A stretch of DNA of 64,000 nt from Rothia sp. ZJ932 (GTDB lineage: Bacteria; Actinomycetota; Actinomycetes; Actinomycetales; Micrococcaceae), in the NCBI RefSeq assembly GCF_016924835.1, contig NZ_CP070480.1:1302001-1366000 (forward strand). Direction: 5' to 3'. Positions 1 to 64,000 of this stretch are shown piece by piece (the stretch's first letter is position 1; each line of letters opens with the position of its first letter). The position numbers and the translations under genes were made by a program. The notes below the pieces were generated by a model, which had not been told where the DNA came from, did no database searches, and saw only the letters and a program-made list of their open reading frames with translations.

Positions 1-1294
1 GACGATCAACGAATGAGGTGATTTCGTCGGTGTTCTTCGCGCGCGGTGCGTCGGAAGCCTGAACGCCCCAGAGCAGGCTCATGAAAGCGCGCACGTCGCG
101 GTTGGGCGAGAAGGCAATGACGGGGCGTGCAGGACGCAGACGAGCCAAACGACGAGCGGTATCACCTGATTCGGTGAACGCAACAATCTGACTAACCTCA
201 AGCTGGTCAGCAATGTTCACAGCCGCGCGGGTAATAGCACCGCCACGGGTCTTAGGTGATGTGCCCAACTGGGGAACACGCAACATGCCACCCTTTTCGG
301 TGGACGAGATGATACGTGCCATGGTCTGAATGGTGATGATGGGGTACTTACCCACTGAGGTTTCGCCGGAGAGCATCACAGCGTCAGCACCATCAAGAAT
401 AGCGTTCGCGCAGTCTGACGCTTCAGCGCGGGTGGGGGTCGGGTTCTGAATCATGGTTTCAAGAACCTGAGTTGCCACAATAACGGGCTTCGCCCAGCGG
501 CGTGCGAGTTCAATCGCGCGCTTCTGCACTAGGGGAACCTCTTCAAGCGGGAATTCCACGCCGAGGTCGCCACGGGCAACCATGATGCCGTCAAACTTAT
601 CGACGATGTCCTGCAGATTATCTACAGCTTGGGGCTTTTCAACCTTAGCAATGACCGGAATACGGCGACCTTCTTCGTCCATGATTTCGTGAACACGAAT
701 GATGTCTTCACCCGAACGCACGAAGGAAAGTGCGATGATGTCTACGCCCAAGCGCAGAGCGAAACGGAGGTCATCTTCGTCCTTTTCTGACAGAGCGGGA
801 ATCGATACTGCAACACCGGGCAGATTCAGGCCCTTATTGTTAGATACAGGACCACCAACAACGACGCGGGTGGTAACGGTGCGCTCGTCAACCTCTACAG
901 CTTCGAGGCGAATCTTACCGTCATCGACCAGCAGAATATCGCCGGGGTTTACGTCACCGGGCAGACCCTTGAAGGTGGTGCCTACGATTTCTTTGGTGCC
1001 AGGAACATCATCGATGGTGATTTTAAAGGTATCGCCGGGTTCGAGGATTTCAGCGCCGTTTTCGAACGTTGCAAGACGAATCTTAGGACCCTGCAAGTCT
1101 GCGAGAATCGCTACGTCTTTGCCGAGCTTTTCGCTCTGCTCGCGGATGGTCTTGTAAGAAGTCTCATGGACGGTGTGGTCACCGTGGCTCATGTTGAGGC
1201 GGGAAACGTTCATGCCCGCTTCAATAGCTTCTGCAATTTTATCGGGAGCAGAGATAGCCGGACCAATGGTTACAACAATTTTTGCACGTCTCAT
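1..1294 (-). CDS. pyk: Pyruvate kinase, C-terminus cut by window edge
   Basis: Converts phosphoenolpyruvate and ADP to pyruvate and ATP, the last step of glycolysis. The N-terminus is complete (MRRAKIVVTIGPA), followed by the barrel motifs NMSHGD and LQGPKIR and the family signature IPVIAKVEKPQAV, whose lysine and glutamate act in catalysis and metal binding. About 431 codons are visible, so some tens of residues of the C-terminal domain lie beyond base 1. The ATG at 1292-1294 has an AAGG sequence 8 bases upstream. It is monocistronic on its 5' side. In related Arthrobacter genomes pyk borders gltBD; here only a gltB scrap remains nearby. Confidence 0.96.
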   Translation of the reverse strand, partial: MRRAKIVVTIGPAISAPDKIAEAIEAGMNVSRLNMSHGDHTVHETSYKTIREQSEKLGKDVAILADLQGPKIRLATFENGAEILEPGDTFKITIDDVPGTKEIVGTTFKGLPGDVNPGDILLVDDGKIRLEAVEVDERTVTTRVVVGGPVSNNKGLNLPGVAVSIPALSEKDEDDLRFALRLGVDIIALSFVRSGEDIIRVHEIMDEEGRRIPVIAKVEKPQAVDNLQDIVDKFDGIMVARGDLGVEFPLEEVPLVQKRAIELARRWAKPVIVATQVLETMIQNPTPTRAEASDCANAILDGADAVMLSGETSVGKYPIITIQTMARIISSTEKGGMLRVPQLGTSPKTRGGAITRAAVNIADQLEVSQIVAFTESGDTARRLARLRPARPVIAFSPNRDVRAFMSLLWGVQASDAPRAKNTDEITSFVDR

Positions 1295-1618
1295 GTATTC
1301 AACCTTAGTAAGTTAACGGTGTTATACAACTGAGTCATTGAGTTCTATAAGCAGAGTTCATCGATTGTTTACCGAGTAATAAAACCCAGCAAGTTCGCAT
1401 ACAGCCATGAATGACCCAACATTGTTACTTTCCAGTATATGGGATTTGTGGGCAACAAAGCCAGGAGAGGAAGGATTTTTCGGCAAAAACTCGACAAAAG
1501 ACAACCAAACCAACTATTTACCACACCAATTCACAACACGCCCCGCCTAGCACCGTCCATGAACTGCCCCCAGCACTAAAATAAGTATTGTTAATACCAT
1601 ATAAAGAAGGTAGCTCCT
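1295..1618. other. Divergent intergenic region between pyk and flavodoxin gene
   Basis: AT-richer spacer of about 320 bases that must hold both divergent promoters. A small inverted repeat (GTATT, 3-base gap, AATAC, near 1586-1598) lies just before the flavodoxin ribosome-binding site. I could not identify promoter boxes or a named operator with confidence. Confidence 0.4.
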
Positions 1619-2203
1619 GTGTCTTTTTCAGCTCCAGTTCTCATTCTCTACGGTTCAACCTACGGTCACACCGAAAACTATGCTCGTTGGCTGCAAGAGA
1701 AACTTGCAAACGCAGGTTTCGCCCATACAACGACCCTCGCTATCAGTGATGTCGATGAAGATGCTCTCACCGACGCGAGCATCGTAGTAGTTGGCACCTC
1801 AGACTACGGTGGGTTCCTCAACGGTGCGTCTACCCTGCGTAAGTTCCTGCCGCAGCTAGAAAACAAAAAACTCTTTTTCTTCACCGTCTCCTTCAACGGG
1901 CTTGTGGGATCAACCCGAGAAAAACTCGATGAGAAGGTTGTCAAGAGCTTCACCCCGGCTCTAGTAGCGACTGCACCTACCTTCCATTTGCGCGGCGGCT
2001 TAGACCATACCCGCCTCTCAACCACTCACAAGACAGTTCTGCAGGGTGTACGTGTAGCGCTGAGCACCAAACTGAAAAAGAACCTCGGCAACCAGCAAAT
2101 GCTTGAGAGTTTCAGTCAGGGCAAAGCCGACTACTCGGATCCAGAGAGCCTTAATCCTCTGGTTCAAACAATCGTTGAAGCTCAAGATGCATCTGCTTCC
2201 TAA
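1619..2203 (+). CDS. Flavodoxin-domain protein (HemG-like flavodoxin family)
   Basis: A 194-residue single-domain FMN protein. The phosphate-binding loop is seen at the N-terminus (LYGSTYGHTEN, residues about 10-20), with further flavodoxin-type strands at VVVGTSDYGGF and LFFFTVSFNGL. The central PTFHLRGGLDHTRLS segment resembles the RGG-D/S-L region of the flavodoxin_5 family, which includes menaquinone-dependent protoporphyrinogen dehydrogenase. Function is inferred as electron transfer or redox protection; a heme role is possible but not shown. Start is GTG preceded by AGAAGG. Its stop codon overlaps, on the other strand, the stop of the gltB remnant. Confidence 0.75.
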   Translation: MSFSAPVLILYGSTYGHTENYARWLQEKLANAGFAHTTTLAISDVDEDALTDASIVVVGTSDYGGFLNGASTLRKFLPQLENKKLFFFTVSFNGLVGSTREKLDEKVVKSFTPALVATAPTFHLRGGLDHTRLSTTHKTVLQGVRVALSTKLKKNLGNQQMLESFSQGKADYSDPESLNPLVQTIVEAQDASAS

Positions 2204-2448
2204 GGCGCAGAGCACCAATCAACCATAGCGCGGAAGAACTCGTCAGGAATCTGCAACAGAATACCGGCACCATCACCGGTACCTTCATCAGCGCCCACCG
2301 CACCACGGTGCTCCAGACGGCGCAGGGCAACCAGAGCGTGATCCACAATATCGTGACCTGCCGTACCGCGAAGGGTAGCAATCATGGCGAGACCGCAGGC
2401 GTCCTTCTCAAAATCAGGATTATACAAACCGGTGGCTTCAAGAATCAC
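2200..2448 (-). pseudogene. gltB: Glutamate synthase large subunit, 5' remnant
   Basis: An 82-codon reading frame matching only the extreme N-terminus of the glutamate synthase (GOGAT) large subunit. It contains GLYNPDFEKDACGLAMIAT, with the CGL glutamine-amidotransferase start, and then HALVALRRLEHRGAVGADEG and GDGAGILLQIPDEF, all characteristic of GltB. The family is about 1500 residues long, so roughly 95 percent is missing. The match stops near DEFFRAMVD and is followed by a short unrelated tail ending exactly at the 3' end of the flavodoxin gene, which looks like a deletion junction. No gltD is seen beside pyk. A working enzyme is not encoded here. Confidence 0.88.
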
Positions 2449-3002
2449 CGCGAAGATTTTAAACAGTGGGGGGCTGTTGCGCCTACCATCTGGTTATCAG
2501 TCAGGCGTAAAGCTCGTTTCTCTCTACAAAACAGGCGTGTGCCCAGATCAATTGCACAGTGTCTCTTGCGAGAATATCTTGCGATGCGTGCCCCAGCATC
2601 TTGTGCTGAGGGCAGATACGGGGGGGGTGTAGACGAGTACTTAGCTTCCCAGCTAGAGTGGAGCCGCGCCATTGCAGCGTGCGGGTGAAAATCTGCTATC
2701 GCCTTGCACAGGTAAAGGGGGTAGTTTCATCTGTAGGGCTGAGACAAAGACACGAGGTTTTTAGTGTGTGATGCTAAAAACGTGTGCCCACACAGTGAGT
2801 TAGGTATAACTCGAGGTGTTTCTATAGTGCCTAACCTAAGTTACGCCCGCGTAAAATCAGTGTTTCCTTTCTCATATTTCGATATTTTTTGCCCGTTGCA
2901 TCTCTGCGCTGGGTTGTGGTGGGGCTTTGCTGCTAGTAGCTGAGGGGTGTTCCGAGGTGTCTGCGTCAAGCTACATCTTCGGTGCGGGAGTAAAGTAAAA
3001 CT
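2449..3002. other. Non-coding stretch upstream of UDG-like gene
   Basis: About 550 bases without a credible gene. Reading frames in both directions lack homology and ribosome-binding sites. It would contain the old gltB promoter and the promoter of the downstream plus-strand gene. A single DtxR-like half-site (CTAACCTAA, 2831-2839) is present but has no matching second half. Confidence 0.5.
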
Positions 3003-3743
3003 ATGCTTTCGATAACCTCGCACAATCTGCTTCAGCTCACCCGCCCTACCCCGGATTTTGGTGGTCTTGTGCCTTCTCTCTACTGCAGTTGGGCAGTGTG
3101 GGCAGAGCAGGACGTGAGCGGCAACTGGTACCTTCCACCCGACTTTGACCGCGCGTCCGCCCTTGAATTCCCCGTACACCAACCCGACGCTGAATTCCCG
3201 CGTGAGCTGGTGCAGCAGCTGCACACTCGCGCTATTTTTGTGGGGCTGGCTCCCGGGGAATCGGGGCTCAGGCGAGTAGCTGGAGTCGACGACTGGCTAC
3301 CTTTTCACGCCCCCGGACGCTCCCGCGACGATCGAGTCGCCGAGGCACTGCGTGGTACCCCGCTCTGGGGCTCATTCATGACCGACTTGTTGCCACTGAT
3401 TCACCGCGACAAATCGCTATTGCTCTCAGGCTGGTTGAAAGATCCGCGCAACACTGCTGAAATCACCGAGAACTTTGCGGCATGGGAGTGGCTATTGCAA
3501 CAAATCGGAGCGCTTACGAATGAGAGTAACCGCACTCCGCCCATTCTCTGCTTCGGAGCGCAAACCTACGCCTATGCCCAACTTTTTCTCACCGGCAACA
3601 AACGTCTAACCGCACGTGAGTACACTGTTATAAAACTCGATAGCTACTCCCCTGCCAACCGAAAAATTAACACGGTCTCCTACCGCGATCTGGTAATCCA
3701 AGCACTTGAGATGGCAGCACCTGAGCTTTTGGAAGAACCGTAG
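3003..3743 (+). CDS. Uracil-DNA-glycosylase-like superfamily protein, hypothetical
   Basis: A 246-residue soluble protein. Features of the UDG fold are AIFVGLAPGESG (residues about 76-87, in the position of motif 1), the segment GTPLWGSFMTDLLPLIHRDKS that resembles the 'Y-GAYMTDL' block of small UDG-like hypotheticals, and PPILCFGAQTYAYAQ (about 180-194). The substrate is unknown; the usual catalytic Asp/Asn motif cannot be assigned with certainty. It stands alone between the gltB remnant and the convergent DsbA-like gene. The start has only a distant GGGAG. It could instead be a non-enzymatic relative of the family. Confidence 0.55.
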   Translation: MLSITSHNLLQLTRPTPDFGGLVPSLYCSWAVWAEQDVSGNWYLPPDFDRASALEFPVHQPDAEFPRELVQQLHTRAIFVGLAPGESGLRRVAGVDDWLPFHAPGRSRDDRVAEALRGTPLWGSFMTDLLPLIHRDKSLLLSGWLKDPRNTAEITENFAAWEWLLQQIGALTNESNRTPPILCFGAQTYAYAQLFLTGNKRLTAREYTVIKLDSYSPANRKINTVSYRDLVIQALEMAAPELLEEP

Positions 3744-3847
3744 TATGAGCGGCGGTTATTGCTTGGCAAGCGACAAATAAAACTGTTGCTACACCGAATA
3801 ACAGCGCAACAGCAGCCTTGAAAATTATGGGAGCTACTTCATCAGTT

Positions 3848-4465
3848 TTAGTTCTTGTTGAAGATCGGTTCGACGGTGCGGGAGCGCTTTAGTTCGAAGA
3901 AACCGGGGTATGAGGCAAGAGCCACAGCTGCGTCGAAAATCTTGCCAGCTTCTTCGCCCTGCGGTGCCGGTGATATGACTGGGCCGAAGAAGGAGCTACC
4001 GTTCAGCGCGATAATGGGAACACCCACATCGTCACCGACCAGGTCAAGAGCAGCAGCATTTGAATCGACTAGAGCCTGATCGTATTCATCGCTAAAGCCT
4101 GCATCTACCAGCTCGGCAGGTAACTCAACGGTCTCAAGTGCCGCTACCAGCGCATCCTTGTAGTCGTTAGTCTTATTCTCGTTGTGGTGAATCTCGGTGC
4201 CAAGAGCAGTGTAAAACTCCCCCACCGTGCCGGGGAACTTCTGCGCTACCGCTGCGGCAACGCGGGCAGGTGCCCACGAGCGGTCCATAGCCGCGCGGTA
4301 GTCTTCAGGCAGATCGCGACCTTTGTTCAAAGTTGAGAGCGAGAAAGGGTGCCAGTTCACCTCAATATCGCGGATTTTCTCAACGTCGACAATCCAGCGC
4401 GAGGTAATCCAGCACCAGGGGCAAATCGGGTCAAACCAAAAATCAACGGTATTTTTCTCGGACAT
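3848..4465 (-). CDS. DsbA-family oxidoreductase, Rv2466c-like
   Basis: A 205-residue cytosolic thioredoxin-fold protein with the active-site motif CPWC (residues 15-18) after VDFWFDPI, and a C-terminal cis-proline region GVPIIALNG. Length and sequence fit the mycobacterial Rv2466c group of mycothiol-dependent reductases. The start at MSEKNTVDF is chosen because AAGGAG lies 5-6 bases before that ATG; an upstream in-frame ATG lacks such a site. There is no signal peptide. The natural substrate is inferred to be mycothiol-linked; it is monocistronic. Confidence 0.82.
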   Translation of the reverse strand: MSEKNTVDFWFDPICPWCWITSRWIVDVEKIRDIEVNWHPFSLSTLNKGRDLPEDYRAAMDRSWAPARVAAAVAQKFPGTVGEFYTALGTEIHHNENKTNDYKDALVAALETVELPAELVDAGFSDEYDQALVDSNAAALDLVGDDVGVPIIALNGSSFFGPVISPAPQGEEAGKIFDAAVALASYPGFFELKRSRTVEPIFNKN

Positions 4466-4593
4466 CGTACTCCTTACACCTGTTATAAACATTTCGCGTT
4501 CAAACCGGCACGCCACGCTCTCATCGAGTCTCACCTGCCAATTTCAAAGCTATCGGGTGTAACGGTAACCACTCTGCTTTTATTCCGGCGACC

Positions 4594-5880
4594 CTAAGCA
4601 CTTTTGAGTTTTTGGCGCTCGGTGATGAGCGTTGCTTCTTTAGCTCCGGTAACGACCTCGCCGTCAATAACCACAGCAATAACATCATCACGGCTGGGCA
4701 CCTCGAACATGACGGGCTGCAAAACGTCTTCAAGAATAGCGCGCAGCCCGCGAGCGCCGGTATCACGGGTCATCGCAAGTTTGGCTATTTCACTGATGGC
4801 GCTGTCTTCAATAATCAGCTGCACATCATCGAGAGCAAACATACGCTTGTACTGCTTCACCAGGGCATTCTTGGGTTCGGTCAGGACGCGCTCAAGATCT
4901 GCCTGCCCCAGTTTCTCAAGGGAGGTGAGCACCGGCAGACGACCAATAAATTCAGGAATGAGACCAAATTTAAGGAGGTCTTCAGGTAGCATCTGGCTAA
5001 GGATGTCTGACTGCTCTGATGCCTGTTCGATGGAGGCACCGAAGCCTATGCCTTTGCGTCCGACACGCGCACCAATAATTTCTTCGATTCCTGCAAAAGC
5101 GCCAGCGGCGATGAAGAGGATCTTAGAGGTATCGATGTGAAGGAACTCAGTTTGAGGCTGTTTGCGGCCGCCCTGAGGAGGTACTGCTGCCTGGGTACCT
5201 TCAAGAATTTTGAGCAGTGCCTGCTGGACGCCCTCGCCCGAAACGTCGCGAGTAATCGAGGGGTTCTCAGCTTTACGGGAAATCTTATCAATCTCGTCAA
5301 TATAGATAATGCCGTTTTCAGCACGTTTCACATCGCCGTCCGCTGCCTGAATGAGTTTGAGCAGAATGTTCTCGACGTCCTCACCCACGTATCCAGCTTC
5401 GGTTAACGAGGTGGCATCGGCAACCGCGAAGGGCACATTAAGTTTTTTCGCGAGGGTTTGCGCCAGATAGGTTTTCCCTGAGCCGGTGGGCCCCACGAGC
5501 AGAATGTTTGATTTGGCAAGTTCTACGTCTTCACCGTCGGTAGCTCGCAGTAAGGCAGCGTCCATAACAGGGTTAGATGAGGCTTTAACGCGCTTGTAAT
5601 GGTTGTAAACAGCTACAGCAAGAGCCCGCTTGGCGGCTTCTTGACCGATGACGTAGGTCTGCAGGTGGTCGAAAATTTCACGCGGAGTCGGTGGAGTCTC
5701 AAAGGTAGATTCTGGATGCTTCTGCTCACCAAACTCCTCAATGAGAATCTCGTTGCACAGCTCGATGCACTCATCACAGATGTAAATATTGGGCCCTGCA
5801 ATGAGCTTTCGTACCTGTTTTTGGTTCTTGCCGCAGAAGCTACACTTCAGTAAATCTGCGCTGTCACCTATACGTGCCAT
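4594..5880 (-). CDS. clpX: ATP-dependent Clp protease ATP-binding subunit ClpX
   Basis: AAA+ unfoldase that recognises tagged substrates and feeds them into ClpP. A zinc-binding domain with cysteines at about 13, 16, 35 and 38 is followed by the Walker A motif GPTGSGKT (130-137), Walker B IIYIDEID, and the ClpP-docking loop around IGF ([11 protein letters not shown]). The length of 428 residues is normal. It lies downstream of clpP1-clpP2 in the same direction, but a 210-base gap holding a stable hairpin separates it from clpP2, so it may have its own promoter. The start ATG follows AAAGG. Confidence 0.97.
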
Positions 5881-6032
5881 CTACAAACCTTTCATACCGC
5901 CTCGTACCCTCTACACAGTACCGCTTTCGTTCAGCTTCACCAAAGCCTTGCGGTAAGCTCCACAAATATTGCGAGTTCTTGCCCTTTGTGACGGTGTTTT
6001 GCTGCCGAGACTTCGCACTCAGGCATATCAAT

Positions 6033-6071
6033 GGCGCCGGTTCTCTTCACTCGGTGAAGAAAACCGGCGCC
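6033..6071 (-). terminator. Hairpin downstream of clpP2
   Basis: GGCGCCGGTT pairs with AACCGGCGCC, and an inner TCTTCA/TGAAGA extension closes the loop, giving a very stable stem 23 bases after the clpP2 stop. The 3' side lacks a clear U-tract, so it may be a processing or stabilising hairpin rather than a strict terminator. Confidence 0.6.
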
Positions 6072-6093
6072 ACTGCGTGGGTCTTACCAAACT

Positions 6094-6771
6094 CTAGCTG
6101 TAGTTATCAGCCTTGTTGATAGCAGGCTTTTTAGCCTTGCGTGATTCAAGTACCTGATCAACCAGACCGTATTCCAGTGCCTGGTGAGCGGTCATAATCT
6201 TGTCACGCTCAATATCGCGGTCAACATCTTCAGCGTTCTTGCCGGAGTGCAGAGCCAAGGTCTGAGCAGTCCACTCACGCATACGCATAACTTCGTTAGC
6301 ATGGATCTCAATATCAGATGCCTGACCGCCCTGCTGACCGCCCAAAGCGGGCTGGTGAATCAAAACGCGCGCATTCGGCAGAGCCAAACGCTTGCCAGGG
6401 GTGCCCGCAGCCAGCAAGGTAGCAGCAGCAGAAGCAGCCTGCCCCAGGCAGACAGTCTGAATTTCAGGGCGAATGTACTGCATGGTGTCGTAAATAGCAG
6501 TCATCGCGGTGAAAGAGCCACCGGGTGAGTTGATGTACAGGGTGATATCGCGATCAGGATCCTGCGATTCCAGTACCAAAAGCTGCGCCATGATGTCATC
6601 AGCTGAAGCGTCATCCACCTGGGTGCCCAAGAAAATAATACGGTCTTCAAAGAGCTTCGCATAGGGATCTTGACGCTTGTAACCGTAGGGCGTGCGCTCT
6701 TCAAAACTGGGCAACACGTAGCGGTCGGTAGGCATACCAGCAGGTGCCTGAGAGTAAGGGTTGTAGATCAT
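6094..6771 (-). CDS. clpP2: ATP-dependent Clp protease proteolytic subunit (ClpP2)
   Basis: Serine peptidase subunit of the ClpXP/ClpCP barrel. Catalytic residues are Ser114 in [11 protein letters not shown], His139 in VLIHQP and Asp190 in IERDKIM; the handle region contains [11 protein letters not shown]. About 225 residues with an N-terminal extension typical of actinobacterial ClpP2. The ATG at 6769-6771 is used; the TTG immediately before it is less likely. It follows clpP1 by about 30 bases and is presumably co-transcribed, as actinobacterial ClpP1 and ClpP2 form a mixed tetradecamer. Confidence 0.96.
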
Positions 6772-6803
6772 CAAAAAATCTCTCTCTAGTGTTCTTCAGG
6801 CTC

Positions 6804-7427
6804 TTAGCGAGCGACCTGAGTGGTGGTTGCAATGTGGTCAAAGAAGCCGTATTCAAGACCCTCTTCAGCAGTGAACCAGTTATCGCGGTCATTATCTTTG
6901 AGAATGGTCTCAAGAGTCTGACCGGTGCGCTCAGCGGTAATCTCACTCAGACGCTTCTTCATATCAAGAATCAGTTCGGCCTGAATGCGAATATCAGTTG
7001 CGGTACCACCCAAACCACCGGAGGGCTGGTGCATCAGAATGCGAGCGTTCGGGGTAGCGTAACGCTTACCCTTAGCGCCTGCAGTCAGCAGGAACTGACC
7101 CATGGACGCTGCCATACCGGTGACCACGGTGACGACGTCGTTGGGGATCAGCTGCATGGTATCGTAAATAGCCATGCCAGCAGTGACCGAGCCACCGGGC
7201 GAGTTGATGTAGAGGTAGATATCAGCTTCGGGGTCTTCTGCAGAGAGCAAGAGCATCTGTGAGCAAATACGATTAGCGTTGGAGTCGCGGACTTCTGAAC
7301 CCAACCAGATAATGCGTTCTTTGAGCAGACGGTTGTAGATATAGTCGTCCTGACCGCCCATGGGAGTTTCCATCACGGGTGTTGGTGAGGAGCTCGATGC
7401 CTGAATAAAGGGCAAGAAATTGGTCAT
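6804..7427 (-). CDS. clpP1: ATP-dependent Clp protease proteolytic subunit (ClpP1)
   Basis: Second ClpP paralogue, 207 residues from MTNFLPFIQ. The catalytic triad is visible as Ser108 (GMAASMGQ), His133 (ILMHQP) and Asp182 (DNDRDNWF). The start is set by GAGAGG about 9 bases upstream; a longer frame would add a basic leader with no support. In most Actinobacteria tig lies immediately upstream; here the siderophore importer separates them. Confidence 0.96.
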
Positions 7428-7654
7428 TACTGCCGTACCTCTCGTGTAAGTGAATAAGCTAAGTCTGCGCACCGGTAAACCTGCCGGTTACCCACACCGC
7501 TCTATATTCTTCATTGCCTAAACCTTAGCCCATCTGGTGGGAGCACGTCAGGTTGTAACCGGTACGTTCGCTGTTGGCTCAGATACCGAACTCCAGCCAG
7601 AGGCTCCCTCGCCGTAGGAAGGCTCCGTTGCACGCCTCAATCACGTGTCAGTCA

Positions 7655-8410
7655 CTAGTGGTAACAAGCAAGCGGACCGGCCGGGCCCTCAATCACCGTG
7701 ATAGGGGTGTTAAAGATATCGGTGAGAAGATCGTCCTTCATAACGTTCTCAACGGTATCGAGCACCACCACTTTGCCGTCCTTAACCGCGCAAATATGAT
7801 CAGCGTAGCGGGCAGCAAAATTAATATCGTGCAGCACCACCACAATAGTGCGACCGAAAGCAGAGGCAGCCTCTTTAAGGTGCTGCATCATCTGCACCGA
7901 ATGGGCAATATCAAGATTATTCAGCGGCTCATCCAGCAGCACGTACTCAGTTTCCTGAGTCAGTACCATCGCCACGTAAGCACGCTGACGCTGACCACCC
8001 GAGAGCTGGTCAAGGTAGCGATTCTCCAACTCCCCCAGGTTCAGAAAATCAATATAGCGAGAGATGATTTCCTCGTCCTTAGCAGTTAATCTGCCTTTGG
8101 TGTAAGGAAAACGCCCAAAGCCCACCAGCTGACGCACAGTCAGCTTGGTGACAAAATGATTTTCCTGGCGCAAAATCGAAATAACCTTTGCAAGATCTTC
8201 AGACTTAGTACTGCCCACATCAAACGATGCCACCTGAATGGCACCCTCATCAATATCGAGCAGACGCCCCACCATAGTCAGCAGGGTTGATTTACCCGCG
8301 CCGTTAGGGCCCACCAGGGCGGTGATGCCACCGGCAGGAACCTGCACATCAACAGGACCAATAGAAACTTCAGTGCCGTAGCGCTTAGCCACGCCCGCAA
8401 GAGTAATCAC
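7655..8410 (-). CDS. Siderophore ABC transporter ATP-binding protein (YclP-like)
   Basis: ATPase of an iron-chelate importer, 251 residues. It shows Walker A GPNGAGKST (34-42), the signature LSGGQRQR, Walker B EYVLLDEPLNNLD and the switch His in VVVLHDINFAA. Similarity of the whole set is to the YclNOPQ/FatB-type catecholate or petrobactin-like systems; the siderophore itself is not known. The GTG start overlaps the permease stop by four bases (GTGA), indicating translational coupling. It is the last gene of the four-gene unit. Confidence 0.93.
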   Translation of the reverse strand: MITLAGVAKRYGTEVSIGPVDVQVPAGGITALVGPNGAGKSTLLTMVGRLLDIDEGAIQVASFDVGSTKSEDLAKVISILRQENHFVTKLTVRQLVGFGRFPYTKGRLTAKDEEIISRYIDFLNLGELENRYLDQLSGGQRQRAYVAMVLTQETEYVLLDEPLNNLDIAHSVQMMQHLKEAASAFGRTIVVVLHDINFAARYADHICAVKDGKVVVLDTVENVMKDDLLTDIFNTPITVIEGPAGPLACYH

Positions 8411-9474
8411 AGGCGTCCTTTCTTCAAAATAACAATCAAAAAGACAATGCCGCCCACCAGCTCAATCACGATGCTTACCACACCCTGGGCGTAGAAAACG
8501 TGCTGCATCAAAAAGTAGGCAACCGTCAGCACCATGTAAGCGATCAAAGCCGCCATCGGAATCACATAGCGGTGGTCAAAAGTATCAGCAAACTGATAAG
8601 CAAGAATAGCCACTAAGAACCCCAAGAAAGTCATGGGCCCAACCAAAGCAGTAGAAACAGCCATCAGAATAGACACCAATACCAGCATGAACAGCGAGTG
8701 ACGACGATGGTTCACCCCGAGATTCTGCGCGACGTCCTTACCCAGCCCCAGCACATTGAGATTGCGGGAGTTCAGATAAATCAGCAGTGTTGAAGCAAGC
8801 ACTAGGGGCAGAGCAATCGGGTAGTACTCGGGGTCAGCATTATTAACCGAACCGAACAACCTGGCAGTAAGAATATCGAACTCGCTGGGGGTGAGCATGC
8901 GCTGCATAAAAGTTGAGACAGACCCCAACCCGCCACCGATGACAATACCCACCAGCAACATAGCGTGCATATTCGCGTTCTTGCCCGTGAGTAACCACGA
9001 ATACAACAGCAGCGACAGCAGAACCATCAGCACCAGCTGAAAAACGAACATCTCGGTATTACGAGCGGCAATCAACCCCGCCGAACCAAAGAAGTAGATG
9101 GTTGCGGTATGAATCGCTGTATAGAGGGACTGAAAGCCCATAATCGAGGGGGTGATAATGCGGTTATTCGTGACGGTCTGAAAAGCTACCGTTGCTACCG
9201 CCTGACTCAGCGCCACCACACCCATAGCGGTTACCGCCGAAGCTCGTCGTTCAGCAATCAACCAAAAACGCTCGCTACCAAAGGGCATCGGGTTTTTATA
9301 GGCTAGCAATCCGAGGGTGGCGAGGGCGCTCAGCATCAACAGTGCCACCATGATTATGATGTAATTGCGCCGCGCTTTAGGGGTCGAGAAAGCACCAGCA
9401 CCGCGGTTAGCACGTACGGACGCCGGTTTTTGGGCAAGGGGCTGCGCATCGGGGGTAAAAAGATTAGCGGACAT
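8407..9474 (-). CDS. FecCD-family siderophore permease (YclO-like)
   Basis: A 355-residue polytopic membrane protein of the FecCD family, with about nine or ten hydrophobic segments after a cytoplasmic N-terminus. GPMTFLGFLVA and the GLGKDVAQNLGV loop, which contacts the ATPase, are typical of the family. It overlaps the preceding permease by 11 bases and forms a heterodimeric channel with it by inference. Confidence 0.93.
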   Translation of the reverse strand: MSANLFTPDAQPLAQKPASVRANRGAGAFSTPKARRNYIIIMVALLMLSALATLGLLAYKNPMPFGSERFWLIAERRASAVTAMGVVALSQAVATVAFQTVTNNRIITPSIMGFQSLYTAIHTATIYFFGSAGLIAARNTEMFVFQLVLMVLLSLLLYSWLLTGKNANMHAMLLVGIVIGGGLGSVSTFMQRMLTPSEFDILTARLFGSVNNADPEYYPIALPLVLASTLLIYLNSRNLNVLGLGKDVAQNLGVNHRRHSLFMLVLVSILMAVSTALVGPMTFLGFLVAILAYQFADTFDHRYVIPMAALIAYMVLTVAYFLMQHVFYAQGVVSIVIELVGGIVFLIVILKKGRL

Positions 9475-10450
9475 TCTTGCGCTGCCTCACAATCATTGCA
9501 ATAAAGACGAGGGCACCCACAATACCGAGAACCACCGAAACAGGCATTTCAAACGGAGAAATAATAGTGCGGGCAATCAAATCGCAGACTGTTACAACCG
9601 CGATACCAGTCAGGCATACCCAGGGTAAGTTGCTACGCAAATCATCCCCGCGAATCATGCTGACGATGTTGGGCACAATCAACCCCAAAAAAGGCAATGA
9701 ACCAACGACCACAGTGACAACGCCCGTAGAGATAGCTATAAGGGCAGTGCCGATCAGCAACAGACGTTGGTAGTTCAATCCGACGTTTGTTGCAATTTCT
9801 TCGCCCAGACCTGCAACCGTCAGCCGGTCAGCGTAGAAGAAAACAGCGACTACAACGCCCAGCACCAGCCACAGCACTTCATACTGACCCACCATAACCG
9901 AGGTGAAACTACCGGCAAACCACACGCCTAGGTTCTGCAAAAGATTGGTCTGCAAAGCAAAGAAAGTAGACACCGAACTCACCACCGCGCCCAGCATGAT
10001 ACCCACAATCGGCACAATCAGTGACGACCGCAAAGAGACCTTACGCAAAAAGGCAAAGAAAATCATTGCTCCCACAAAAGAGAAAACAACAGCCCCCACC
10101 ATTTTCACCAAAATACTAGAGTTAGGCGCGAAAAAAAGCACCACAAGCAGACCCAAACCCGCCCACTCGGTAGTACCCGTTGTGGAGGGCTCCACAAACT
10201 TGTTCTGCGTCAGCAACTGCATGACCAGCCCAGACATCGCCATCGCAGCACCCGAAAGAATAAGAGCCACAGTACGCGGAATACGAGTATTCGCGAACAT
10301 CTGTGCACCGTCCTCGGCACTAAAGATGCTGTACTCACCGGTAAATATCGAGACACCAAGCAGCGCCACCACCGCCGCTGTTCCCAGCAGCAACTTAACA
10401 TCAAACAGTTTCCTACTGGTGCGGTCATCTCGCACCGCAGTCTTACTCAT
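9464..10450 (-). CDS. FecCD-family siderophore permease (YclN-like)
   Basis: First of two FecCD permeases, about 328 residues. Family features include AMSGLVMQLLTQNKFVEP near the N-terminus, the ATPase-coupling loop GLGEEIATNVGL and SLPFLGLIVPNIV. The start at MSKTAVRDD is set by a GAGGAG ribosome site 6 bases upstream. It is separated from the upstream binding-protein gene by about 90 bases containing a strong hairpin, which would let the binding protein be made in excess over the permease. Confidence 0.93.
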   Translation of the reverse strand: MSKTAVRDDRTSRKLFDVKLLLGTAAVVALLGVSIFTGEYSIFSAEDGAQMFANTRIPRTVALILSGAAMAMSGLVMQLLTQNKFVEPSTTGTTEWAGLGLLVVLFFAPNSSILVKMVGAVVFSFVGAMIFFAFLRKVSLRSSLIVPIVGIMLGAVVSSVSTFFALQTNLLQNLGVWFAGSFTSVMVGQYEVLWLVLGVVVAVFFYADRLTVAGLGEEIATNVGLNYQRLLLIGTALIAISTGVVTVVVGSLPFLGLIVPNIVSMIRGDDLRSNLPWVCLTGIAVVTVCDLIARTIISPFEMPVSVVLGIVGALVFIAMIVRQRKNVR

Positions 10451-10478
10451 GGGTCTCCTCAGGCTCATGCAAACGCCG

Positions 10479-10516
10479 TTAAGGAGCCACCCCGCAAGCG
10501 CTGGGTAGCTCCTTAA
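10479..10516 (-). terminator. Intra-operon hairpin after binding-protein gene
   Basis: TTAAGGAGC pairs perfectly with GCTCCTTAA and an inner CCC/GGG lengthens the stem. It sits between the siderophore-binding lipoprotein gene and the first permease gene. No U-tract follows, so partial termination or protection of the upstream mRNA are both possible. Confidence 0.6.
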
Positions 10517-10541
10517 CGTAAAGCTCTATGGGTTAGGGGAA

Positions 10542-11555
10542 TTACTTAGCGTTCTCAAACGCATCAGCCATCGAGTTCAAAACCTCAGTATAGGTAATGA
10601 TGTTCTCGTTGGTGTAAGTATCACTGGGCGCATACACGACCTTGCTGTCTTTGAGGGCGGTAACGTTCTTCAACGCAGCATTCTCTTCAAGCACGGTCTT
10701 AGCAGGTGCAGCGTCCTTACTTACAGCAGCGTCACGATCAAGCACCAGCAACCAGTCAGGGTTAGCTTCAGCAATAGCTTCAACGCTAATATCATCGCCC
10801 TGGTGGTCATCTGATGCATTCTCAATTTCAAGGGCAGGGGTCAGGCGCACCAGATCAAAGATAGGACCAAAGAAACGCCCCTTACCCGGCGCTACATAAC
10901 CAATTTCGCCGCCCGAAACGTTCACGCCCATGACGGTCTTTTCAGAATCGTAGGCATCCTGAGCGCGCTTAAGCGCTGCATCGAAATTATCCACAAGCTT
11001 CTGAGCTTCGTCCTGCTTGCCAAAGATTTCGCCCAGCGCCAAGGTATGACGCTTCAACTCAGCATCCAGCTTTTCACCATCGCGGGGCTCGAACTCAAGA
11101 ATGGTTGCGTCAGGGTTCAAAGTCTTGATGTCTTGGTAGAAAGAGGTGAAACGCTGACCGTTAATAATCAGATCAGGGTTAGCTGCTGCCAAAGCCTCTA
11201 GGTTGGGCTCACGGTGGTTTCCAATGTCAACGATGTTCTCATCGTTCTTGTAGCCCTCGATGGTAACGGGAATCAGCGGCTTAGGCGCTGCAACGAGCTT
11301 AATGCCCCAGCTCTCAAGGATTTCGAAGCTGCGGTTATCGGTTGTAACCACTGCCTGAGGTGAAGTGCTGACCTCGTGGGTGCCGTAGTTATCTTCGATA
11401 GTGACAGTTTTTGAGGTAGCTTCTGATGCTGCGCTTGAGACGCTATCTGCAGCTGATGACGCGGTATCTGATGCGTTTTCCGCAGCACCTGAGCAGCCAG
11501 CCATAGCAAGCATGAGACTTGCTGCAACAACAGAAAGAGTGAGACGTGATTTCAC
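10542..11555 (-). CDS. Siderophore-binding lipoprotein (YclQ/CeuE-like)
   Basis: Extracytoplasmic binding protein of the importer, 337 residues. A lipoprotein signal ends in LAMAGC, followed by a Ser/Ala-rich linker and a periplasmic-binding-protein type III fold. Segments VVTTDNRSFEILESWG, NPDLIINGQR, LVLDRDAA and the late NENIITY resemble YclQ/CeuE proteins. The GTG start lies 6 bases after AGGAG; a TTG one codon earlier is too close to that site. A DtxR-type box lies about 45 bases upstream, so iron repression is inferred. Confidence 0.92.
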   Translation of the reverse strand: MKSRLTLSVVAASLMLAMAGCSGAAENASDTASSAADSVSSAASEATSKTVTIEDNYGTHEVSTSPQAVVTTDNRSFEILESWGIKLVAAPKPLIPVTIEGYKNDENIVDIGNHREPNLEALAAANPDLIINGQRFTSFYQDIKTLNPDATILEFEPRDGEKLDAELKRHTLALGEIFGKQDEAQKLVDNFDAALKRAQDAYDSEKTVMGVNVSGGEIGYVAPGKGRFFGPIFDLVRLTPALEIENASDDHQGDDISVEAIAEANPDWLLVLDRDAAVSKDAAPAKTVLEENAALKNVTALKDSKVVYAPSDTYTNENIITYTEVLNSMADAFENAK

Positions 11556-11597
11556 CAATAACTCCTGAAGAATAAGGTTTAGTGTAGTACCTACGAG

Positions 11598-11616
11598 CCA
11601 GTTTAGGCTTACCTAA
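11598..11616 (-). promoter_or_regulatory. DtxR/IdeR-type iron box
   Basis: On the minus strand the sequence TTAGGTAAGCCTAAACTGG fits the 19-base DtxR/IdeR consensus TWAGGTWAGSCTWACCTWA at 16 of 19 positions by hand, with a perfect core TTAGG-4-CCTAA. It lies about 45 bases upstream of the siderophore-binding protein start, where it would overlap a promoter. Confidence 0.82.
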
Positions 11617-11830
11617 GTCAGCCTACAGGCTCACCGGTGTTATTAACAAGTCAAAAACCGGCGTGTTCGGTAATTAAGTTATATTTTTTTACCCTATTTT
11701 CTGGCAGCAGCCACCGAGCGCACGGACGCGTCCACACCAGAAAAACATCGGCACAGTTCCACGCGCGCCCCCTAACGCCTCAGCCCGAGCATCACAGGGA
11801 GCCACTCCAGCGCAGAAAACATCCAAAAAA

Positions 11831-11869
11831 ACTCGGAGCCCCTTCGCATGCGCGAAGGGGCTCCGAGTC
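11831..11869 (-). terminator. Rho-independent terminator of tig
   Basis: A perfect 17-base stem (ACTCGGAGCCCCTTCGC with its complement, loop ATGC) followed on the minus strand by a run of T. It lies about 40 bases past the tig stop. The region from here to the siderophore promoter holds no other gene. Confidence 0.93.
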
Positions 11870-11909
11870 TAAGAACTTAGATTAATCTAGCGGCTGTCTT
11901 TAGCTGAAA

Positions 11910-13217
11910 TTATTCAGCTGACTCTTCACTGTTTGAGGGGCTCAGGTATGAAGAAAGATCAATGGTGTTGCCCTCTGAATCCTTAACCTCCGCCTTTTCA
12001 AGCACGGTTGCCAGCGCCTTTGAGCGACGTACTTCGCCCACCAGCATGCCAGCCTGACCTGAACCGTCCAGCATCTGTGCGAACTGGTTGGGATCCATAC
12101 CGTACTGTGATGACATGGTGATGATGTAGTCAATCAGCTCTGCCTGCTCAACACCGATTTCTTCCTTCTCAGCAATCGCATCGAGGATGATTTCGTTCTT
12201 GAAAGCACGCTCGGTGTTCTCACGAACCTCTGCGCGGTGCTCATCAGTGTCGTGGTCAGCATCAGCCTGGGAGTTGTTGAAGTGCTGGTTCATCTGCTCT
12301 TCAATAACCTTTTCGGGAACGGGGATTTCAACCATTTCAACCAAAGCGTCCAGAACCTTGTCGCGTGCCTCAGCGCCCTGTTCAGCTACCTTTGAGTCAG
12401 CAGCCTGCTTCTCCAAATCAGCCTTGAGTTCGTCGATAGTGTCGAATTCTGATGCCATCTGAGCGAAATCATCGTCTGCCTCGGGCAGTTCGCGTTCCTT
12501 CACAGCAGTAACCTTGACCTTGACGGTTGCGGAGTCACCGGAGTGCTCGCCACCAGCCAAGGTGGTCTCGAAAGTTGCGTCCTCGTCAGCTGACAGACCG
12601 GTCAGAGCCTCGTCAAGACCTTCAAGCATGGTGCCAGCGCCCACCTGGTATGACAGGTCGTTTGCTGAGTCAACTTCTTCACCGTCGATTGAAGCGGTCA
12701 GGTCGATGGTTACAAAATCGTCCTTAGCCGCGGGGCGGTCAACAACCTTGAGGGTGCCAAAGCGACCACGCAGGTTATCAAGTGCCTGCTGCTTATCGTC
12801 TTCGCTCATCTCAGCCGCTGCAACCTCAACCTTGAGACCTGAGTAATCAGGCAGTTCAATCTCGGGGCGAACAGTAACCTCGATGGAGAGCTTCACGTCT
12901 GCTTCGCGGTTGTTCTCTTCAGGCTTTGAAATGATGTCAAGCTCGGGCTGAGCCAGGGGGGTCAGGTCATTCTCAGCAAGTGCCTGCGAGTAGTACTCGT
13001 TCAAGCCTTCGTTGAGAGCGTTTTCTACGATGAAATCGAAACCCGCGCGCTGCTCAATGAGCTTCTTAGGAGTCTTACCCTTACGGAAGCCGGGAACCTG
13101 GATCTGCTGAGCCAGTGATTTGTAGGTGCGATCAAGGTAGGTCTTGAACTCTGAGAACGGTACCTCGACCTCAATCTTTGCGAGGGTCGGGTTGAGCTTC
13201 TCGACGGCAGTCTTCAC
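11910..13217 (-). CDS. tig: Trigger factor
   Basis: Ribosome-associated chaperone and peptidyl-prolyl isomerase, 435 residues. The ribosome-binding signature GFRKGKTP is at residues 43-50; an FKBP-like domain follows ([19 protein letters not shown] ... [11 protein letters not shown]) and then the helical C-terminal arms, ending in an acidic tail. The GTG start ([10 protein letters not shown]) is favoured because AGGAG lies about 10 bases upstream and the N-terminus then fits the family; longer frames add an unrelated leader. tRNA genes lie upstream. Confidence 0.95.
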
Positions 13218-13341
13218 GTCCGTGGATCTCCTGATAGTTGTTGGGAAGCAACACCCAATAGGTGCTGGATGCTGCACTGAAATAATGTGCTGATACAAAG
13301 AAACCCGCACCTACTGTGCGGGTCTCATTTGCATCTCACGT

Positions 13342-13415
13342 CGGGGTGACAGGATTCGAACCTGCGATCTCCTGCTCCCAAAGCAGGCGCGCTAGCCAAG
13401 CTACGCCACACCCCG
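13342..13415 (-). tRNA. tRNA-Pro(TGG)
   Basis: 74 bases without CCA. The acceptor CGGGGTG pairs with its 3' complement; the anticodon stem CCTGC/GCAGG encloses TTTGGGA with anticodon TGG; the T-loop GGTTCGAATCC is standard. Confidence 0.95.
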
Positions 13416-13546
13416 CCATATTTGCACAAGGCGTTTTCCAGTGTACCGTGTTTTTTCATTTTTTCATACTTAGGGGCGGACGCGCCCTCAAGGTTCTCAC
13501 CCCCAGCCGGTGGCACGCGTCCACCCCGCCTGCCCAAACCCCCACA

Positions 13547-13614
13547 CCGAGATCCTGATTAATCGTCGAGTTCCTGTTTTAAAACAGGATTTCAGCAACA
13601 AATCAGGATCTCGG
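13547..13614. repeat. Nested palindrome, arms CCGAGATCCTGATT
   Basis: The 14-base arms CCGAGATCCTGATT (13547-13560) and AATCAGGATCTCGG (13601-13614) are perfectly complementary and enclose a second perfect 18-base palindrome, TCCTGTTTTAAAACAGGA (13572-13589). The same arm sequence forms a 34-base palindrome at 38200-38233. It lies between tRNA-Pro and the tRNA-Leu terminator. Function unknown. Confidence 0.85.
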
Positions 13615-13638
13615 CGGAAGGAAGATTTAAAAACAAGG

Positions 13639-13669
13639 AACCCCGGTCACTGATTCAGTAACCGGGGTT
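13639..13669 (-). terminator. Terminator after tRNA-Leu
   Basis: AACCCCGGT pairs with ACCGGGGTT, and ACTGA/TCAGT extends the stem. T-rich sequence follows on the minus strand. It would end the tRNA-Gly/tRNA-Leu transcript. Confidence 0.8.
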
Positions 13670-13677
13670 TGATTTGT

Positions 13678-13762
13678 GCGCGAGGGGGGACTTGAACCCC
13701 CACCCTCTAATACGAGGACTAGCACCTCAAGCTAGCGCGTCTGCCTATTCCGCCACCCGCGC
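13678..13762 (-). tRNA. tRNA-Leu(GAG)
   Basis: 85-base class II tRNA with a long variable arm. The anticodon stem CTAGC/GCTAG encloses TTGAGGT, giving anticodon GAG. The acceptor GCGCGGG pairs with the 3' end. Confidence 0.94.
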
Positions 13763-13794
13763 AAGGTGACCAACAAGTTTTACCTTGCCAGCAG

Positions 13795-13865
13795 AGGGGA
13801 TGACGGGAATCGAACCCGCGTAATCAGTTTGGAAGACTGAGGCTTTACCATTAAGCTACATCCCC
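13795..13865 (-). tRNA. tRNA-Gly(TCC)
   Basis: 71 bases. Acceptor GGGGATG/CATCCCC; anticodon stem TCAGT/ACTGA around CTTCCAA, anticodon TCC. Confidence 0.94.
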
Positions 13866-14052
13866 ACTATTCAGTTTTCATCCGCTTGGGACTCATCTAG
13901 TAAACCAAGCTCAACCCCGCATGTCAAATCAGGGCTACACCACCGACCATAATAAGCGGAACTACCTGCACCGTCTTCATCGCATTACCCCAATAATGCT
14001 AGCGAAAATCAGGTAGTCCTGCTCCCCTATGTGTTGCTGATGACTCTTTCAC

Positions 14053-14480
14053 TCAGCTACTTTTTATGCCCGGCGATTTCTTGTTTTCGGCGGTGAAGTC
14101 CAAGACCATGCATCCATTAATGGTACCGGCAGTCATTTCCTTGAAGACCTCCGGTGCCTCGTTAACGCCGCGCAATTGCACCACGGGAATCACGAGACCG
14201 CGAGTACCAAAATCAAAGGCTTCGGCAAGATCTTGGCGGGTACCTACCAGCGAGCCGACGACGCGGATGCCGTTGAGTACCAGCGACGATGGTGTATTTA
14301 GCTATACCAACCCTCGAAGAACCATGCAACATTCACGCGGTCGCCGGGTACGAGGGAGGTGCGGTCAAGACCTGGTCTCTCAGCTTATGTGGCAGATTTG
14401 CAAATATCAGTTCATAAAGCCCACCCTGAAAGAGATTTCACGGTGGATCTTGAACATGAATGCCGCACTCAAGACATGAT
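14053..14480 (-). pseudogene. Zinc alcohol dehydrogenase (AdhP-like), decayed
   Basis: Two recognisable pieces of a medium-chain zinc alcohol dehydrogenase remain on the minus strand. The C-terminal piece (14053-14283) reads [23 protein letters not shown] ... VPVVQLRG-type sequence to a stop codon and matches the end of propanol-preferring AdhP enzymes. A second piece (about 14302-14368) reads PGDRVNVAWFFEG, from the N-terminal catalytic domain before the GCG-x-CEYC zinc lobe. The middle of the gene, including the NAD-binding domain, is deleted, and stops separate the pieces. A weak ECGI-HV scrap near 14460 may be the N-terminal zinc site. No functional product is expected. Confidence 0.8.
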
Positions 14481-14570
14481 GTTACCCCTTTTCGGTAAGC
14501 CCTTTGATTCCCAACAGCCCAGGGAATAAAACGGCTGTTATCAGCATCCTGGTTCAGCTCACCGGCGGCA

Positions 14571-14612
14571 AAAAGGTGCCCGACTCTTGGTCTAAGAGCC
14601 GGGCACCTTTCT
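14571..14612 (-). terminator. Bidirectional-looking terminator of lgt operon
   Basis: AAAAGGTGCCCG pairs with CGGGCACCTTT around an inner CTCTTGG/CTAAGAG extension, with A/T tracts on both sides. It lies about 30 bases past the lgt stop and ends the trp-lgt transcript. Confidence 0.9.
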
Positions 14613-14640
14613 ATCAAGCTCGGTGGGTGCGCGGTAGATT

Positions 14641-15522
14641 TTACCGAGCAGAGACCGAGCCAGTTGCCGCCCTATCGGAGGTCAGCGCATCGGAGTCAGC
14701 ACGGTGCCGGCCACGCTGACCTGCGATGATAAAGCCAATAACGCCCAACAGCAAAAGCACACCTGAGGTCAGTACGTGAATACGCAGACCAAAGAGCTCC
14801 TGGGAGGCATCGATACGCAAGAAGATCTCAATCATCAGGCGACCAAAACTATAGTAGGCAACATACGCCCAGAAGGTCTGCCCCAGCTTCCAGCGCAGCT
14901 TATAAGCCAGCCACATGATGCCCAAGGCACCAACGATGTTCCAGATTGACTCGTAGAGGAAGGTCGGGTGAAACAGGGTGCCGGGTTCATACTGATCAGG
15001 GAAAGTGTAACCGTTCGGGTCGATCTCAAGCCCCCACGGCAGCGAGGTGGGTTTGCCAAAGAGCTCCTGGTTGAACCAGTTACCCCAGCGCCCGATGCCC
15101 TGAGCAATCAGGATGCCCGGTGCCACCGCGTCCGCAAATCGAGCGAAAGAAACCCCGTATTTGCGGCAGGCAAGGTAGGCACCCAAAGCACCCACCGAAA
15201 TAGCACCCATAATACCGATGCCGCCCTCCCAGATTTTGAAGGTATCTAGGGGGTTAGCTCCCTCGCCGAAATAGGTCGTTGGGTCAGTGATTAGCACGTG
15301 ATACATGCGCGCCCCCACGATACCGAAAGGAATAGCCCACATGGCGATATCCCACACGTTATCGGGGTTGAAGCCCCAGGACTTCCAGCGGCGAGAGGTC
15401 AGCAGCAAGCACACGATGATGCCTGTGAGAATACACAGGGCATAAAAGTGAATGGTGAGCGGACCCAGGCGAATCTGCGAAACATCGGGGGATGGTAGAG
15501 ACGCGATGATTACCTCGTTCAT
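14641..15522 (-). CDS. lgt: Prolipoprotein diacylglyceryl transferase
   Basis: Membrane enzyme that attaches diacylglycerol to the lipobox cysteine of prolipoproteins. The 293-residue protein has seven predicted membrane segments and the Lgt signature GIGRWGNWFNQELFG (about residues 138-152), plus a conserved HPTFLYES segment. It overlaps trpA by four bases (ATGA). The trpA-lgt link is conserved in Micrococcales. Substrates in this window include the siderophore-binding protein, CapA and Rieske lipoproteins. The C-terminus is a short charged cytoplasmic tail. Confidence 0.95.
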   Translation of the reverse strand: MNEVIIASLPSPDVSQIRLGPLTIHFYALCILTGIIVCLLLTSRRWKSWGFNPDNVWDIAMWAIPFGIVGARMYHVLITDPTTYFGEGANPLDTFKIWEGGIGIMGAISVGALGAYLACRKYGVSFARFADAVAPGILIAQGIGRWGNWFNQELFGKPTSLPWGLEIDPNGYTFPDQYEPGTLFHPTFLYESIWNIVGALGIMWLAYKLRWKLGQTFWAYVAYYSFGRLMIEIFLRIDASQELFGLRIHVLTSGVLLLLGVIGFIIAGQRGRHRADSDALTSDRAATGSVSAR

Positions 15523-16370
15523 GCACGCCCTGCTAATTCTCGGGTAAGCGTAGCAACGCCGTCTACACCCTGTTCAGCCAACGCTTTGACCAAAGCGGTA
15601 CCCACAATCACACCGTCTGCGTAAGCACTAATCTCTTCTACATGCTCGCGCTTTGATACGCCCAAGCCAACGCAGACGTTATCGGCACCTGCCTCGCGAA
15701 TATCAGCAACCAGCTGCTGGGCGGCAGTCGAAACTGACGAGCGAGCGCCGGTCACACCCATGACTGACACAGCGTATACGAAACCGCTAGAAGCCTGCGC
15801 CACGGTGTGCAGACGCTCTGTGCTTGATGAAATAGCAGCAAGGAAAATGCGGTCAAGACCGTGTTTCTCTGACACCTCAAGCCAGGTACTTGCCTCATCG
15901 GGTACAAGGTCAGGGGTAATGATGCCCGCACCACCGGCTGCTGCTAGTTCAGTTGCGAACTGATCGACGCCACGGCGCAGTACCGGGTTCCAGTAGGTCA
16001 TCACCACAACAACAGCGTCGGTAGCGGCGGTAATCTCAGCAACAGCGCGGAAGAGATCGTCCAGTCGGAAGCCCGCAGCCAGGGCGTCAGCGGTTGCCTG
16101 CTGAATCACGGGACCATCCATGACAGGGTCTGAGTAGGGAACGCCCAACTCGATGATGTCACAACCGTTATTGCCCAAGGCAATGGCAGCGGCAATGGAT
16201 TCATCGACGGTGGGAAAACCTACCGGCAGGTAGCCAATCAGGGCGGCGCGTCCTTCATTCTTACACTCAGCTAATTTAGCTGCCAGACGAGAATCGGGGT
16301 TTGCCGCGGGGAATTTACGTTCGACCGCTGAGTACTTTGCCAGACCAGGGGTGAAATCGTGAAAGCTCAT
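15519..16370 (-). CDS. trpA: Tryptophan synthase alpha chain
   Basis: Cleaves indole-3-glycerol phosphate and passes indole to TrpB. A TIM barrel of 283 residues with catalytic Glu and Asp in ELGVPYSDPVMDGP, and the phosphate-binding segment GLGVSKREHVEE. The start codon overlaps the trpB stop by one base (TAATG), so the two subunits are translationally coupled. Confidence 0.96.
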   Translation of the reverse strand: MSFHDFTPGLAKYSAVERKFPAANPDSRLAAKLAECKNEGRAALIGYLPVGFPTVDESIAAAIALGNNGCDIIELGVPYSDPVMDGPVIQQATADALAAGFRLDDLFRAVAEITAATDAVVVVMTYWNPVLRRGVDQFATELAAAGGAGIITPDLVPDEASTWLEVSEKHGLDRIFLAAISSSTERLHTVAQASSGFVYAVSVMGVTGARSSVSTAAQQLVADIREAGADNVCVGLGVSKREHVEEISAYADGVIVGTALVKALAEQGVDGVATLTRELAGRA

Positions 16371-17695
16371 TATTTGCCCTCGCTTTCGGTTGCAGCATCT
16401 GCCGCTGCCTCGGTGTTGCCAGTTTGCAGAGTTGAAGAGGGAATAGCTTTACCCAAGCCAAACCATTCAAGTGCAGTGCTCATGTCTTTATCGCCGCGAC
16501 CCGAAAGGCAGACCACCATCACTTTTTCAGCAGCGTTCTCGGGGTCTTCAGCAACCCACTCGCGTGCCACACGCAGGGCACCTGCAAGCGCGTGTGCTGA
16601 CTCAATGGCGGGAATAATGCCTTCGGTGCGGCAGAGCAGACGTAGCGCGTCCATCGCCTCAGTATCGGTGACAGGCTGGTAGCTGACACGCTTGATATCA
16701 GAGAGGAAAGAGTGTTCCGGGCCGACGCCGGGGTAGTCCAAACCCGCTGAAATCGAGTGCGACTCGATGGTCTGCCCGTCTTCATCCTGCATCAGGTAGG
16801 TCATAGCACCGTGCAGTACACCAGGACGTCCGAGGCTGATGGTTGCTGCGTGGCGGTCGGTGTCGATACCGTCGCCGCCCGCTTCAAAGCCGTAGATTTT
16901 AACGTCGTGGTCGTCCAAGAAAGCGTGGAACATACCAATAGCGTTGGAGCCACCACCCACACACGCCGCGATGCCATCGGGCAGGCGTCCGGTTGCTTCG
17001 AGAATCTGCTCACGCGCCTCTGTTCCGATGGCGTCGTGGAAATAGCGCACCATAGCAGGGAAAGGATGCGCGCCGGCTGCAGTACCCAGCAGGTAGTGGG
17101 TATTATCGACATTGGCAACCCAATCGCGCAGGGCTTCGTTAATAGCATCTTTGAGGGTGCGTGAGCCATTCTGAACAGCAATCACTTTAGCGCCCAGCAG
17201 CTGCATACGTGCAACGTTGAGTGCCTGACGTTCGGTGTCTTCTTCGCCCATGTAGACAACGCATTCCATGCCGAACAGGGCGGCTGCTGTGGCGGTAGCA
17301 ACACCGTGCTGACCAGCACCGGTTTCAGCAATCAGGCGGGTTTTACCCATGCGCTTTGCCAGCAGTGCCTGACCAATCACGTTGTTAATTTTGTGGCTAC
17401 CGGTGTGGTTGAGGTCTTCACGTTTGAGGAAGAAACGCACGCCCGCATGGCTTGCAAAACGGGGCACTTCGGTCAGCAGTGAGGGGCGGTTAGAATACTC
17501 GCGCGAAAGTTTGCGGAACTCGTCCAGAAACCTGGGATCCTCTTTCGCCTTATTAAAGGTGTCTTCGAGTTCGTCGATGGCTTTCATGAGTGATTCGGGC
17601 ATCCAGCGCCCACCGTACTCACCAAAGTAAGGCCCGGGAGCGTTTTTCAGCGAGAATCCCTCGCCTAAGAAAGTGTCAGCTAGGTTTTCACTCAT
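16370..17695 (-). CDS. trpB: Tryptophan synthase beta chain
   Basis: PLP enzyme joining indole and serine. The PLP lysine lies in [24 protein letters not shown] binds the cofactor phosphate. 441 residues; the C-terminus extends beyond the usual end with an Ala/Glu-rich tail (from about residue 415) of unknown role. The ATG is preceded by AGAGG. A 51-base gap separates it from trpC. Confidence 0.97.
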
Positions 17696-17746
17696 AGCCT
17701 GCCTCTTTTCGTTAGTGTTTGCTGTTTGTATAAGTCTGAAAGTTAT

Positions 17747-18571
17747 TTAGCGCCCGGTAAGGTAGGACGCGCGTGCTACCTTGCCTGTGGCTCTGAACTC
17801 TTGCAGTGATTGGGTGGGGTCACCTGATTTCACGAGTGCTTCACCGACGAGAACCGCCTGGGCACCGTGGCTGGCGTACTCTGCGACATCATCTGCTGAG
17901 GCAACGCCCGATTCCGCAACGGTGATGGCGTCTTCGGGTAGGGCTGCTGCCAGGCGGGCGTAGTTAGCATTATCAACCTCAAGGGTTTTAAGGTTGCGAA
18001 CGTTCACACCCACAATTTTCGCGCCGAGCTTAATGGCGCGGTCAATTTCTTCGGGGGTGTGGGTTTCGACCAGAGCATTCATACCCAGCTCATGGGTGAG
18101 GTCAAAGAACTTTTTGAGGGTTTCATCATCAAGAGCGGCGACGATAAGCAGCACTAGGTCAGCGCCGTGGGCACGTGCCTCCCAGAACTGGTACTCATCG
18201 ACCATAAAATCTTTGCGCAGCACAGGAATATTCACTGCCGCGCGTACAGCATCAAGGTCAGCCAGAGACCCCTTGAAGCGGCGCTCTTCGGTCAGCACTG
18301 AGATAGCCGCTGCTCCCCCAGCTTCATATTTGGCGGCAAGTTCTGCAGGCTCAGGAATATCAGCCAGAGCGCCCTTCGATGGTGACGAGCGCTTCACTTC
18401 GGAGATGACCTCCACGGTATCTCTTGCAGCCCCGTGCAAAGCCGCGAGCGCGTCCAAGGCCGGTGGCATCTGGGCGACGCGAGCTTTCAGCTGCTCAAGA
18501 GTTACCGTCTGCTGACGCGCGGCGAGGTCCTCGCGAACTCCCATAATAATTTCTTCAAGTACAGTAGCCAC
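17747..18571 (-). CDS. trpC: Indole-3-glycerol phosphate synthase
   Basis: TIM-barrel enzyme, 274 residues. Conserved blocks are SEVKRSSPSKG (catalytic lysine), VLRKDFMVDEYQ (catalytic lysine), VGVNVRNLKTL, and VAESGV near the C-terminus. GTG start. It is downstream of two small membrane-protein genes and upstream of trpB in the same direction. trpD and trpF are not in this window. Confidence 0.96.
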   Translation of the reverse strand: MATVLEEIIMGVREDLAARQQTVTLEQLKARVAQMPPALDALAALHGAARDTVEVISEVKRSSPSKGALADIPEPAELAAKYEAGGAAAISVLTEERRFKGSLADLDAVRAAVNIPVLRKDFMVDEYQFWEARAHGADLVLLIVAALDDETLKKFFDLTHELGMNALVETHTPEEIDRAIKLGAKIVGVNVRNLKTLEVDNANYARLAAALPEDAITVAESGVASADDVAEYASHGAQAVLVGEALVKSGDPTQSLQEFRATGKVARASYLTGR

Positions 18572-18701
18572 TATATTGTGCCCTTATTCCCTAGCTGTCT
18601 AACAACCTAAAAAGATAAGCGCCCCGACTGAAAACCAGTACAAGACGCTTACCCTAACACCTCAGTGCTCTAAAAAATTTAGAGTTAACCGGTGCGATAT
18701 T

Positions 18702-18968
18702 TTAGTGGTGACCCTTAGCTTTTGCGCGCTCGATGGTCTTGGCACCGCCCTGACCGTGACCGGCTTTCTTGAGCGCAAAACCAGCAACCGCACCGATAAC
18801 CATCAGCGCAACACCGATAACCAGCAGGGGAAGGTTAGCCAGGCTAAAACCTACAGCGCCGACGATCATGCCAACGGTCATGAGGGCAACCAGAACCCAG
18901 GAGGCAACGGTATTGCCGTGGTTATTGGGAACAACACCGGGAACCAGACGTACCTGCTGTTCAGACAT
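18702..18968 (-). CDS. HGxxPAAW-like small membrane protein
   Basis: 88 residues with two hydrophobic segments (about 22-43 and 46-66) and a basic His/Lys tail. The N-terminal NNHGNTVASW corresponds to the HGxxPAAW motif of small actinobacterial proteins found in trp operons, with PAA replaced by VAS. Its function is unknown; the trp linkage is conserved. The ATG follows AAGGAG by 6 bases. Confidence 0.8.
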   Translation of the reverse strand: MSEQQVRLVPGVVPNNHGNTVASWVLVALMTVGMIVGAVGFSLANLPLLVIGVALMVIGAVAGFALKKAGHGQGGAKTIERAKAKGHH

Positions 18969-19088
18969 AAAATTCTCCTTGAATGTGTGAAGCGTGTGTG
19001 CGCTTTACGTACTTAGCCCTCATTCTAGTGGGTGAGAGCGTACACCGTAAAACCTTGAAGGGGTATGTTACCCAAGTTTTTGCAGTAG

Positions 19089-19700
19089 CTAGCGGCGATC
19101 AGTGGGATCAAAATTGTGGGTGAGAGCATCCCAAGTATCAATCTCATCGAAATCTTCTTGAGTTTCAAAACGCTGGGTTTTATCGTATTTGCTCTTATTT
19201 TTGACCCATGAGCGGGAGGCTGCGCCCATCGCTGCGGCACTGGCAATGACGCACGCTGACGCTATCAAGGACGCCCAGGGCCAGATGGTGAGTGAGTATT
19301 GGGCGTCCATGCCGATGACTCCTGTTTGCGAGCCAATCGTAGCCTGAGCGGCACTTGCCGGATCAGTCAGAACTGAAGCAACCGAGAAGATCATCCCCGC
19401 ACCGGCAGCTACCATGACCGCAACGATAAAGTAGCGAACCTTCTGCGGGGCGAGGCGCAAAGCAACGGTCGCCGCCAAAACGACCAGTGCCAGAGCGCTA
19501 ACACCCGGCGCGGCGTCCGACCCCGGTACAGCAACCGAAGCGTTCTGCAAAACGTCACTGACCTCAGCGTACACCCAGGTGGGCAGTGTGGATGCAAAAG
19601 CTGCTGCGCCCGATAAAAGGGCAAGCAGCATGAGACGCCCGGCTGACTTCCAGGGGGCAGGCTGGGGCTGACCCACTGCGGTTAAACGGGCTGAGTGCAT
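19089..19700 (-). CDS. Trp biosynthesis-associated membrane protein (TIGR02234)
   Basis: 203 residues with four hydrophobic segments, an outside loop with two tryptophans, and a C-terminal DTWDALTHNFDPT segment that is the hallmark of this family. The start lies three bases after the trpE stop, which implies coupling. The biochemical role is not established; the family is confined to actinobacterial trp operons. Confidence 0.87.
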   Translation of the reverse strand: MHSARLTAVGQPQPAPWKSAGRLMLLALLSGAAAFASTLPTWVYAEVSDVLQNASVAVPGSDAAPGVSALALVVLAATVALRLAPQKVRYFIVAVMVAAGAGMIFSVASVLTDPASAAQATIGSQTGVIGMDAQYSLTIWPWASLIASACVIASAAAMGAASRSWVKNKSKYDKTQRFETQEDFDEIDTWDALTHNFDPTDRR

Positions 19701-19703
19701 AGC

Positions 19704-21266
19704 TTATTTGCCTTCCAGGGCGGTGAGGGTTGAAGCAGAAATGACCGCACGCAGGGGCGCAGCCGATTTGTTAACGGTTTCTAGCGCCTCAGAGGCTGGC
19801 ACAGAATCCATAACGATGCCTGCACCTGCTTGAACATAGGCTTTCTCATTTTTGAGAACGGCAGTACGAATGGCGATCGCCATATCCATGTTGCCGGCAA
19901 AATCAAAGTAGCCGCAAACACCGCCGTATACACCGCGGCGGGTAGGCTCATACTCATCCAAAAGCTGCATAGCGCGCGGTTTGGGCGCACCTGAGAGAGT
20001 GCCCGCGGGGAAAGCTACACGCAGCACATCGTAGGCACTGAACTTCTCATCAAGCTGAGCGTTGACCGTCGACGAGATATGCATAATGTGGCTGAACCGC
20101 TCAATCTCCATAAACTGAGTCACCTCAACCGTACCGGGCACAGCAATACGCGAAAGGTCATTACGCGCCAGGTCAATGAGCATCAGGTGCTCAGAACGCT
20201 CCTTCTCATCAGCCAGCAGCTCCTGCGCCAGAGCGACATCCTCTGCTGGGGTCGCCCCGCGCGGACGCGACCCGGCAATCGGGTGGGTTGATGCCACGCC
20301 GTCGCGCAAAGTCACCAGAGCTTCAGGTGATGAACCCACAATCTGGAAAGGCTGCCCCTCGGTATCTTCAAAGTTGAAGAGATACATGTACGGCGAAGGG
20401 TTCAGCTGGCGCAGGCGGCGATAAACGTCAAGAGCGCTCGCCTTATTTTCAATTTCAAAACGACGCGAGATAACAATCTGGAAAACATCACCGTCAATAA
20501 TGTTCTTCTTGGATTTATCGATAGCATCCAAGAAGCCCTGCTCAGCCCAGGTATGCACCACGTCCTGAGCTAAAGCCGCTTCGATGTCACGAGAATCTGT
20601 AAGAACAGAGACTCCGGATGCAGCCGCTGGTGTAGCTACCTTAGCTGCCATCGCTTCAAGGCGTACCAGCGCATCAGCATAGGCTTCATCGACATTTTCA
20701 TCGGTGCCGTTGAAGTTAATGGCGTTAGCGACCAGTAGCACCGAGCCGTCCGTGCTGTCATGAATAGCCATGTCAGTTACCAGGTTCAGGGCAAATTCTG
20801 GCAAATTCATATCATCAGCTGGCGGATTGGGCAGCTTCTCCCAGTGGCGCACCACGTCCCACCCCATATAGCCCACCAAACCGCTCGTCAGCGGCGGCAG
20901 ACTCTCCAGAGGTTCGGTGTGAAGCATCTCAAGAGTTTGAGCAATTGCCTGCACAGGGTCGCCATCGACCGGCACACCATTGGGGGTGATGCCCTGCCAG
21001 AAAATCTCTCCGTCTTTAGTGGTCAGCGTTGATTTTGAACGCGCACCCACAAAAGAGTAGCGATCCCATCTGCCACCCTCATGCGCGGATTCCAGCAAGA
21101 AGGTGCCAGGCAGCGCACTGCCGCCTTCGGTAGCCAGCACCCGGTACAAACCGATGGGGGTCAGAGCGTCCGCTACAACCTTCATACGCACCGGGATCAC
21201 ACGACGGTCTTTAGCTAGGGCGCGAAACTCCTCTAGTGAAGGAGAAATCAACTCATCAAACTGCAT
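19704..21266 (-). CDS. trpE: Anthranilate synthase component I
   Basis: Chorismate-utilising enzyme, 520 residues, first step of tryptophan synthesis. The N-terminal domain carries the feedback-site LLESA motif, and the chorismate-binding domain contains HPIAGSRPRG, LMLIDLARNDL and AFPAGTLSGAPKPRAM. The ATG giving MQFDELISPS is chosen since GGTGAGG precedes it; longer in-frame extensions are not conserved. The glutaminase partner TrpG is not in this window. It heads the trp-lgt unit. The 110-base leader has a possible short peptide but without tryptophan codons, so classic attenuation is not evident. Confidence 0.96.
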   Translation of the reverse strand: MQFDELISPSLEEFRALAKDRRVIPVRMKVVADALTPIGLYRVLATEGGSALPGTFLLESAHEGGRWDRYSFVGARSKSTLTTKDGEIFWQGITPNGVPVDGDPVQAIAQTLEMLHTEPLESLPPLTSGLVGYMGWDVVRHWEKLPNPPADDMNLPEFALNLVTDMAIHDSTDGSVLLVANAINFNGTDENVDEAYADALVRLEAMAAKVATPAAASGVSVLTDSRDIEAALAQDVVHTWAEQGFLDAIDKSKKNIIDGDVFQIVISRRFEIENKASALDVYRRLRQLNPSPYMYLFNFEDTEGQPFQIVGSSPEALVTLRDGVASTHPIAGSRPRGATPAEDVALAQELLADEKERSEHLMLIDLARNDLSRIAVPGTVEVTQFMEIERFSHIMHISSTVNAQLDEKFSAYDVLRVAFPAGTLSGAPKPRAMQLLDEYEPTRRGVYGGVCGYFDFAGNMDMAIAIRTAVLKNEKAYVQAGAGIVMDSVPASEALETVNKSAAPLRAVISASTLTALEGK

Positions 21267-21326
21267 AGAAACCTCACCAGAATCTAAAAATACAACTACT
21301 TGGTCAAACTGACATTGCGTCAAAAC

Positions 21327-21346
21327 CCGGCTTACGAAAGCGCCGG
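21327..21346 (-). terminator. Possible terminator between hisI and trpE
   Basis: CCGG arms with inner CTT/AAG form a short hairpin followed on the minus strand by GTTTTG, 32 bases after the hisI stop. It may end hisI or attenuate trp. Confidence 0.4.
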
Positions 21347-21377
21347 TGTCAAAGCGGTAAATTACCACTGCACATGG

Positions 21378-21770
21378 TTATACAGGCCGTTCACCCACAG
21401 CGGTTTCTAGCTGCCCGCCAGCCTCAAAGCATGCGGTGGTTCCGGTGTGGCAGGCGACACCCACCTGATCTACACTGAGCAGTAGCGCGTCCCCATCACA
21501 GTCGATACTGACCTGCTTAACGTACTGAAAATGACCGCTGGTATCGCCCTTACGCCAAAACTCTTGGCGCGACCGCGACCAGAACGTCACGCGTCCTTCA
21601 CGCAAGGTGCGGCGCAGAGCCTCATCGTTCATCCAGCCCAGCATCAGCACATCTTTAGTGTCGTACTGCTGAATGATGGCAGCAAATAGACCGTGTTCAT
21701 CTCGCTTGAGACGCTGGGTTAGTTCTGGCGCCAAAGAAGTGTCAGTGGCAAAAAGGGTTTCGGTACTCAT
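21378..21770 (-). CDS. hisI: Phosphoribosyl-AMP cyclohydrolase
   Basis: Third step of histidine synthesis: opens the purine ring of phosphoribosyl-AMP. 130 residues with LMLGWMNDEALRRT, the SRSRQEFWRKGDTSGH block and zinc/magnesium ligands in DCDGDALLLSVDQVGVACHTG. The ATG at 21768-21770 is preferred over a TTG three codons upstream. The hisE function is a separate gene. Confidence 0.95.
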   Translation of the reverse strand: MSTETLFATDTSLAPELTQRLKRDEHGLFAAIIQQYDTKDVLMLGWMNDEALRRTLREGRVTFWSRSRQEFWRKGDTSGHFQYVKQVSIDCDGDALLLSVDQVGVACHTGTTACFEAGGQLETAVGERPV

Positions 21771-21908
21771 CACAGGCAATTGTACGCGCTTATAGAAAGT
21801 CGTGCTGAAGCAAGCGCTACGTGAGCGGGAGGTATTCTGCTGACATATTTATGGGGCGGACGCGCCACTGAAGCTGGCAGTGGCGGGATAAGAGTGGGAA
21901 AATGGAGT

Positions 21909-22568
21909 ATGACTATTCCTACGCCCTCAGTTACCCCAAGCCCTAATGTTCCGATGAATGACGCCGAAATTATTGCGTCGGAGCGGTTGAACCTCATTGA
22001 GTATTTGCGTGGGGCGGGTCCGCATGCCTCAACCTTGTGTGAGGGGTGGCAGACTCGTCACCTGATTGCGCATCTGGTACTACGTGAATCTAAGCCTCTT
22101 GTTGCTGCGGGTGTCATGGGCGGCCCGTTGGGTCAGCGTACCGAAGAAAAAACGAACGAATACGCCGATAAGCTCACCAGAGCCGGTGCTTACGACACGG
22201 CTTTGTTTGAGTTCGCGAAGTTGCACGGACCTTTGCATGTGCGTACCCGCAACCCGAAGGCGGACTGCGCGATGAACCTGTTGGAGTATTTTGTGCATAC
22301 CGAGGACGTTCGCCGCGCCGAAGAGACCTGGCAGCCGCGAGAGCTAGCCCCTGAGGTGGAGAGCAAGATGTGGCAGATGCTGACCAAGGGCGCGCGTCTG
22401 ATGGGCGCTAAAAAGTATGCAGGTGGCCTGACCATCAAGGCTCCCGGTCGCTCCCCCGTAACCGTTATTAAACCTAAGAACGGTTCTGCTACAACGATTA
22501 CTGGAGCACCCGGTGAAATCGCCTTGCACCTTTTCGGACGTGAGCAGGCAGTCGTAGAAATCAGCTAA
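21909..22568 (+). CDS. TIGR03085 family metal-binding protein (DinB/maleylpyruvate isomerase fold)
   Basis: About 219 residues with the four-helix mycothiol-dependent maleylpyruvate isomerase N-terminal fold. ASERLNLIEYLRGAGPHASTLCEGWQTRHLIAHLVLRE is the family pattern, including the metal His in the LIAHLVLRE helix; FVHTEDVRRA supplies the second His region. The enzymatic reaction is unknown. A GTG 15 bases upstream is an alternative start. It stands alone on the plus strand between hisF and hisI and ends in a clear terminator. Confidence 0.85.
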   Translation: MTIPTPSVTPSPNVPMNDAEIIASERLNLIEYLRGAGPHASTLCEGWQTRHLIAHLVLRESKPLVAAGVMGGPLGQRTEEKTNEYADKLTRAGAYDTALFEFAKLHGPLHVRTRNPKADCAMNLLEYFVHTEDVRRAEETWQPRELAPEVESKMWQMLTKGARLMGAKKYAGGLTIKAPGRSPVTVIKPKNGSATTITGAPGEIALHLFGREQAVVEIS

Positions 22569-22580
22569 CGCAAAAGCACC

Positions 22581-22616
22581 GCGTACAGGCGAAAGTTATT
22601 GCCCGTACGCAGTATT
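22581..22616 (+). terminator. Terminator of the TIGR03085 gene
   Basis: GCGTACAGGC pairs with GCCCGTACGC (one mismatch), followed by AGTATTTTTA, 12 bases after the stop. Confidence 0.88.
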
Positions 22617-22646
22617 TTTATGTGGACGCCGAGGCGTTATCTCTAG

Positions 22647-23408
22647 CTAGCGAACCTCATGCCCCGCCTGATGTAGCGCGTCCTTGACCTCACCGATACT
22701 GACTTCACCAAAGTGGAAAATGGACGCGGCGAGTACAGCATCTGCGCCAGCCTCCACAGCCGGTGGGAAATGCTCAGGTGCCCCCGCACCGCCTGAGGCG
22801 ATGAGCGGAACATTCGTCACAGCCCGCACCGCGCGAATCATCTCAAGATCAAACCCTGCCTTAGTGCCATCAGCGTCAATAGAGTTCAGCAGAATCTCCC
22901 CCACCCCGCGTTCCGACGCTTCACGTACCCAATCCAGCGCGTCCAATCCGGTTGATTTTTTACCACCGTGGGTGGTCACCTCAAAACCTGAAGCTGTGGT
23001 CTCCGATCGTTTCGCATCAACGGAAAGCACCAAAACCTGAGAGCCAAAGCGCTCCACAATCTCATTAATTACCTCGGGCCGAGCAATAGCAGCTGTATTG
23101 ATAGACGCCTTATCAGCGCCGGTGCGCAACAAACGATCAACGTCCTCAGGGGTACGGACGCCGCCGCCCACCGTCAGCGGAATAAAAACAGTCTCAGCGG
23201 TTTTACCCACCACCTCGAAGGTAGTGGCACGGTCAGCAGTTGAAGCGGTGACATCCAGAAACGTTAGCTCATCAGCGCCCTCAGCGTTGTAGCGTTTGCC
23301 CAGCTCCACCGGGTCGCCAGCGTCCCGCAGACCCTCAAAGTTCACGCCCTTCACCACGCGTCCAGCATCAACGTCCAAACACGGAATCACTCGAATAGCA
23401 ACACCCAC
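22647..23408 (-). CDS. hisF: Imidazole glycerol phosphate synthase cyclase subunit HisF
   Basis: TIM-barrel synthase subunit of about 253 residues, working with HisH (not in this window). [20 protein letters not shown] carries the first catalytic Asp; the second is in VLSVDAKR; phosphate sites are [11 protein letters not shown] and [11 protein letters not shown]. The GTG start (MGVAIRVIP) is set by GAGAGGG 5-6 bases upstream. A strong terminator separates it from hisG, so it likely has its own promoter. Confidence 0.96.
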
Positions 23409-23458
23409 CGTTGCCCTCTCTTTCACAAACCCGGTGCACAGCACCCTATAGATGAAAA

Positions 23459-23489
23459 GCCCGCCCCGCACACAAAAAGCGGGGCGGGC
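23459..23489 (-). terminator. Terminator downstream of hisG
   Basis: A perfect 11-base GC-rich stem (GCCCGCCCCGC and complement, 9-base loop) followed on the minus strand by TTTTC. It lies 25 bases past the hisG stop. Confidence 0.9.
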
Positions 23490-23513
23490 ACGTTGAAAAA
23501 ATTTTTATGTGCC

Positions 23514-24359
23514 TTACAGGCGAGCAGCCTGAATGGGCGAAACCAAGATAGCGCGAGCGCCCACCTCGTAGAGGTCATCCATGACGCGGTTGACCTGCTT
23601 GCGTTTGACCATGGAGCGCACCGCTACCCAGCCTTCACGGTCCAGCGGTGAAACCGTAGGAGCTTCAAGGCCGGGGGTTAGTTCAGTGGCAGCCGGTAGA
23701 AGGTCCTCGGAGATGTCGTAGTCCACCAGCACGTACTGGCGGGCGATCAGAACACCTTGCAGGCGGCGACGCAACTTATCGAGCGCATCTGTATCTTCTA
23801 CGCCTTCACGCTTAATGAGCAGAGCCTCAGAATGCATCACAGCTTCGCCAAAGGGCTCAAGACCAGCGGCGCGCATGGTGTTACCGGTTTCAACAACATC
23901 AGCAATGGCGTCAGCAACGCCTAGTCGAATAGAAGATTCAATAGCACCATCAAGGCGGGTCACCGTAGCATTGATGCCCTTTTCTGCCAGGTAGTTTTCG
24001 ACCAGCTTGGAATAAGAGGTAGCGATGCGCTTGCCCTCCAACTGCTCAACATCGGTGAACGCCCCGGCAGGGCCGGCAAAACGGAAGGTCGAACGGGCAA
24101 AATCTAGCCCCAGCTCTTCACCAGCCGGTGCTTCAGAATCAAGCAGAAGATCCCTACCGGTGATACCCACGTCAAGAGTACCCTTACCCACATAAACAGC
24201 GATATCGCGCGGACGCAGATAGAAAAATTCAACATTGTTTTCAGCATCGGTCAGTACCAGCTCACGGCTGTCTCGACGCTGAAGGTAACCTGCTTCTTTG
24301 AGCATGGTGGTAGCAGCTTCTGAGAGCGCTCCCTTGTTAGGCACAGCAATTCGCAACAT
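23514..24359 (-). CDS. hisG: ATP phosphoribosyltransferase, long form
   Basis: First and feedback-controlled step of histidine synthesis. 281 residues, i.e. the long HisG with a C-terminal ACT-like regulatory domain. VPNKGALSEAA at the N-terminus, DVGITGRDLL, and the PRPP-binding region GVADAIADVVETGNTMRAAGL are visible. The ATG is preceded by GAGG. It follows hisE by 18 bases. Confidence 0.96.
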   Translation of the reverse strand: MLRIAVPNKGALSEAATTMLKEAGYLQRRDSRELVLTDAENNVEFFYLRPRDIAVYVGKGTLDVGITGRDLLLDSEAPAGEELGLDFARSTFRFAGPAGAFTDVEQLEGKRIATSYSKLVENYLAEKGINATVTRLDGAIESSIRLGVADAIADVVETGNTMRAAGLEPFGEAVMHSEALLIKREGVEDTDALDKLRRRLQGVLIARQYVLVDYDISEDLLPAATELTPGLEAPTVSPLDREGWVAVRSMVKRKQVNRVMDDLYEVGARAILVSPIQAARL

Positions 24360-24377
24360 AAAAAGTCCTCGGGTGAT

Positions 24378-24641
24378 TTACAGGTATTTGTAGATATCTT
24401 CGGGAGTCAGCCCCTTGGCGATCATCATGACCTGCAAATGGTAAATCAGTTGGGAGGCCTCTTCGGCAAATTCCTCATTCGATTGAAATTCCGCTGCCAT
24501 CCATACCTCGGCAGCTTCTTCAACGATTTTTTTGCCGATACCGTGTACACCAGAATCAAGCTCAGCAACAGTGCCTGAGCCTTCGGGGCGGGTTTCAGCT
24601 TTGTGGGCTAGTTCAGCAAAGAGCGCATCGAAAGTTTTCAC
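24378..24641 (-). CDS. hisE: Phosphoribosyl-ATP pyrophosphatase
   Basis: 87-residue MazG-like pyrophosphohydrolase, second step of histidine synthesis. The motif [13 protein letters not shown], with metal-binding glutamates, and [14 protein letters not shown] are diagnostic. GTG start. First gene of hisE-hisG. Confidence 0.94.
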
Positions 24642-24743
24642 AAGATAACCCTAGCGTGAGTGATAGTAAAGAATGAAGCTGTGACGCAATGTTTCCACCT
24701 TTTGGAGAAACTGCGCCAGCTCAGCAGTGTGCTTCTATGTGAT

Positions 24744-24776
24744 GGGGCGATGCGGTTCTCTCACCGACACCGCCCC
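24744..24776 (-). terminator. Possible terminator of the riboflavin operon
   Basis: GGGGCG pairs with CGCCCC, with an interrupted inner TG/CA and GGT/ACC extension, 22 bases after the ribH stop. The U-tract is weak. Confidence 0.5.
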
Positions 24777-24797
24777 TACCGAAAAATTACTGTGGGC

Positions 24798-25271
24798 TTA
24801 GTTGATAGCGCGCAGTGCCACTACCGTTTCAAGAGCCGCTGCCATCGCTTCAAAACCCTTATCTTCGCTGGAGCCTTCCAGCCCAGCCCTGTCTAGTCCC
24901 TGCTTTTCGGTGTCGCAGGTGAGCACACCAAAACCAACCGGAGTTTTCGATTCAACGGCTACATTAGTCAGCCCCATAGTTGCCGCTTCACACACATACT
25001 CAAAGTGCGGGGTGCCACCACGAATAACCACACCGAGCGCCACCACAGCATCATATTTGGGGGCGGCAGTAGCAGCTGCGACGGGCAGCTCAAAAGTACC
25101 CGGAACGCGCACAATAGTGGGCTCAATCCCCGCTTCGCGGGCGGCACGGTGGGCGCCATCAAGCAGACCGTCCATGATCTCGGTGTGCCAGCTGGCAGCA
25201 ATAACAGCAACACGCAAGTCTTTAGTTTCTTCGGGTTTCAGCTTCGTCTGAGGAGCTCCAGCACCACTCAT
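24798..25271 (-). CDS. ribH: 6,7-dimethyl-8-ribityllumazine synthase
   Basis: Joins the pyrimidine and DHBP moieties to make lumazine. 157 residues from [52 protein letters not shown] (catalytic His) and [11 protein letters not shown] follow family order. The chosen ATG follows an AGAGA/AAGAAAAGAG purine tract. Last gene of the rib operon, 63 bases after ribA. Confidence 0.96.
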
Positions 25272-25334
25272 TGTTATATCTCTTTTCTTCTCTCGTGTGC
25301 CCCTTGGGTGGGGCAATAAAACTAAGGGGGAAGG

Positions 25335-26003
25335 TTAGGACGCAAGACGATGGTTCATGCGCTCGCGTTTAGTTTTTAGGTAAGCACGGTTTTCAAGACG
25401 CGGTTCAACCACATCGGGCACCAGTTCAACAACCTCAATACCCAGCCCTTCAAGAGCAGTTGCCTTCGCCGGGTTATTCGTGACAAGACGAATTTTCTCT
25501 AGCCCCAAGGCGCATACAATAACCGCCGCTTGCCGGTAGTCACGCGCGTCCTCGGGTAGCCCCAATGCCAGGTTGGCATCAACGGTATCAAGACCCTGAT
25601 CTTGCAGTGCGTAGGCGCGGAGTTTATTGACCAAACCAATACCGCGCCCCTCATGCTGGCGCATGTAGAGCATGGTACCGCCCAACCGGTGCAACAGTTC
25701 AAGCCCCTGTTCAAGTTGCGAGCCGCAATCACAACGGAAAGAACCAAAGATATCGCCGGTAGCGCACTCTGAATGAACACGCACAGCGTGCGGTAGCTCC
25801 CCATCGAAAGTCCACCGCCCCTCAGCGTCAACGGCAGTAGCACTCAGGTGTTCAGATCCGTCAGCAAAAGCCCAAGCACGCATCGCAAATACCCCGTACT
25901 CCGTAGGAACAAGAACGGGCTGTGTTGACTCTACGAGCTCAGAATCTACGCGAGGCATCAACTGCTCGGGCGAAACACCCGCCGAGGATGCAGATGCACT
26001 CAC
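25335..26003 (-). CDS. ribA: GTP cyclohydrolase II, standalone
   Basis: Opens GTP in the first step of riboflavin synthesis. 222 residues with the zinc motif [17 protein letters not shown], the active-site [12 protein letters not shown], and [16 protein letters not shown]. In most Actinobacteria this domain is the C-terminal half of a RibBA fusion; here it stands alone and RibB is fused to riboflavin synthase. The start overlaps the preceding gene by four bases. Confidence 0.95.
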
Positions 26004-27322
26004 CGCGCGTCCTCACTCACCGCTGCAATCAGCTGCTCTATAGAAATCATGGGTAGCCCGTGTTCTGTGGCAAAAGCACGCAACGCATCAAACCGCATCA
26101 TCTCACCAGAATCATGCACCAACTCAGCAATAACACCCACGCCAGAAAGCCCCGCCAGGCGGGTGAGTTCAACGGCAGCTTCAGTGTGACCATCGCGCTC
26201 TCGCACTCCCCCGTCAACAGCACGCAAGGGAAACATGTGCCCCGGTCGCGTCAGATCAGCAGGTTGAGCATTCGCGTCGGCGAGCAGACGAGCGGTCAGC
26301 GCACGATCAGCGGCACTCACACCCGTTGAAATACCGTAGCGCGCATCGCACGAAACGGTGTAGGCAGTGTTCTTGAGATCCTCATTCACTGCGGTCATTG
26401 GAGGAAGCTGCAGCGCATCGGCACGTTCACCGGGCATAGGAACACAAATGACGCCTGTGGTGTAGCGAACCGTGAACGCCAGCAGCTCGGGAGTTGCATG
26501 CTCGGCGGCAAAAATAATGTCGCCCTCATTTTCGCGGTTTTCGTTATCAACCACGATCACCGCTCCCCCAGCCTTAATCGCCTCAAGGGCTCCGGTCACG
26601 CTATCAAGGCTCGCAGTTGCACGTTCTGTGCGCTCGCTAGCTGCCGGCTGTTCTTCCTGGTGCGTCGACAGGATGCGAGTGCCCTGCACCGCAGAAACCT
26701 CCAGCATGCGCTGCACATACTTAGCGAGCGCATCCGTCTCAAGGTTCACGGTGTCACCGGTTTTCAGCTGCCCCAAGGTGGTTGCTTCGAGGGTTGCAGG
26801 GATCAACCCCACCTCGAACCAGTGCTCAGTCGCATCGGCAGGTGACACTGCGGTGACAGTCAGGGAGGTTCCAGATATGGCAATAGAGCCTTTTTCACTC
26901 AGATGGGGTGCGATATGAGCTGGTGCGCTCACGCGCACAGTGCGCCACGAATCGTGGTCTTCAACCAGGGCAACAGTGCCTACACCATCAACGTGCCCCT
27001 GCACGATGTGCCCGTCGAAGCGTCCGCCCACAGGCATGCACCGTTCAAGGTTCACCCAATCCGCGACTTTCACCGTGCCCAAGTTAGTGCAACGCAAGGT
27101 TTCACCCATAACATCAGCAGCGAAACGTCCCTTACCCAATTCTTGGGTTCGGGTAGCGGTCAAACACACACCATTGACGGCAAGCGAACCGCCGTGTTCA
27201 AGGTCGTCAATAATGCTGCCCGCGTTAATGGTCAGTACAGCAGATTCAACATCACCTGCTGCATTGAAAACGGGCTCAAGGCGCTCAACTGTTCCTACAG
27301 CACCGATAATTCCGGTAAACAT
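26000..27322 (-). CDS. ribE-ribB: Riboflavin synthase / DHBP synthase fusion (RibE-RibB)
   Basis: A 440-residue two-enzyme fusion. Residues 1 to about 200 are riboflavin synthase alpha: [40 protein letters not shown], and the second lumazine-binding repeat with [14 protein letters not shown] roughly 25-residue Glu/Ala-rich linker follows. From about 230 it is 3,4-dihydroxy-2-butanone-4-phosphate synthase: [57 protein letters not shown]. Both halves keep their main active-site blocks. The usual actinobacterial partner of RibB is RibA. The start is MFTG, preceded by AGAAG. Confidence 0.93.
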
Positions 27323-27359
27323 ACACTTCTTCTTTTCTGCGGTTCTTTTGAAAAATCTT

Positions 27360-28433
27360 TTACAAAGGGGTGGGCGCACCGTGAGGTGCCGGTATCAGAT
27401 GCATTCGCGTGTCATTGCCAAGGGTATTAACCGCCGGGGCCATCCCCAACTCATCCAGCTGCCAGCGGCACGCGTCCGTCAAGGTTGTAATGCCCACATC
27501 AGAAACAGCCTTGGCACCTGCACCCAAAAGGATCGGTGCCTGATACCAAAACAGCTCATCGACCAAACTCTCCCGCAGGAATGCTGAGATGATAATAGGC
27601 CCACCTTCAATCATCAGGTGACGCACACCCATCGCATAGAGCTCATCAAGAGCAACACGAGGATCGCGGGTGCGCAGGTGGACAAAACCCTCACCGCGGC
27701 ACACCAGAGCATCTGCAGGTACTTCACGGGTACCCATGACCACTCTCAGGGGCTGCCGCTCTAAAGGATTGCCTATCTCATCGCGGGCAGTAAGCGCCGG
27801 ATTATCAGCTTCAGCTGTACCAGTGCCCACCATGACGGCATCAGCGCGAGCGCGAATAGTGTGCCCGGCAGCTCGCGCACCAGGGCCCGTAATCCATTTA
27901 CTCGTGCCATCGCTGGCAGCAATAAAGCCATCTAAAGTAGATGCGATTTTAGCGGTCACGAAAGGACGCTGAGCGGCAGCAGCAGCGAACCAGCGGGCAT
28001 TGAGCTCATACGATTCACTCTGCCTCAGCCCCTGCTCAACCTCAATACCCTGAGACCGTAAATAATCGGCACCACCAGCTGCCACCGACATATCCGGGTG
28101 GGCGTAGACAACCTTAGAAATTCCTGCTTGGGCAATGGCACGAGAACAAGGACCGGTGCGTCCGATATGGTTACACGGTTCAAGGGTGACGTACATCGTG
28201 GTGTCAGAAAGATCAGTATCAGCCAAATTTGCCTGGGCAATGGCGTCCGCCTCAGCGTGAGGTGTACCCGCGCCACGGTGATACCCCACATGCAAAACGT
28301 AACCGTCAGGGCTGGTAATCACAGCACCCACCAGGGGGTTTGCACCGCGCACGCCCTTGCGGGCTGCAGTCAGTGCGATATCCATAGCTTCTTCAGGAGT
28401 ATGAGGCTCCCAGGGAATGTTCATGGTGTGCAT
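27360..28433 (-). CDS. ribD: Bifunctional diaminohydroxyphosphoribosylaminopyrimidine deaminase/reductase
   Basis: Second and third steps of riboflavin synthesis. The deaminase domain (1-150) has zinc ligands in HAEADAI and [12 protein letters not shown]. The reductase domain (from about 155) has [24 protein letters not shown], and [12 protein letters not shown]. 357 residues; an ATG three codons in is an alternative start. It sits ten bases after the transporter gene. Confidence 0.95.
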
Positions 28434-28442
28434 AGTCTTATT

Positions 28443-29147
28443 TTACTTCTGCGTCACTGTGACATCGGGAAAAGCGGTCTCAACGCTCACGTTCTGCGCG
28501 GATTCCCGATTGTGGGTGCGCCACCACATGAAGAAACCTGCGAGAGTGCAGGCACCGTAGAAAAGATACATGAAAGCTGTTGCATAATAACCGGCAGACC
28601 ACAGCAAGGGAACGCCCACAATATCAACAGCAACCCAGACCAGCCAGAACTCTACCCACCCCCGTGCCATGCCAAAGGTTGCCAACAAAGATCCGGTGAA
28701 AATCCAGGCATCAGACCACACCGGCTCGTACGAACCCAACGCACGGAAAACAGGAGTTAAAACCCCGGTGCCAACCAGCATGAAAGCAACCATAAACAGT
28801 CGCTCTTTAGCACTAGCCCACTGCGGTATAACAGCTACGCCCTGACTTTCGGCGCGAGTCTGACGCCAGCGGTGCCATCCCCAGATTGAAACAGCGATAA
28901 ACATCACCTGACGCCCAGCCTGACCCAGCATATTCGCCGCATGCGCCTGACCGCCAAAGAGCGTACCCATAAAAACAGTAAAAAGCAGCACATTGCCAGC
29001 AATGCCCACCGGCCACGCCCACACCCGTCGGCGCATACCGCCTAAAGCAGAGAGCAATCCAAAAATATTACCGAGGACTTCGCGCACCAGAAGCGACTGA
29101 TCGCCAATGTGAATCTGAGCGTCGAAGAGCCACCGCAAAAAGTCCAT
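28443..29147 (-). CDS. ribM: PnuC-family riboflavin transporter (PnuX/RibM-like)
   Basis: About 234 residues with seven or so membrane helices, of the PnuC family (WFDA-like N-terminus, FGLLSALGGMRRRVWAWPVGIAGN, WGWHRWRQ, and late YATAFMYLFYGACTLAGFFMW). PnuC proteins mostly carry nicotinamide riboside, but as first gene behind an FMN riboswitch and followed by ribD it fits PnuX/RibM riboflavin importers of Actinobacteria. The start MDFLRWLFD is chosen because AAAGGTG lies just upstream; the longer frame runs into the riboswitch. The substrate is inferred from context. Confidence 0.85.
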   Translation of the reverse strand: MDFLRWLFDAQIHIGDQSLLVREVLGNIFGLLSALGGMRRRVWAWPVGIAGNVLLFTVFMGTLFGGQAHAANMLGQAGRQVMFIAVSIWGWHRWRQTRAESQGVAVIPQWASAKERLFMVAFMLVGTGVLTPVFRALGSYEPVWSDAWIFTGSLLATFGMARGWVEFWLVWVAVDIVGVPLLWSAGYYATAFMYLFYGACTLAGFFMWWRTHNRESAQNVSVETAFPDVTVTQK

Positions 29148-29247
29148 GTCTTTCACCTTTGCTAGTGGCTCCGGGAAAGAACAAAGCAGCATCTCAACCG
29201 CCCCGCATAAAAAGCAAGCAGGTACACCAAAGAATAACTGTTTTGCT

Positions 29248-29396
29248 CGTGCTACCTTCCATCCAGACTGTACTGTCGGTATCGGAATTTCACCGATCAG
29301 GCCACCTGCTACCAAACCCCTAAAAGATGAAGTTGATACCGAGTAGTTAGCGGACTATCACCGCCGGTTGGGAATCTCACCCCGTCCCGGAGCACG
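29248..29396 (-). promoter_or_regulatory. FMN riboswitch (RFN element)
   Basis: On the minus strand the conserved RFN blocks appear in order: GACGGGGTGAGATTCC, ACCGGCGGTGATAGTCCGC, GATCGGTGAAATTCCG, ACCGACAGTACAGTCTGG and ATGGAAGG. The closing helix P1 is CGTGCT with AGCACG. It ends about 100 bases before the transporter start. No clear U-tract hairpin follows, so control may be translational. High FMN would shut off the transporter and riboflavin genes. Confidence 0.96.
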
Positions 29397-29650
29397 ATTA
29401 TTAGTTATATGCTCACATTATGGCACACCCGCCGTCTGCACCAAGAATTATTATTACGACCACCGCTACCGGCGAAAGCCCCCCGTGCAACGCAGTTCAA
29501 ATACCCGGTATGGACGGACGCTGGGGGCATGCACCCGGAGTGAGCAGTGCCGGGTGCGCCCAAGGGAAAGTTGGGCTAGCACCACCGACTACAGGTATTC
29601 TAAAGACACACTCTTTGCCCCCGCCCACCCCATATTTTGAAAGAAACTCA

Positions 29651-30067
29651 GTGACTGAACAGCAGAACCTACCGGTGACCGGCACCGCCCCGCGCAGCCT
29701 CCAAAACGTTCAAAAGCGAGACACCCTTTTCACCCAAGAACGCGCGTCCGTAGTAAACGCCGTCAAACGCCGCCCTCACCAGGCAGTCGCCCGCGCTGTT
29801 AAAGGCGCACAGAAACTAGTAGCCGATGACCAGGCGAAGCAGGCGCTGAACGTCCTAACGCTCGCTAAAGATCTGGTAGAAAAAGCTGCCCCTGCTGATG
29901 CCACCGACTACTATTTAGCCCTGGCAAGCATCCACCAGCACATGGGTAGCATAGCACCGGCGCAGCGAGCACTCACCCAGGCGCAGGAACACCTACAAGC
30001 TCAGGACGTACCCACCAATTCCCAGAAAAGCGCCCTTGAAAAGCTGGCTGATAGCCTTTCTGTCTAA
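29651..30067 (+). CDS. Small TPR-like helical protein, hypothetical
   Basis: 138 residues from a GTG start; the same frame is open further upstream, but that part overlaps the riboswitch promoter region and is proline-rich and unlike protein. The N-terminal third is basic and likely disordered (residues 1-50); the rest forms helical pairs (QKLVADDQAKQALNVLTLAKDL, DATDYYLALASIHQHMGSIAPAQRALTQAQEHL) resembling tetratricopeptide repeats. It is convergent with another TPR protein. Function not recognised; the start is uncertain. Confidence 0.5.
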   Translation: MTEQQNLPVTGTAPRSLQNVQKRDTLFTQERASVVNAVKRRPHQAVARAVKGAQKLVADDQAKQALNVLTLAKDLVEKAAPADATDYYLALASIHQHMGSIAPAQRALTQAQEHLQAQDVPTNSQKSALEKLADSLSV

Positions 30068-30119
30068 CCGTCCACATCTAAAATCGGCAGGGACTTTCGT
30101 GATCCTGTAGTAGCTGAGG

Positions 30120-30908
30120 TTAGCTGGTACGTTCGTGAATATGACGAGCAAAATCTGCACGCTCTGAATCGCCCGCCAGCTCGAAGGCGTCAATAGCCTG
30201 TTGAGCGTGCGCGTGCGCTTGACGGCGTAAGCCCTCCTGCTGCGCTTTGACGATTGCTAGACCCTGATAAGCCTCACCTACCAAGAGATGAGCATCAGTT
30301 TTCGTTGCATATTCCAGCACTAACGCGAGGCTGCTTTCGGCATCACTCAGTTTGCCTTCCGCCATGAAAGAGTGAGCAATATCAAGATGAATCTCAGCGA
30401 CTTTCTCGGTGTTAACGGGCTCTTTGCCCTTCAGCACAGTGATGCCGGTGGCAAGCTGTGCGCGAGCGGTAACTTCGTCTCCGCGCTGGCGGTAAATACC
30501 CGCAAGGCAAATCATATTGTGGGCGTAGCCGTCAGCACGCGCGTGGGCGGCGTACTCACGAGCGCCCACAGAATACCACTGCTCTGATTCATCGAGCAGA
30601 CCCATCTGGGCGTAGATTGAACCGGTTTCGGTGGCGAAATCCCCCACCTGCTCAGCTGTGGGTTTGAGTTCTTTGAGCAAGTAGTAGGCACGTTCCATCT
30701 GCTCAACAGCGGTATCGAGACGGTTGAGGTCACGGTTAGTTTCAGAAGCTATTTTCAGTGCCAGCACCACACCGAACTTCTCATGTTGCACGGTGAACCC
30801 GTCAAGCGCGGCGTCAAGAGCGGGCAGGGCGTCCTCAAGTTTGCCCTCAGCGATCAGCTGCTGCGCAGCTTCTAGGGCGTCGTCGGGAGAAGAATAAGGG
30901 GTGAGCAT
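30120..30908 (-). CDS. Tetratricopeptide-repeat protein, hypothetical
   Basis: 262 residues, all-helical, with about five or six TPR units (for example EAAQQLIAEGKLEDALPALDAAL, ETGSIYAQMGLLDESEQWYSVGA, HNMICLAGIYRQRGDEVTARAQLATG). No signal peptide or catalytic domain. TPR arrays mediate protein-protein contact; the partner is unknown. It lies 15 bases downstream of the RAMA/GIY-YIG gene in the same direction and may be co-transcribed with it. Confidence 0.75.
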   Translation of the reverse strand: MLTPYSSPDDALEAAQQLIAEGKLEDALPALDAALDGFTVQHEKFGVVLALKIASETNRDLNRLDTAVEQMERAYYLLKELKPTAEQVGDFATETGSIYAQMGLLDESEQWYSVGAREYAAHARADGYAHNMICLAGIYRQRGDEVTARAQLATGITVLKGKEPVNTEKVAEIHLDIAHSFMAEGKLSDAESSLALVLEYATKTDAHLLVGEAYQGLAIVKAQQEGLRRQAHAHAQQAIDAFELAGDSERADFARHIHERTS

Positions 30909-30923
30909 CGAAAAGCGTCCTTT

Positions 30924-31784
30924 CTAGGAGGTTGAAGACGTATTGCTCATCAGCCCAGTAACAATAGCCCCTTGGAAAAACCTTTTCCTTTGTACCTCTT
31001 GGTCTAGCGCCTGAAGATATTCCTGCCCCTTAAGTCCGTCCCCCTGTCTACGGTTTTGGGGAGGCTCTAATCCTTCGATCAGTACGGCTTCCATCGTTGA
31101 GATCACGAGTTCCGCTGGAAAATCTTGCTGCGCAACACCCAACGATCCATCAAGCGTTACAGGTCTTAGCCCAAACCAGCTGAAACGATCCCACCGCCCA
31201 GCCACACGGTCAATTGTATGTTCGTACAGTCGAAAGCCTAGACGTTCCGCGCTTACCCTGCCTACATAAATAGTTCTAGAACCATCGTGCAGTAAATAGA
31301 CTCCGGTTTGCCCCGCCATATCGATGTGCTGTTGTGTTTTATCGGTAGGATGCACGCCCAAAAGCTTCACGTTCTGTTTTAGTTCCCAGTTAACGTCGGC
31401 TCGTCGCCAGAACATGCCGAAAGCAGAGATAACACCAGAGCTTTCGACATCTTCGCTCTCTGCTGAACTAGTATCGCCGTCTTCAGAGGAATCGACCGCT
31501 AGGGTCTGCGAACCAAAGTTCTTTCTGTATTTTTCGCGAAGGTCGGCGAGGGTCTCACGGCTATTTTCTAGACGCCAGAAAATCCACCCGTTCACCGATT
31601 GAAGATTACCGGCGACTTTAGCGGCTGCCGTTGGGGTTTCATAGTGATGACCCTCAAAAGCAAGAGTTCCGTCGGCGTGCACAGCCGCTACCTTTTGTGA
31701 GTATTTCGGTGAAAGTTCCTGCCCCACAACAAGAAGATTGGCACGAATCAAATCTTTGACACTGACATCTGATGAAGCGCTCAT
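30924..31784 (-). CDS. RAMA-like domain plus GIY-YIG nuclease-like domain protein
   Basis: 286 residues. The N-terminal 75 residues (VKDLIRANLLVVGQELSPKY ... AAVHADGTLAFEGHHYETPTAAAK ... NGWIFWRL) match the pattern of RAMA/DUF4357 domains, which accompany restriction and modification enzymes and are predicted to read DNA modification. An acidic Ser-rich linker (about 97-120) follows. The C-terminal part has the GIY-YIG landmarks: GVYLLHDG, TIYVGRVS, an Arg in FRLYEHT, and the late MEAVLIEGLEPPQNRR holding the metal Glu and Asn. No methyltransferase is adjacent. A modification-dependent nuclease is inferred, not shown. Confidence 0.65.
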   Translation of the reverse strand: MSASSDVSVKDLIRANLLVVGQELSPKYSQKVAAVHADGTLAFEGHHYETPTAAAKVAGNLQSVNGWIFWRLENSRETLADLREKYRKNFGSQTLAVDSSEDGDTSSAESEDVESSGVISAFGMFWRRADVNWELKQNVKLLGVHPTDKTQQHIDMAGQTGVYLLHDGSRTIYVGRVSAERLGFRLYEHTIDRVAGRWDRFSWFGLRPVTLDGSLGVAQQDFPAELVISTMEAVLIEGLEPPQNRRQGDGLKGQEYLQALDQEVQRKRFFQGAIVTGLMSNTSSTS

Positions 31785-31795
31785 TCTATTTCCTT

Positions 31796-32461
31796 CTAGG
31801 CATGAAAGTGCTTTTGGGCGGACGCGCGCAAACCGGCGATAGCCGCGGCGGGATCATCGATGTTGTAGACCGATGAGCCTGCCACAAAGCAGGTGGCACC
31901 AGCCTCAGCGGCACGAGCAATGGTCTCTTCAGTGATGCCGCCATCGACCTGCAGCATCAAGTCCAGCCCCGAACCCTCAATAGCCTTTGCTGCACGGCGA
32001 ATCTTCGGCAGGGTAACATCTAAGAACTTCTGCCCACCGAAACCCGGCTCAACGGTCATAATCAACAGCATATCCAGCTCAGAAAGCATATCGAGATAGG
32101 ACTCAACCGCTGTTGCCGGGCGCAGAGCCATACCCGCCTTCGCGCCGTTTTCGCGCAAGGTACGCGCCAGTTTGATAGGTGCAATAGCAGCCTCGGCATG
32201 GAAAGTCACCGACTCGCACCCAACCTCAGCGTAGGCAGGCGCGTGTCTGTCTGCGTCCTCAATCATCAGGTGCACATCAAAGGGAATAGGTGATACCTCT
32301 TTGAGTCGCTTCACCACCGGCAAACCCCAGGTCAGATTCGGCACAAAATGATTATCCATCACATCAATATGCGCGGCATCTGCCGAAGAAATCGCCTCAA
32401 GTTCAGAGGCAAGGTACGCGAAATCAGCCGAAAGAATCGAGGGATTAATATGGCAACTCAT
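31796..32461 (-). CDS. rpe: Ribulose-phosphate 3-epimerase
   Basis: Interconverts ribulose-5-phosphate and xylulose-5-phosphate in the pentose phosphate pathway. 221-residue TIM barrel: [29 protein letters not shown] (metal His/Asp), [20 protein letters not shown] and LQVDGGI. The gene starts 95 bases after rsmB. It ends 11 bases before the RAMA/GIY-YIG gene. Confidence 0.96.
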
Positions 32462-32558
32462 GGGCGCTCCTGAAAGGTTGGAACAAAATCTCTTACACCC
32501 AGCTCTACCAGCTGGCTACTGCCGCACACGTGACCTCTCGCGGTTGTTTGGAGTGGCG

Positions 32559-34265
32559 CTACTTCTTGCGAAACAGCGCGAAGAACATCGCATCCGTACC
32601 GTGTACGTGCGGCCACAACTGCGCAGTGGTAGCCTGCGGCTGCTTATTATTCGGTGCGTAACCGGGGTCAAGCTCACCGCCCAGTACCGACTCCCCCTGC
32701 TCATTGCTCAGGGCAACTGCGCGTAAAGCGCTGGCTGAATCTAGTAGCTCTACCGCACCATCAGCCACAATGTCATTCACAATGTTTTGCGTCTCAGCCA
32801 TGTGAGGTGAGCAGGTAACATAAGCAATCAGACCACCGGCGCGAGTCACGGTCACCGCCGCGTCAAACAGCTCCTTCTGCAAGGGCAACAAACCAGCAAT
32901 ATCGCGTGGCGACTTACGCCACCTCGCCTCAGGACGGCGACGCAGGGCACCCAAACCTGAACAGGGAACATCTACCATCACACGGTCAAACTGCGGGTTG
33001 GGTTCAGTAGCCGCCGGCAGGTTCTTCTTATCGCTCACGGTTGCCGCGATGTCGCGCCCATCGCCCGTCACCACCTTGTAGACGCTACCGCGCAAAGGAC
33101 GCAAGGACGCGCTCACCAGCTTGGCGCGGTGAGCAGCTGACTCGTTGGCGACCAGCTGAGCCTGACGCTGCGCGCCGATAGTAGCCAGCAAGGCCGCTTT
33201 GCCACCGGGGCCTGCACACAGATCAAGCCACAGGGAGTCTTCACCCTCAAGAGGGGCAAAAGCTAGGGCGCGCGCAACCAGCTGCGAGCCTACGTCCTGC
33301 GCACGCACAGTGCCCTCACGCACCGACTCTAGATGGCGCAAATCGCCAGAGGAGTACAGCGCCGAGCCTTCCACCAGCTCACCATCAACCGCACCAGCAT
33401 CACGAGCCTCGTCCAAAGAGCCGATACCGGGCAGCTCCACCAAGTTCACGATAGGGGCGGCGTTATCAGCATCAAGCAGAGCCTCAATTTCCTGCGGCGA
33501 ACGACCGTGGGCTGCCAGAGCCTGCCTAAAGGCACGTACCACCCAGACCGGGTGTGAAGCGGTCAGCGCCATCTTCTGAATATCGTCAGTTGCCTCAGAC
33601 TCAATAAGCTCTCGCCACTCTTCGGCGGTCTTCTCAGAAACCCTGCGCAAAACAGCGTTGATAAAGGTTGCCGGCCCCGCACCAATCACCGCACGCGCCA
33701 AACCAACTGTCTGGTTCAGGGCAGCATGCGAAGGCACACGCATCGCCAGCAACTGGTGGGCACCCAAACGCAAAGCGGTCAGAATCTTCTGATCGATCTT
33801 CTTCAACGGGCGGTCAACGCAATGAGTCAGCACCGCATCATAGTACCCCTGGTTACGCAGGGTGCCGTAGGTCAGCTCAGTGGCAAAGCCAGCATCACGC
33901 TGATCCAGGCGATGGTTGCGCATTGACTTGGGCATCACCAGGTTCGCATACGAATCTTCGGTAGCAACCGCCTGCATCACCTCAAAAGCAACCAAACGAG
34001 CCGCGTCCGCCTCACGCGCGCGAGTTCTCGGTGCCGAAGTTGAAAAATCACGCTCATGGGACTTCTTGCGGTTGCGCTCGCGCCCCTTAGCATCACGACG
34101 CGAAGAATCGTCAGCGCGGTACCCCTGACGGCGGTCATCACCACGATTCGCGCCGGTTCGCCCCTGCCCCGCCCGATTCATACCCGAACGTTGCCCACCG
34201 CGGTTCTGGCCGTTCTGCCCACGGTTTGAGTTACCGCCACCGCGGGATGAGTTAAAGCCGCTCAT
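32559..34265 (-). CDS. rsmB: 16S rRNA m5C methyltransferase, RsmB/NOP family
   Basis: 568 residues. Residues 1-80 are a Gly/Arg/Asn/Gln-rich low-complexity region, then a NusB-like helical domain (about 85-225) and a SAM-dependent methyltransferase domain: LWLDLCAGPGGKAALLA, the RNA-binding motif FDRVMVDVPCSGLGALRRRPEA and the catalytic cysteine in AYVTCSPHMAETQ. Its start overlaps the fmt stop by four bases. It modifies 16S rRNA by family analogy; the disordered N-terminus probably aids RNA binding. Confidence 0.92.
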   Translation of the reverse strand: MSGFNSSRGGGNSNRGQNGQNRGGQRSGMNRAGQGRTGANRGDDRRQGYRADDSSRRDAKGRERNRKKSHERDFSTSAPRTRAREADAARLVAFEVMQAVATEDSYANLVMPKSMRNHRLDQRDAGFATELTYGTLRNQGYYDAVLTHCVDRPLKKIDQKILTALRLGAHQLLAMRVPSHAALNQTVGLARAVIGAGPATFINAVLRRVSEKTAEEWRELIESEATDDIQKMALTASHPVWVVRAFRQALAAHGRSPQEIEALLDADNAAPIVNLVELPGIGSLDEARDAGAVDGELVEGSALYSSGDLRHLESVREGTVRAQDVGSQLVARALAFAPLEGEDSLWLDLCAGPGGKAALLATIGAQRQAQLVANESAAHRAKLVSASLRPLRGSVYKVVTGDGRDIAATVSDKKNLPAATEPNPQFDRVMVDVPCSGLGALRRRPEARWRKSPRDIAGLLPLQKELFDAAVTVTRAGGLIAYVTCSPHMAETQNIVNDIVADGAVELLDSASALRAVALSNEQGESVLGGELDPGYAPNNKQPQATTAQLWPHVHGTDAMFFALFRKK

Positions 34266-35197
34266 ACAAGCACCATTTTCTGTTCGTTGAGTGCTGAACC
34301 GGTTCCACGAGCCCAGTCAGTTGCGTTCATCATTTTCTTACCGGCAGGCTGAACCTGAGTCAGTTCCAAAGCGCCATCACCGCAGGTCACAACACACTTT
34401 TTGTTGATGATCTGGACGGTTCCGGGGGCTGTGCCCGAGATATCAGCGTCAGAGGGGACGACCATTCCCAGCTTGAACCGCGCGTCCTTGTAGGTACACC
34501 AGGCACCGGGTTCGGGGGTCACTCCGCGAGTTTGCGCGAGAAGTTCAGCGGTAGGACGCGTGAAGTCCAGTTTGCCGTCGGCGATAGTTAGTTTGGCGGC
34601 GTGGGTGGGTTCCCCGGTCTGTTCGGTGCCGGTGGCTCCTGCTTCGATTGCCTCAAAAGTGCGAGCAAGCAAAGCCCCACCGGTTGCCGCCAGACGCGCC
34701 AGAATATCTCCGGCAGTGTCGGTTCCCTCTACGCGGGTAGATTCTTCTACGAAAACCGGACCGGTGTCGAGACCAGCCTCAATACGGAAGGTATTAGAGA
34801 AGATTTCGGTCTCCCCCGCCATCAGCGCGCGCTGCACCGGCGCAGCACCGCGCCACGCTGGCAGAGAAGAAAAGTGCAAGTTAATCCAACCCTGAGGCAA
34901 AAGATCCAGCGCTGACTGCGGCAAAATCGCGCCGTAAGCAACCACCGCAGCAATATCAGCGCCCAGCTGCTTTACGTCCTCAGCAACCTCACCAGACCAC
35001 TTGTTCGCTTTGATGACAGGCAGTCCCAGTTCCTCAGCCCGAGCCGCCACCGGTGAAGGAGTCAGCACACGCTTGCGTCCCACCGGTGCATCCTCACGGG
35101 TCAGAACACCCACGATCTCAAAACCAGCTTCATGCAAACCCTCTAGCGGAGCAACCGCAACCTCTGGGGTTCCCACATACAAGACCTTATACGTCAT
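34262..35197 (-). CDS. fmt: Methionyl-tRNA formyltransferase
   Basis: Formylates initiator Met-tRNA. 311 residues; hydrolase-type N-terminal domain with INLHFSSLPAWRGAAPVQRALMAGE (catalytic Asn and His) and LDTGPVF; C-terminal OB-like tRNA-binding domain ending with LELTQVQPAGKKMM. Overlaps def by one base (TAATG), coupling the two enzymes that add and remove the formyl group. Confidence 0.96.
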   Translation of the reverse strand: MTYKVLYVGTPEVAVAPLEGLHEAGFEIVGVLTREDAPVGRKRVLTPSPVAARAEELGLPVIKANKWSGEVAEDVKQLGADIAAVVAYGAILPQSALDLLPQGWINLHFSSLPAWRGAAPVQRALMAGETEIFSNTFRIEAGLDTGPVFVEESTRVEGTDTAGDILARLAATGGALLARTFEAIEAGATGTEQTGEPTHAAKLTIADGKLDFTRPTAELLAQTRGVTPEPGAWCTYKDARFKLGMVVPSDADISGTAPGTVQIINKKCVVTCGDGALELTQVQPAGKKMMNATDWARGTGSALNEQKMVLV

Positions 35198-35802
35198 TAC
35201 TTGGCACCTCCCAAGAAACCGAAAGCAGAACCGGCAGGCTTAGACGTTACGCCAGCACCGAAAGACGAAGAAACCTGCGGTGCACGCTCGCCAATAACTG
35301 CCGCAGAAACATCGTTGTACTGAGCGGCACGAATCGCGCGCATAATTCGCTTCTTGTCTTCACCCACCACGCGGTCAATGAACATCTTGCCGTAGAGATG
35401 GTCGGTCTCGTGCTGCAACATACGGGCGAACAAACCCTCACCCTCGATCTCAACAGGCTGGTTATACATATCAACGCCGATAACCTTAGCCCAGTTTTTG
35501 CGCGGAGTTTCACTGCTCAAACCGGGCACTGACAGGCAGCCTTCGCTGCCCTCTTGGTCTTCTTCGCCCACAGTCAGCACCGGATTGATGACGTGCCCCT
35601 CACGCCCAGCGATATTGCCGTAGGTAAAAATTCGCTTAGAAATACCCACCTGAGGCCCCGCCAAACCCACACCGTTGACCTCGTACATGGTCTCCAGCAT
35701 GTCAGCTACCAGAGTGCGTAGCTGCTCGTCAAAAACCGTGATGTCTTCACACTCAGTGCGCAACACCGGGTCACCCACCGTGCGAATCGTCAAAATCGTC
35801 AT
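35197..35802 (-). CDS. def: Peptide deformylase
   Basis: Iron/zinc hydrolase removing the N-formyl group from nascent chains. About 201 residues with motif 1 GVGLAGPQVG, motif 2 EGCLSVPG and motif 3 LQHETDHLYG, which supplies two His ligands and the catalytic Glu. The start MTILTIRTVG is chosen because GGGAGA lies upstream; an in-frame extension lacks support. The C-terminus has a Ser/Ala/Gly-rich extension. Confidence 0.96.
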   Translation of the reverse strand: MTILTIRTVGDPVLRTECEDITVFDEQLRTLVADMLETMYEVNGVGLAGPQVGISKRIFTYGNIAGREGHVINPVLTVGEEDQEGSEGCLSVPGLSSETPRKNWAKVIGVDMYNQPVEIEGEGLFARMLQHETDHLYGKMFIDRVVGEDKKRIMRAIRAAQYNDVSAAVIGERAPQVSSSFGAGVTSKPAGSAFGFLGGAK

Positions 35803-35856
35803 CTTTTTATTTCTCCCACACAATCTTTTACATCTACTTCAACACTAGCAAGGGCA

Positions 35857-36828
35857 TCATGAGGCCTGCGGTTTTTCAACCGAATCAGGCTCAACATCCT
35901 CCACCGGGGAGTTCTGCACAGAAGCCGTTTCAACCGGAGAGTGAACCACCGAGGGCTCATTGCCTTTCAGCTCGCCCAGCAAATGCGCTGGTGGCGGAAC
36001 CACCGGCATTAAGTGATCCCCCAACTCAACATCCAGCTCACGGTTGAGATCCCACACCCGCTTCAGCGCACAAAACTTGTGCCAGTTACTTTTAAGCACC
36101 ACCGGATTAGCCTGCTGCGGAACCACCTGCGTCTGCCCCAGCGCAACACCCATCAGAATAGGCGCAGTGCTGTAAGCCCACGGCTCCCACACGCCCTCAT
36201 CAGCATCGACCAAAGACTCTTCAGCTTTAATACCTGCCACCAGCTGCATGACCACCTTATTATCAAGGGGCTTCACACGTCCGCGCTTATCGGTACCCTT
36301 AGTTTTGTAGTCAATCACGCACACTCTGCCAGCAATCTCAGCCACCAAATCAAGGGTACCCGCATACCCCACCGTTTCGTTCCAGACAGTTACCTCAGCA
36401 GCCAGCGGACGCGGACGCCACGCATCCCACCACTCATCGAAACGGTCAGCGTAGCCCTGCTCGCCGTGTTGCATGAGTAGCTCACGGGTCGCCTCAACCT
36501 CGTGGTTTTTACCCATCGCTCGCAAAGCAACACTTTCAGCATAATTATGAACGCGATCGCCTCTCGCAGCCGCCTCATCACGAAAACGTTCTGAAGCGTT
36601 GGCGGCATCACGAATAATGGCGAACTTCATCCCCGCAGAATGAGCCGGACGCGACGCCCGAGAATCCTCTAATACCGCCTTAGCAGCCATGTACCCGTGC
36701 CAGCCCGCCAAGTCAGTCGCCTGCTGGCCAATAACCGTGGTGATTGAAGGGACCAGCAGCTCGCCGCCCACCCGACGCGCGTACATACGCCCGTGGTCGG
36801 TAGCAGAAGCAAGCATAGGTGAAGTCAC
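35857..36828 (-). CDS. PD-(D/E)XK nuclease-superfamily protein, phage-exonuclease type
   Basis: 323 residues. LLVPSITTVIGQQATDLAGWHGYMAAKA at the N-terminus and AAARGDRVHNYAES are like the RecB/Cas4-type exonucleases carried by actinophages; the catalytic core is GYAGTLDLVAEI...VCVIDYKTKG (Asp, then D-x-K). The last 50 residues are Pro/Glu/Val-rich and probably disordered. No phage genes are nearby. It lies just upstream of def in the same direction. DNA end-processing is inferred. The immediate upstream gene in transcription is CapA, 120 bases away. Confidence 0.72.
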   Translation of the reverse strand: MTSPMLASATDHGRMYARRVGGELLVPSITTVIGQQATDLAGWHGYMAAKAVLEDSRASRPAHSAGMKFAIIRDAANASERFRDEAAARGDRVHNYAESVALRAMGKNHEVEATRELLMQHGEQGYADRFDEWWDAWRPRPLAAEVTVWNETVGYAGTLDLVAEIAGRVCVIDYKTKGTDKRGRVKPLDNKVVMQLVAGIKAEESLVDADEGVWEPWAYSTAPILMGVALGQTQVVPQQANPVVLKSNWHKFCALKRVWDLNRELDVELGDHLMPVVPPPAHLLGELKGNEPSVVHSPVETASVQNSPVEDVEPDSVEKPQAS

Positions 36829-36951
36829 TTCAGAGAATCCTGACGTCGAAGAAATGAGAGGGTAATACGCCCCGTCAATTATACGCGGTGCCTTAGACCT
36901 GCGCGGTGGGTGGCAAGGGTTAGCTCAGCTACTTCTTGTCGCTCACTGGTG

Positions 36952-38148
36952 CTAGAGTTTCCACTCCTGCAAGCCGTGCGATGCGGCGTCCATCGACTCA
37001 ACGGCTGATTTCACCCGATCATAGGATGCCTGTGCCGCGATCTCTGAAGCACACCGAGACTCTGCCGGGGCATCAGAGGTGATGCAATAACGGTAAGCGG
37101 GGTCATCAACAATTAGGCTCGAAGCCCACTGCAAACGTTCGACCTGCCACTGCTGGTTGGCGTCGCGTCCCAGAACAGCGTTAACCATCAACCCCTCATT
37201 ATTACCCGGGAAAACCGGAGAAATTTCTGTGACGTTATTGCCCGTACCGTACACGATCCAAGTCTCACCGTGCTTTTCGATAGGTTGAACAGTGTGTGCG
37301 TGCTGACCCACGATCACATCAAAATACCCCGAATCAGCAAGCTCGTGGGCAATCTGCACCTGTTGCTTGTTGGGTTGGGTCTGATACTCGGTACCCGCGT
37401 GCATGTTCGCTACAACAATATCGGCACCCATCTCACGAGCTTTTTGCCCCTTCTGCTTCATAGCGCGGGCATCGAGCATATCAACTTGCCACCTATAATC
37501 GGGTACTTGCTCGTTCAAACCGTAAGTGCCCGTCACAACAGCGACCTTCACACCGTTGGCGGTAGTAAAGATATCGGGAGTTTCTGATTCCTCTGCACTG
37601 AGGTTAGTGCCCGTAACACCCATACCAGCAGCCTCAACCGCCCGGTAGGTACGCTCAAGCCCATCAGTCTTCTGGTCAAAAGAATGGTTACTGGCAGTCA
37701 TACAGACGTCCCAGCCAATATCAGCGGCAGCATCGAGAATCTGTGGCGGCACGTTGAAAGACGGGTAACCGCTAAAAGGTCCTTGTGGTTCAGCCACAAC
37801 AGTTTCCATCTGGCACACCGCCATATCGGCACGCTCGACGAATGGACGCTGAGCTTTAATGAGGGGCACAAAGTCGAGGTCGGATGCTCCGGTAGCCCGT
37901 GCGTCCGCCGCTGCCTGAGACCATAGCAAATTGTGTACTAAGAAGTCACCGGTAAATACCAGTGAGGTGCAGGAATCGCTGAGACACTCGTCCTGGGAGG
38001 CAGATGCGGCGACAGTGTTTACTTGCTTTTGGACTGCCGTTTCAGTGGACGCGCCCTGTGTATCTGTTTCTGGTGCGGAGCCAGCGGAGCAGCCCGTAAG
38101 CAAGAGAGAAAGGGCAGCGAAACCCACCCAGCGGTTGTGATGGAACAT
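36952..38148 (-). CDS. CapA-family lipoprotein (metallophosphatase fold)
   Basis: 398 residues, with a lipoprotein signal ending in LLTGC and a Thr/Ser-rich linker. The CapA/PGA_cap fold is shown by SLVFTGDFLVHN, MTASNHSFDQKTDGLERT, IVVANMHAGTEY and DVIVGQHAHTVQPIE, which supply metal-like ligands. CapA proteins take part in poly-gamma-glutamate capsule export; no capB/capC is in this window, so a different cell-envelope role is possible. The ATG follows AAAGGGG. Confidence 0.88.
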   Translation of the reverse strand: MFHHNRWVGFAALSLLLTGCSAGSAPETDTQGASTETAVQKQVNTVAASASQDECLSDSCTSLVFTGDFLVHNLLWSQAAADARATGASDLDFVPLIKAQRPFVERADMAVCQMETVVAEPQGPFSGYPSFNVPPQILDAAADIGWDVCMTASNHSFDQKTDGLERTYRAVEAAGMGVTGTNLSAEESETPDIFTTANGVKVAVVTGTYGLNEQVPDYRWQVDMLDARAMKQKGQKAREMGADIVVANMHAGTEYQTQPNKQQVQIAHELADSGYFDVIVGQHAHTVQPIEKHGETWIVYGTGNNVTEISPVFPGNNEGLMVNAVLGRDANQQWQVERLQWASSLIVDDPAYRYCITSDAPAESRCASEIAAQASYDRVKSAVESMDAASHGLQEWKL

Positions 38149-38199
38149 GCTGATACCCCTTTTGTGTGAAACCTAGTGTGTTTCCATCCTAACCTGATA

Positions 38200-38233
38200 C
38201 GCCGAGATCCTGATTTAAATCAGGATCTCGGCG
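38200..38233. repeat. Perfect 34-base palindrome
   Basis: CGCCGAGATCCTGATTT followed directly by its exact complement. Its arms include the same CCGAGATCCTGATT sequence found in the nested palindrome at 13547-13614. It lies between capA and the tRNA array. It could form a cruciform or a very stable RNA hairpin. Confidence 0.92.
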
Positions 38234-38286
38234 GAGGTTTGGGTAAACAAAAGACCCAACCTTTTGAAAGGTTGAGCCTTTATGTG

Positions 38287-38404
38287 TGCGCGATACTGGA
38301 ATCGAACTAGACGGAAGGAAATTTTCCGAGCTAGCGAGGAAATAAAAATTTCCTGGAGCGGTCACTGGTTTTACAACCATAAACCACAATCTCCGTATCT
38401 TACG
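38287..38404 (-). pseudogene. tRNA-Val 3' fragment with inserted hairpin sequence, copy 1
   Basis: 38287-38308 repeats the 3' acceptor and T-loop of the adjacent tRNA-Val with two or three changes that break a T-stem pair. It continues into about 97 bases of foreign sequence with small hairpins (GGAAATTTTCC; AGGAAAT/ATTTCCT) and an inverted piece of the tRNA-Val T-arm (GGTCACTGGTT). A near-identical copy is at 39181-39299. Confidence 0.8.
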
Positions 38405-38476
38405 TGCGCGATACTGGGATCGAACCAGTGACCCCTTCCATGTCAAGGAAGTGCGCTACCGCTGCGCCAATCGCGC
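38405..38476 (-). tRNA. tRNA-Val(GAC), copy 1
   Basis: 72 bases. Acceptor GCGCGAT/ATCGCGC with discriminator A; anticodon stem CTTCC/GGAAG around TTGACAT, anticodon GAC; T-loop GGTTCGATCCC intact. Confidence 0.95.
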
Positions 38477-38480
38477 GTGG

Positions 38481-38551
38481 AGGTGAGGACGGGATTCGAA
38501 CCCGCGTACACGGTTTTGCAGACCGTTGCCTAACCACTCGACCACCCCACC
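38481..38551 (-). tRNA. tRNA-Cys(GCA)
   Basis: 71 bases. Acceptor GGTGGGG pairs with CCTCACC (one G-T); the anticodon arm ACGGTCTGCAAAACCGT gives GCA. Four bases upstream of tRNA-Val copy 1, so they are co-transcribed. Confidence 0.95.
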
Positions 38552-38592
38552 ATTACCCATTGCTGGGTGGCGAAAACTGGTGTTTTCGTGAG

Positions 38593-38665
<73 letters not shown>

Positions 38666-38801
38666 AACTCGCACTACTATACACGCCGGGGGTTTGGCGC
38701 GCAAACTGTGGTCAGCTTGAGCTGGCGTGTATAGCTGTACGGACGCGGGTGCTGATGATGTGCGAGGGGTCGGCGGACGCGTCCGTTCCAACTCGCCGGG
38801 G

Positions 38802-38870
38802 TTTACTTCGCCTGAAAGTGCCACGAGGGGCACAAAAGCATCCTGGAATGACGCTTTCAGGCGGAGTAAA
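38802..38870. repeat. 17-base inverted repeat with inner stem, unknown element
   Basis: TTTACTTCGCCTGAAAG (38802-38818) pairs with CTTTCAGGCGGAGTAAA (38854-38870) with one G-T pair; the loop holds GTGCC/GGCAC. It lies in the non-coding spacer of the tRNA array, which otherwise contains no gene. Confidence 0.8.
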
Positions 38871-38942
38871 GACTTTCAGCTATAGAAAACCCCGCATAGT
38901 AAGTACGGAGGTTTGGGGTGTTTGTCTACACCCATCACCATC

Positions 38943-38989
38943 TGTTGGGCGAAAATTGCTTCCTCGCTCGCTCAGGTTTTCGCTCAACA
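38943..38989. repeat. Hairpin sequence replacing half of a tRNA-Gly
   Basis: TGTTGGGCGAAAA pairs with TTTTCGCTCAACA (one mismatch), 21-base loop. It abuts the pseudo-tRNA-Gly and occupies the place of that tRNA's 3' half. A degenerate terminator-like hairpin (AAACCCCG to CGGAGGTTT, about 38888-38914) follows. Confidence 0.75.
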
Positions 38990-38997
38990 GCCCTAAG

Positions 38998-39042
38998 ATG
39001 CACCGTAGCAAGGTGGCGTTCCATCAACTGAGCTATAACCGC
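38998..39042 (-). pseudogene. Pseudo-tRNA-Gly, 5' half only
   Basis: Matches the 5' acceptor strand, D-arm and anticodon arm of the three intact tRNA-Gly(GCC) genes with several substitutions (for example GCTAC changed to GCTAT, and the anticodon stem altered). The T-arm and 3' acceptor are missing. Confidence 0.85.
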
Positions 39043-39050
39043 ATACAACA

Positions 39051-39081
39051 AAACCCTCGCACACGAAATGTGCGGGGGTTT
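39051..39081 (-). terminator. Terminator after tRNA-Gly copy 2
   Basis: AAACCCTCGCACA pairs with TGTGCGGGGGTTT (one mismatch, loop CGAAA), followed on the minus strand by TGTTGT. Confidence 0.82.
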
Positions 39082-39089
39082 GTTTTTGG

Positions 39090-39162
<73 letters not shown>

Positions 39163-39180
39163 ATATGCAATTATCTTGCC

Positions 39181-39299
39181 TGCGCGATACTGGAATCGAA
39201 CTAGACGGAAGGAAATTTTCCAAGCTAGCGAGGAAATAAAAATTTCCTGGAGCGGTCACTGGTTTTACAACCATAAACCACAACATCTCGTATCATGCG
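39181..39299 (-). pseudogene. tRNA-Val 3' fragment with inserted hairpin sequence, copy 2
   Basis: Near-identical to 38287-38404: one substitution in the first 80 bases and a few changes with a one-base indel near the end. Together with tRNA-Val copy 2 it forms a duplicated unit of about 190 bases. Confidence 0.82.
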
Positions 39300-39371
39300 T
39301 GCGCGATACTGGGATCGAACCAGTGACCCCTTCCATGTCAAGGAAGTGCGCTACCGCTGCGCCAATCGCGC
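39300..39371 (-). tRNA. tRNA-Val(GAC), copy 2
   Basis: Identical to tRNA-Val copy 1 over 72 bases by eye. Separated from tRNA-Gly copy 3 by a 27-base spacer holding a perfect 9-base hairpin (ACACTCTTG, TAT, complement). Confidence 0.95.
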
Positions 39372-39398
39372 ATACACTCTTGTATCAAGAGTGTTGCG

Positions 39399-39471
<73 letters not shown>

Positions 39472-39676
39472 ATGTCAGGCTCGCAGGTTTTGTCCTTGCG
39501 GGCTAACAGGTAAATACTATACACAGATTTCGGGGTTGTGCCAAATCTTCGACCCAGGGGTTGTTTTTCGCTTGTTTCCGGGGTTTTTACCGGTTTTTTG
39601 TCCTGGCCTCGCGAGGTAGAGCAAAAATTATTTTCTTGCTCTACCTCACATTGACAGGGTATGTGGCAGAAAGTGT

Positions 39677-40744
39677 TTAGGCATCTTCGCCTGTGAGCCC
39701 CTGACGGGCGAGGGCAGTAAGGCGTGAGACTGCGCGGAAGTATTTCTTTTGGTAGCCGCCTTCCATCATTTCGGCGGTGAATACCTCGTCAAAGGGCACG
39801 CCGGAGGAAATGATGGGCAGGTCCTTGTCGTAGAGGCGGTCGGCAAGCACCACAAAGCGCAGAGCGACTGCCTGTTCGGTGATGGTTTCAACGTTGCGCC
39901 AAGCAATGCCTTCAAGCCCTTCAATGAATTGCCGGTAACGCGAGGGGTGGACGTGGGAGAGGTGCTCGATCAGATCACTGAAGTTATCGACTGACACAGC
40001 ACCTAAGCCACCGAAGCGTTCTTGCACGGTTGCGTCGAACTCTATCTCGGTCACTGGTGCGGGGGCTGAGGGAAGTCCACGGTGGCGGAAATCCTCGCCG
40101 TCGACTCGCAGTACATCGAATTGGTCGGCAAGCACCTGAATTTCGCGTTTGAAGTCGCTGGCTGCAAAGCGCCCCTCCCCCAGCGACCCCGGCAGGGTGT
40201 TAGAAGTTGCCGCGATTTTGACTCCTGCATCAGAAAGTTCGCGCATAAGGCGTGATATCAGAACGGTGTCGCCCGGATCGTCAAGTTCAAACTCGTCGAT
40301 GCAGACCAGTTTGTAGCCGCTGAGTGCGTCCACGGTTTTGCGGAAGCTCATGGCGCCTACTAGGTTGGTGTACTCCACGAAGGTGCCGAAGGCTTTGGGG
40401 CCCTCAGCCATGTGCCAGAGGGAGGCCAGCAAGTGGGTTTTGCCCACTCCGAATCCGCCGTCGAGGTAGATGCCATTTTTGGTTGCCGGTGCTTGCGAAC
40501 CGCCACCGAAGAGTCGTGAGAAAAACCCTCCGCCACCGGAACCGCCAGCACTGTTGATGCTTGCTCCGAAGGCTTTGAGCGCATCCACTGCCTGCTGCTG
40601 AGAGGGCTGGTTGGGATCTGGGCGGTAAGTATCGAAGGAAACCTCACCGAAACGTTCAGAGGGGCGAAAACCTGCCAGAAGATCATCTGCTGAAACGTTG
40701 GGGCGACGGTCGGTTAGGTGTTCGTAGGCAACCACAGTTCTCAT
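39677..40744 (-). CDS. zapE: AFG1/ZapE-like ATPase
   Basis: 355-residue P-loop ATPase. Walker A GGFGVGKTHLLAS, Walker B LVCIDEFELDDPGD, and later ATSNTLPGSLGEGRF and the RYRQFIEGL region match AFG1-like ATPases (ZapE of proteobacteria, a Z-ring factor). A Gly-rich insert precedes Walker A (GGSGGGGFFSRLFGGGS). Its role in Actinobacteria is less certain. It is divergent from ybaK across a 236-base region with two copies of AGTTCACATC. Confidence 0.9.
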   Translation of the reverse strand: MRTVVAYEHLTDRRPNVSADDLLAGFRPSERFGEVSFDTYRPDPNQPSQQQAVDALKAFGASINSAGGSGGGGFFSRLFGGGSQAPATKNGIYLDGGFGVGKTHLLASLWHMAEGPKAFGTFVEYTNLVGAMSFRKTVDALSGYKLVCIDEFELDDPGDTVLISRLMRELSDAGVKIAATSNTLPGSLGEGRFAASDFKREIQVLADQFDVLRVDGEDFRHRGLPSAPAPVTEIEFDATVQERFGGLGAVSVDNFSDLIEHLSHVHPSRYRQFIEGLEGIAWRNVETITEQAVALRFVVLADRLYDKDLPIISSGVPFDEVFTAEMMEGGYQKKYFRAVSRLTALARQGLTGEDA

Positions 40745-40980
40745 ATCTTTCGGAAGGGTTAGAAGGCGCCACCGTGTTGATGGCTGCCATAGTCTCTAGT
40801 AATGATTCTAGCTCTGTTACCCCGGTAACTTAGCAAACGGGGAGTAACAGAAGCGTCATTAGAGTTCACATCACCTTTAGGCTTTTACAAAGTTCACATC
40901 CCGGTGACCCTGTGTGTTGCGGGGATTGTGCCTAGCCTAGAAGCCACGGCAGTCTAAGAGAGGAACGAAGAGACACGGCT

Positions 40981-41476
40981 ATGGCGAAGAAGAAAAAGGC
41001 AGGAGCAGCAACAGCTGCAATCTCTCTGCTCACCAAACAGGGCATTGATTTTCAGGTGCTGGAGTACGAGCACGAGGACGGCAACACCAACTTCGGTGTA
41101 GAAGCAGCACAGAAACTGGGGCGAGACCCCGAGCAGGTCTACAAGACCCTGATGATTAATCACGACAAAGACTATGCAGTGGCGATTGTGCCCGTTGACG
41201 GCAAGCTAAATCTTAAGAACGCTGCGGCTGCTCTGGGCTGGAAATCCGCGAAACTCGCCGACCCAGCAGTAGCACAAAAGCGCACCGGCTATGTGGTGGG
41301 CGGCATTTCTCCACTGGGTCAAAAGGTCGCCCACCCCCCCTTTAGATGAGGGCGCTCAATTATTCGATACGGTGCTGGTGTCAGGCGGTAAACGCGGATA
41401 CGACGTGGAACTTGCACCTGCTGACCTACTGACACTGACCAGCGGACAGTACGCTGATATAGCGCTCGCTGGCTAG
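40981..41476 (+). pseudogene. ybaK: Cys-tRNA(Pro) deacylase YbaK, frameshifted at poly-C
   Basis: Hydrolyses mischarged Cys-tRNA(Pro). The first frame reads MAKKKKAGAATAAISLL to GYVVGGISPLGQKVAHPPFR and stops; the family continues in the next frame with LDEGAQLFDTVLVSGGKRGYDVELAPADLLTL. The switch lies at a run of seven C (41334-41340). Removing one C restores a full-length protein of about 165 residues. This could be a sequencing error, a true inactivation, or slipped-strand phase variation. All family blocks are present across the two frames. Confidence 0.88.
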
Positions 41477-41524
41477 TACCAGCCGCAGTCGAATGTGTAC
41501 GCCCCGGCTTTATACTTGCCGGGG

Positions 41525-42787
41525 CTATTTCATGCGTGGCTCTAGCCACTGCATCACAGCACGGTGCCAGCGTTCGGGGTTCACGTTCCATTCTTTGGTG
41601 TGCGACCCCTCGGGGAAGGTCACCAGATCTACGTGTGGACTGCGGCGGGCAAGTTCAATCGCCGGTGCCACCGGCACGAAGTCATCTTTCACGCTGTGCA
41701 TGATAAGAGTGGGTACGCGCAGGTCTTTAGCCCGACGTGTCCATGACAGTCGCTCAAGTTCGATGGGTGCTTTGAGACCGGTGAATGAGCTCCAACGCGG
41801 TTTGGAAATCATCTGCACACCCAGCTCGCCGATGCGCAGGGGCAGTTTGTTGAGGTTGCTGTGGTATTCGATGAGCGAGAGCCAGTCTGCTGCCGGGCCG
41901 TTCAGTATCAGCGCTCGAATATGCTGTTTGTTGCGGGCGCGGTCGGCAGTCTGCAAGCTAATTGCCCCGCCCATTGACCACCCAAAAAGCACCACGTCAT
42001 GAGCGCCGTGCTCTAGAGCGTAGTCGATGGCGGTTTCGACGTCCTCCCATTCGGTGAAGCCCAGACCGTAACGTCCGTCGTCTGAGGGAGGTGCCTCTCG
42101 GTCGTTGCGGTAGCTCATGTGTAGGGAGATCATGCCCAGCGCTTGGGTGGTGCGTAACGCCCTGAGGGTTTCGGTGCGCTTGGCACCCATACCGTGCACC
42201 ATGATTGCCCAGGTCTTCGATGCAGGAGCAGAAGGGGCAGACGCTTCGGTTGAGGCATTAGGGCGCACCAACCAGGCGGGGGCGCTGCCCACGGGCAGTT
42301 CCAGGAAGATTTCTTCACTCTTGTAACCGGCAAGTTCGGGGGTCGGTGCGACGACTCCGCTCCAGCGTCCGCGCGTTGCTTGTGCGAGGTCTCCGTTGTG
42401 TACGCTCATGACTTCGCGCAGTACCGAGGATTCAAGGGGTGAATGGGCGATGATTTCGCCGATGACAGCGAAGGACGTTCCGGCGTTGAAGTACAGCCCG
42501 TAGGTGCCCGGTATCTGGGTTTGGCAGGTGGCAGGTAGGCGCACAGAGTTGGGTTGTTCGCCTTCACTGGGGGTAGCGTGAGAGTAGCCTACCCCGAGGA
42601 TTTTGAGGTTTTCGACGGGGCGTTTGGGTGGTACAACGATTTGTCGGGCGAAGTAGGTGGCGAGCGCTGTGGAGCCTAGCGCTGCGGTAGTTGCTATGCC
42701 TGCGCCGATGACAGCACCGGTGCTGGCGCCTTTGAGCCAAGTGCGGATTTCGGGTTGGGGGTGAAGGTGTTCAGAGATTTTGTTCAT
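41525..42787 (-). CDS. Alpha/beta hydrolase, membrane-anchored
   Basis: About 420 residues. One N-terminal hydrophobic segment (about 20-45) anchors it. The C-terminal alpha/beta-hydrolase domain has the nucleophile in VVLFGWSMGGAIS, Asp in MHSVKDDFVP, and His in FPEGSHTKEW. The oxyanion region is MVHGMGAKRTE. The substrate is unknown; esterase or lipase activity is inferred. The start MNKISEHL is set by AAGGAG 7 bases upstream. A TetR-like palindrome lies 25 bases upstream. Confidence 0.88.
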   Translation of the reverse strand: MNKISEHLHPQPEIRTWLKGASTGAVIGAGIATTAALGSTALATYFARQIVVPPKRPVENLKILGVGYSHATPSEGEQPNSVRLPATCQTQIPGTYGLYFNAGTSFAVIGEIIAHSPLESSVLREVMSVHNGDLAQATRGRWSGVVAPTPELAGYKSEEIFLELPVGSAPAWLVRPNASTEASAPSAPASKTWAIMVHGMGAKRTETLRALRTTQALGMISLHMSYRNDREAPPSDDGRYGLGFTEWEDVETAIDYALEHGAHDVVLFGWSMGGAISLQTADRARNKQHIRALILNGPAADWLSLIEYHSNLNKLPLRIGELGVQMISKPRWSSFTGLKAPIELERLSWTRRAKDLRVPTLIMHSVKDDFVPVAPAIELARRSPHVDLVTFPEGSHTKEWNVNPERWHRAVMQWLEPRMK

Positions 42788-42811
42788 AAACGCTCCTTGA
42801 AATATCAATAA

Positions 42812-42827
42812 GTTACTGACCAGTAAC
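42812..42827. promoter_or_regulatory. Operator-like inverted repeat GTTACTG-AC-CAGTAAC
   Basis: Perfect 7-base arms with a two-base centre, located 25 bases upstream of the hydrolase start codon, where it could overlap the promoter. The form resembles TetR-family operators. No regulator gene is adjacent. Confidence 0.6.
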
Positions 42828-42986
42828 AAAAATACCACCTGCTGAATTCACCAACCGTAATCGCGCCCACAGGCTATTTATTATTACCTCAGAATACGCC
42901 CCACAGAAGACTGCGGAATATCTTCAGTTTGCCTCAGCGTTATGATGAACAAAACCAAACACAGCAAAGAACATAAGGAGCTTGTC

Positions 42987-43403
42987 ATGGCGCACAATGT
43001 ACCCGGTGTTGGATCCATCGTTAAAAAGTGGGAGGACGTTTTGACCCCCCAGGAGTACCACGTACTGCGTGAAGGCGGCACCGAGCGTCCGCATACCGGT
43101 GAATATACCAACACCACAACCGAGGGTGTTTATTCCTGTCGCGCCTGTGGCACCGAACTCTTTCGCTCCACTGAGAAGTTTGATTCTCACTGCGGCTGGC
43201 CGTCCTTTTTTGCTCCCCTGGCACAAGATTCTGTGCGCTACATCCAAGACCACAGCTTAGGAATGGTGCGCACCGAAGTGCGTTGCGCAGCGTGCGATTC
43301 ACATTTGGGGCACGTTTTTGAGGGTGAGGGGTATCAGACCCCTACCGATCTTCGCTACTGCATCAACTCTATTAGTCTGACGCTTATCCCAGCCCAGGAT
43401 TAA
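42987..43403 (+). CDS. msrB: Peptide-methionine (R)-S-oxide reductase
   Basis: Repairs oxidised methionine. 138 residues; zinc pairs CRAC and CAAC, the SHCGWPSF block with the resolving cysteine region, HLGHVFEGEG and the catalytic cysteine in RYCINS. The start MAHNVPG is set by AAGGAG 6 bases upstream; an upstream ATG in frame lacks a site. Confidence 0.95.
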   Translation: MAHNVPGVGSIVKKWEDVLTPQEYHVLREGGTERPHTGEYTNTTTEGVYSCRACGTELFRSTEKFDSHCGWPSFFAPLAQDSVRYIQDHSLGMVRTEVRCAACDSHLGHVFEGEGYQTPTDLRYCINSISLTLIPAQD

Positions 43404-43470
43404 CCACACAAAACTCGTTTCCCATCATTTTCTAGCGTGAGACACCATTCATTTTGTTTCTTTTATCGCC

Positions 43471-43514
43471 AAACCCCCGTGCGTGCACTGTAAGGTGCGT
43501 AAAATGGGGGTTTT
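43471..43514 (+). terminator. Terminator of msrB
   Basis: AAACCCCC pairs with GGGGGTTT around an inner GTGC-rich stem, followed by TTTT, about 70 bases after the stop. Confidence 0.7.
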
Positions 43515-43574
43515 GCACACGGCACTGATTCTTTGGTGCCCACTAGAAAGTATGCGAGAGGAAGTTACGCCTTA

Positions 43575-44843
43575 ATGCCAGCGGAAAACTTGTCTGTTGT
43601 AGGTAGCAACACTGATTTTGGGCTACCTGCTGGCGTGACGATCCCCGAGCTAGTTCCGCTCGATGAACCTTTTGATGGGGTGCCTGCCCTCATTACGAAT
43701 GAGCGAGGGCTGGCTAGAGCCGCAGAACGTTTAGTTCAGGCAAGCGGCCCGGTAGCGGTTGATACCGAGCGTGCCTCAGGTGTGCGCTACGGTCAGCGGG
43801 CTTTTTTGGTACAAATCAAACGCGGAGAATCCGGTGTTATTCTAATTGACCCCGAATGCTTTTCTGATTTAGGCATTATCAATGTTGCTCTTTCGCATAC
43901 CGAATGGGTACTGCACGCAGCAGGTCAAGACCTGGTGGCGTTAGCTAAGTTGGGGATGCAGCCCGATCAGCTCTTCGATACTGAGCTAGCAGGACGCCTA
44001 GCGGGGTTTGAACGGGTTGGTTTGGGCACCGTTGTTGAAAAACTTCTGGGCTATAAGCTAGCTAAAGAACACTCCGCCGCTGACTGGTCGCGTCGCCCCC
44101 TACCCAAGTCTTGGCTGAACTACGCGGCTCTTGACGTTGAGATTCTTACCGATTTGCGGGATGCTTTCGAGGATGTCTTGCGTGAACAGGGTAAATGGGA
44201 ATACGCTCTGCAGGAATTTGAGTACTTGCGGTTGCACCCGGTCAAAGAAAAACGTAAAGATCCCTGGCGCAAAACCAAAGGTATTCAGCGGCTTAAAAAC
44301 CGCCGTCAGCTTACAGCACTGCGCAATCTCTGGCTGGAACGCGAACATTTAGCGCAGAAAAAAGATGTTGCGCCCAAAAAACTTCTGCCCGATGCTTCGA
44401 TCATCGAAGCGGCTTATTCTATGCCCTCAAATGTACCGGCAGTGCTGAGTATTCCTGGGTTCCAAACCCGTGCTCTCAAGCGCGAGGCACCGCGCTGGGT
44501 ACGTGCTATTGTTTCTGCGCGTAATGACAAAGAGCCGGTACCTTACACTACCCCGGCTGAGGGACCCCCGCCGCTGAAAGCCTGGGAGGTTAAGCGTCCG
44601 CTCTCTGCCCAGTTGATCGCACCGGCGAAAGAGGCAATGGCGGCGCTCTCTGAAAAACACTCCATTCCAACGGAGAACTTGTTGACCCCCGAAATTTTGC
44701 GCCGAGTTTGTTGGGATCCGCCCGTTAATGCTCACAGTATCGCTGATGCTCTGAGACAGTTGGACGCGCGCCCCTGGCAGGTTGAACTCGTCACCCCCGT
44801 GCTCTCCCCCATCTTCAATGCAATTCTGGGAGAACACCGCTAA
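43575..44843 (+). CDS. rnd: Ribonuclease D with HRDC domain
   Basis: 3'-5' exoribonuclease for RNA maturation, 422 residues. DEDD residues appear in VAVDTERASG, VLHAAGQDLVAL and NYAALDVEIL. An HRDC domain (about 205-290, LKNRRQLTALRNLWLERE) follows, then a long C-terminal extension. Its mycobacterial equivalent also lies near dxs. The start MPAENLS follows GAGAGGAAG at a distance of about 11 bases; a GTG 42 bases upstream is possible. Confidence 0.93.
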   Translation: MPAENLSVVGSNTDFGLPAGVTIPELVPLDEPFDGVPALITNERGLARAAERLVQASGPVAVDTERASGVRYGQRAFLVQIKRGESGVILIDPECFSDLGIINVALSHTEWVLHAAGQDLVALAKLGMQPDQLFDTELAGRLAGFERVGLGTVVEKLLGYKLAKEHSAADWSRRPLPKSWLNYAALDVEILTDLRDAFEDVLREQGKWEYALQEFEYLRLHPVKEKRKDPWRKTKGIQRLKNRRQLTALRNLWLEREHLAQKKDVAPKKLLPDASIIEAAYSMPSNVPAVLSIPGFQTRALKREAPRWVRAIVSARNDKEPVPYTTPAEGPPPLKAWEVKRPLSAQLIAPAKEAMAALSEKHSIPTENLLTPEILRRVCWDPPVNAHSIADALRQLDARPWQVELVTPVLSPIFNAILGEHR

Positions 44844-44918
44844 AGACCACCTGCGACTTTACCAACCGTAAATCTCGCAGCGAATGACCTATAACCTCAC
44901 AGGAAGAAAGCAACCATC

Positions 44919-45350
44919 ATGGACTCAAACTGCTGTATCTCGCGTAGAACTGCTCTCGGCGCCACCGCTGCCGCAACCACCCTACCACTAGCTGCCTGCG
45001 GTGGTTCAGATGATTCAGCCGGTGGCACCTCGTCCATCAAACACCCTGAGGTGACCGCACCCATCGATATGATTGCAGCTGATGAGGTGCCAGTAGGTAG
45101 CGCTGTCAAAGCTGTCGCTGAGGGGGTGGTGCTAATGATTGCCCAGCCCACCGAGGGTCAGTTCATTGCCTACTCGTCAAACTGCACCCACCAGGGCTGC
45201 GTCCTGAACGTGCAGAACAACCTGCTGGCGTGCCCCTGCCACGCTTCCCAATTCGCCCTTGCAGACGGTTCGGTCACCGGTGGCCCCGCCCTCGATACTC
45301 TGCCTTCTTACCCCACTAAGGTGGAGGGCGGACGCGTCATCGTCGGCTAA
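44919..45350 (+). CDS. Rieske [2Fe-2S] protein, Tat-type lipoprotein
   Basis: 143 residues. A twin-arginine signal (SRRTALGATAAA) ends in a lipobox-like LAAC, followed by a Gly/Ser linker. The Rieske cluster ligands are in NCTHQGC and CPCHASQF. Export in folded state and anchoring outside the membrane are inferred. The electron partner is unknown; no cytochrome b gene is beside it. It is much smaller than QcrA, so a small Rieske carrier is likely. Confidence 0.9.
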   Translation: MDSNCCISRRTALGATAAATTLPLAACGGSDDSAGGTSSIKHPEVTAPIDMIAADEVPVGSAVKAVAEGVVLMIAQPTEGQFIAYSSNCTHQGCVLNVQNNLLACPCHASQFALADGSVTGGPALDTLPSYPTKVEGGRVIVG

Positions 45351-45367
45351 TATGCCAACCACAGATC

Positions 45368-45414
45368 AAGGCTGGTTGCCTCTTCAACCGTGAAGGGTAA
45401 CCAGCCTTATTCTT
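45368..45414 (+). terminator. Terminator of the Rieske gene
   Basis: AAGGCTGGTT pairs with AACCAGCCTT, 21-base loop, followed by ATTCTT. Confidence 0.85.
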
Positions 45415-45818
45415 AACTAACGGGCTGAAATTCACTGTTGAAGTGCGAAAAGTTCCTCTACAGCGTACGCACGATCGTCATTCAAGAAAGACCGCCTAAA
45501 AGAAAACTCGATAAAATACCAAGGCTCTCCTCATTGACGCTCACCTATAGCACATGGCGATGGGGCGCAAAAAGTGTAAGCATAACTACAGCTGACCAGA
45601 AAATAAGGGGGGCTATAAAACGGTGCTTGCAAGAGACGCTGGGACTTTCACCACAAAGAAAACCACGTTGAGAAGGGTGAACAGCATCATTAGCCGCCGC
45701 AGGGTTGAGCGTATGACACCCATCTTCTGAGGGGTTAGATATTTAAGCTCATTCTTCAGTTCGTACCCGGTGCTTTTGACGGGTTTCGGGTACAGCAGCG
45801 ACATTAATATATAGTCTC
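45415..45818. other. Non-coding or decayed region, one possible small membrane ORF
   Basis: No recognisable gene. A 63-codon minus-strand frame (45613-45804) starts with ATG and has one hydrophobic stretch (LMMLFTLLNVVFFVV), but lacks a ribosome-binding site and known relatives, so I do not call it as a gene. The region is AT-richer than its neighbours and may hold decayed DNA. Confidence 0.35.
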
Positions 45819-45850
45819 GGGCACCGCTTATTTTCTCGGTAGCGGTGCCC
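45819..45850 (-). terminator. Hairpin after dxs
   Basis: GGGCACCGCT pairs perfectly with AGCGGTGCCC, 12-base loop, 15 bases past the dxs stop. The 3' U-tract is poor. Confidence 0.65.
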
Positions 45851-45864
45851 CACCGCCTAAGTTT

Positions 45865-47865
45865 TTACTCGATAATATCAATAGCGCTGGTGTTAGTGTG
45901 CTTGGGTTTTTCGTCCTTGCCGCGGGCGAAAGGAACTTTCTGACCTGAGAGCTGCGCCAGAAGATCCGAGGTAATCTGCTCGGGGTTGAGCCCCACCTCA
46001 TCAAGGATTTCCTCACGCGATGCGTGCTTAATAAAGTCAGCGGGCAACCCCAGCTCGTTGAGGGCAGTATCAACACCTGCGGCGCGCATTTCCTGGCGGA
46101 TACGTGAACCCACACCACCGGCGCGCACACCGTCTTCGAGGGAAACCACAATGCGGTGTTTAGCGGCTTCTTCAATAACGCTGGCGGGCACGGGCATGAC
46201 CCAGCGGGGGTCAATGACGGTTACGCTCACCTCGTGCTCTTCCAAACGGGAAGCGACATCCAGCGCCAAACGAGCGAAGGCTCCTACTGCAACGAGCAGA
46301 ACATCTTTCTGATCAGTTTCGGTGTGCGCCGTTCCGCCGCTGTAGAGAACATCCACACCATCAGAATAACGCTTGATTGAGGGAATCTCATCGCCCACTG
46401 AGCCTTTGGGGTAACGCACCACGGTGGGCGCGTTATCAATGGCAACAGCCTCTCGCAATTCTTCACGCAGGGTGGCAGCATCACGAGGGGCAGCCAAGTG
46501 AAGCCCCGGAATGAACTGCAACAGGGAAAGATCCCACATACCGTGATGGGAGGCACCATCGGGCCCCGTAACACCTGACCGGTCAAGAACAATCGTCACT
46601 CCCGCCTTATGCAGGGCAACGTCCATCAGTAGCTGGTCAAAACCACGGTTGAGGAAGGTCGCGTACAGGGCAACCACCGGGTGCTGACCACCGTAGGCAA
46701 GACCTGCACTCATGGCGATAGCGTGCTGCTCAGCAATGCCCACATCAATTACCCGTTCGGGGTGAGCAGCAGCCATCTTGTGCAAGCCCACCGGAATCAA
46801 CATTGCTCCGGTAATGCCCACAATGTCAGCGCGCTCGTCCGCAATGGTCTTAATTTCTTCGGCAAAAACGCTGGTCCAGGACGCAGCGCTGGAACTCTTG
46901 ATACCCTTACCAGTCGCCGGGTCGATAACGCCTACCGCATGGAACATATCATCTGCGTGAGCAACTGCCGGGGCGTAACCGTGCCCCTTTTCGGTCATAG
47001 CATGCACAATAACGGGACCAGCAAAGTTCTTGGCAGCTTGCAAAGCATCAATCACAGCTTCTTGATCGTGACCGTCGATGGGGCCAACATATTTCATGCC
47101 CAAATCTTCGAAGAGTCCACCGGGCACCATCACGTCTTTGATGCCAGCTTTCATACCGTGCAAACCGCGGTACAGTGCCTGGCCGGGGCGTCCACCCGAC
47201 TGCAGACCGCGGCGGATTGCATCCAGTGCCTTGTCATAGCGACGGTCAAGACGCACCTGGTCGACCTTGCTCTGCACCTCAGCTTTGAGGGCAGTCAGGT
47301 GGTTGGCGAAACCGCCAATAGTGGGTGCGTAGGAGCGCCCGTTGTCATTAACAATGATGACTACACGGCGGTTCTTATCAGCGGCAATGTTGTTAATTGC
47401 CTCCCAGGTCATACCACCGGTGAGGGCACCATCGCCTACCAGTACCACAGTGTAGCGCTCAGATTCACCGTTCATAGCATGGGCGCGAGAAATACCGTCA
47501 GCCCATGAAAGAGAAGAGGACGCGTGCGAGGACTCCACGATGTCGTGTTCAGATTCAGCACGCTCGGGATACCCCGACAGACCACCTTTTTGGCGCAACG
47601 TCTCAAAGTCTTGACGACCGGTCAGGAGCTTATGCACATAGGACTGGTGACCGGTATCAAAAATAAAAGAGTCGTGAGGGGAGCTAAAAACCCGGTGCAT
47701 GCCAACAGTCAGCTCAACAACACCCAGATTCGGGCCGAGATGACCGCCGGTTTTAGCAACATTATTGACTAAAAAATCGCGAATTTCGTGGGCAAGCTGC
47801 TTCAGCTGATCAGTGCTGAGAGAGTTCAGATCGCTTGGCTGTTTAATGCTGTCTAGAAGCCCCAC
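45865..47865 (-). CDS. dxs: 1-deoxy-D-xylulose-5-phosphate synthase
   Basis: First step of the MEP isoprenoid pathway; thiamine-diphosphate enzyme of about 666 residues. GHLGPNLGVVELTVGMH, FDTGHQSYVHKLLTGR, the TPP motif VGDGALTGGMTWEAINN, and DRSGVTGPDGASHHGMWD are present. The GTG start (MGLLDSIKQPSDL) fits the family and follows AAAGGGAA; a longer frame adds 13 residues. It is divergent from mug. Confidence 0.96.
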   Translation of the reverse strand: MGLLDSIKQPSDLNSLSTDQLKQLAHEIRDFLVNNVAKTGGHLGPNLGVVELTVGMHRVFSSPHDSFIFDTGHQSYVHKLLTGRQDFETLRQKGGLSGYPERAESEHDIVESSHASSSLSWADGISRAHAMNGESERYTVVLVGDGALTGGMTWEAINNIAADKNRRVVIIVNDNGRSYAPTIGGFANHLTALKAEVQSKVDQVRLDRRYDKALDAIRRGLQSGGRPGQALYRGLHGMKAGIKDVMVPGGLFEDLGMKYVGPIDGHDQEAVIDALQAAKNFAGPVIVHAMTEKGHGYAPAVAHADDMFHAVGVIDPATGKGIKSSSAASWTSVFAEEIKTIADERADIVGITGAMLIPVGLHKMAAAHPERVIDVGIAEQHAIAMSAGLAYGGQHPVVALYATFLNRGFDQLLMDVALHKAGVTIVLDRSGVTGPDGASHHGMWDLSLLQFIPGLHLAAPRDAATLREELREAVAIDNAPTVVRYPKGSVGDEIPSIKRYSDGVDVLYSGGTAHTETDQKDVLLVAVGAFARLALDVASRLEEHEVSVTVIDPRWVMPVPASVIEEAAKHRIVVSLEDGVRAGGVGSRIRQEMRAAGVDTALNELGLPADFIKHASREEILDEVGLNPEQITSDLLAQLSGQKVPFARGKDEKPKHTNTSAIDIIE

Positions 47866-48064
47866 GGCACATTCCCTTTCAACGGACTCTTGTGCTGAAT
47901 TCACGAAGCTCTTGCGGGTCTTTCACATCTTTTGATTCAACACGTATTGCAGTCTAACTAACTTTACCGGTTGACCTTAGTATTTGACGATTTTTACGGT
48001 AGACAGCACCCTTCTATCGATGCTTGCCCCGCAAACTAGCAGCAGCTGTGTAGGGTGGTGTGAC

Positions 48065-48682
48065 ATGAGCATCCGTTACCCCTCCTCTCTCGGCGATAGA
48101 CGCCCCAGCCGTGAAGAGCTGCAAAATTTTGCTAACGCAACCATTGATGACCGTCTGCCACCGCCCGGTACTCCCCTGCGACTGCTAATCGTCGGTATCA
48201 ATCCCGGTCTGTGGACGGCCGCAGTCAATGCGCCCTTCGCCTACCCCGGTAACAGGTTTTGGCCCTCACTTGACCGCGCGGGAATCATCAGCCCCAGAGT
48301 GGACGCTTCACGCGGGCTCAGCGATGAAGTGGAAACCCAGATGGAACGCTTAGGGATTGGCATTACCAATATGGTGGCTCGCGCTACTGCTCGTGCGGAT
48401 GAGCTCACCAAAGAGGAGCTGCAAGCGAGCGTCCCGCGACTAATAGAACTGACCCACATCTATCAGCCGCAGGCACTAGCCATAGCCGGTATCACTGCCT
48501 ACCGTACCGCTTTCAACCGGAGGAAAGCGACGCTCGGTGAGCAGGACGCGTCCTTCATTGAGGGCTGGAACCCCGCGACCTCGCTGTGGGTAGTACCCCA
48601 GCCCAGCGGACTCAACGCCCACGAAAACATTGATTCTCTGGCTGATAAATGGCAGCAGGTCTGGCTCAGTACAAGCCCGTAG
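48065..48682 (+). CDS. mug: G/U mismatch-specific DNA glycosylase (Mug/TDG)
   Basis: Removes uracil or thymine from mismatches with guanine. 205 residues; motif 1 is LLIVGINPGLWTAAVNAPFAYPGNRFWP and motif 2 is VVPQPSGLNAH, with the Asn of NPG corresponding to the Mug catalytic asparagine. The start MSIRYPSS is chosen over upstream in-frame starts because the prefix is not conserved and AGGGTGG precedes it. Confidence 0.92.
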   Translation: MSIRYPSSLGDRRPSREELQNFANATIDDRLPPPGTPLRLLIVGINPGLWTAAVNAPFAYPGNRFWPSLDRAGIISPRVDASRGLSDEVETQMERLGIGITNMVARATARADELTKEELQASVPRLIELTHIYQPQALAIAGITAYRTAFNRRKATLGEQDASFIEGWNPATSLWVVPQPSGLNAHENIDSLADKWQQVWLSTSP

Positions 48683-48719
48683 ACTCGCTATCACCCCAAA
48701 AACCTTAAAACACAACGAA

Positions 48720-48751
48720 GGGGGCTCCCACCGATGATGGTGGGAGCCCCC
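48720..48751. terminator. Bidirectional terminator between mug and acnA
   Basis: GGGGGCTCCCACC pairs with GGTGGGAGCCCCC around a short loop, between two convergent genes. Confidence 0.88.
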
Positions 48752-48801
48752 TGTCATCTGCTGTTACCAGCTACCGGCTCAAGTGCTGGTGGACGTTCGG
48801 A

Positions 48802-51486
48802 TCAGGAACCGCGAACCAGGTTACGCAGAACGTACTGCAAGATACCACCGTTGCGGTAGTAGTCAGCTTCACCTGGGGTATCGATACGCAGAACAGCATC
48901 AAACTCGGTAACCTTGCCGTCTTCTGCGGTTGCAGTAACCTTCAAGGTCTTGGGGGTGGTGCCCTTGTTCAGCTCGGTAACACCCGCGATATCGAAGGTT
49001 TCGGTACCGGTTAGACCCAATGACTCGTGTGATTCGCCGTTGGGGAACTGCAGGGGCAGAACACCCATACCAATCAGGTTTGAACGGTGAATACGCTCGA
49101 AGGATTCAGCGATAACAGCCTTGACGCCCAGCAAAGTGGTGCCCTTCGCTGCCCAGTCACGTGATGAACCGGTGCCGTATTCCTTACCACCAAGAACAAC
49201 CAGCGGGGTGCCAGTTGCCTTGTAATTCTGAGCTGCATCGTAGACAGTAGTCTGCTCGCCGCCGTTGGTGAAGTCGCGGGTGAAACCGCCCTCAACACCG
49301 TCCAGCAGCTGGTTCTTGATGCGGATGTTCGCGAAGGTACCGCGAATCATAACCTCGTGGTTACCGCGACGTGAACCGTAGGAGTTGAAGTCCTTACGCT
49401 CTACGCCGTTTTCGATCAGGTACTTACCAGCAGGGGTATCTGACTTGAAAGAACCAGCGGGTGAGATATGGTCAGTGGTGACCGAATCGCCCAGCTTCAG
49501 CAGAACACGTGCTCCGGTGATGTCCTCAACCGGGGTGGTCTCCATGGTCATACCCTCGAAGTACGGGGGCTTGCGCACATAGGTGGAGTTAGCGTCCCAC
49601 TCAAAGGTTTCGCCGGTGGGAGTCTCCAGTGACTGCCAACGCTCGTCACCATCAAAGATGGTGCCGTATTCCTTGTTGTACATTTCGGTATCAACAGAAG
49701 AATCGATGATGCGCTGAACTTCAGCCGGGTCGGGCCAGATGTCCTTGAGGTAGACATCCTTGCCGTCGGCGTCCTGCCCCAGGGCGTCCTTCTCGAAGTC
49801 GAAGTCCATGGTGCCAGCCAGTGAGTAGGCAATAACCAAGGGAGGGGATGCCAGGTAGTTCATCTTCACGTCGGGTGAGATGCGCCCCTCGAAGTTACGG
49901 TTACCTGAGAGCACCGCGGTGACGGAGAGGTCGTTGTCCTGAATAGCCTCTGAAATTTCGGTTTCCAGCGGACCTGAGTTACCTATGCAGGTCGCGCAAC
50001 CGTAACCTACAACGTAGAAGCCGAGCTTCTCGAGTTCAGGCAGCAAACCAGCCTTCTCGTAGTAGTCGGTAACAACCTTTGAGCCCGGTGCGATAGAGGT
50101 CTTAACCCAGGGCTTAGCGGTCAGACCCTTAGCTGCTGCGTTGCGTGCGAGGACGCCCGCAGCAAGCATGACTGAGGGGTTTGAGGTGTTGGTGCAGGAG
50201 GTAATCGATGCGATAGAGACTGCACCGTTTTTAAGCTCGAACTCGCGTCCGTCGCTCATTGAAACGTGAGCTGACTTCTCAGCCTCACCCTTTGCGGCGT
50301 AGTTTTCAATATCTGATGCGTACTGCTTCTTCGCCTCGGTCAGCTCAATGCGGTCCTGAGGACGCTTGGGACCAGCGATAGAGGGTACGACGGTGGAGAG
50401 GTCAAGCTCAAGGTACTCGGAGTACTCAACTTCGATGGAAGGATCGTGCCACAGACCCTGTTCCTTGGTGTATGCCTCAACGAGAGCTACCTGTTCCTCG
50501 CTGCGACCGGTCAGACGCAGGTAGTCAAGGGTGACCTCGTCGATGGGGAACATCGCTGCGGTTGAACCAAACTCGGGGCTCATGTTACCGATGGTTGCGC
50601 GGTTAGCCAGAGGAACCTGTGAAACACCTTCGCCGTAGAATTCAACGAACTTGCCCACAACGCCCTGTTTACGCAGCATTTCGGTGATGGTCAAAACCAC
50701 GTCAGTTGCGGTTGCACCTGAGGGGATTGAGCCGGTGAGCTTGAAGCCTACAACCTTAGGAATCAGCATGGAGACGGGCTGACCCAGCATCGCTGCCTCA
50801 GCTTCGATACCGCCAACGCCCCAGCCCAGAACACCCAGACCGTTAACCATGGTGGTGTGTGAGTCGGTGCCCACAACAGTATCGGGGTAAGCGCGCAGAA
50901 CGCCGTCTACCTCGCGAGCCATGATGGTACGTGCCAGGTACTCAATGTTGACCTGGTGTACGATACCCATGCCCGGGGGTACTACCTTGAAGTCATCAAA
51001 TGCGGTCTGACCCCAGCGCAGGAACTTGTAGCGTTCGCCGTTGCGCTGGTATTCGATGTCCATGTTGCGGGTAATCGCGTCTGCGGTACCAAAAGCATCA
51101 ATCTGAACAGAGTGGTCAATCACCAGCTCTGCAGGTGCCAGGGGGTTAATCTTTGAGGGATCGCCACCCAGTTCCTTCACAGCTTCGCGCATGGTTGCAA
51201 GGTCAACAACACAGGGAACACCGGTGAAGTCCTGCATGATGACGCGGGCGGGAGTGAACTGGATTTCGGTGCTGGGCTCAGCCTTAGCGTCCCAGTTTGC
51301 AAGAGCCTTAATGTGCTCAGCGGTGATGTTCGCGCCATCTTCGGTGCGAAGCAGGTTCTCCAGCAGAACCTTCAAAGCGTAGGGCAGCTTTTCGTAGCCT
51401 TCGACTGACTTGAGTCGGTAAATTTCGTATTCGGTACCTTTGACGTCTAGTACGCCTTTTGAACCGAAGCTATCCACAGTGCTCAT
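48802..51486 (-). CDS. acnA: Aconitate hydratase A
   Basis: TCA-cycle [4Fe-4S] enzyme converting citrate to isocitrate, 894 residues. Cluster cysteines lie in [14 protein letters not shown] and [34 protein letters not shown] and the C-terminal swivel domain ([16 protein letters not shown]) are conserved. Monocistronic; a perfect 14-base palindrome lies 70 bases upstream. Confidence 0.97.
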
Positions 51487-51555
51487 ATTGCGTGGGACTC
51501 CTTCTCGACACTGTTACTAGTCAGGCCTTGGCATCGTTGCCTCTAAAAGTGCTCT

Positions 51556-51569
51556 GCGCAGTACTGCGC
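51556..51569. promoter_or_regulatory. Palindrome GCGCAGTACTGCGC upstream of acnA
   Basis: Exact 14-base palindrome 70 bases before the acnA start. Its core CAGTACTG contains the CAGnAC/GnACTG-type half-sites described for AcnR in Corynebacterium, but overlapped rather than spaced. No acnR gene is adjacent to acnA here. The rest of the 275-base acnA upstream region shows nothing recognisable. Confidence 0.5.
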
Positions 51570-51761
51570 GCAGGTGTGATGCCCATCTTAGAGACAGTCT
51601 GACACCAAGCTTTCAATACCAGTGTACTCTGAGTCACCCAAAAACACATTTCAGGGTAAAAAATCCGACACATTGTGTCTTAAAAACTAAAAACCAACCC
51701 CCGTTTGCCTCGTGCGAGACAGTAACGAGTGTCGGTTTTCAAGCCGCCTAGAGAATCGTGG

Positions 51762-53237
51762 TTAGGAAGCCCTCGCGAACAGGGCTACCGTTTCAACATG
51801 GTGGGTGTTGGGGTACATGTCGAAGGCGCGCAGATCGAGTAGCTCCCAGCCCAACTCACGCAGGTAGCCGGTGTCACGCCCCAAAGCGGCGGGGTCACAC
51901 GCCACATAGACCAAGCGCTGGGGGTCGAGCTGATCAATCTGCTCTACAACCTTTTTGCCTACACCTTCGCGCGAAGGATCAACAATCACTGCATCAGGCT
52001 TTTTAGCCTTGCCCGCAGCAACCTGAGGCAACAAACGCGCCAGGTGGGCGCCCACGTCCGCTTTCACGGTTTCGATGCGGGTGTCTGCTGATTCTTCAAT
52101 ACGAGCGCGACCCGACTCAAAGTTATCGCGGGCGTTCGCTGCGGTCACCGGTGAACCTTCAACCGCCAGTACGTAACCGGTGGGACCAACTTCGAGAGCG
52201 GCGATAGCAGCGAAAAGACCGGCACCGGAATAGAGATCATAGACACTCTCGCCGTCGGTGAGCTCAAGCAGCTCTGATACGGTCAGCCCCAGCGCTTCGG
52301 GCGCTGCCGGGTGAATCTGCCAGAAACCACCGTTGCCCACGCGCCAGGAGAGGGAGATGTCATCGATGTCAAGTTTCTCAGTCACCTGCGGGTTTTGACG
52401 CTGGGCACCGCGCACTACATCGGCAGGACGCTCACCGCGGCGGCGTCCGCCCTGACGCTCGGAGGTAAAGACGAGGGTAATTTTTTCTTCTTTGAGGCTA
52501 CCCCACAGTTCTTCGGCTTGGACGGTCACTGCATCAGCTACTGCCTTTTGAGAGGTTCCGGCGCGCACGGTAAAGCTCAGCAGGATTTCCCCGGTAGAAG
52601 AAACTGTGGCGTCCACTCGGCTGATGTTCTCAAGTTCTAAGCGGTGCAGCTGCAGACGGTTGACCGCCGGGTGCGCCAGAGGGAAATCCTCTACAGCAAC
52701 TGCCCCAGAAGAAGAATGGGGGTACATGCCGATGCGGTTACCCGAACCGGTAGCAGCCACATCGAAATGGACGCGGGTACGCCAGCCGGTATCGCCACCG
52801 GGCAGCTCTTCCACGCGCAAAAGTTTCAGCAGGGCGTTCGAAGCGGGTACTTTGCCCAAACGGGTGAGCTGCTCGATGACCACCATCGTTTTGAGTTCGC
52901 GCTGGTAGACGGGGTCAAGGTGAGCAAACTCCATGCCGCCGATGGGCGATTCGCTGCGTAGTGCATCCGCAGGTACCCAAGGGTGGGTACGGCGGTGTTC
53001 GCTGGGGTCAAGGACCTCTACAACATCGGCAAAGAAGAAACGGTTTTTGGGACCCGCACCGGTAATGCGTGCTCGCACTGTCTCACCGATAGCGCCGTGG
53101 CGTACAAAAATCACGCGCTCGTTGTAGCGAGCAACGAAGGAACCACCGTGCGCTACAGCGTGCGGAGTGAGTTCAACGATGGAGCCAACCTCCACAGTGG
53201 TATCGGGGGTCAGGGGGTTTTCTTGGGGTGAAGTCAC
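51762..53237 (-). CDS. TRAM-domain RNA m5U-type methyltransferase (TrmA/RumA family)
   Basis: 491 residues. The N-terminal TRAM domain (about 14-72, VELTPHAVAHGGSFVARYNERVIFVRHGAIGETVRARITG) binds RNA. The methyltransferase domain has the SAM site VYDLYSGAGLFAAIAA, DAVIVDPSREG and the nucleophile in LVYVACDPAALGRD. The target uridine is unknown. It starts 31 bases after the permease gene; the acn-methyltransferase-permease-trkA order is common in Actinobacteria. GTG start. Confidence 0.9.
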   Translation of the reverse strand: MTSPQENPLTPDTTVEVGSIVELTPHAVAHGGSFVARYNERVIFVRHGAIGETVRARITGAGPKNRFFFADVVEVLDPSEHRRTHPWVPADALRSESPIGGMEFAHLDPVYQRELKTMVVIEQLTRLGKVPASNALLKLLRVEELPGGDTGWRTRVHFDVAATGSGNRIGMYPHSSSGAVAVEDFPLAHPAVNRLQLHRLELENISRVDATVSSTGEILLSFTVRAGTSQKAVADAVTVQAEELWGSLKEEKITLVFTSERQGGRRRGERPADVVRGAQRQNPQVTEKLDIDDISLSWRVGNGGFWQIHPAAPEALGLTVSELLELTDGESVYDLYSGAGLFAAIAALEVGPTGYVLAVEGSPVTAANARDNFESGRARIEESADTRIETVKADVGAHLARLLPQVAAGKAKKPDAVIVDPSREGVGKKVVEQIDQLDPQRLVYVACDPAALGRDTGYLRELGWELLDLRAFDMYPNTHHVETVALFARAS

Positions 53238-53268
53238 AGGTATCTACCTTCGAGGTTGGTGAAAAAGT

Positions 53269-55215
53269 TTAGGGGCGGGTTGATGAAGAAATCTGCCAGG
53301 GAACAGAGGCGACCACAATACCGGGTTGTCTACGCAGCCGCGCCTTGAGCCGGTGGACGGTGCGGCGGTGCAAGATTCTCTCCCACCAGTGCGGCACCAC
53401 GTATTCGGGTAAGTAGACAATGATGACGTCGCGCGGGCTTTCGGTGCCCTTACGCTCAATATACTCCATAAAAGGCGGTACGGAGTCGCGGTAGGGCGCG
53501 TCCAAGATGGTGAGCGGCACAGGTAGCTCTAAAGATTCCCAACTGCGCTGAGCCTGTTTAACGCGAGACGAATCTTGATTAACCATCACCGCTTCGATCG
53601 TTGCCGGGCGGGTGGCACGGGCGTAGGAGATAGCGCGCATAAGCGGTTTACGAACGCGCTGCACAAAGACCACAGCGTGTACACGAGCGGGCAGAGTTTT
53701 TTGCTGGGCAAGCTCAGCTGAATCACTCGGTAGTTCAAGGTTCTGGTTGATGGAATCGTAGTGGTTTCGCACGCTAAGCATCGCTTTCGAGAGCACAAGG
53801 ATAAGAATGAGAGTTACCCACGCGCCCTGGGTAAACTTGGTCAGAATCACCACACCCAGCGCTAAAGCGGTGGCAGTGAAACCGATGAGGGTAACGATAA
53901 AAGGACGTATCAGGCGGACGCGTTTAGTGGCGTTAAGGGTGAACTTTAGTTCGCGAGCGCGTACTTTAATGATTGCTGCCTGCGTCATGGTCATCGAGAA
54001 GAACACGCCCACAATGTACATCTGAATGAGGGTGTTGAGATCTGCCCCTATGAGGGTAATGAACATCAGGGTGCAGACGCCCAGCAGTATTACACTTTTG
54101 GCGAAGAGGGTAGGGGACGATTGGGCGCGCAGTTGTACCGGTAGGTAGCCCTTTTCTGCGATGGCGGCAGTGAGCAAGGGAAAGCCGGTAAAAGCCGTGG
54201 TTGCCGCCATAATCAAAATAGCGACTGTGGTGAGCATCAGTACGGTGGGCATGAGCGCATCATCGTAGATTGTCTCTGCCATTTGCATGAGTACTGGTTG
54301 CTGATAGAACCCCTCGGGCACAGGTTTGCCGTCGATGCGCAGCTGTGAAACATCCATGACCGTGCGCACGCCGGTTTCCTTGACGAGGTAGAGCACTCCG
54401 GTGAGTAGGATCGCTGAGATGATTCCCATGCTCATCAGGGTTGATGAGGCATTTTTGACGGTGGGACGCTCGAAGAACCGCACTGAGTTCGACATCGTTG
54501 ATACGCCGGTAAGGGCAACAGCACCCGATGAGAAGGTGCGCGCCAGCAGAAGGAATAAACCGGCTCCTGCCAGGTGTGGGTCAGTACCTTGCTCGGGCAC
54601 GATCTGCCAGTTGCTTGATACTGACTGACCGAGAGTGCCTGCCAGCGATTTACCGTAACCCACCGTTATCGTAAAACCGATGGCAATGAGGAACAGGAGC
54701 AAGGGTAGGTAAGAAATTTTTTTCAGAAAGGTAAGACCGCGCAAGCACAGCAGCATGACCAACACAATCAGTGCTGCTGTCACCCACAATGACTTATCAC
54801 GAAGGGCAGGAAAGGCCGAGAGAATGTAACTACTGGCAACTGCCAGTGACACCGTCACTGTTAGCATGAAATCCACCATGAGTGAGGCACCCACTGCCAC
54901 GCCGGTGCGGGCACCCAGTCGTTTGTTCACTAACTCGTAGTCTCCGCCCTCTGCAATGGATGAGAGGTTATAACGGTACGTGCCAATCACAACCAGCAGT
55001 ACCAGGGCAATGGCTGCGCCCACCCAGGGAGAAATGATGAGCGCACCGCTGCCAGCAAGTGCCAGCATCATCACAATCTCATCAGGGGCGTAAGCCACCG
55101 ATGAGACGCCGTCTGAACCGAAAAGCCCTAGCGCTCGTCGTTTAGAAAGCGCCAAAGAACGCACTTGCCGACGATCAACAAGTGAACCCAAGAATAAGCG
55201 CTGTAAGCGCTCCAC
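53269..55215 (-). CDS. APC-superfamily permease
   Basis: About 648 residues with twelve predicted membrane helices and a 150-residue cytoplasmic C-terminal domain. LGLFGSDGVSSVAYAPDEIVMML (helix 1 motif) and EGGDYELVNKRLGARTGVAVGASLMVDFMLT are typical of the branch next to trkA genes in Actinobacteria. The substrate is unknown: amino acid or potassium are both plausible. I prefer the GTG at 55213-55215 (MERLQRLFLG); TTG at 55299 is an alternative that adds 28 residues. Confidence 0.85.
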   Translation of the reverse strand: MERLQRLFLGSLVDRRQVRSLALSKRRALGLFGSDGVSSVAYAPDEIVMMLALAGSGALIISPWVGAAIALVLLVVIGTYRYNLSSIAEGGDYELVNKRLGARTGVAVGASLMVDFMLTVTVSLAVASSYILSAFPALRDKSLWVTAALIVLVMLLCLRGLTFLKKISYLPLLLFLIAIGFTITVGYGKSLAGTLGQSVSSNWQIVPEQGTDPHLAGAGLFLLLARTFSSGAVALTGVSTMSNSVRFFERPTVKNASSTLMSMGIISAILLTGVLYLVKETGVRTVMDVSQLRIDGKPVPEGFYQQPVLMQMAETIYDDALMPTVLMLTTVAILIMAATTAFTGFPLLTAAIAEKGYLPVQLRAQSSPTLFAKSVILLGVCTLMFITLIGADLNTLIQMYIVGVFFSMTMTQAAIIKVRARELKFTLNATKRVRLIRPFIVTLIGFTATALALGVVILTKFTQGAWVTLILILVLSKAMLSVRNHYDSINQNLELPSDSAELAQQKTLPARVHAVVFVQRVRKPLMRAISYARATRPATIEAVMVNQDSSRVKQAQRSWESLELPVPLTILDAPYRDSVPPFMEYIERKGTESPRDVIIVYLPEYVVPHWWERILHRRTVHRLKARLRRQPGIVVASVPWQISSSTRP

Positions 55216-55370
55216 AGTACCTGCCACAGCTAATAACCTAGTGCCATTTTCTGCTTTTGCGAAAGTGCGCGCGCCCAAAACGCTGGCGGCGGTGACCAAA
55301 GTAGCATTGAGCGGGGATACACTTAAAGGCGCATTGATAACGGCACCGGTTAGAGAAAGGGTGTGCAGCT

Positions 55371-56045
55371 ATGCCGCACTTCGTCATTATGGGGGCAGGA
55401 CGCGTGGGCGTTATGCTGGCGCACACGCTGGAGGACTCCGGTCACACCGTGGCGATCATTGACCAAGATGACCGGGCTTTCCGCCGTTTACGCAAAGATT
55501 TTACGGGTAAGAAAGTAACCGGTGTTGGTTTTGACCGTGACACCCTCAAACGTGCCGGTATTGAAGAGGCTTACGCTTTTGCCGCAGTGTCGTCCGGCGA
55601 TAACTCCAACATCTTGGCGGCTCGTGTTGCCCGCGAAACCTTCAAGGTTGCCCATATTGTGGCACGTATTTATGATCCCAACCGAGCAGAATTCTTCCAG
55701 CGGCTCGGCATTCCCACGGTTGCCGCTGTGCGCTGGAGCACCGATCAAGTGCTACGCCGCCTACTTCCAGAACAAGCAATGATCGGTGACTTTCGAGAGG
55801 CATCGGGCAGGCTCATGCTGGCAGAACTGCAACTTGACCCCGGCTGGACGGGGCACGCACTGCCCGATATCGAAGCGGCGTCCGGGGTGCGCATTGCTTA
55901 CATCACCCGTTTTGGTGAAGGTATCTTGCCGCAGCCTGACACCAGCTACCAGCAGGGCGATATTGTACACGCTATGCTGCGCACCGAAGAGATCAACGAA
56001 ATCTCCCGAATACTAGCCACTGCCCCGGCAGAAGAATCTAACTAA
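55371..56045 (+). CDS. trkA: TrkA-family potassium regulatory protein (CeoB-like)
   Basis: 224 residues. N-terminal NAD-binding RCK domain with GAGRVGVMLAHTLEDSGHTVAIID and Asp/Arg-rich strands, then a TrkA-C domain (about 140-215). Such subunits gate K+ transporters in response to nucleotides. It is followed by a second TrkA 20 bases on, as in M. tuberculosis ceoB-ceoC. A membrane Trk/Ktr subunit is not adjacent; the divergent permease is the only candidate partner. Confidence 0.92.
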   Translation: MPHFVIMGAGRVGVMLAHTLEDSGHTVAIIDQDDRAFRRLRKDFTGKKVTGVGFDRDTLKRAGIEEAYAFAAVSSGDNSNILAARVARETFKVAHIVARIYDPNRAEFFQRLGIPTVAAVRWSTDQVLRRLLPEQAMIGDFREASGRLMLAELQLDPGWTGHALPDIEAASGVRIAYITRFGEGILPQPDTSYQQGDIVHAMLRTEEINEISRILATAPAEESN

Positions 56046-56065
56046 CGTCCAAAGGTTTATTGCTC

Positions 56066-56722
56066 ATGCAGGTCATTATTATTGGTGCCGGTTCAGTTGG
56101 CTCATCCATTGCAAAAGAACTGATAGCCCACGGGCACAGTATCACCATCATCGACGAAAAGCCCGAGGTTATTGGACGCAGCGGCTCGCTCAAAAACGTC
56201 CACTGGATTATCGGAGACGCCTGTGAGTTCTCGACCCTTAAACAGTCAAGCCCCGATGAATGCGACGTTATTGTTGCCACCACCGGCGATGACAAAACCA
56301 ACCTCGTCGTTTCGCTTATGGCGCGCAGCGAGTTTGGTGTGCCGCGTACGGTAGCGCGCGTTAATAACCCCAAAAATGAGTGGTTGTTCGATGATTCATG
56401 GGGCGTTGATGTTGCCGTATCGACCCCGCGTCTGATGACTGCCCTGGTGGAAGAGGCTGTAGAGGTGGGCGATGTGGTGCGTCTGCTGTCTTTGCAGGCA
56501 GGTGGGGCGATGCTGGTGGAGTACACAGTACCCGCAGACCATCCCATCATTGGGCACACAGTAGCCGGTATCCAGTGGCCCGCTCAGACAACTCTTACCG
56601 CTATCTTGCGTGATGGTACTCCCCTTGCCCCCACTGCCGATGACATTATCGAAGGCGACGATGAGCTTTTCTTTATCACCACCACCGAGGGCGAAGAGGA
56701 TATTCGTCTGCTCTTCTCGTAA
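56066..56722 (+). CDS. trkA: TrkA-family potassium regulatory protein (CeoC-like)
   Basis: 218 residues from MQVIIIGAGSVGSS; the RCK-N domain is complete with GAGSVGSSIAKELIAHGHSITIID, and a TrkA-C domain ends the protein. The ATG is preceded by AAAGG at 10 bases; a TTG two codons upstream is less likely. Convergent with the DUF3159 gene, only nine bases away. Confidence 0.92.
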   Translation: MQVIIIGAGSVGSSIAKELIAHGHSITIIDEKPEVIGRSGSLKNVHWIIGDACEFSTLKQSSPDECDVIVATTGDDKTNLVVSLMARSEFGVPRTVARVNNPKNEWLFDDSWGVDVAVSTPRLMTALVEEAVEVGDVVRLLSLQAGGAMLVEYTVPADHPIIGHTVAGIQWPAQTTLTAILRDGTPLAPTADDIIEGDDELFFITTTEGEEDIRLLFS

Positions 56723-56731
56723 AAAGTCGGC

Positions 56732-57439
56732 TTAGCTGGTTGGGGTCTTATCTGCAGTGCGCGGGGCGGTCATCAGCCAGGTCAGCCAGATAACGGCTGC
56801 ATACAGTGGAGTGCCCATGACTAACCGGGCGGTGCCCAGAGCACCCACCTGATCGGCGAGGTAGAGGGGAACCTGAACCGCTAGGCGCAGCACAAACATG
56901 CCAATGAGTACCAAGGTTGCCAAGGTGTACGCACGAACGCGCCGGGGGTCTGAACGCCAGGTTTCTTGTTCCCCGCGAAAGAAACTGTAGATGAAACCGA
57001 CCACCGGTAGTTTGAAGAATAACAGCAGCCCAGCAATACCCACCGCATAGGCAGCGTTAATCCACAAACCGGGCACATAAAAATCAGCTGCCTCGCCCGA
57101 ACGCAAGGCAACGGCGGCGCACAGTGCCACACCGATCAGACCCGAGAGGGACTGCATCAAAGAGCCCCTTTGCACCAGTCTTACCGCGCCAAAGACCAGG
57201 GTAACCGCCGCCGCGATTGAGGCAGCTAAGAGCAGATTACTCGTGATGAGAAAAGCGGTAAGAAAGAGAAAACCCGGTGCTATCGCCTCAATGATCCCGC
57301 GCACTCCACCCACCGCATACAGCACATCAACATCGCCGTTAGCGGTGCGTCGAATGTTTTTGGGCGGCGCAAAATTCAGCCCACTGCCTTTCTCAACGCT
57401 GGGAGCTGCTGCGGGTTGATTCTGCGACTCTGGCTGCAT
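56732..57439 (-). CDS. DUF3159 family membrane protein
   Basis: 235 residues with about six membrane helices after a 40-residue cytoplasmic N-terminus. DVLYAVGGVRGIIEAIAPGFLFLTAF and GEQETWRSDPRRVRAYTLATL match DUF3159. Function unknown; the position beside trkA, the OB-fold gene and DUF3710 is conserved across Actinobacteria (M. tuberculosis Rv2693c neighbourhood). ATG follows AGAAAGAG. Confidence 0.88.
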   Translation of the reverse strand: MQPESQNQPAAAPSVEKGSGLNFAPPKNIRRTANGDVDVLYAVGGVRGIIEAIAPGFLFLTAFLITSNLLLAASIAAAVTLVFGAVRLVQRGSLMQSLSGLIGVALCAAVALRSGEAADFYVPGLWINAAYAVGIAGLLLFFKLPVVGFIYSFFRGEQETWRSDPRRVRAYTLATLVLIGMFVLRLAVQVPLYLADQVGALGTARLVMGTPLYAAVIWLTWLMTAPRTADKTPTS

Positions 57440-57484
57440 AAAAATCTCTTTCTCTATTTTCTAAGCCCCGATGGAGCTAGTCTG

Positions 57485-57997
57485 CTAGTGACCCGAGCGG
57501 ACGGGCACAATCTCATAACGCGGGTTGTACATGCGGGCGGGCTGGGTTCTGGTGGAGAGCATACCGTTACAGCGCAACTGAGCACCGGCGACAATGCCCG
57601 GTACGCTGTGCTGCCCATGCCACACCAGCAGGACGCGCGTACCCGGCTTCACCGGCGGTTCGTCAGGAAACCGCCGGGCAGGGTGAGCTCTACGGTCGAT
57701 GTCATTCTCATTAGGCGCGAACTCTTCATCGGGAGTCGAGCCTTTTTCATCAGAACCATCTTCGCTGAAATCCCCAGAACTCTCAATGGCAGGTAAGCCC
57801 GTCATTAAAGCTCTCGTACGGTTATAAGTGGCGGGGCGAGACTTCTCAACAATCAGCTCCGCCTCATAGCGCGGAGGCTCCCTCGCAGCTGAAAAGCGCA
57901 CCTGCCCCACACGTCCGGCAATACGGGCGCGCAGACGTTCAGGGTAGGCAAGGGCATCTGTTGCTTGGGTTGAAGCCACGAGAAAGGCTCTAACCAA
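57485..57997 (-). CDS. OB-fold nucleic-acid-binding domain protein
   Basis: 170 residues in the place of the actinobacterial OB-fold protein (Rv2694c-like). PERLRARIAGRVGQVRF ... YEAELIVEKS and the late GTRVLLVWHGQHSVPGIVAGAQLRCNGML form the strands of the fold, interrupted by an acidic disordered insert (about 70-105). It overlaps the DUF3710 stop by eight bases if the TTG at 57995-57997 is used; GTG at 57979 is an alternative. Confidence 0.7.
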   Translation of the reverse strand: MVRAFLVASTQATDALAYPERLRARIAGRVGQVRFSAAREPPRYEAELIVEKSRPATYNRTRALMTGLPAIESSGDFSEDGSDEKGSTPDEEFAPNENDIDRRAHPARRFPDEPPVKPGTRVLLVWHGQHSVPGIVAGAQLRCNGMLSTRTQPARMYNPRYEIVPVRSGH

Positions 57998-58748
57998 TCT
58001 GGGTAATCTCAGGACCGCGCTGGGGAACCTGCAAGGAAGGTTCCTGCTGCGCGCGGGCAGCCGGGGCCGCTTGAGCCTCTAGAATCTGCGCAGGAACTTT
58101 CAAGGGCAGCAAGTCACGGGGTGCCATAGGAGCCTCACCACGGTGAACAACCACCGCACGCAGAATTTTTTCCATTTCAGCACGAGCTTCGGGCTGAGTG
58201 CTCGCCTCACCGGTAAACACAGCACGCAAGAACCAGCGAGGACCGTCTATGCCCACGAAGGTTGCTACGCGAAACCCTTGACGACCGTCAGGGGTCGTTG
58301 CCGGAATACGAGAATGCAGCTCACGCCCCAGCGCAGTATCGGTGTACTCCACGCGTCCGCCCTGAGCATGTACCGAAGATGAGATTTCAGAGCGAATGTC
58401 ATCCCACAAACCGCGGCTCTTGGGCGCAGCGAACGCCTGCAACTGCACGACAGCCTGATCCTTTTGCAAGGTAATAGCGATGACGTTCTTTGATTTTTCA
58501 TCGACCTCTAGACGCAGAGCAACCGTCGGATCAGATTTGATCAGCAACGAACCAAAGTCAAGGTACCCCTCATCAGTATTCTTCTCTTCACTGTCAAAGG
58601 GACCTTGGCTACGATCAATCTCGAAAACCTCGGGAGCCCGATCTGAACCCCGGTCTTCAGCCTCGTCAGGCTCTACGTTCTCAGCCGCTTCAGTCACCGA
58701 AGTGTTCTCAGCATCTTCTTGCTTTTTCTTACGCTTGAAACCAAACAT
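57990..58748 (-). CDS. DUF3710 family protein
   Basis: 252 residues. The N-terminus is charged and disordered; the core (from about 50) contains RSQGPFDSEEK, YLDFGSLLIKSDP, LQAFAAPKSRGLWDDIRSEI and VGIDGPRWFLRAVFTGEAS, all DUF3710 landmarks. Function unknown. Adjacent to dut as in mycobacteria. Confidence 0.9.
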   Translation of the reverse strand: MFGFKRKKKQEDAENTSVTEAAENVEPDEAEDRGSDRAPEVFEIDRSQGPFDSEEKNTDEGYLDFGSLLIKSDPTVALRLEVDEKSKNVIAITLQKDQAVVQLQAFAAPKSRGLWDDIRSEISSSVHAQGGRVEYTDTALGRELHSRIPATTPDGRQGFRVATFVGIDGPRWFLRAVFTGEASTQPEARAEMEKILRAVVVHRGEAPMAPRDLLPLKVPAQILEAQAAPAARAQQEPSLQVPQRGPEITQIG

Positions 58749-58798
58749 TTTCTCTACCTTCTTCTACCAATTCTTAGATCAATCAGCGGCGGGTGTGC

Positions 58799-59245
58799 CT
58801 ACGCTGTGCCCGTTGAGCCAAAGCCGGAGGCTCCGCGCTCTGTCTCATCGAGGGTTTCTACCGGCACAAAGCGAGCGCTCTCGTACTTCTGAATTACCAG
58901 CTGGGCGATACGGTCCCCACGGCTGATATGAAAACTATGCTCGGTATCAGTATTGAGCAAGCACACCATCAGCTCTCCTCGATAACCGCTATCAACGGTA
59001 CCCGGAGCATTGACGATGGTGATGCCGTGCTTAGCAGCCAGCCCAGAACGCGGATGCACCAGCCCCACAAAACCAGCGGGCAAGGCAATGACAATACCGC
59101 ACGGAATCAACGCCCGCTGACCGGGAGCGAGATCAACATCAACGCGCGCCCTCAGATCAGCGCCCGCGTCCCCCTGCTGCGCGTAAGCGGGCACCGGTAA
59201 ATCAGGGTCGAGCATTTTAATTTCAACTGTCAACTGTTCATTCAC
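58799..59245 (-). CDS. dut: dUTP diphosphatase
   Basis: Hydrolyses dUTP to keep uracil out of DNA. 148 residues; the five motifs are visible: [23 protein letters not shown] (catalytic Asp), [10 protein letters not shown], and the C-terminal [10 protein letters not shown]. The GTG start ([15 protein letters not shown]) fits relatives; no ribosome-binding sequence precedes it, so a leaderless mRNA is possible. Confidence 0.94.
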
Positions 59246-59407
59246 AGTTAGCAACTTTACTAGGCAAATGCCCCTATCATCTAAATTTTTCAGCCTAAGT
59301 TGCCGCAGGTACTTCTCCCGCACAGCACCGGCAGGAATCTCTTGCAGGTGCTCTAGCGGTAGAATGGGGTGAAGAAAATAAAGTTTTTGTGGTGATTGGT
59401 GAGGTTA

Positions 59408-59968
59408 ATGGCTGCTTCTTCTTCGCAGGTGCTCTATCAGGAGCGTCTGACGCCGAGCGTTGGTTTGTGGATTGGCGTGGTAGGTGCCGGTATTGCCTGC
59501 TTCTTTGTGGGTGCGCCTATTAGCATCACCGCCGGTGTTATCGCCGGTATTGTGGTGGCGCTTTTACTGGCTTTCATTTTGTACTCATCAGCCCCTGTTA
59601 TCACCATTACCCCGAACTTACTGCGGGTGGGGCGTGCCGCTATTGAGCGCGAGCACGTGGGCGTTGCAGAGGCGTTCAGGGGTGCGCTGGCACAGCAAGC
59701 TGCGGGTCCTGATCTTGATGGACGCGCGTTCATGTGCTTTCGAGGGTGGATTGAGCCCAAAGTTCGTATTCAGATTACTGACCCGGCAGACCCCACCCCC
59801 TACTGGCTTGCCTCAACTCGCAACCCCGAGCGCATCGTAGAGATCCTCAACAGCGAGATTTCAGCAGAACAGCTTGAAGAATACCGGGTGCAGATGCACC
59901 AGATGCACGAAGAGCGTATGCTTCTCAACCACGACGCGCGAGCGCAGATTCAAGTAGATGAGCAGTAA
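59408..59968 (+). CDS. DUF3093 family membrane protein
   Basis: 186 residues with two close membrane helices (about 17-60), then ITPNLLRVGRAAIERE, LDGRAFMCFRGWIEPKVRIQITDPADPTPYWLASTRNPE. This block is typical of DUF3093. The role is unknown; divergent from dut as in mycobacteria. The ATG follows GGTGAGG. The C-terminus carries a Met/His-rich helical tail. Confidence 0.88.
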   Translation: MAASSSQVLYQERLTPSVGLWIGVVGAGIACFFVGAPISITAGVIAGIVVALLLAFILYSSAPVITITPNLLRVGRAAIEREHVGVAEAFRGALAQQAAGPDLDGRAFMCFRGWIEPKVRIQITDPADPTPYWLASTRNPERIVEILNSEISAEQLEEYRVQMHQMHEERMLLNHDARAQIQVDEQ

Positions 59969-59985
59969 TTTCTACCGACAAAGAC

Positions 59986-60022
59986 AAAAAGAGGGGCTGA
60001 CCTTGCAGGTCAGTCCCTCTTT
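59986..60022. terminator. Bidirectional terminator between DUF3093 and DUF4193 genes
   Basis: AAAGAGGGGCTGACC pairs with GGTCAGTCCCTCTTT with flanking A and T runs. Confidence 0.9.
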
Positions 60023-60062
60023 GTTGATGCGTTTACCTCAGTAGTTTTTGAGTGGCGACTAT

Positions 60063-60362
60063 TTAGCCTTCACACTCTACGCAGTACTTCAGATCGCCTT
60101 CTTCACGCGCAACCTGTGAACGGTGGCGAACGAGGAAGCAGGAGGCACAGGTGAACTCATCGTCCTGCGCGGGAAGAACTACGACGTTGAGTTCTTCGTT
60201 GGAAAGGTCTGCGCCGGGGAGCTCAAAACTTTCGGCTGCCGCGTTTTCGTCTTCGTCAACAGCACCCGACTGCATTTCGGAGCGGTGAGCGTTCAGCTCT
60301 TCAATCGATGATTCTTCGTTGTTTTCGTCTTGCTTGCGGGGTGCATCGTAATCGGTTGCCAC
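60063..60362 (-). CDS. DUF4193 family small acidic zinc-ribbon protein
   Basis: 99 residues, strongly acidic, beginning ATDYDAPRK and ending with a CASC...CVEC pair likely to bind zinc. Family function unknown; the conserved position near dut supports the call. GTG start. Confidence 0.92.
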   Translation of the reverse strand: MATDYDAPRKQDENNEESSIEELNAHRSEMQSGAVDEDENAAAESFELPGADLSNEELNVVVLPAQDDEFTCASCFLVRHRSQVAREEGDLKYCVECEG

Positions 60363-60759
60363 GTAGGTTTCACGCTTTCTGGAGTGATGTACTCAGTTAT
60401 AGTCGCAGGCTGTGGTGCCTGAGATGTAAGTCGCCAATTTCTGTGCGCTGCTCAACGCTGTTTGCGCCCTGATATGGGGGCGAAATTGTTGAACCAACGC
60501 GTAGCATTTTTCACTATTAAAATGATTTTGTCTAGCTGACCTCTTATTTGTGTCATTTATCGCTCTTTGACTTCAAGGGCGAACCGTCACTGAACCTTCA
60601 AGTTCAAGAGAGAGTTGAAGCAAAGTGAGACTTCAAGGCGTGATTTAAGATTAATGTTTCGTTCCAGACGCTTCTGACCCGTTTTTACGCTGCGAGACGG
60701 GGTAATCTGTTAGATGATTGTCTCTAGCGTTAACCACCGCTACTACTTCTGGAGTTTTT
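60363..60759. other. Upstream region of sepH
   Basis: About 400 bases between DUF4193 and sepH with no gene. GACTTCAAGG occurs at 60569-60578 and 60629-60638, and two more TTCAAG copies lie between them (60594-60606), as well as one inverted TTGAAG. Possible regulator sites; promoter boxes not assigned. Confidence 0.4.
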
Positions 60760-62277
60760 ATGCTTGACTTGCGTCTTGTTGGTATTCACGACGATGGTGA
60801 GAACCTTGTTCTCGAGTCTGCCGATGGCACTACCTATCGCCTGCCCATCGACCAGAACTTGCGCACAAGTATTGCTAAGGCGCGCCGTATTCCGCAGGTA
60901 CGCTCGCTCGGTGGTAACGGTACCTTTGGTCCGCGTGATATTCAGACCCGGTTCCGTCAGGGCGCTACCGTTGAAGAGATTGTCGCGGAGTCTGGGTGGG
61001 ATGCTAACCGCGTTCGTCGTTACGAGTGGCCCATTGTTGCTGAGCGCGCCAACATTATTCAGTCAGCTCAGAACGTGGTGATTTCTTCTCAGAGCCTAGG
61101 ACGCCGCGACGCCGCTGCCCTGTCGTTGCGTGAGCATATTGCAGCTACCGCCCAGCGCTACGGTTTCACCCCTGAGGATGCTGAGTGGACTACCTGGCAG
61201 CAGGAGTCTGGTCAGTGGACCGTGAGCGTTGATTTCGCGTTTGGTGCTGAGGTTCGTGATGGGTTGCCGCGAACAGCTGTATTCCCGGCACGTTGGAACT
61301 ACAACCCCGCTAACCAGAGCATCTACGCGTCCAATGAAGCTGCCTACTTTTTGATGGGGCGCGATCATTCGAGCGATGCTCCCCTGCCGGGCATTGGCAG
61401 CCACGATACCCATGAGAACGCCCCCGTTCAGGTTGCAGAACCCAAAATTACTGAGGTGAGGGTGCCTCATAACCCCTCTCACAATGAGCTCCTTGACCAG
61501 CTGGCCCAGCGTCGCGGCACCCCTGCTACCCCTCAGCAGGCAGAGCAGTCAGCAGCGCGTTCTTCTGCCTTCTATACCTCTACTGAGCCAGCGGCTAACC
61601 GTCGAGGTACCCCCGAAGAACGAAAGCTCGCAGAGCTCTTGGAGCGCGCGCGTCGTTCATCGGCTGCCCGCGCCGAGAGCGCACCGTCCGCCGCGCACGC
61701 AGAAACTCCGGCGCAGGACCAGCAGCCTGAACAGGCAGAACCCACCGCTGCGAATGACGACTCTGCACACAGCAACAATGTCGATCGCGCCGAGCAGGTC
61801 ATCATTGACCAGGACGCTCCGGCAGTCACCGAAGTTATCACTGTAGAAGAACCTGCACAGGAGCATGCGGCGGAAGATCAGCAGGATGTAGAGAACCAGC
61901 AGGCAGTTCAGCACGATGACGCTCTTGCTGATTCTGAGCAGTCCTCTAACGCCTCAGCAGAGCCTATCGAGCAAAAGGGGACTGCACCCCAGCTTTCAGC
62001 TGTTACCTCTGAGAATGCACGCCCCGAGGTATCTGTCTCCACCGAAGAAGTCTCCGCCGACACTGATCCTGTAGAAACTGATACCGCCGGTGAACCTCAG
62101 GCGTCTCAGAGCCAGCCGGTTGTATCCGTTCGCGAAAGCTCAGATGCAAAGTCAGAATCAACAGAGTCGAGCACTCAGGATTCAGCCGATGAAGAACCGG
62201 CGCCTGCGCGACGCTCAAAGCGCACTTCGGTGCCCAGTTGGGACGACATTATTTTCGGCAACCAGCGTCGCCACTAG
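60760..62277 (+). CDS. sepH: Septation protein SepH (DUF3071)
   Basis: 505 residues. The N-terminal DUF3071 domain (1 to about 165) begins MLDLRLVGIHDDGENLVLES and contains a helix-turn-helix (GATVEEIVAESGWDANRVRRYEWPI). The rest is long, acidic, Ala/Glu/Gln-rich and disordered, ending in a basic patch, RRSKRTSVPSWDDIIFG. In Streptomyces and Mycobacterium SepH binds FtsZ and helps Z-ring assembly. The ATG follows GGAG by 5 bases. It is probably co-transcribed with the next gene. Confidence 0.92.
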   Translation: MLDLRLVGIHDDGENLVLESADGTTYRLPIDQNLRTSIAKARRIPQVRSLGGNGTFGPRDIQTRFRQGATVEEIVAESGWDANRVRRYEWPIVAERANIIQSAQNVVISSQSLGRRDAAALSLREHIAATAQRYGFTPEDAEWTTWQQESGQWTVSVDFAFGAEVRDGLPRTAVFPARWNYNPANQSIYASNEAAYFLMGRDHSSDAPLPGIGSHDTHENAPVQVAEPKITEVRVPHNPSHNELLDQLAQRRGTPATPQQAEQSAARSSAFYTSTEPAANRRGTPEERKLAELLERARRSSAARAESAPSAAHAETPAQDQQPEQAEPTAANDDSAHSNNVDRAEQVIIDQDAPAVTEVITVEEPAQEHAAEDQQDVENQQAVQHDDALADSEQSSNASAEPIEQKGTAPQLSAVTSENARPEVSVSTEEVSADTDPVETDTAGEPQASQSQPVVSVRESSDAKSESTESSTQDSADEEPAPARRSKRTSVPSWDDIIFGNQRRH

Positions 62278-62328
62278 TCGCTGAAAACCACCACGCAGAC
62301 CTCAAGAACAGCAAAAGATAAACCCTTT

Positions 62329-63339
62329 ATGGCATCTTCGAAGAACCCATCTTCTTCTGATCATCCCTTTGATGATGAGAAGACGGTGCCCCTTGCCCCA
62401 GAAACAGCGCCCACTGTAGACGAGGACGCAACGCAGCCGTTGAGTCCCCTCGACGCCGGATACCAGTATGTAGACGGCAATCATATAGTGGCTGAGGGCC
62501 ATGAGATTGATGGAGATCCGTCACTGGGTTTGTCTCTGCTTTCTCGCGGTGAGGTAGTCGAGAAGAAGTCACTGCGCGAGCGCGCCCAAGAACGCGCAGA
62601 GGCACGTGCTGTGGCGGCTGAGAAAGCTAAAGCAGAGAAGATTGAACGTGAGGCTGCCATTGCGCGCGCGGAGGCTCGCGAAGCTGCTGAAAAGAGGGCT
62701 AAAGCGGCTTCCGTCCCTCCCGCTTCTGCGAAGACCTCTGAGGTTGTTCAGTTATCACCGGGCAAACTGGTTGGTGTGGGCGCACTGGCACTTTTGGTGC
62801 TGGGTCTTGCCACAGCAACAGGCATGATGCTGGGTTCGAACAGTGAACAGCCCGAGGAATCACAGCCTGTTCCCGCTGACAGCCCTGTTCAAGAAGCGCC
62901 CGTGGTGGTTGTGAGCGATACACCGGCAGGACAAACCCCTGTGCCCGTGCTTCCGACGCTGGCACCCACTATTACTGAAACGGAGCTTCCCTCTGATGCC
63001 AGAGAGGTACCCGTTGCGCCTGAACCGACAGTAGCACCGCCCATGGCACCTGAACCGACCCAACCCAGCGCACCGGCAGAAACCACTCCGGCTACGATCG
63101 AACCAACAGATGTACCCACTGCTGAGGTAGAGCCGATGCCTTCTGAGGAAAGCACTCCACCCGACGCTGAGTCTCCTGTGATATCTACAGAACCGGCACC
63201 TACTGCCCCGGTGGTTCCACAGCCAACAGCTCCAGAGATAGCACCTACCCTTTCGGCTCCCCCAGCGCCCGGTGCAGGAACCGGTTCCAGGCAGGGTAGT
63301 GATGGGCCAGCGGCACCCAACACCGCAATAGCGCCCTAG
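62329..63339 (+). CDS. Single-pass membrane protein with proline-rich outer domain, hypothetical
   Basis: 336 residues, not recognised. An acidic N-terminus (1-75) is followed by a highly charged Ala/Glu/Arg helix or coiled coil (about 78-135), one membrane segment (LVGVGALALLVLGLATATGMML, about 147-168) and a 165-residue Pro/Thr/Glu/Ala-rich segment expected outside the cell. It starts 51 bases after sepH; an envelope or division-linked role is only inferred from that. Low-complexity composition makes homology hard to judge. Confidence 0.7.
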   Translation: MASSKNPSSSDHPFDDEKTVPLAPETAPTVDEDATQPLSPLDAGYQYVDGNHIVAEGHEIDGDPSLGLSLLSRGEVVEKKSLRERAQERAEARAVAAEKAKAEKIEREAAIARAEAREAAEKRAKAASVPPASAKTSEVVQLSPGKLVGVGALALLVLGLATATGMMLGSNSEQPEESQPVPADSPVQEAPVVVVSDTPAGQTPVPVLPTLAPTITETELPSDAREVPVAPEPTVAPPMAPEPTQPSAPAETTPATIEPTDVPTAEVEPMPSEESTPPDAESPVISTEPAPTAPVVPQPTAPEIAPTLSAPPAPGAGTGSRQGSDGPAAPNTAIAP

Positions 63340-63377
63340 CATAAACCTCTCCAGGCGTGACGCCACTTTTATACTGA

Positions 63378-63410
63378 CGAATCGGGCAAGATATTCTCTT
63401 GCCCGGTTCG
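63378..63410. terminator. Terminator between convergent genes
   Basis: CGAATCGGGCAAGA pairs with TCTTGCCCGGTTCG with one G-T pair and a five-base loop. Confidence 0.85.
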
Positions 63411-63426
63411 TGTGTTTATAGGGGTT

Positions 63427-64000
63427 TTAGTGGGTGGGAAGCACCAGCAAAGGTACCTGCGTTTCGGCTTCGGTGAGGGAGCCATGCTGACCCACCATTT
63501 TGAGTGCGTGCGGCTTATAGTGGCGCATATCATAGAGGGCATAATCCTCGCGGCAGGCAATGAGAATATCGCCAATACGTGCTCGGGCTTCATCACTCAG
63601 GTGATCACCAAAATAGCCAGCTTCGAACGCTGTTTCGGTATCAATAATCCAGGCGATATCCCCGTATGCAGCGTCCCAGGCTTCGAGGGTCGCACGTTTA
63701 GCGGTAGCACTGGCGTCCTTGAGGTAGAGCTGTACCATGCGCGGCTCCCCACCGGTTAGCTCAACATTTTCTAGCAAGTTGGTTCGCTCAGAGTAGTCAA
63801 GACGGTGCTCTTCAGGAATATCCACCATGCCGTGATCAGCGGTGAGCAAGAGCAGGGTGTGGGCAGGCAGTCGCTCAGCGAGACGGCGCATGTGCAGGTT
63901 CAATTCTTCGAGCTGTTCGCTCCACTGGGGTGAATCTGCGCCGTAACGGTGCCCCACCTGGTCGATCTCAGCCCAGTAGAGGTAGACCAAGGCTGGCTTA
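63427..64000 (-). CDS. Alkaline-phosphatase-superfamily phosphodiesterase, N-terminus cut by window edge
   Basis: C-terminal part, about 191 residues visible, of a nucleotide pyrophosphatase/phosphodiesterase-like protein. PALVYLYWAEIDQVGHRYG and LLLLTADHGMVDIPEE carry metal Asp and His residues; the last metal His is in VGQHGSLTEAETQVPLLVL. The frame is open to base 64000, so the nucleophile region lies outside. Actinobacterial relatives occur beside sepH. Substrate unknown. Confidence 0.88.
   Translation of the reverse strand, partial: KPALVYLYWAEIDQVGHRYGADSPQWSEQLEELNLHMRRLAERLPAHTLLLLTADHGMVDIPEEHRLDYSERTNLLENVELTGGEPRMVQLYLKDASATAKRATLEAWDAAYGDIAWIIDTETAFEAGYFGDHLSDEARARIGDILIACREDYALYDMRHYKPHALKMVGQHGSLTEAETQVPLLVLPTH

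Follow-up and report, generated by a model that had tools for sequence, protein, structure and literature searches.

Organization of the locus

The analyzed window, a 64-kb stretch of DNA of Rothia sp. ZJ932, contains on the reverse strand an ORF encoding a 286-aa protein that almost certainly has a two-domain architecture, combining a RAMA domain with a GIY-YIG domain. The features of this gene and of the two genes next to it are as follows:

30120..30908 (−): context gene encoding a TPR protein, 15 bp downstream of the nuclease gene (TPR_12, E-value = 3 × 10−9)
30924..31784 (−): gene of the RAMA–GIY-YIG fusion protein, 286 aa, intact ORF with an ATG start
30975..31430 (−): GIY-YIG nuclease domain, aa 119–270 (alignments, PF01541/PF20815 matches of relatives, and domain model)
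31053..31091 (−): E232 (metal ligand position) to N244, at the spacing of E76–N88 in UvrC
31176..31196 (−): family signature RWDRFSW, aa 197–203, near-invariant in relatives
31218..31232 (−): R185 (catalytic-type) and H189 (family-specific), invariant in the nuclease family
31260..31304 (−): motif pair GVY (aa 161–163) and YVG (aa 173–175), conserved in relatives, at the spacing of Y19/Y29 in UvrC
31431..31517 (−): acidic flexible linker, aa 90–118, with an E/D/S-rich sequence
31518..31775 (−): RAMA domain, aa 4–89, with NGWxFW at aa 65–70 (PF18755 and Foldseek matches)
31796..32461 (−): context gene rpe, ribulose-phosphate 3-epimerase, 11 bp upstream of the nuclease gene (PF00834, E-value = 5 × 10−69)

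The nuclease gene thus lies between rpe and the TPR gene in a housekeeping cluster; behind rpe, its start codon and an RBS-like AAGGAA are favorably positioned, and the interval 30000–32600 showed no site resembling a consensus promoter. The neighboring genes are rpe, the TPR gene, an rsmB-type RNA methylase gene, fmt, and pnuC/ribD (the last names assigned partly by reading). A DNA methyltransferase was not found among the adjoining genes, in agreement with the initial annotation, which had described a standalone form. The 15-bp distance to the TPR gene, for which the same annotation suggested possible co-transcription, was confirmed. The link is positional only, since rpe is followed by the TPR gene also in sister genomes that lack the nuclease, and on the same ground the TPR gene was ruled out as a functional partner.

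The nuclease gene was found in one of the 35 congeneric genomes and was absent from the other 34. Its GC content was 50.2%, compared with 54–60% in the neighbors measured, and in five of the seven sister genomes compared, rpe and the TPR gene lay close together. The single occurrence, the low GC content, and the location between two genes that are closely spaced in most of the sister genomes compared fit acquisition of the gene by transfer. It should be noted that the rpe–TPR junction is variable in the genus: it holds the RAMA–GIY-YIG gene here (30909–31795), a Fic gene (PF02661) in genome G031, and biotin-synthesis-like genes in genome G034 (junction coordinates outside the window: L130, 4734–5363, and L131, 5069–8021).

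On the far side of the TPR gene, a small gene of the forward strand (approximately 29600–30067) faces it and had no Pfam match; a similar protein, KRDT.F..E...V...KR.P.QAVARAVKGAQKL....KQALNVLTLAK, is encoded in the same place in genome G028 (L133, 3735–4043). An FMN riboswitch (29246–29398, reverse strand, 88 bits) stands directly before a PnuC-family transporter gene (28443–29315, reverse strand), which precedes ribD and further riboflavin genes; the encoded protein probably imports riboflavin, as a transporter of the PnuX type, and not NMN.

RAMA domain and structure model

In the Pfam search, the RAMA profile PF18755 matched aa 4–89 with an E-value of 8.2 × 10−16 and 58.3 bits, above the gathering score of 35.2, which substantiates the RAMA-like N-terminal block initially recognized from motifs; DUF4357 gave a sub-threshold echo of 13.1 bits in the same 286-aa protein. 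The NCBIfam match corresponded to the C-terminal part of CcrM, i.e., to the RAMA domain of CcrM. The full-length AlphaFold2 model, built from an alignment of 57 rows from which phage and plasmid rows were left out, had a mean pLDDT of 84.7 and a pTM of 0.60, with the linker unstructured at aa 96–112 (pLDDT < 50), and the placement of the RAMA domain relative to the nuclease domain was not fixed by the model. The nuclease domain modeled alone reached a pLDDT of 89.9. According to the Foldseek comparison, the RAMA part of the model was similar to CcrM (6pbd, E-value = 2.4 × 10−4) and MPND (7ydw/7ydt), with a probability of 1.00.

The RAMA domains of CcrM (6pbd) and MPND (7ydw) have a fold in common with that of the Rothia protein and bind dsDNA; the partner of the domain, however, is a methyltransferase in CcrM, an MPN deubiquitinase-type domain in MPND, and a nuclease in the Rothia protein. 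Both contact the DNA backbone, and base-specific contacts are absent (PMC9963953); neither structure has a modification-specific contact. The RAMA domain of MPND binds DNA with or without 6mA, the modification leaving binding unchanged, so that MPND, first reported as a 6mA reader, was later shown to be indifferent to 6mA (PMC9963953).

GIY-YIG nuclease domain

The GIY-YIG profile PF01541 had no direct Pfam match in the 286-aa protein, which is a matter of the limited reach of the profile and not a biological defining feature of the protein. The domain proposed from the motifs was nevertheless borne out through relatives. The protein of the Solidesulfovibrio plasmid pDMC2, 41% identical over aa 98–270 (E-value = 4 × 10−29), matched PF01541 with 28.0 bits (cut-off 22.6), and among 60 family members, matches with E ≤ 0.1 were obtained to PF01541 in 18 and to GIY_YIG_2 in 30. 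A direct search of the 286-aa sequence against solved structures found nothing, and profiles built from relatives were required. In the HMMER alignment to Thermotoga UvrC, the active-site residues landed on Y19, Y29, R39, E76, and N88; the Tyr–Tyr spacing of 10 and the Glu–Asn spacing of 12 were the same as in UvrC, while the Tyr–Arg distance was two residues longer.

RAMA-only fragments were left out of the nuclease alignment because a mixed alignment placed them on the nuclease domain. In the alignments of 57–60 relatives, G161, Y173, G175, R185, H189, and E232 were invariant, and Y163 and N244 were kept in at least 90%; the GVY/YVG pair and the downstream Arg, Glu, and Asn noted initially thus proved to be conserved at UvrC-like spacing. 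The top Foldseek match of the nuclease part was the GIY-YIG domain of UvrC, although weakly (probability 0.63 and 0.47, E-value = 0.13–0.16), so that sequence and motif spacing carry more weight in the assignment than the fold search does. The protein is very likely an active nuclease.

Nuclease family and probable exchange of the reader domain

GTDB species genomes were scanned with the RWDRFSW signature as a pattern, and 80 nuclease-domain relatives were kept, belonging to Actinomycetota, Bacteroidota, Pseudomonadota, Planctomycetota, Acidobacteriota, and other phyla. An N-terminal HARE-HTH domain (PF05066) was found in 65 of the 75 full-length proteins scanned, the Rothia protein counted, whereas a RAMA domain was found in four: the proteins of Rothia, Kocuria tytonis (L022), K. 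dechangensis (L023), and K. polaris (L025), the last with its start at a contig end. Both forms occur within one genus, as the HARE-HTH form is present in Kocuria subflava (L097) and the RAMA form in K. tytonis. No further RAMA forms were found in the 395 genomes of Micrococcaceae searched. One of the 75 proteins had an extra Xre-type HTH and was assigned to L034 by sequence; at positions 1246–2331 of this locus, an Xre-type HTH, a HARE-HTH, and a GIY-YIG nuclease of the same family apparently stand in one frame.

Phylogenetic analysis of the nuclease domain alone grouped the four RAMA forms into one clade (SH-aLRT 99) nested among actinobacterial HARE-HTH forms; the tree was of a quick kind with long branches elsewhere, and no claim is made as to the precise sister of the clade. 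The simplest reading of this topology would be that RAMA replaced HARE-HTH once, on a nuclease already in existence. HARE-HTH has been proposed as a modified-base reader (PMC10853773), and its ligand in this nuclease family is a predicted one. The HARE-HTH forms with a PF01541-like domain, such as WP_012749578.1 of the S. magneticus plasmid pDMC2, annotated as an “HTH domain-containing protein”, share with the Rothia protein the nuclease family (approximately 40–56% domain identity), a similar length, and a reader in front, and differ in that the reader is HARE-HTH rather than RAMA. A characterization of the HARE-HTH–GIY-YIG form was not found in the literature searched.

The copy of K. tytonis adjoins a 1613-aa type IIG/ISP-like restriction-methylase, that of K. 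polaris a type I restriction–modification system, and that of K. dechangensis SIR2-HerA. PADLOC applied to 100 flanking ORFs of the HARE-HTH relatives recognized a type I REase, Gabija, Thoeris, and DRT-type genes; enrichment is not claimed. Viral contigs yielded only three relatives, all short and reader-less. Standalone reader-less nuclease domains were observed in Synechococcus phages (L019, 3136–3630), where they are annotated as endonuclease II, and on the megaplasmid of Methylorubrum extorquens AM1 (L021, 4995–5516), where the copy lies, by reading, between two ORFs, one resembling DNA polymerase IV and unannotated, the other resembling a methylase.

Other known and candidate restriction systems with RAMA or GIY-YIG domains

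The reverse order of domains was found in two proteins (L008 and L181), with an N-terminal domain carrying the motifs GVYLLL...YVGK and a C-terminal RAMA. The first of these is a full-length member of the PADLOC candidate PDC-S14 (E-value = 2 × 10−106, match 4–276), whereas the Rothia protein matched the PDC-S14 profile over the RAMA third only (185–274 of 280) and gave no full-length match. In the BLASTP comparison of L008 with the Rothia protein, the RAMA domains aligned with an E-value of 3 × 10−11, and beyond them the alignment was limited to short segments, among them the GIY/YIG motif pair (E-value of approximately 0.01). PDC-S14 is thus, like the Rothia protein, a two-domain RAMA/GIY-YIG-like fusion of approximately 280 aa and a candidate defense protein, but its RAMA is C-terminal, its GIY-YIG belongs to another subfamily, and the likeness is significant for RAMA alone. 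It is probably the counterpart of the “GIY-YIG-RAMA” fusions that PMC11037411 names but does not study. Since RAMA stands at the C-terminus of another GIY-YIG type there, the pairing of RAMA with GIY-YIG probably arose twice.

RAMA was also found on GmrSD-type enzymes of Micrococcales (L184 and L213); here RAMA is joined to a type IV-type restriction enzyme, as proposed for the Rothia protein, although the nuclease is GmrSD (DUF262 and HNH) instead of GIY-YIG. Together with the RAMA–GIY-YIG form and PDC-S14, this brings the kinds of nuclease that carry RAMA in this part of the bacteria to three or more. In L213 (109–2100), RAMA is followed by an O6-methylguanine methyltransferase DNA-binding domain (PF01035), possibly giving two modified-base readers on one restriction enzyme.

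The winged-helix (wH)–GIY-YIG type IV enzymes Ahi29725I and Apa233I are 6mA-dependent in vitro, and Ahi29725I cleaves 1–23 nt from Gm6ATC with activity supported by Mg2+ (PMC11037411). They were likened to the Rothia protein by architecture, namely, an N-terminal reader (a modified-base one in both enzymes) and a GIY-YIG nuclease without a partner methylase. Cutting near Gm6ATC has been shown for these enzymes, and their reader is a DpnI-like winged helix instead of RAMA.

Possible function of the protein

The best explanation of these data, which we regard as moderately probable, is that the gene encodes a restriction nuclease that acts as a single-gene system and depends on DNA modification (type IV-like). 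In such an enzyme, RAMA would dock on marked dsDNA and license the GIY-YIG domain tethered by the flexible linker, which would cut nearby with one metal ion in a center formed by Tyr163, Tyr173, Arg185, and Glu232. The target would be incoming DNA bearing a mark absent from the host, and cutting would occur near the mark, after the manner of Ahi29725I and Apa233I with their winged-helix reader. The data establish the architecture, the conserved catalytic residues, and the replacement of HARE-HTH by RAMA in the course of evolution; DNA cutting, mark dependence, and protection against phages or plasmids are what we infer for the protein. This replacement on one nuclease, the restriction and defense genes adjoining the closest relatives, the GmrSD-type enzymes fused to RAMA in related genomes, and the 6mA dependence of the wH–GIY-YIG enzymes (PMC11037411) support the type IV-like role. 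The chief doubt comes from the RAMA domains already studied, that of MPND being indifferent to 6mA and that of CcrM making backbone contacts only. The position of the Rothia copy in a housekeeping cluster and not in a defense island also counts against this role, as do the weak Foldseek likeness of the modeled GIY-YIG domain to UvrC and the fact that the ligand of HARE-HTH in this family is a prediction. The more specific proposal that one nuclease chassis swaps readers and that RAMA genuinely reads modified bases, its specificity being distinct from plain 6mA, is tentative and on balance doubtful.

The same properties of the MPND and CcrM domains (PMC9963953) would fit an orphan nuclease whose RAMA domain is a general or sequence-preferring dsDNA binder that senses no mark, with specificity provided by the nuclease domain or by regulation. 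The presence of RAMA in a methyltransferase (CcrM) and the reader-less copies in phages and on the megaplasmid point the same way; however, a cutter of unmodified DNA would be toxic unless controlled, and there is no protecting methylase at the locus, while RAMA has been exchanged with HARE-HTH, itself a proposed modified-base reader (PMC10853773). This explanation appears rather unlikely. If, on the other hand, the conserved housekeeping cluster and the UvrC domains as nearest solved relatives are given more weight, the protein could be a UvrC-like repair or recombination nuclease, damage- or structure-specific and not engaged in defense, but occurrence in a single congener with atypical GC is unlike the pattern of core repair genes, and the closest relatives adjoin restriction and defense genes; such a function is considered improbable. 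The isolated occurrence and low GC would also be expected of a recently acquired gene that is functionally idle and has no selective role, and no local defense partner lies within the 64-kb window; yet the ORF is intact, every catalytic residue is present, and the start codon and the RBS-like sequence are well placed, and an idle gene is considered very improbable.

Returning to the type IV-like restriction nuclease, it should be noted that GIY-YIG enzymes that read 6mA through a wH domain are already known, and GIY-YIG-RAMA has been mentioned (PMC11037411). Meanwhile, the RAMA-first order, the membership in the HARE-HTH/GIY-YIG family, and the single exchange of the reader were not found in the open-licence PubMed Central papers searched. 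The family also appears to be missing from the PADLOC 2.0 defense library, as no full-length model recognized the forms tested. The same nuclease with RAMA or HARE-HTH in related bacteria offers a clean test of mark reading by RAMA, in which cleavage would readily reveal what is bound by each reader. If the reader-swap reading is true, the two forms are a natural matched pair that would show the ligand of each domain.

Host methylases and the candidate mark

The methylase search of the source genome covered four families. No match was found in it to PF00145 (C5-cytosine methylases) or PF02086 (D12/Dam-type methylases). The genome contains a type III system and a further PF01555 methylase. An Eco57I-like methylase is encoded beside a BsuBI/PstI-like endonuclease, and a type I-like methylase is accompanied by a specificity subunit. 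By family, all of these are predicted to be of N6-adenine or N4-cytosine type. Generic 6mA was judged an unlikely target, since the host has N6-adenine-type methylases; because of the methylase genes, a cutter of every 6mA would attack the Rothia host and likewise K. tytonis and K. polaris. This leads to a restricted sequence context (e.g., GATC) or to another mark, and, judging from gene content, the methylase set of the host would allow a mark on C5-cytosine or 6mA in the Dam context.
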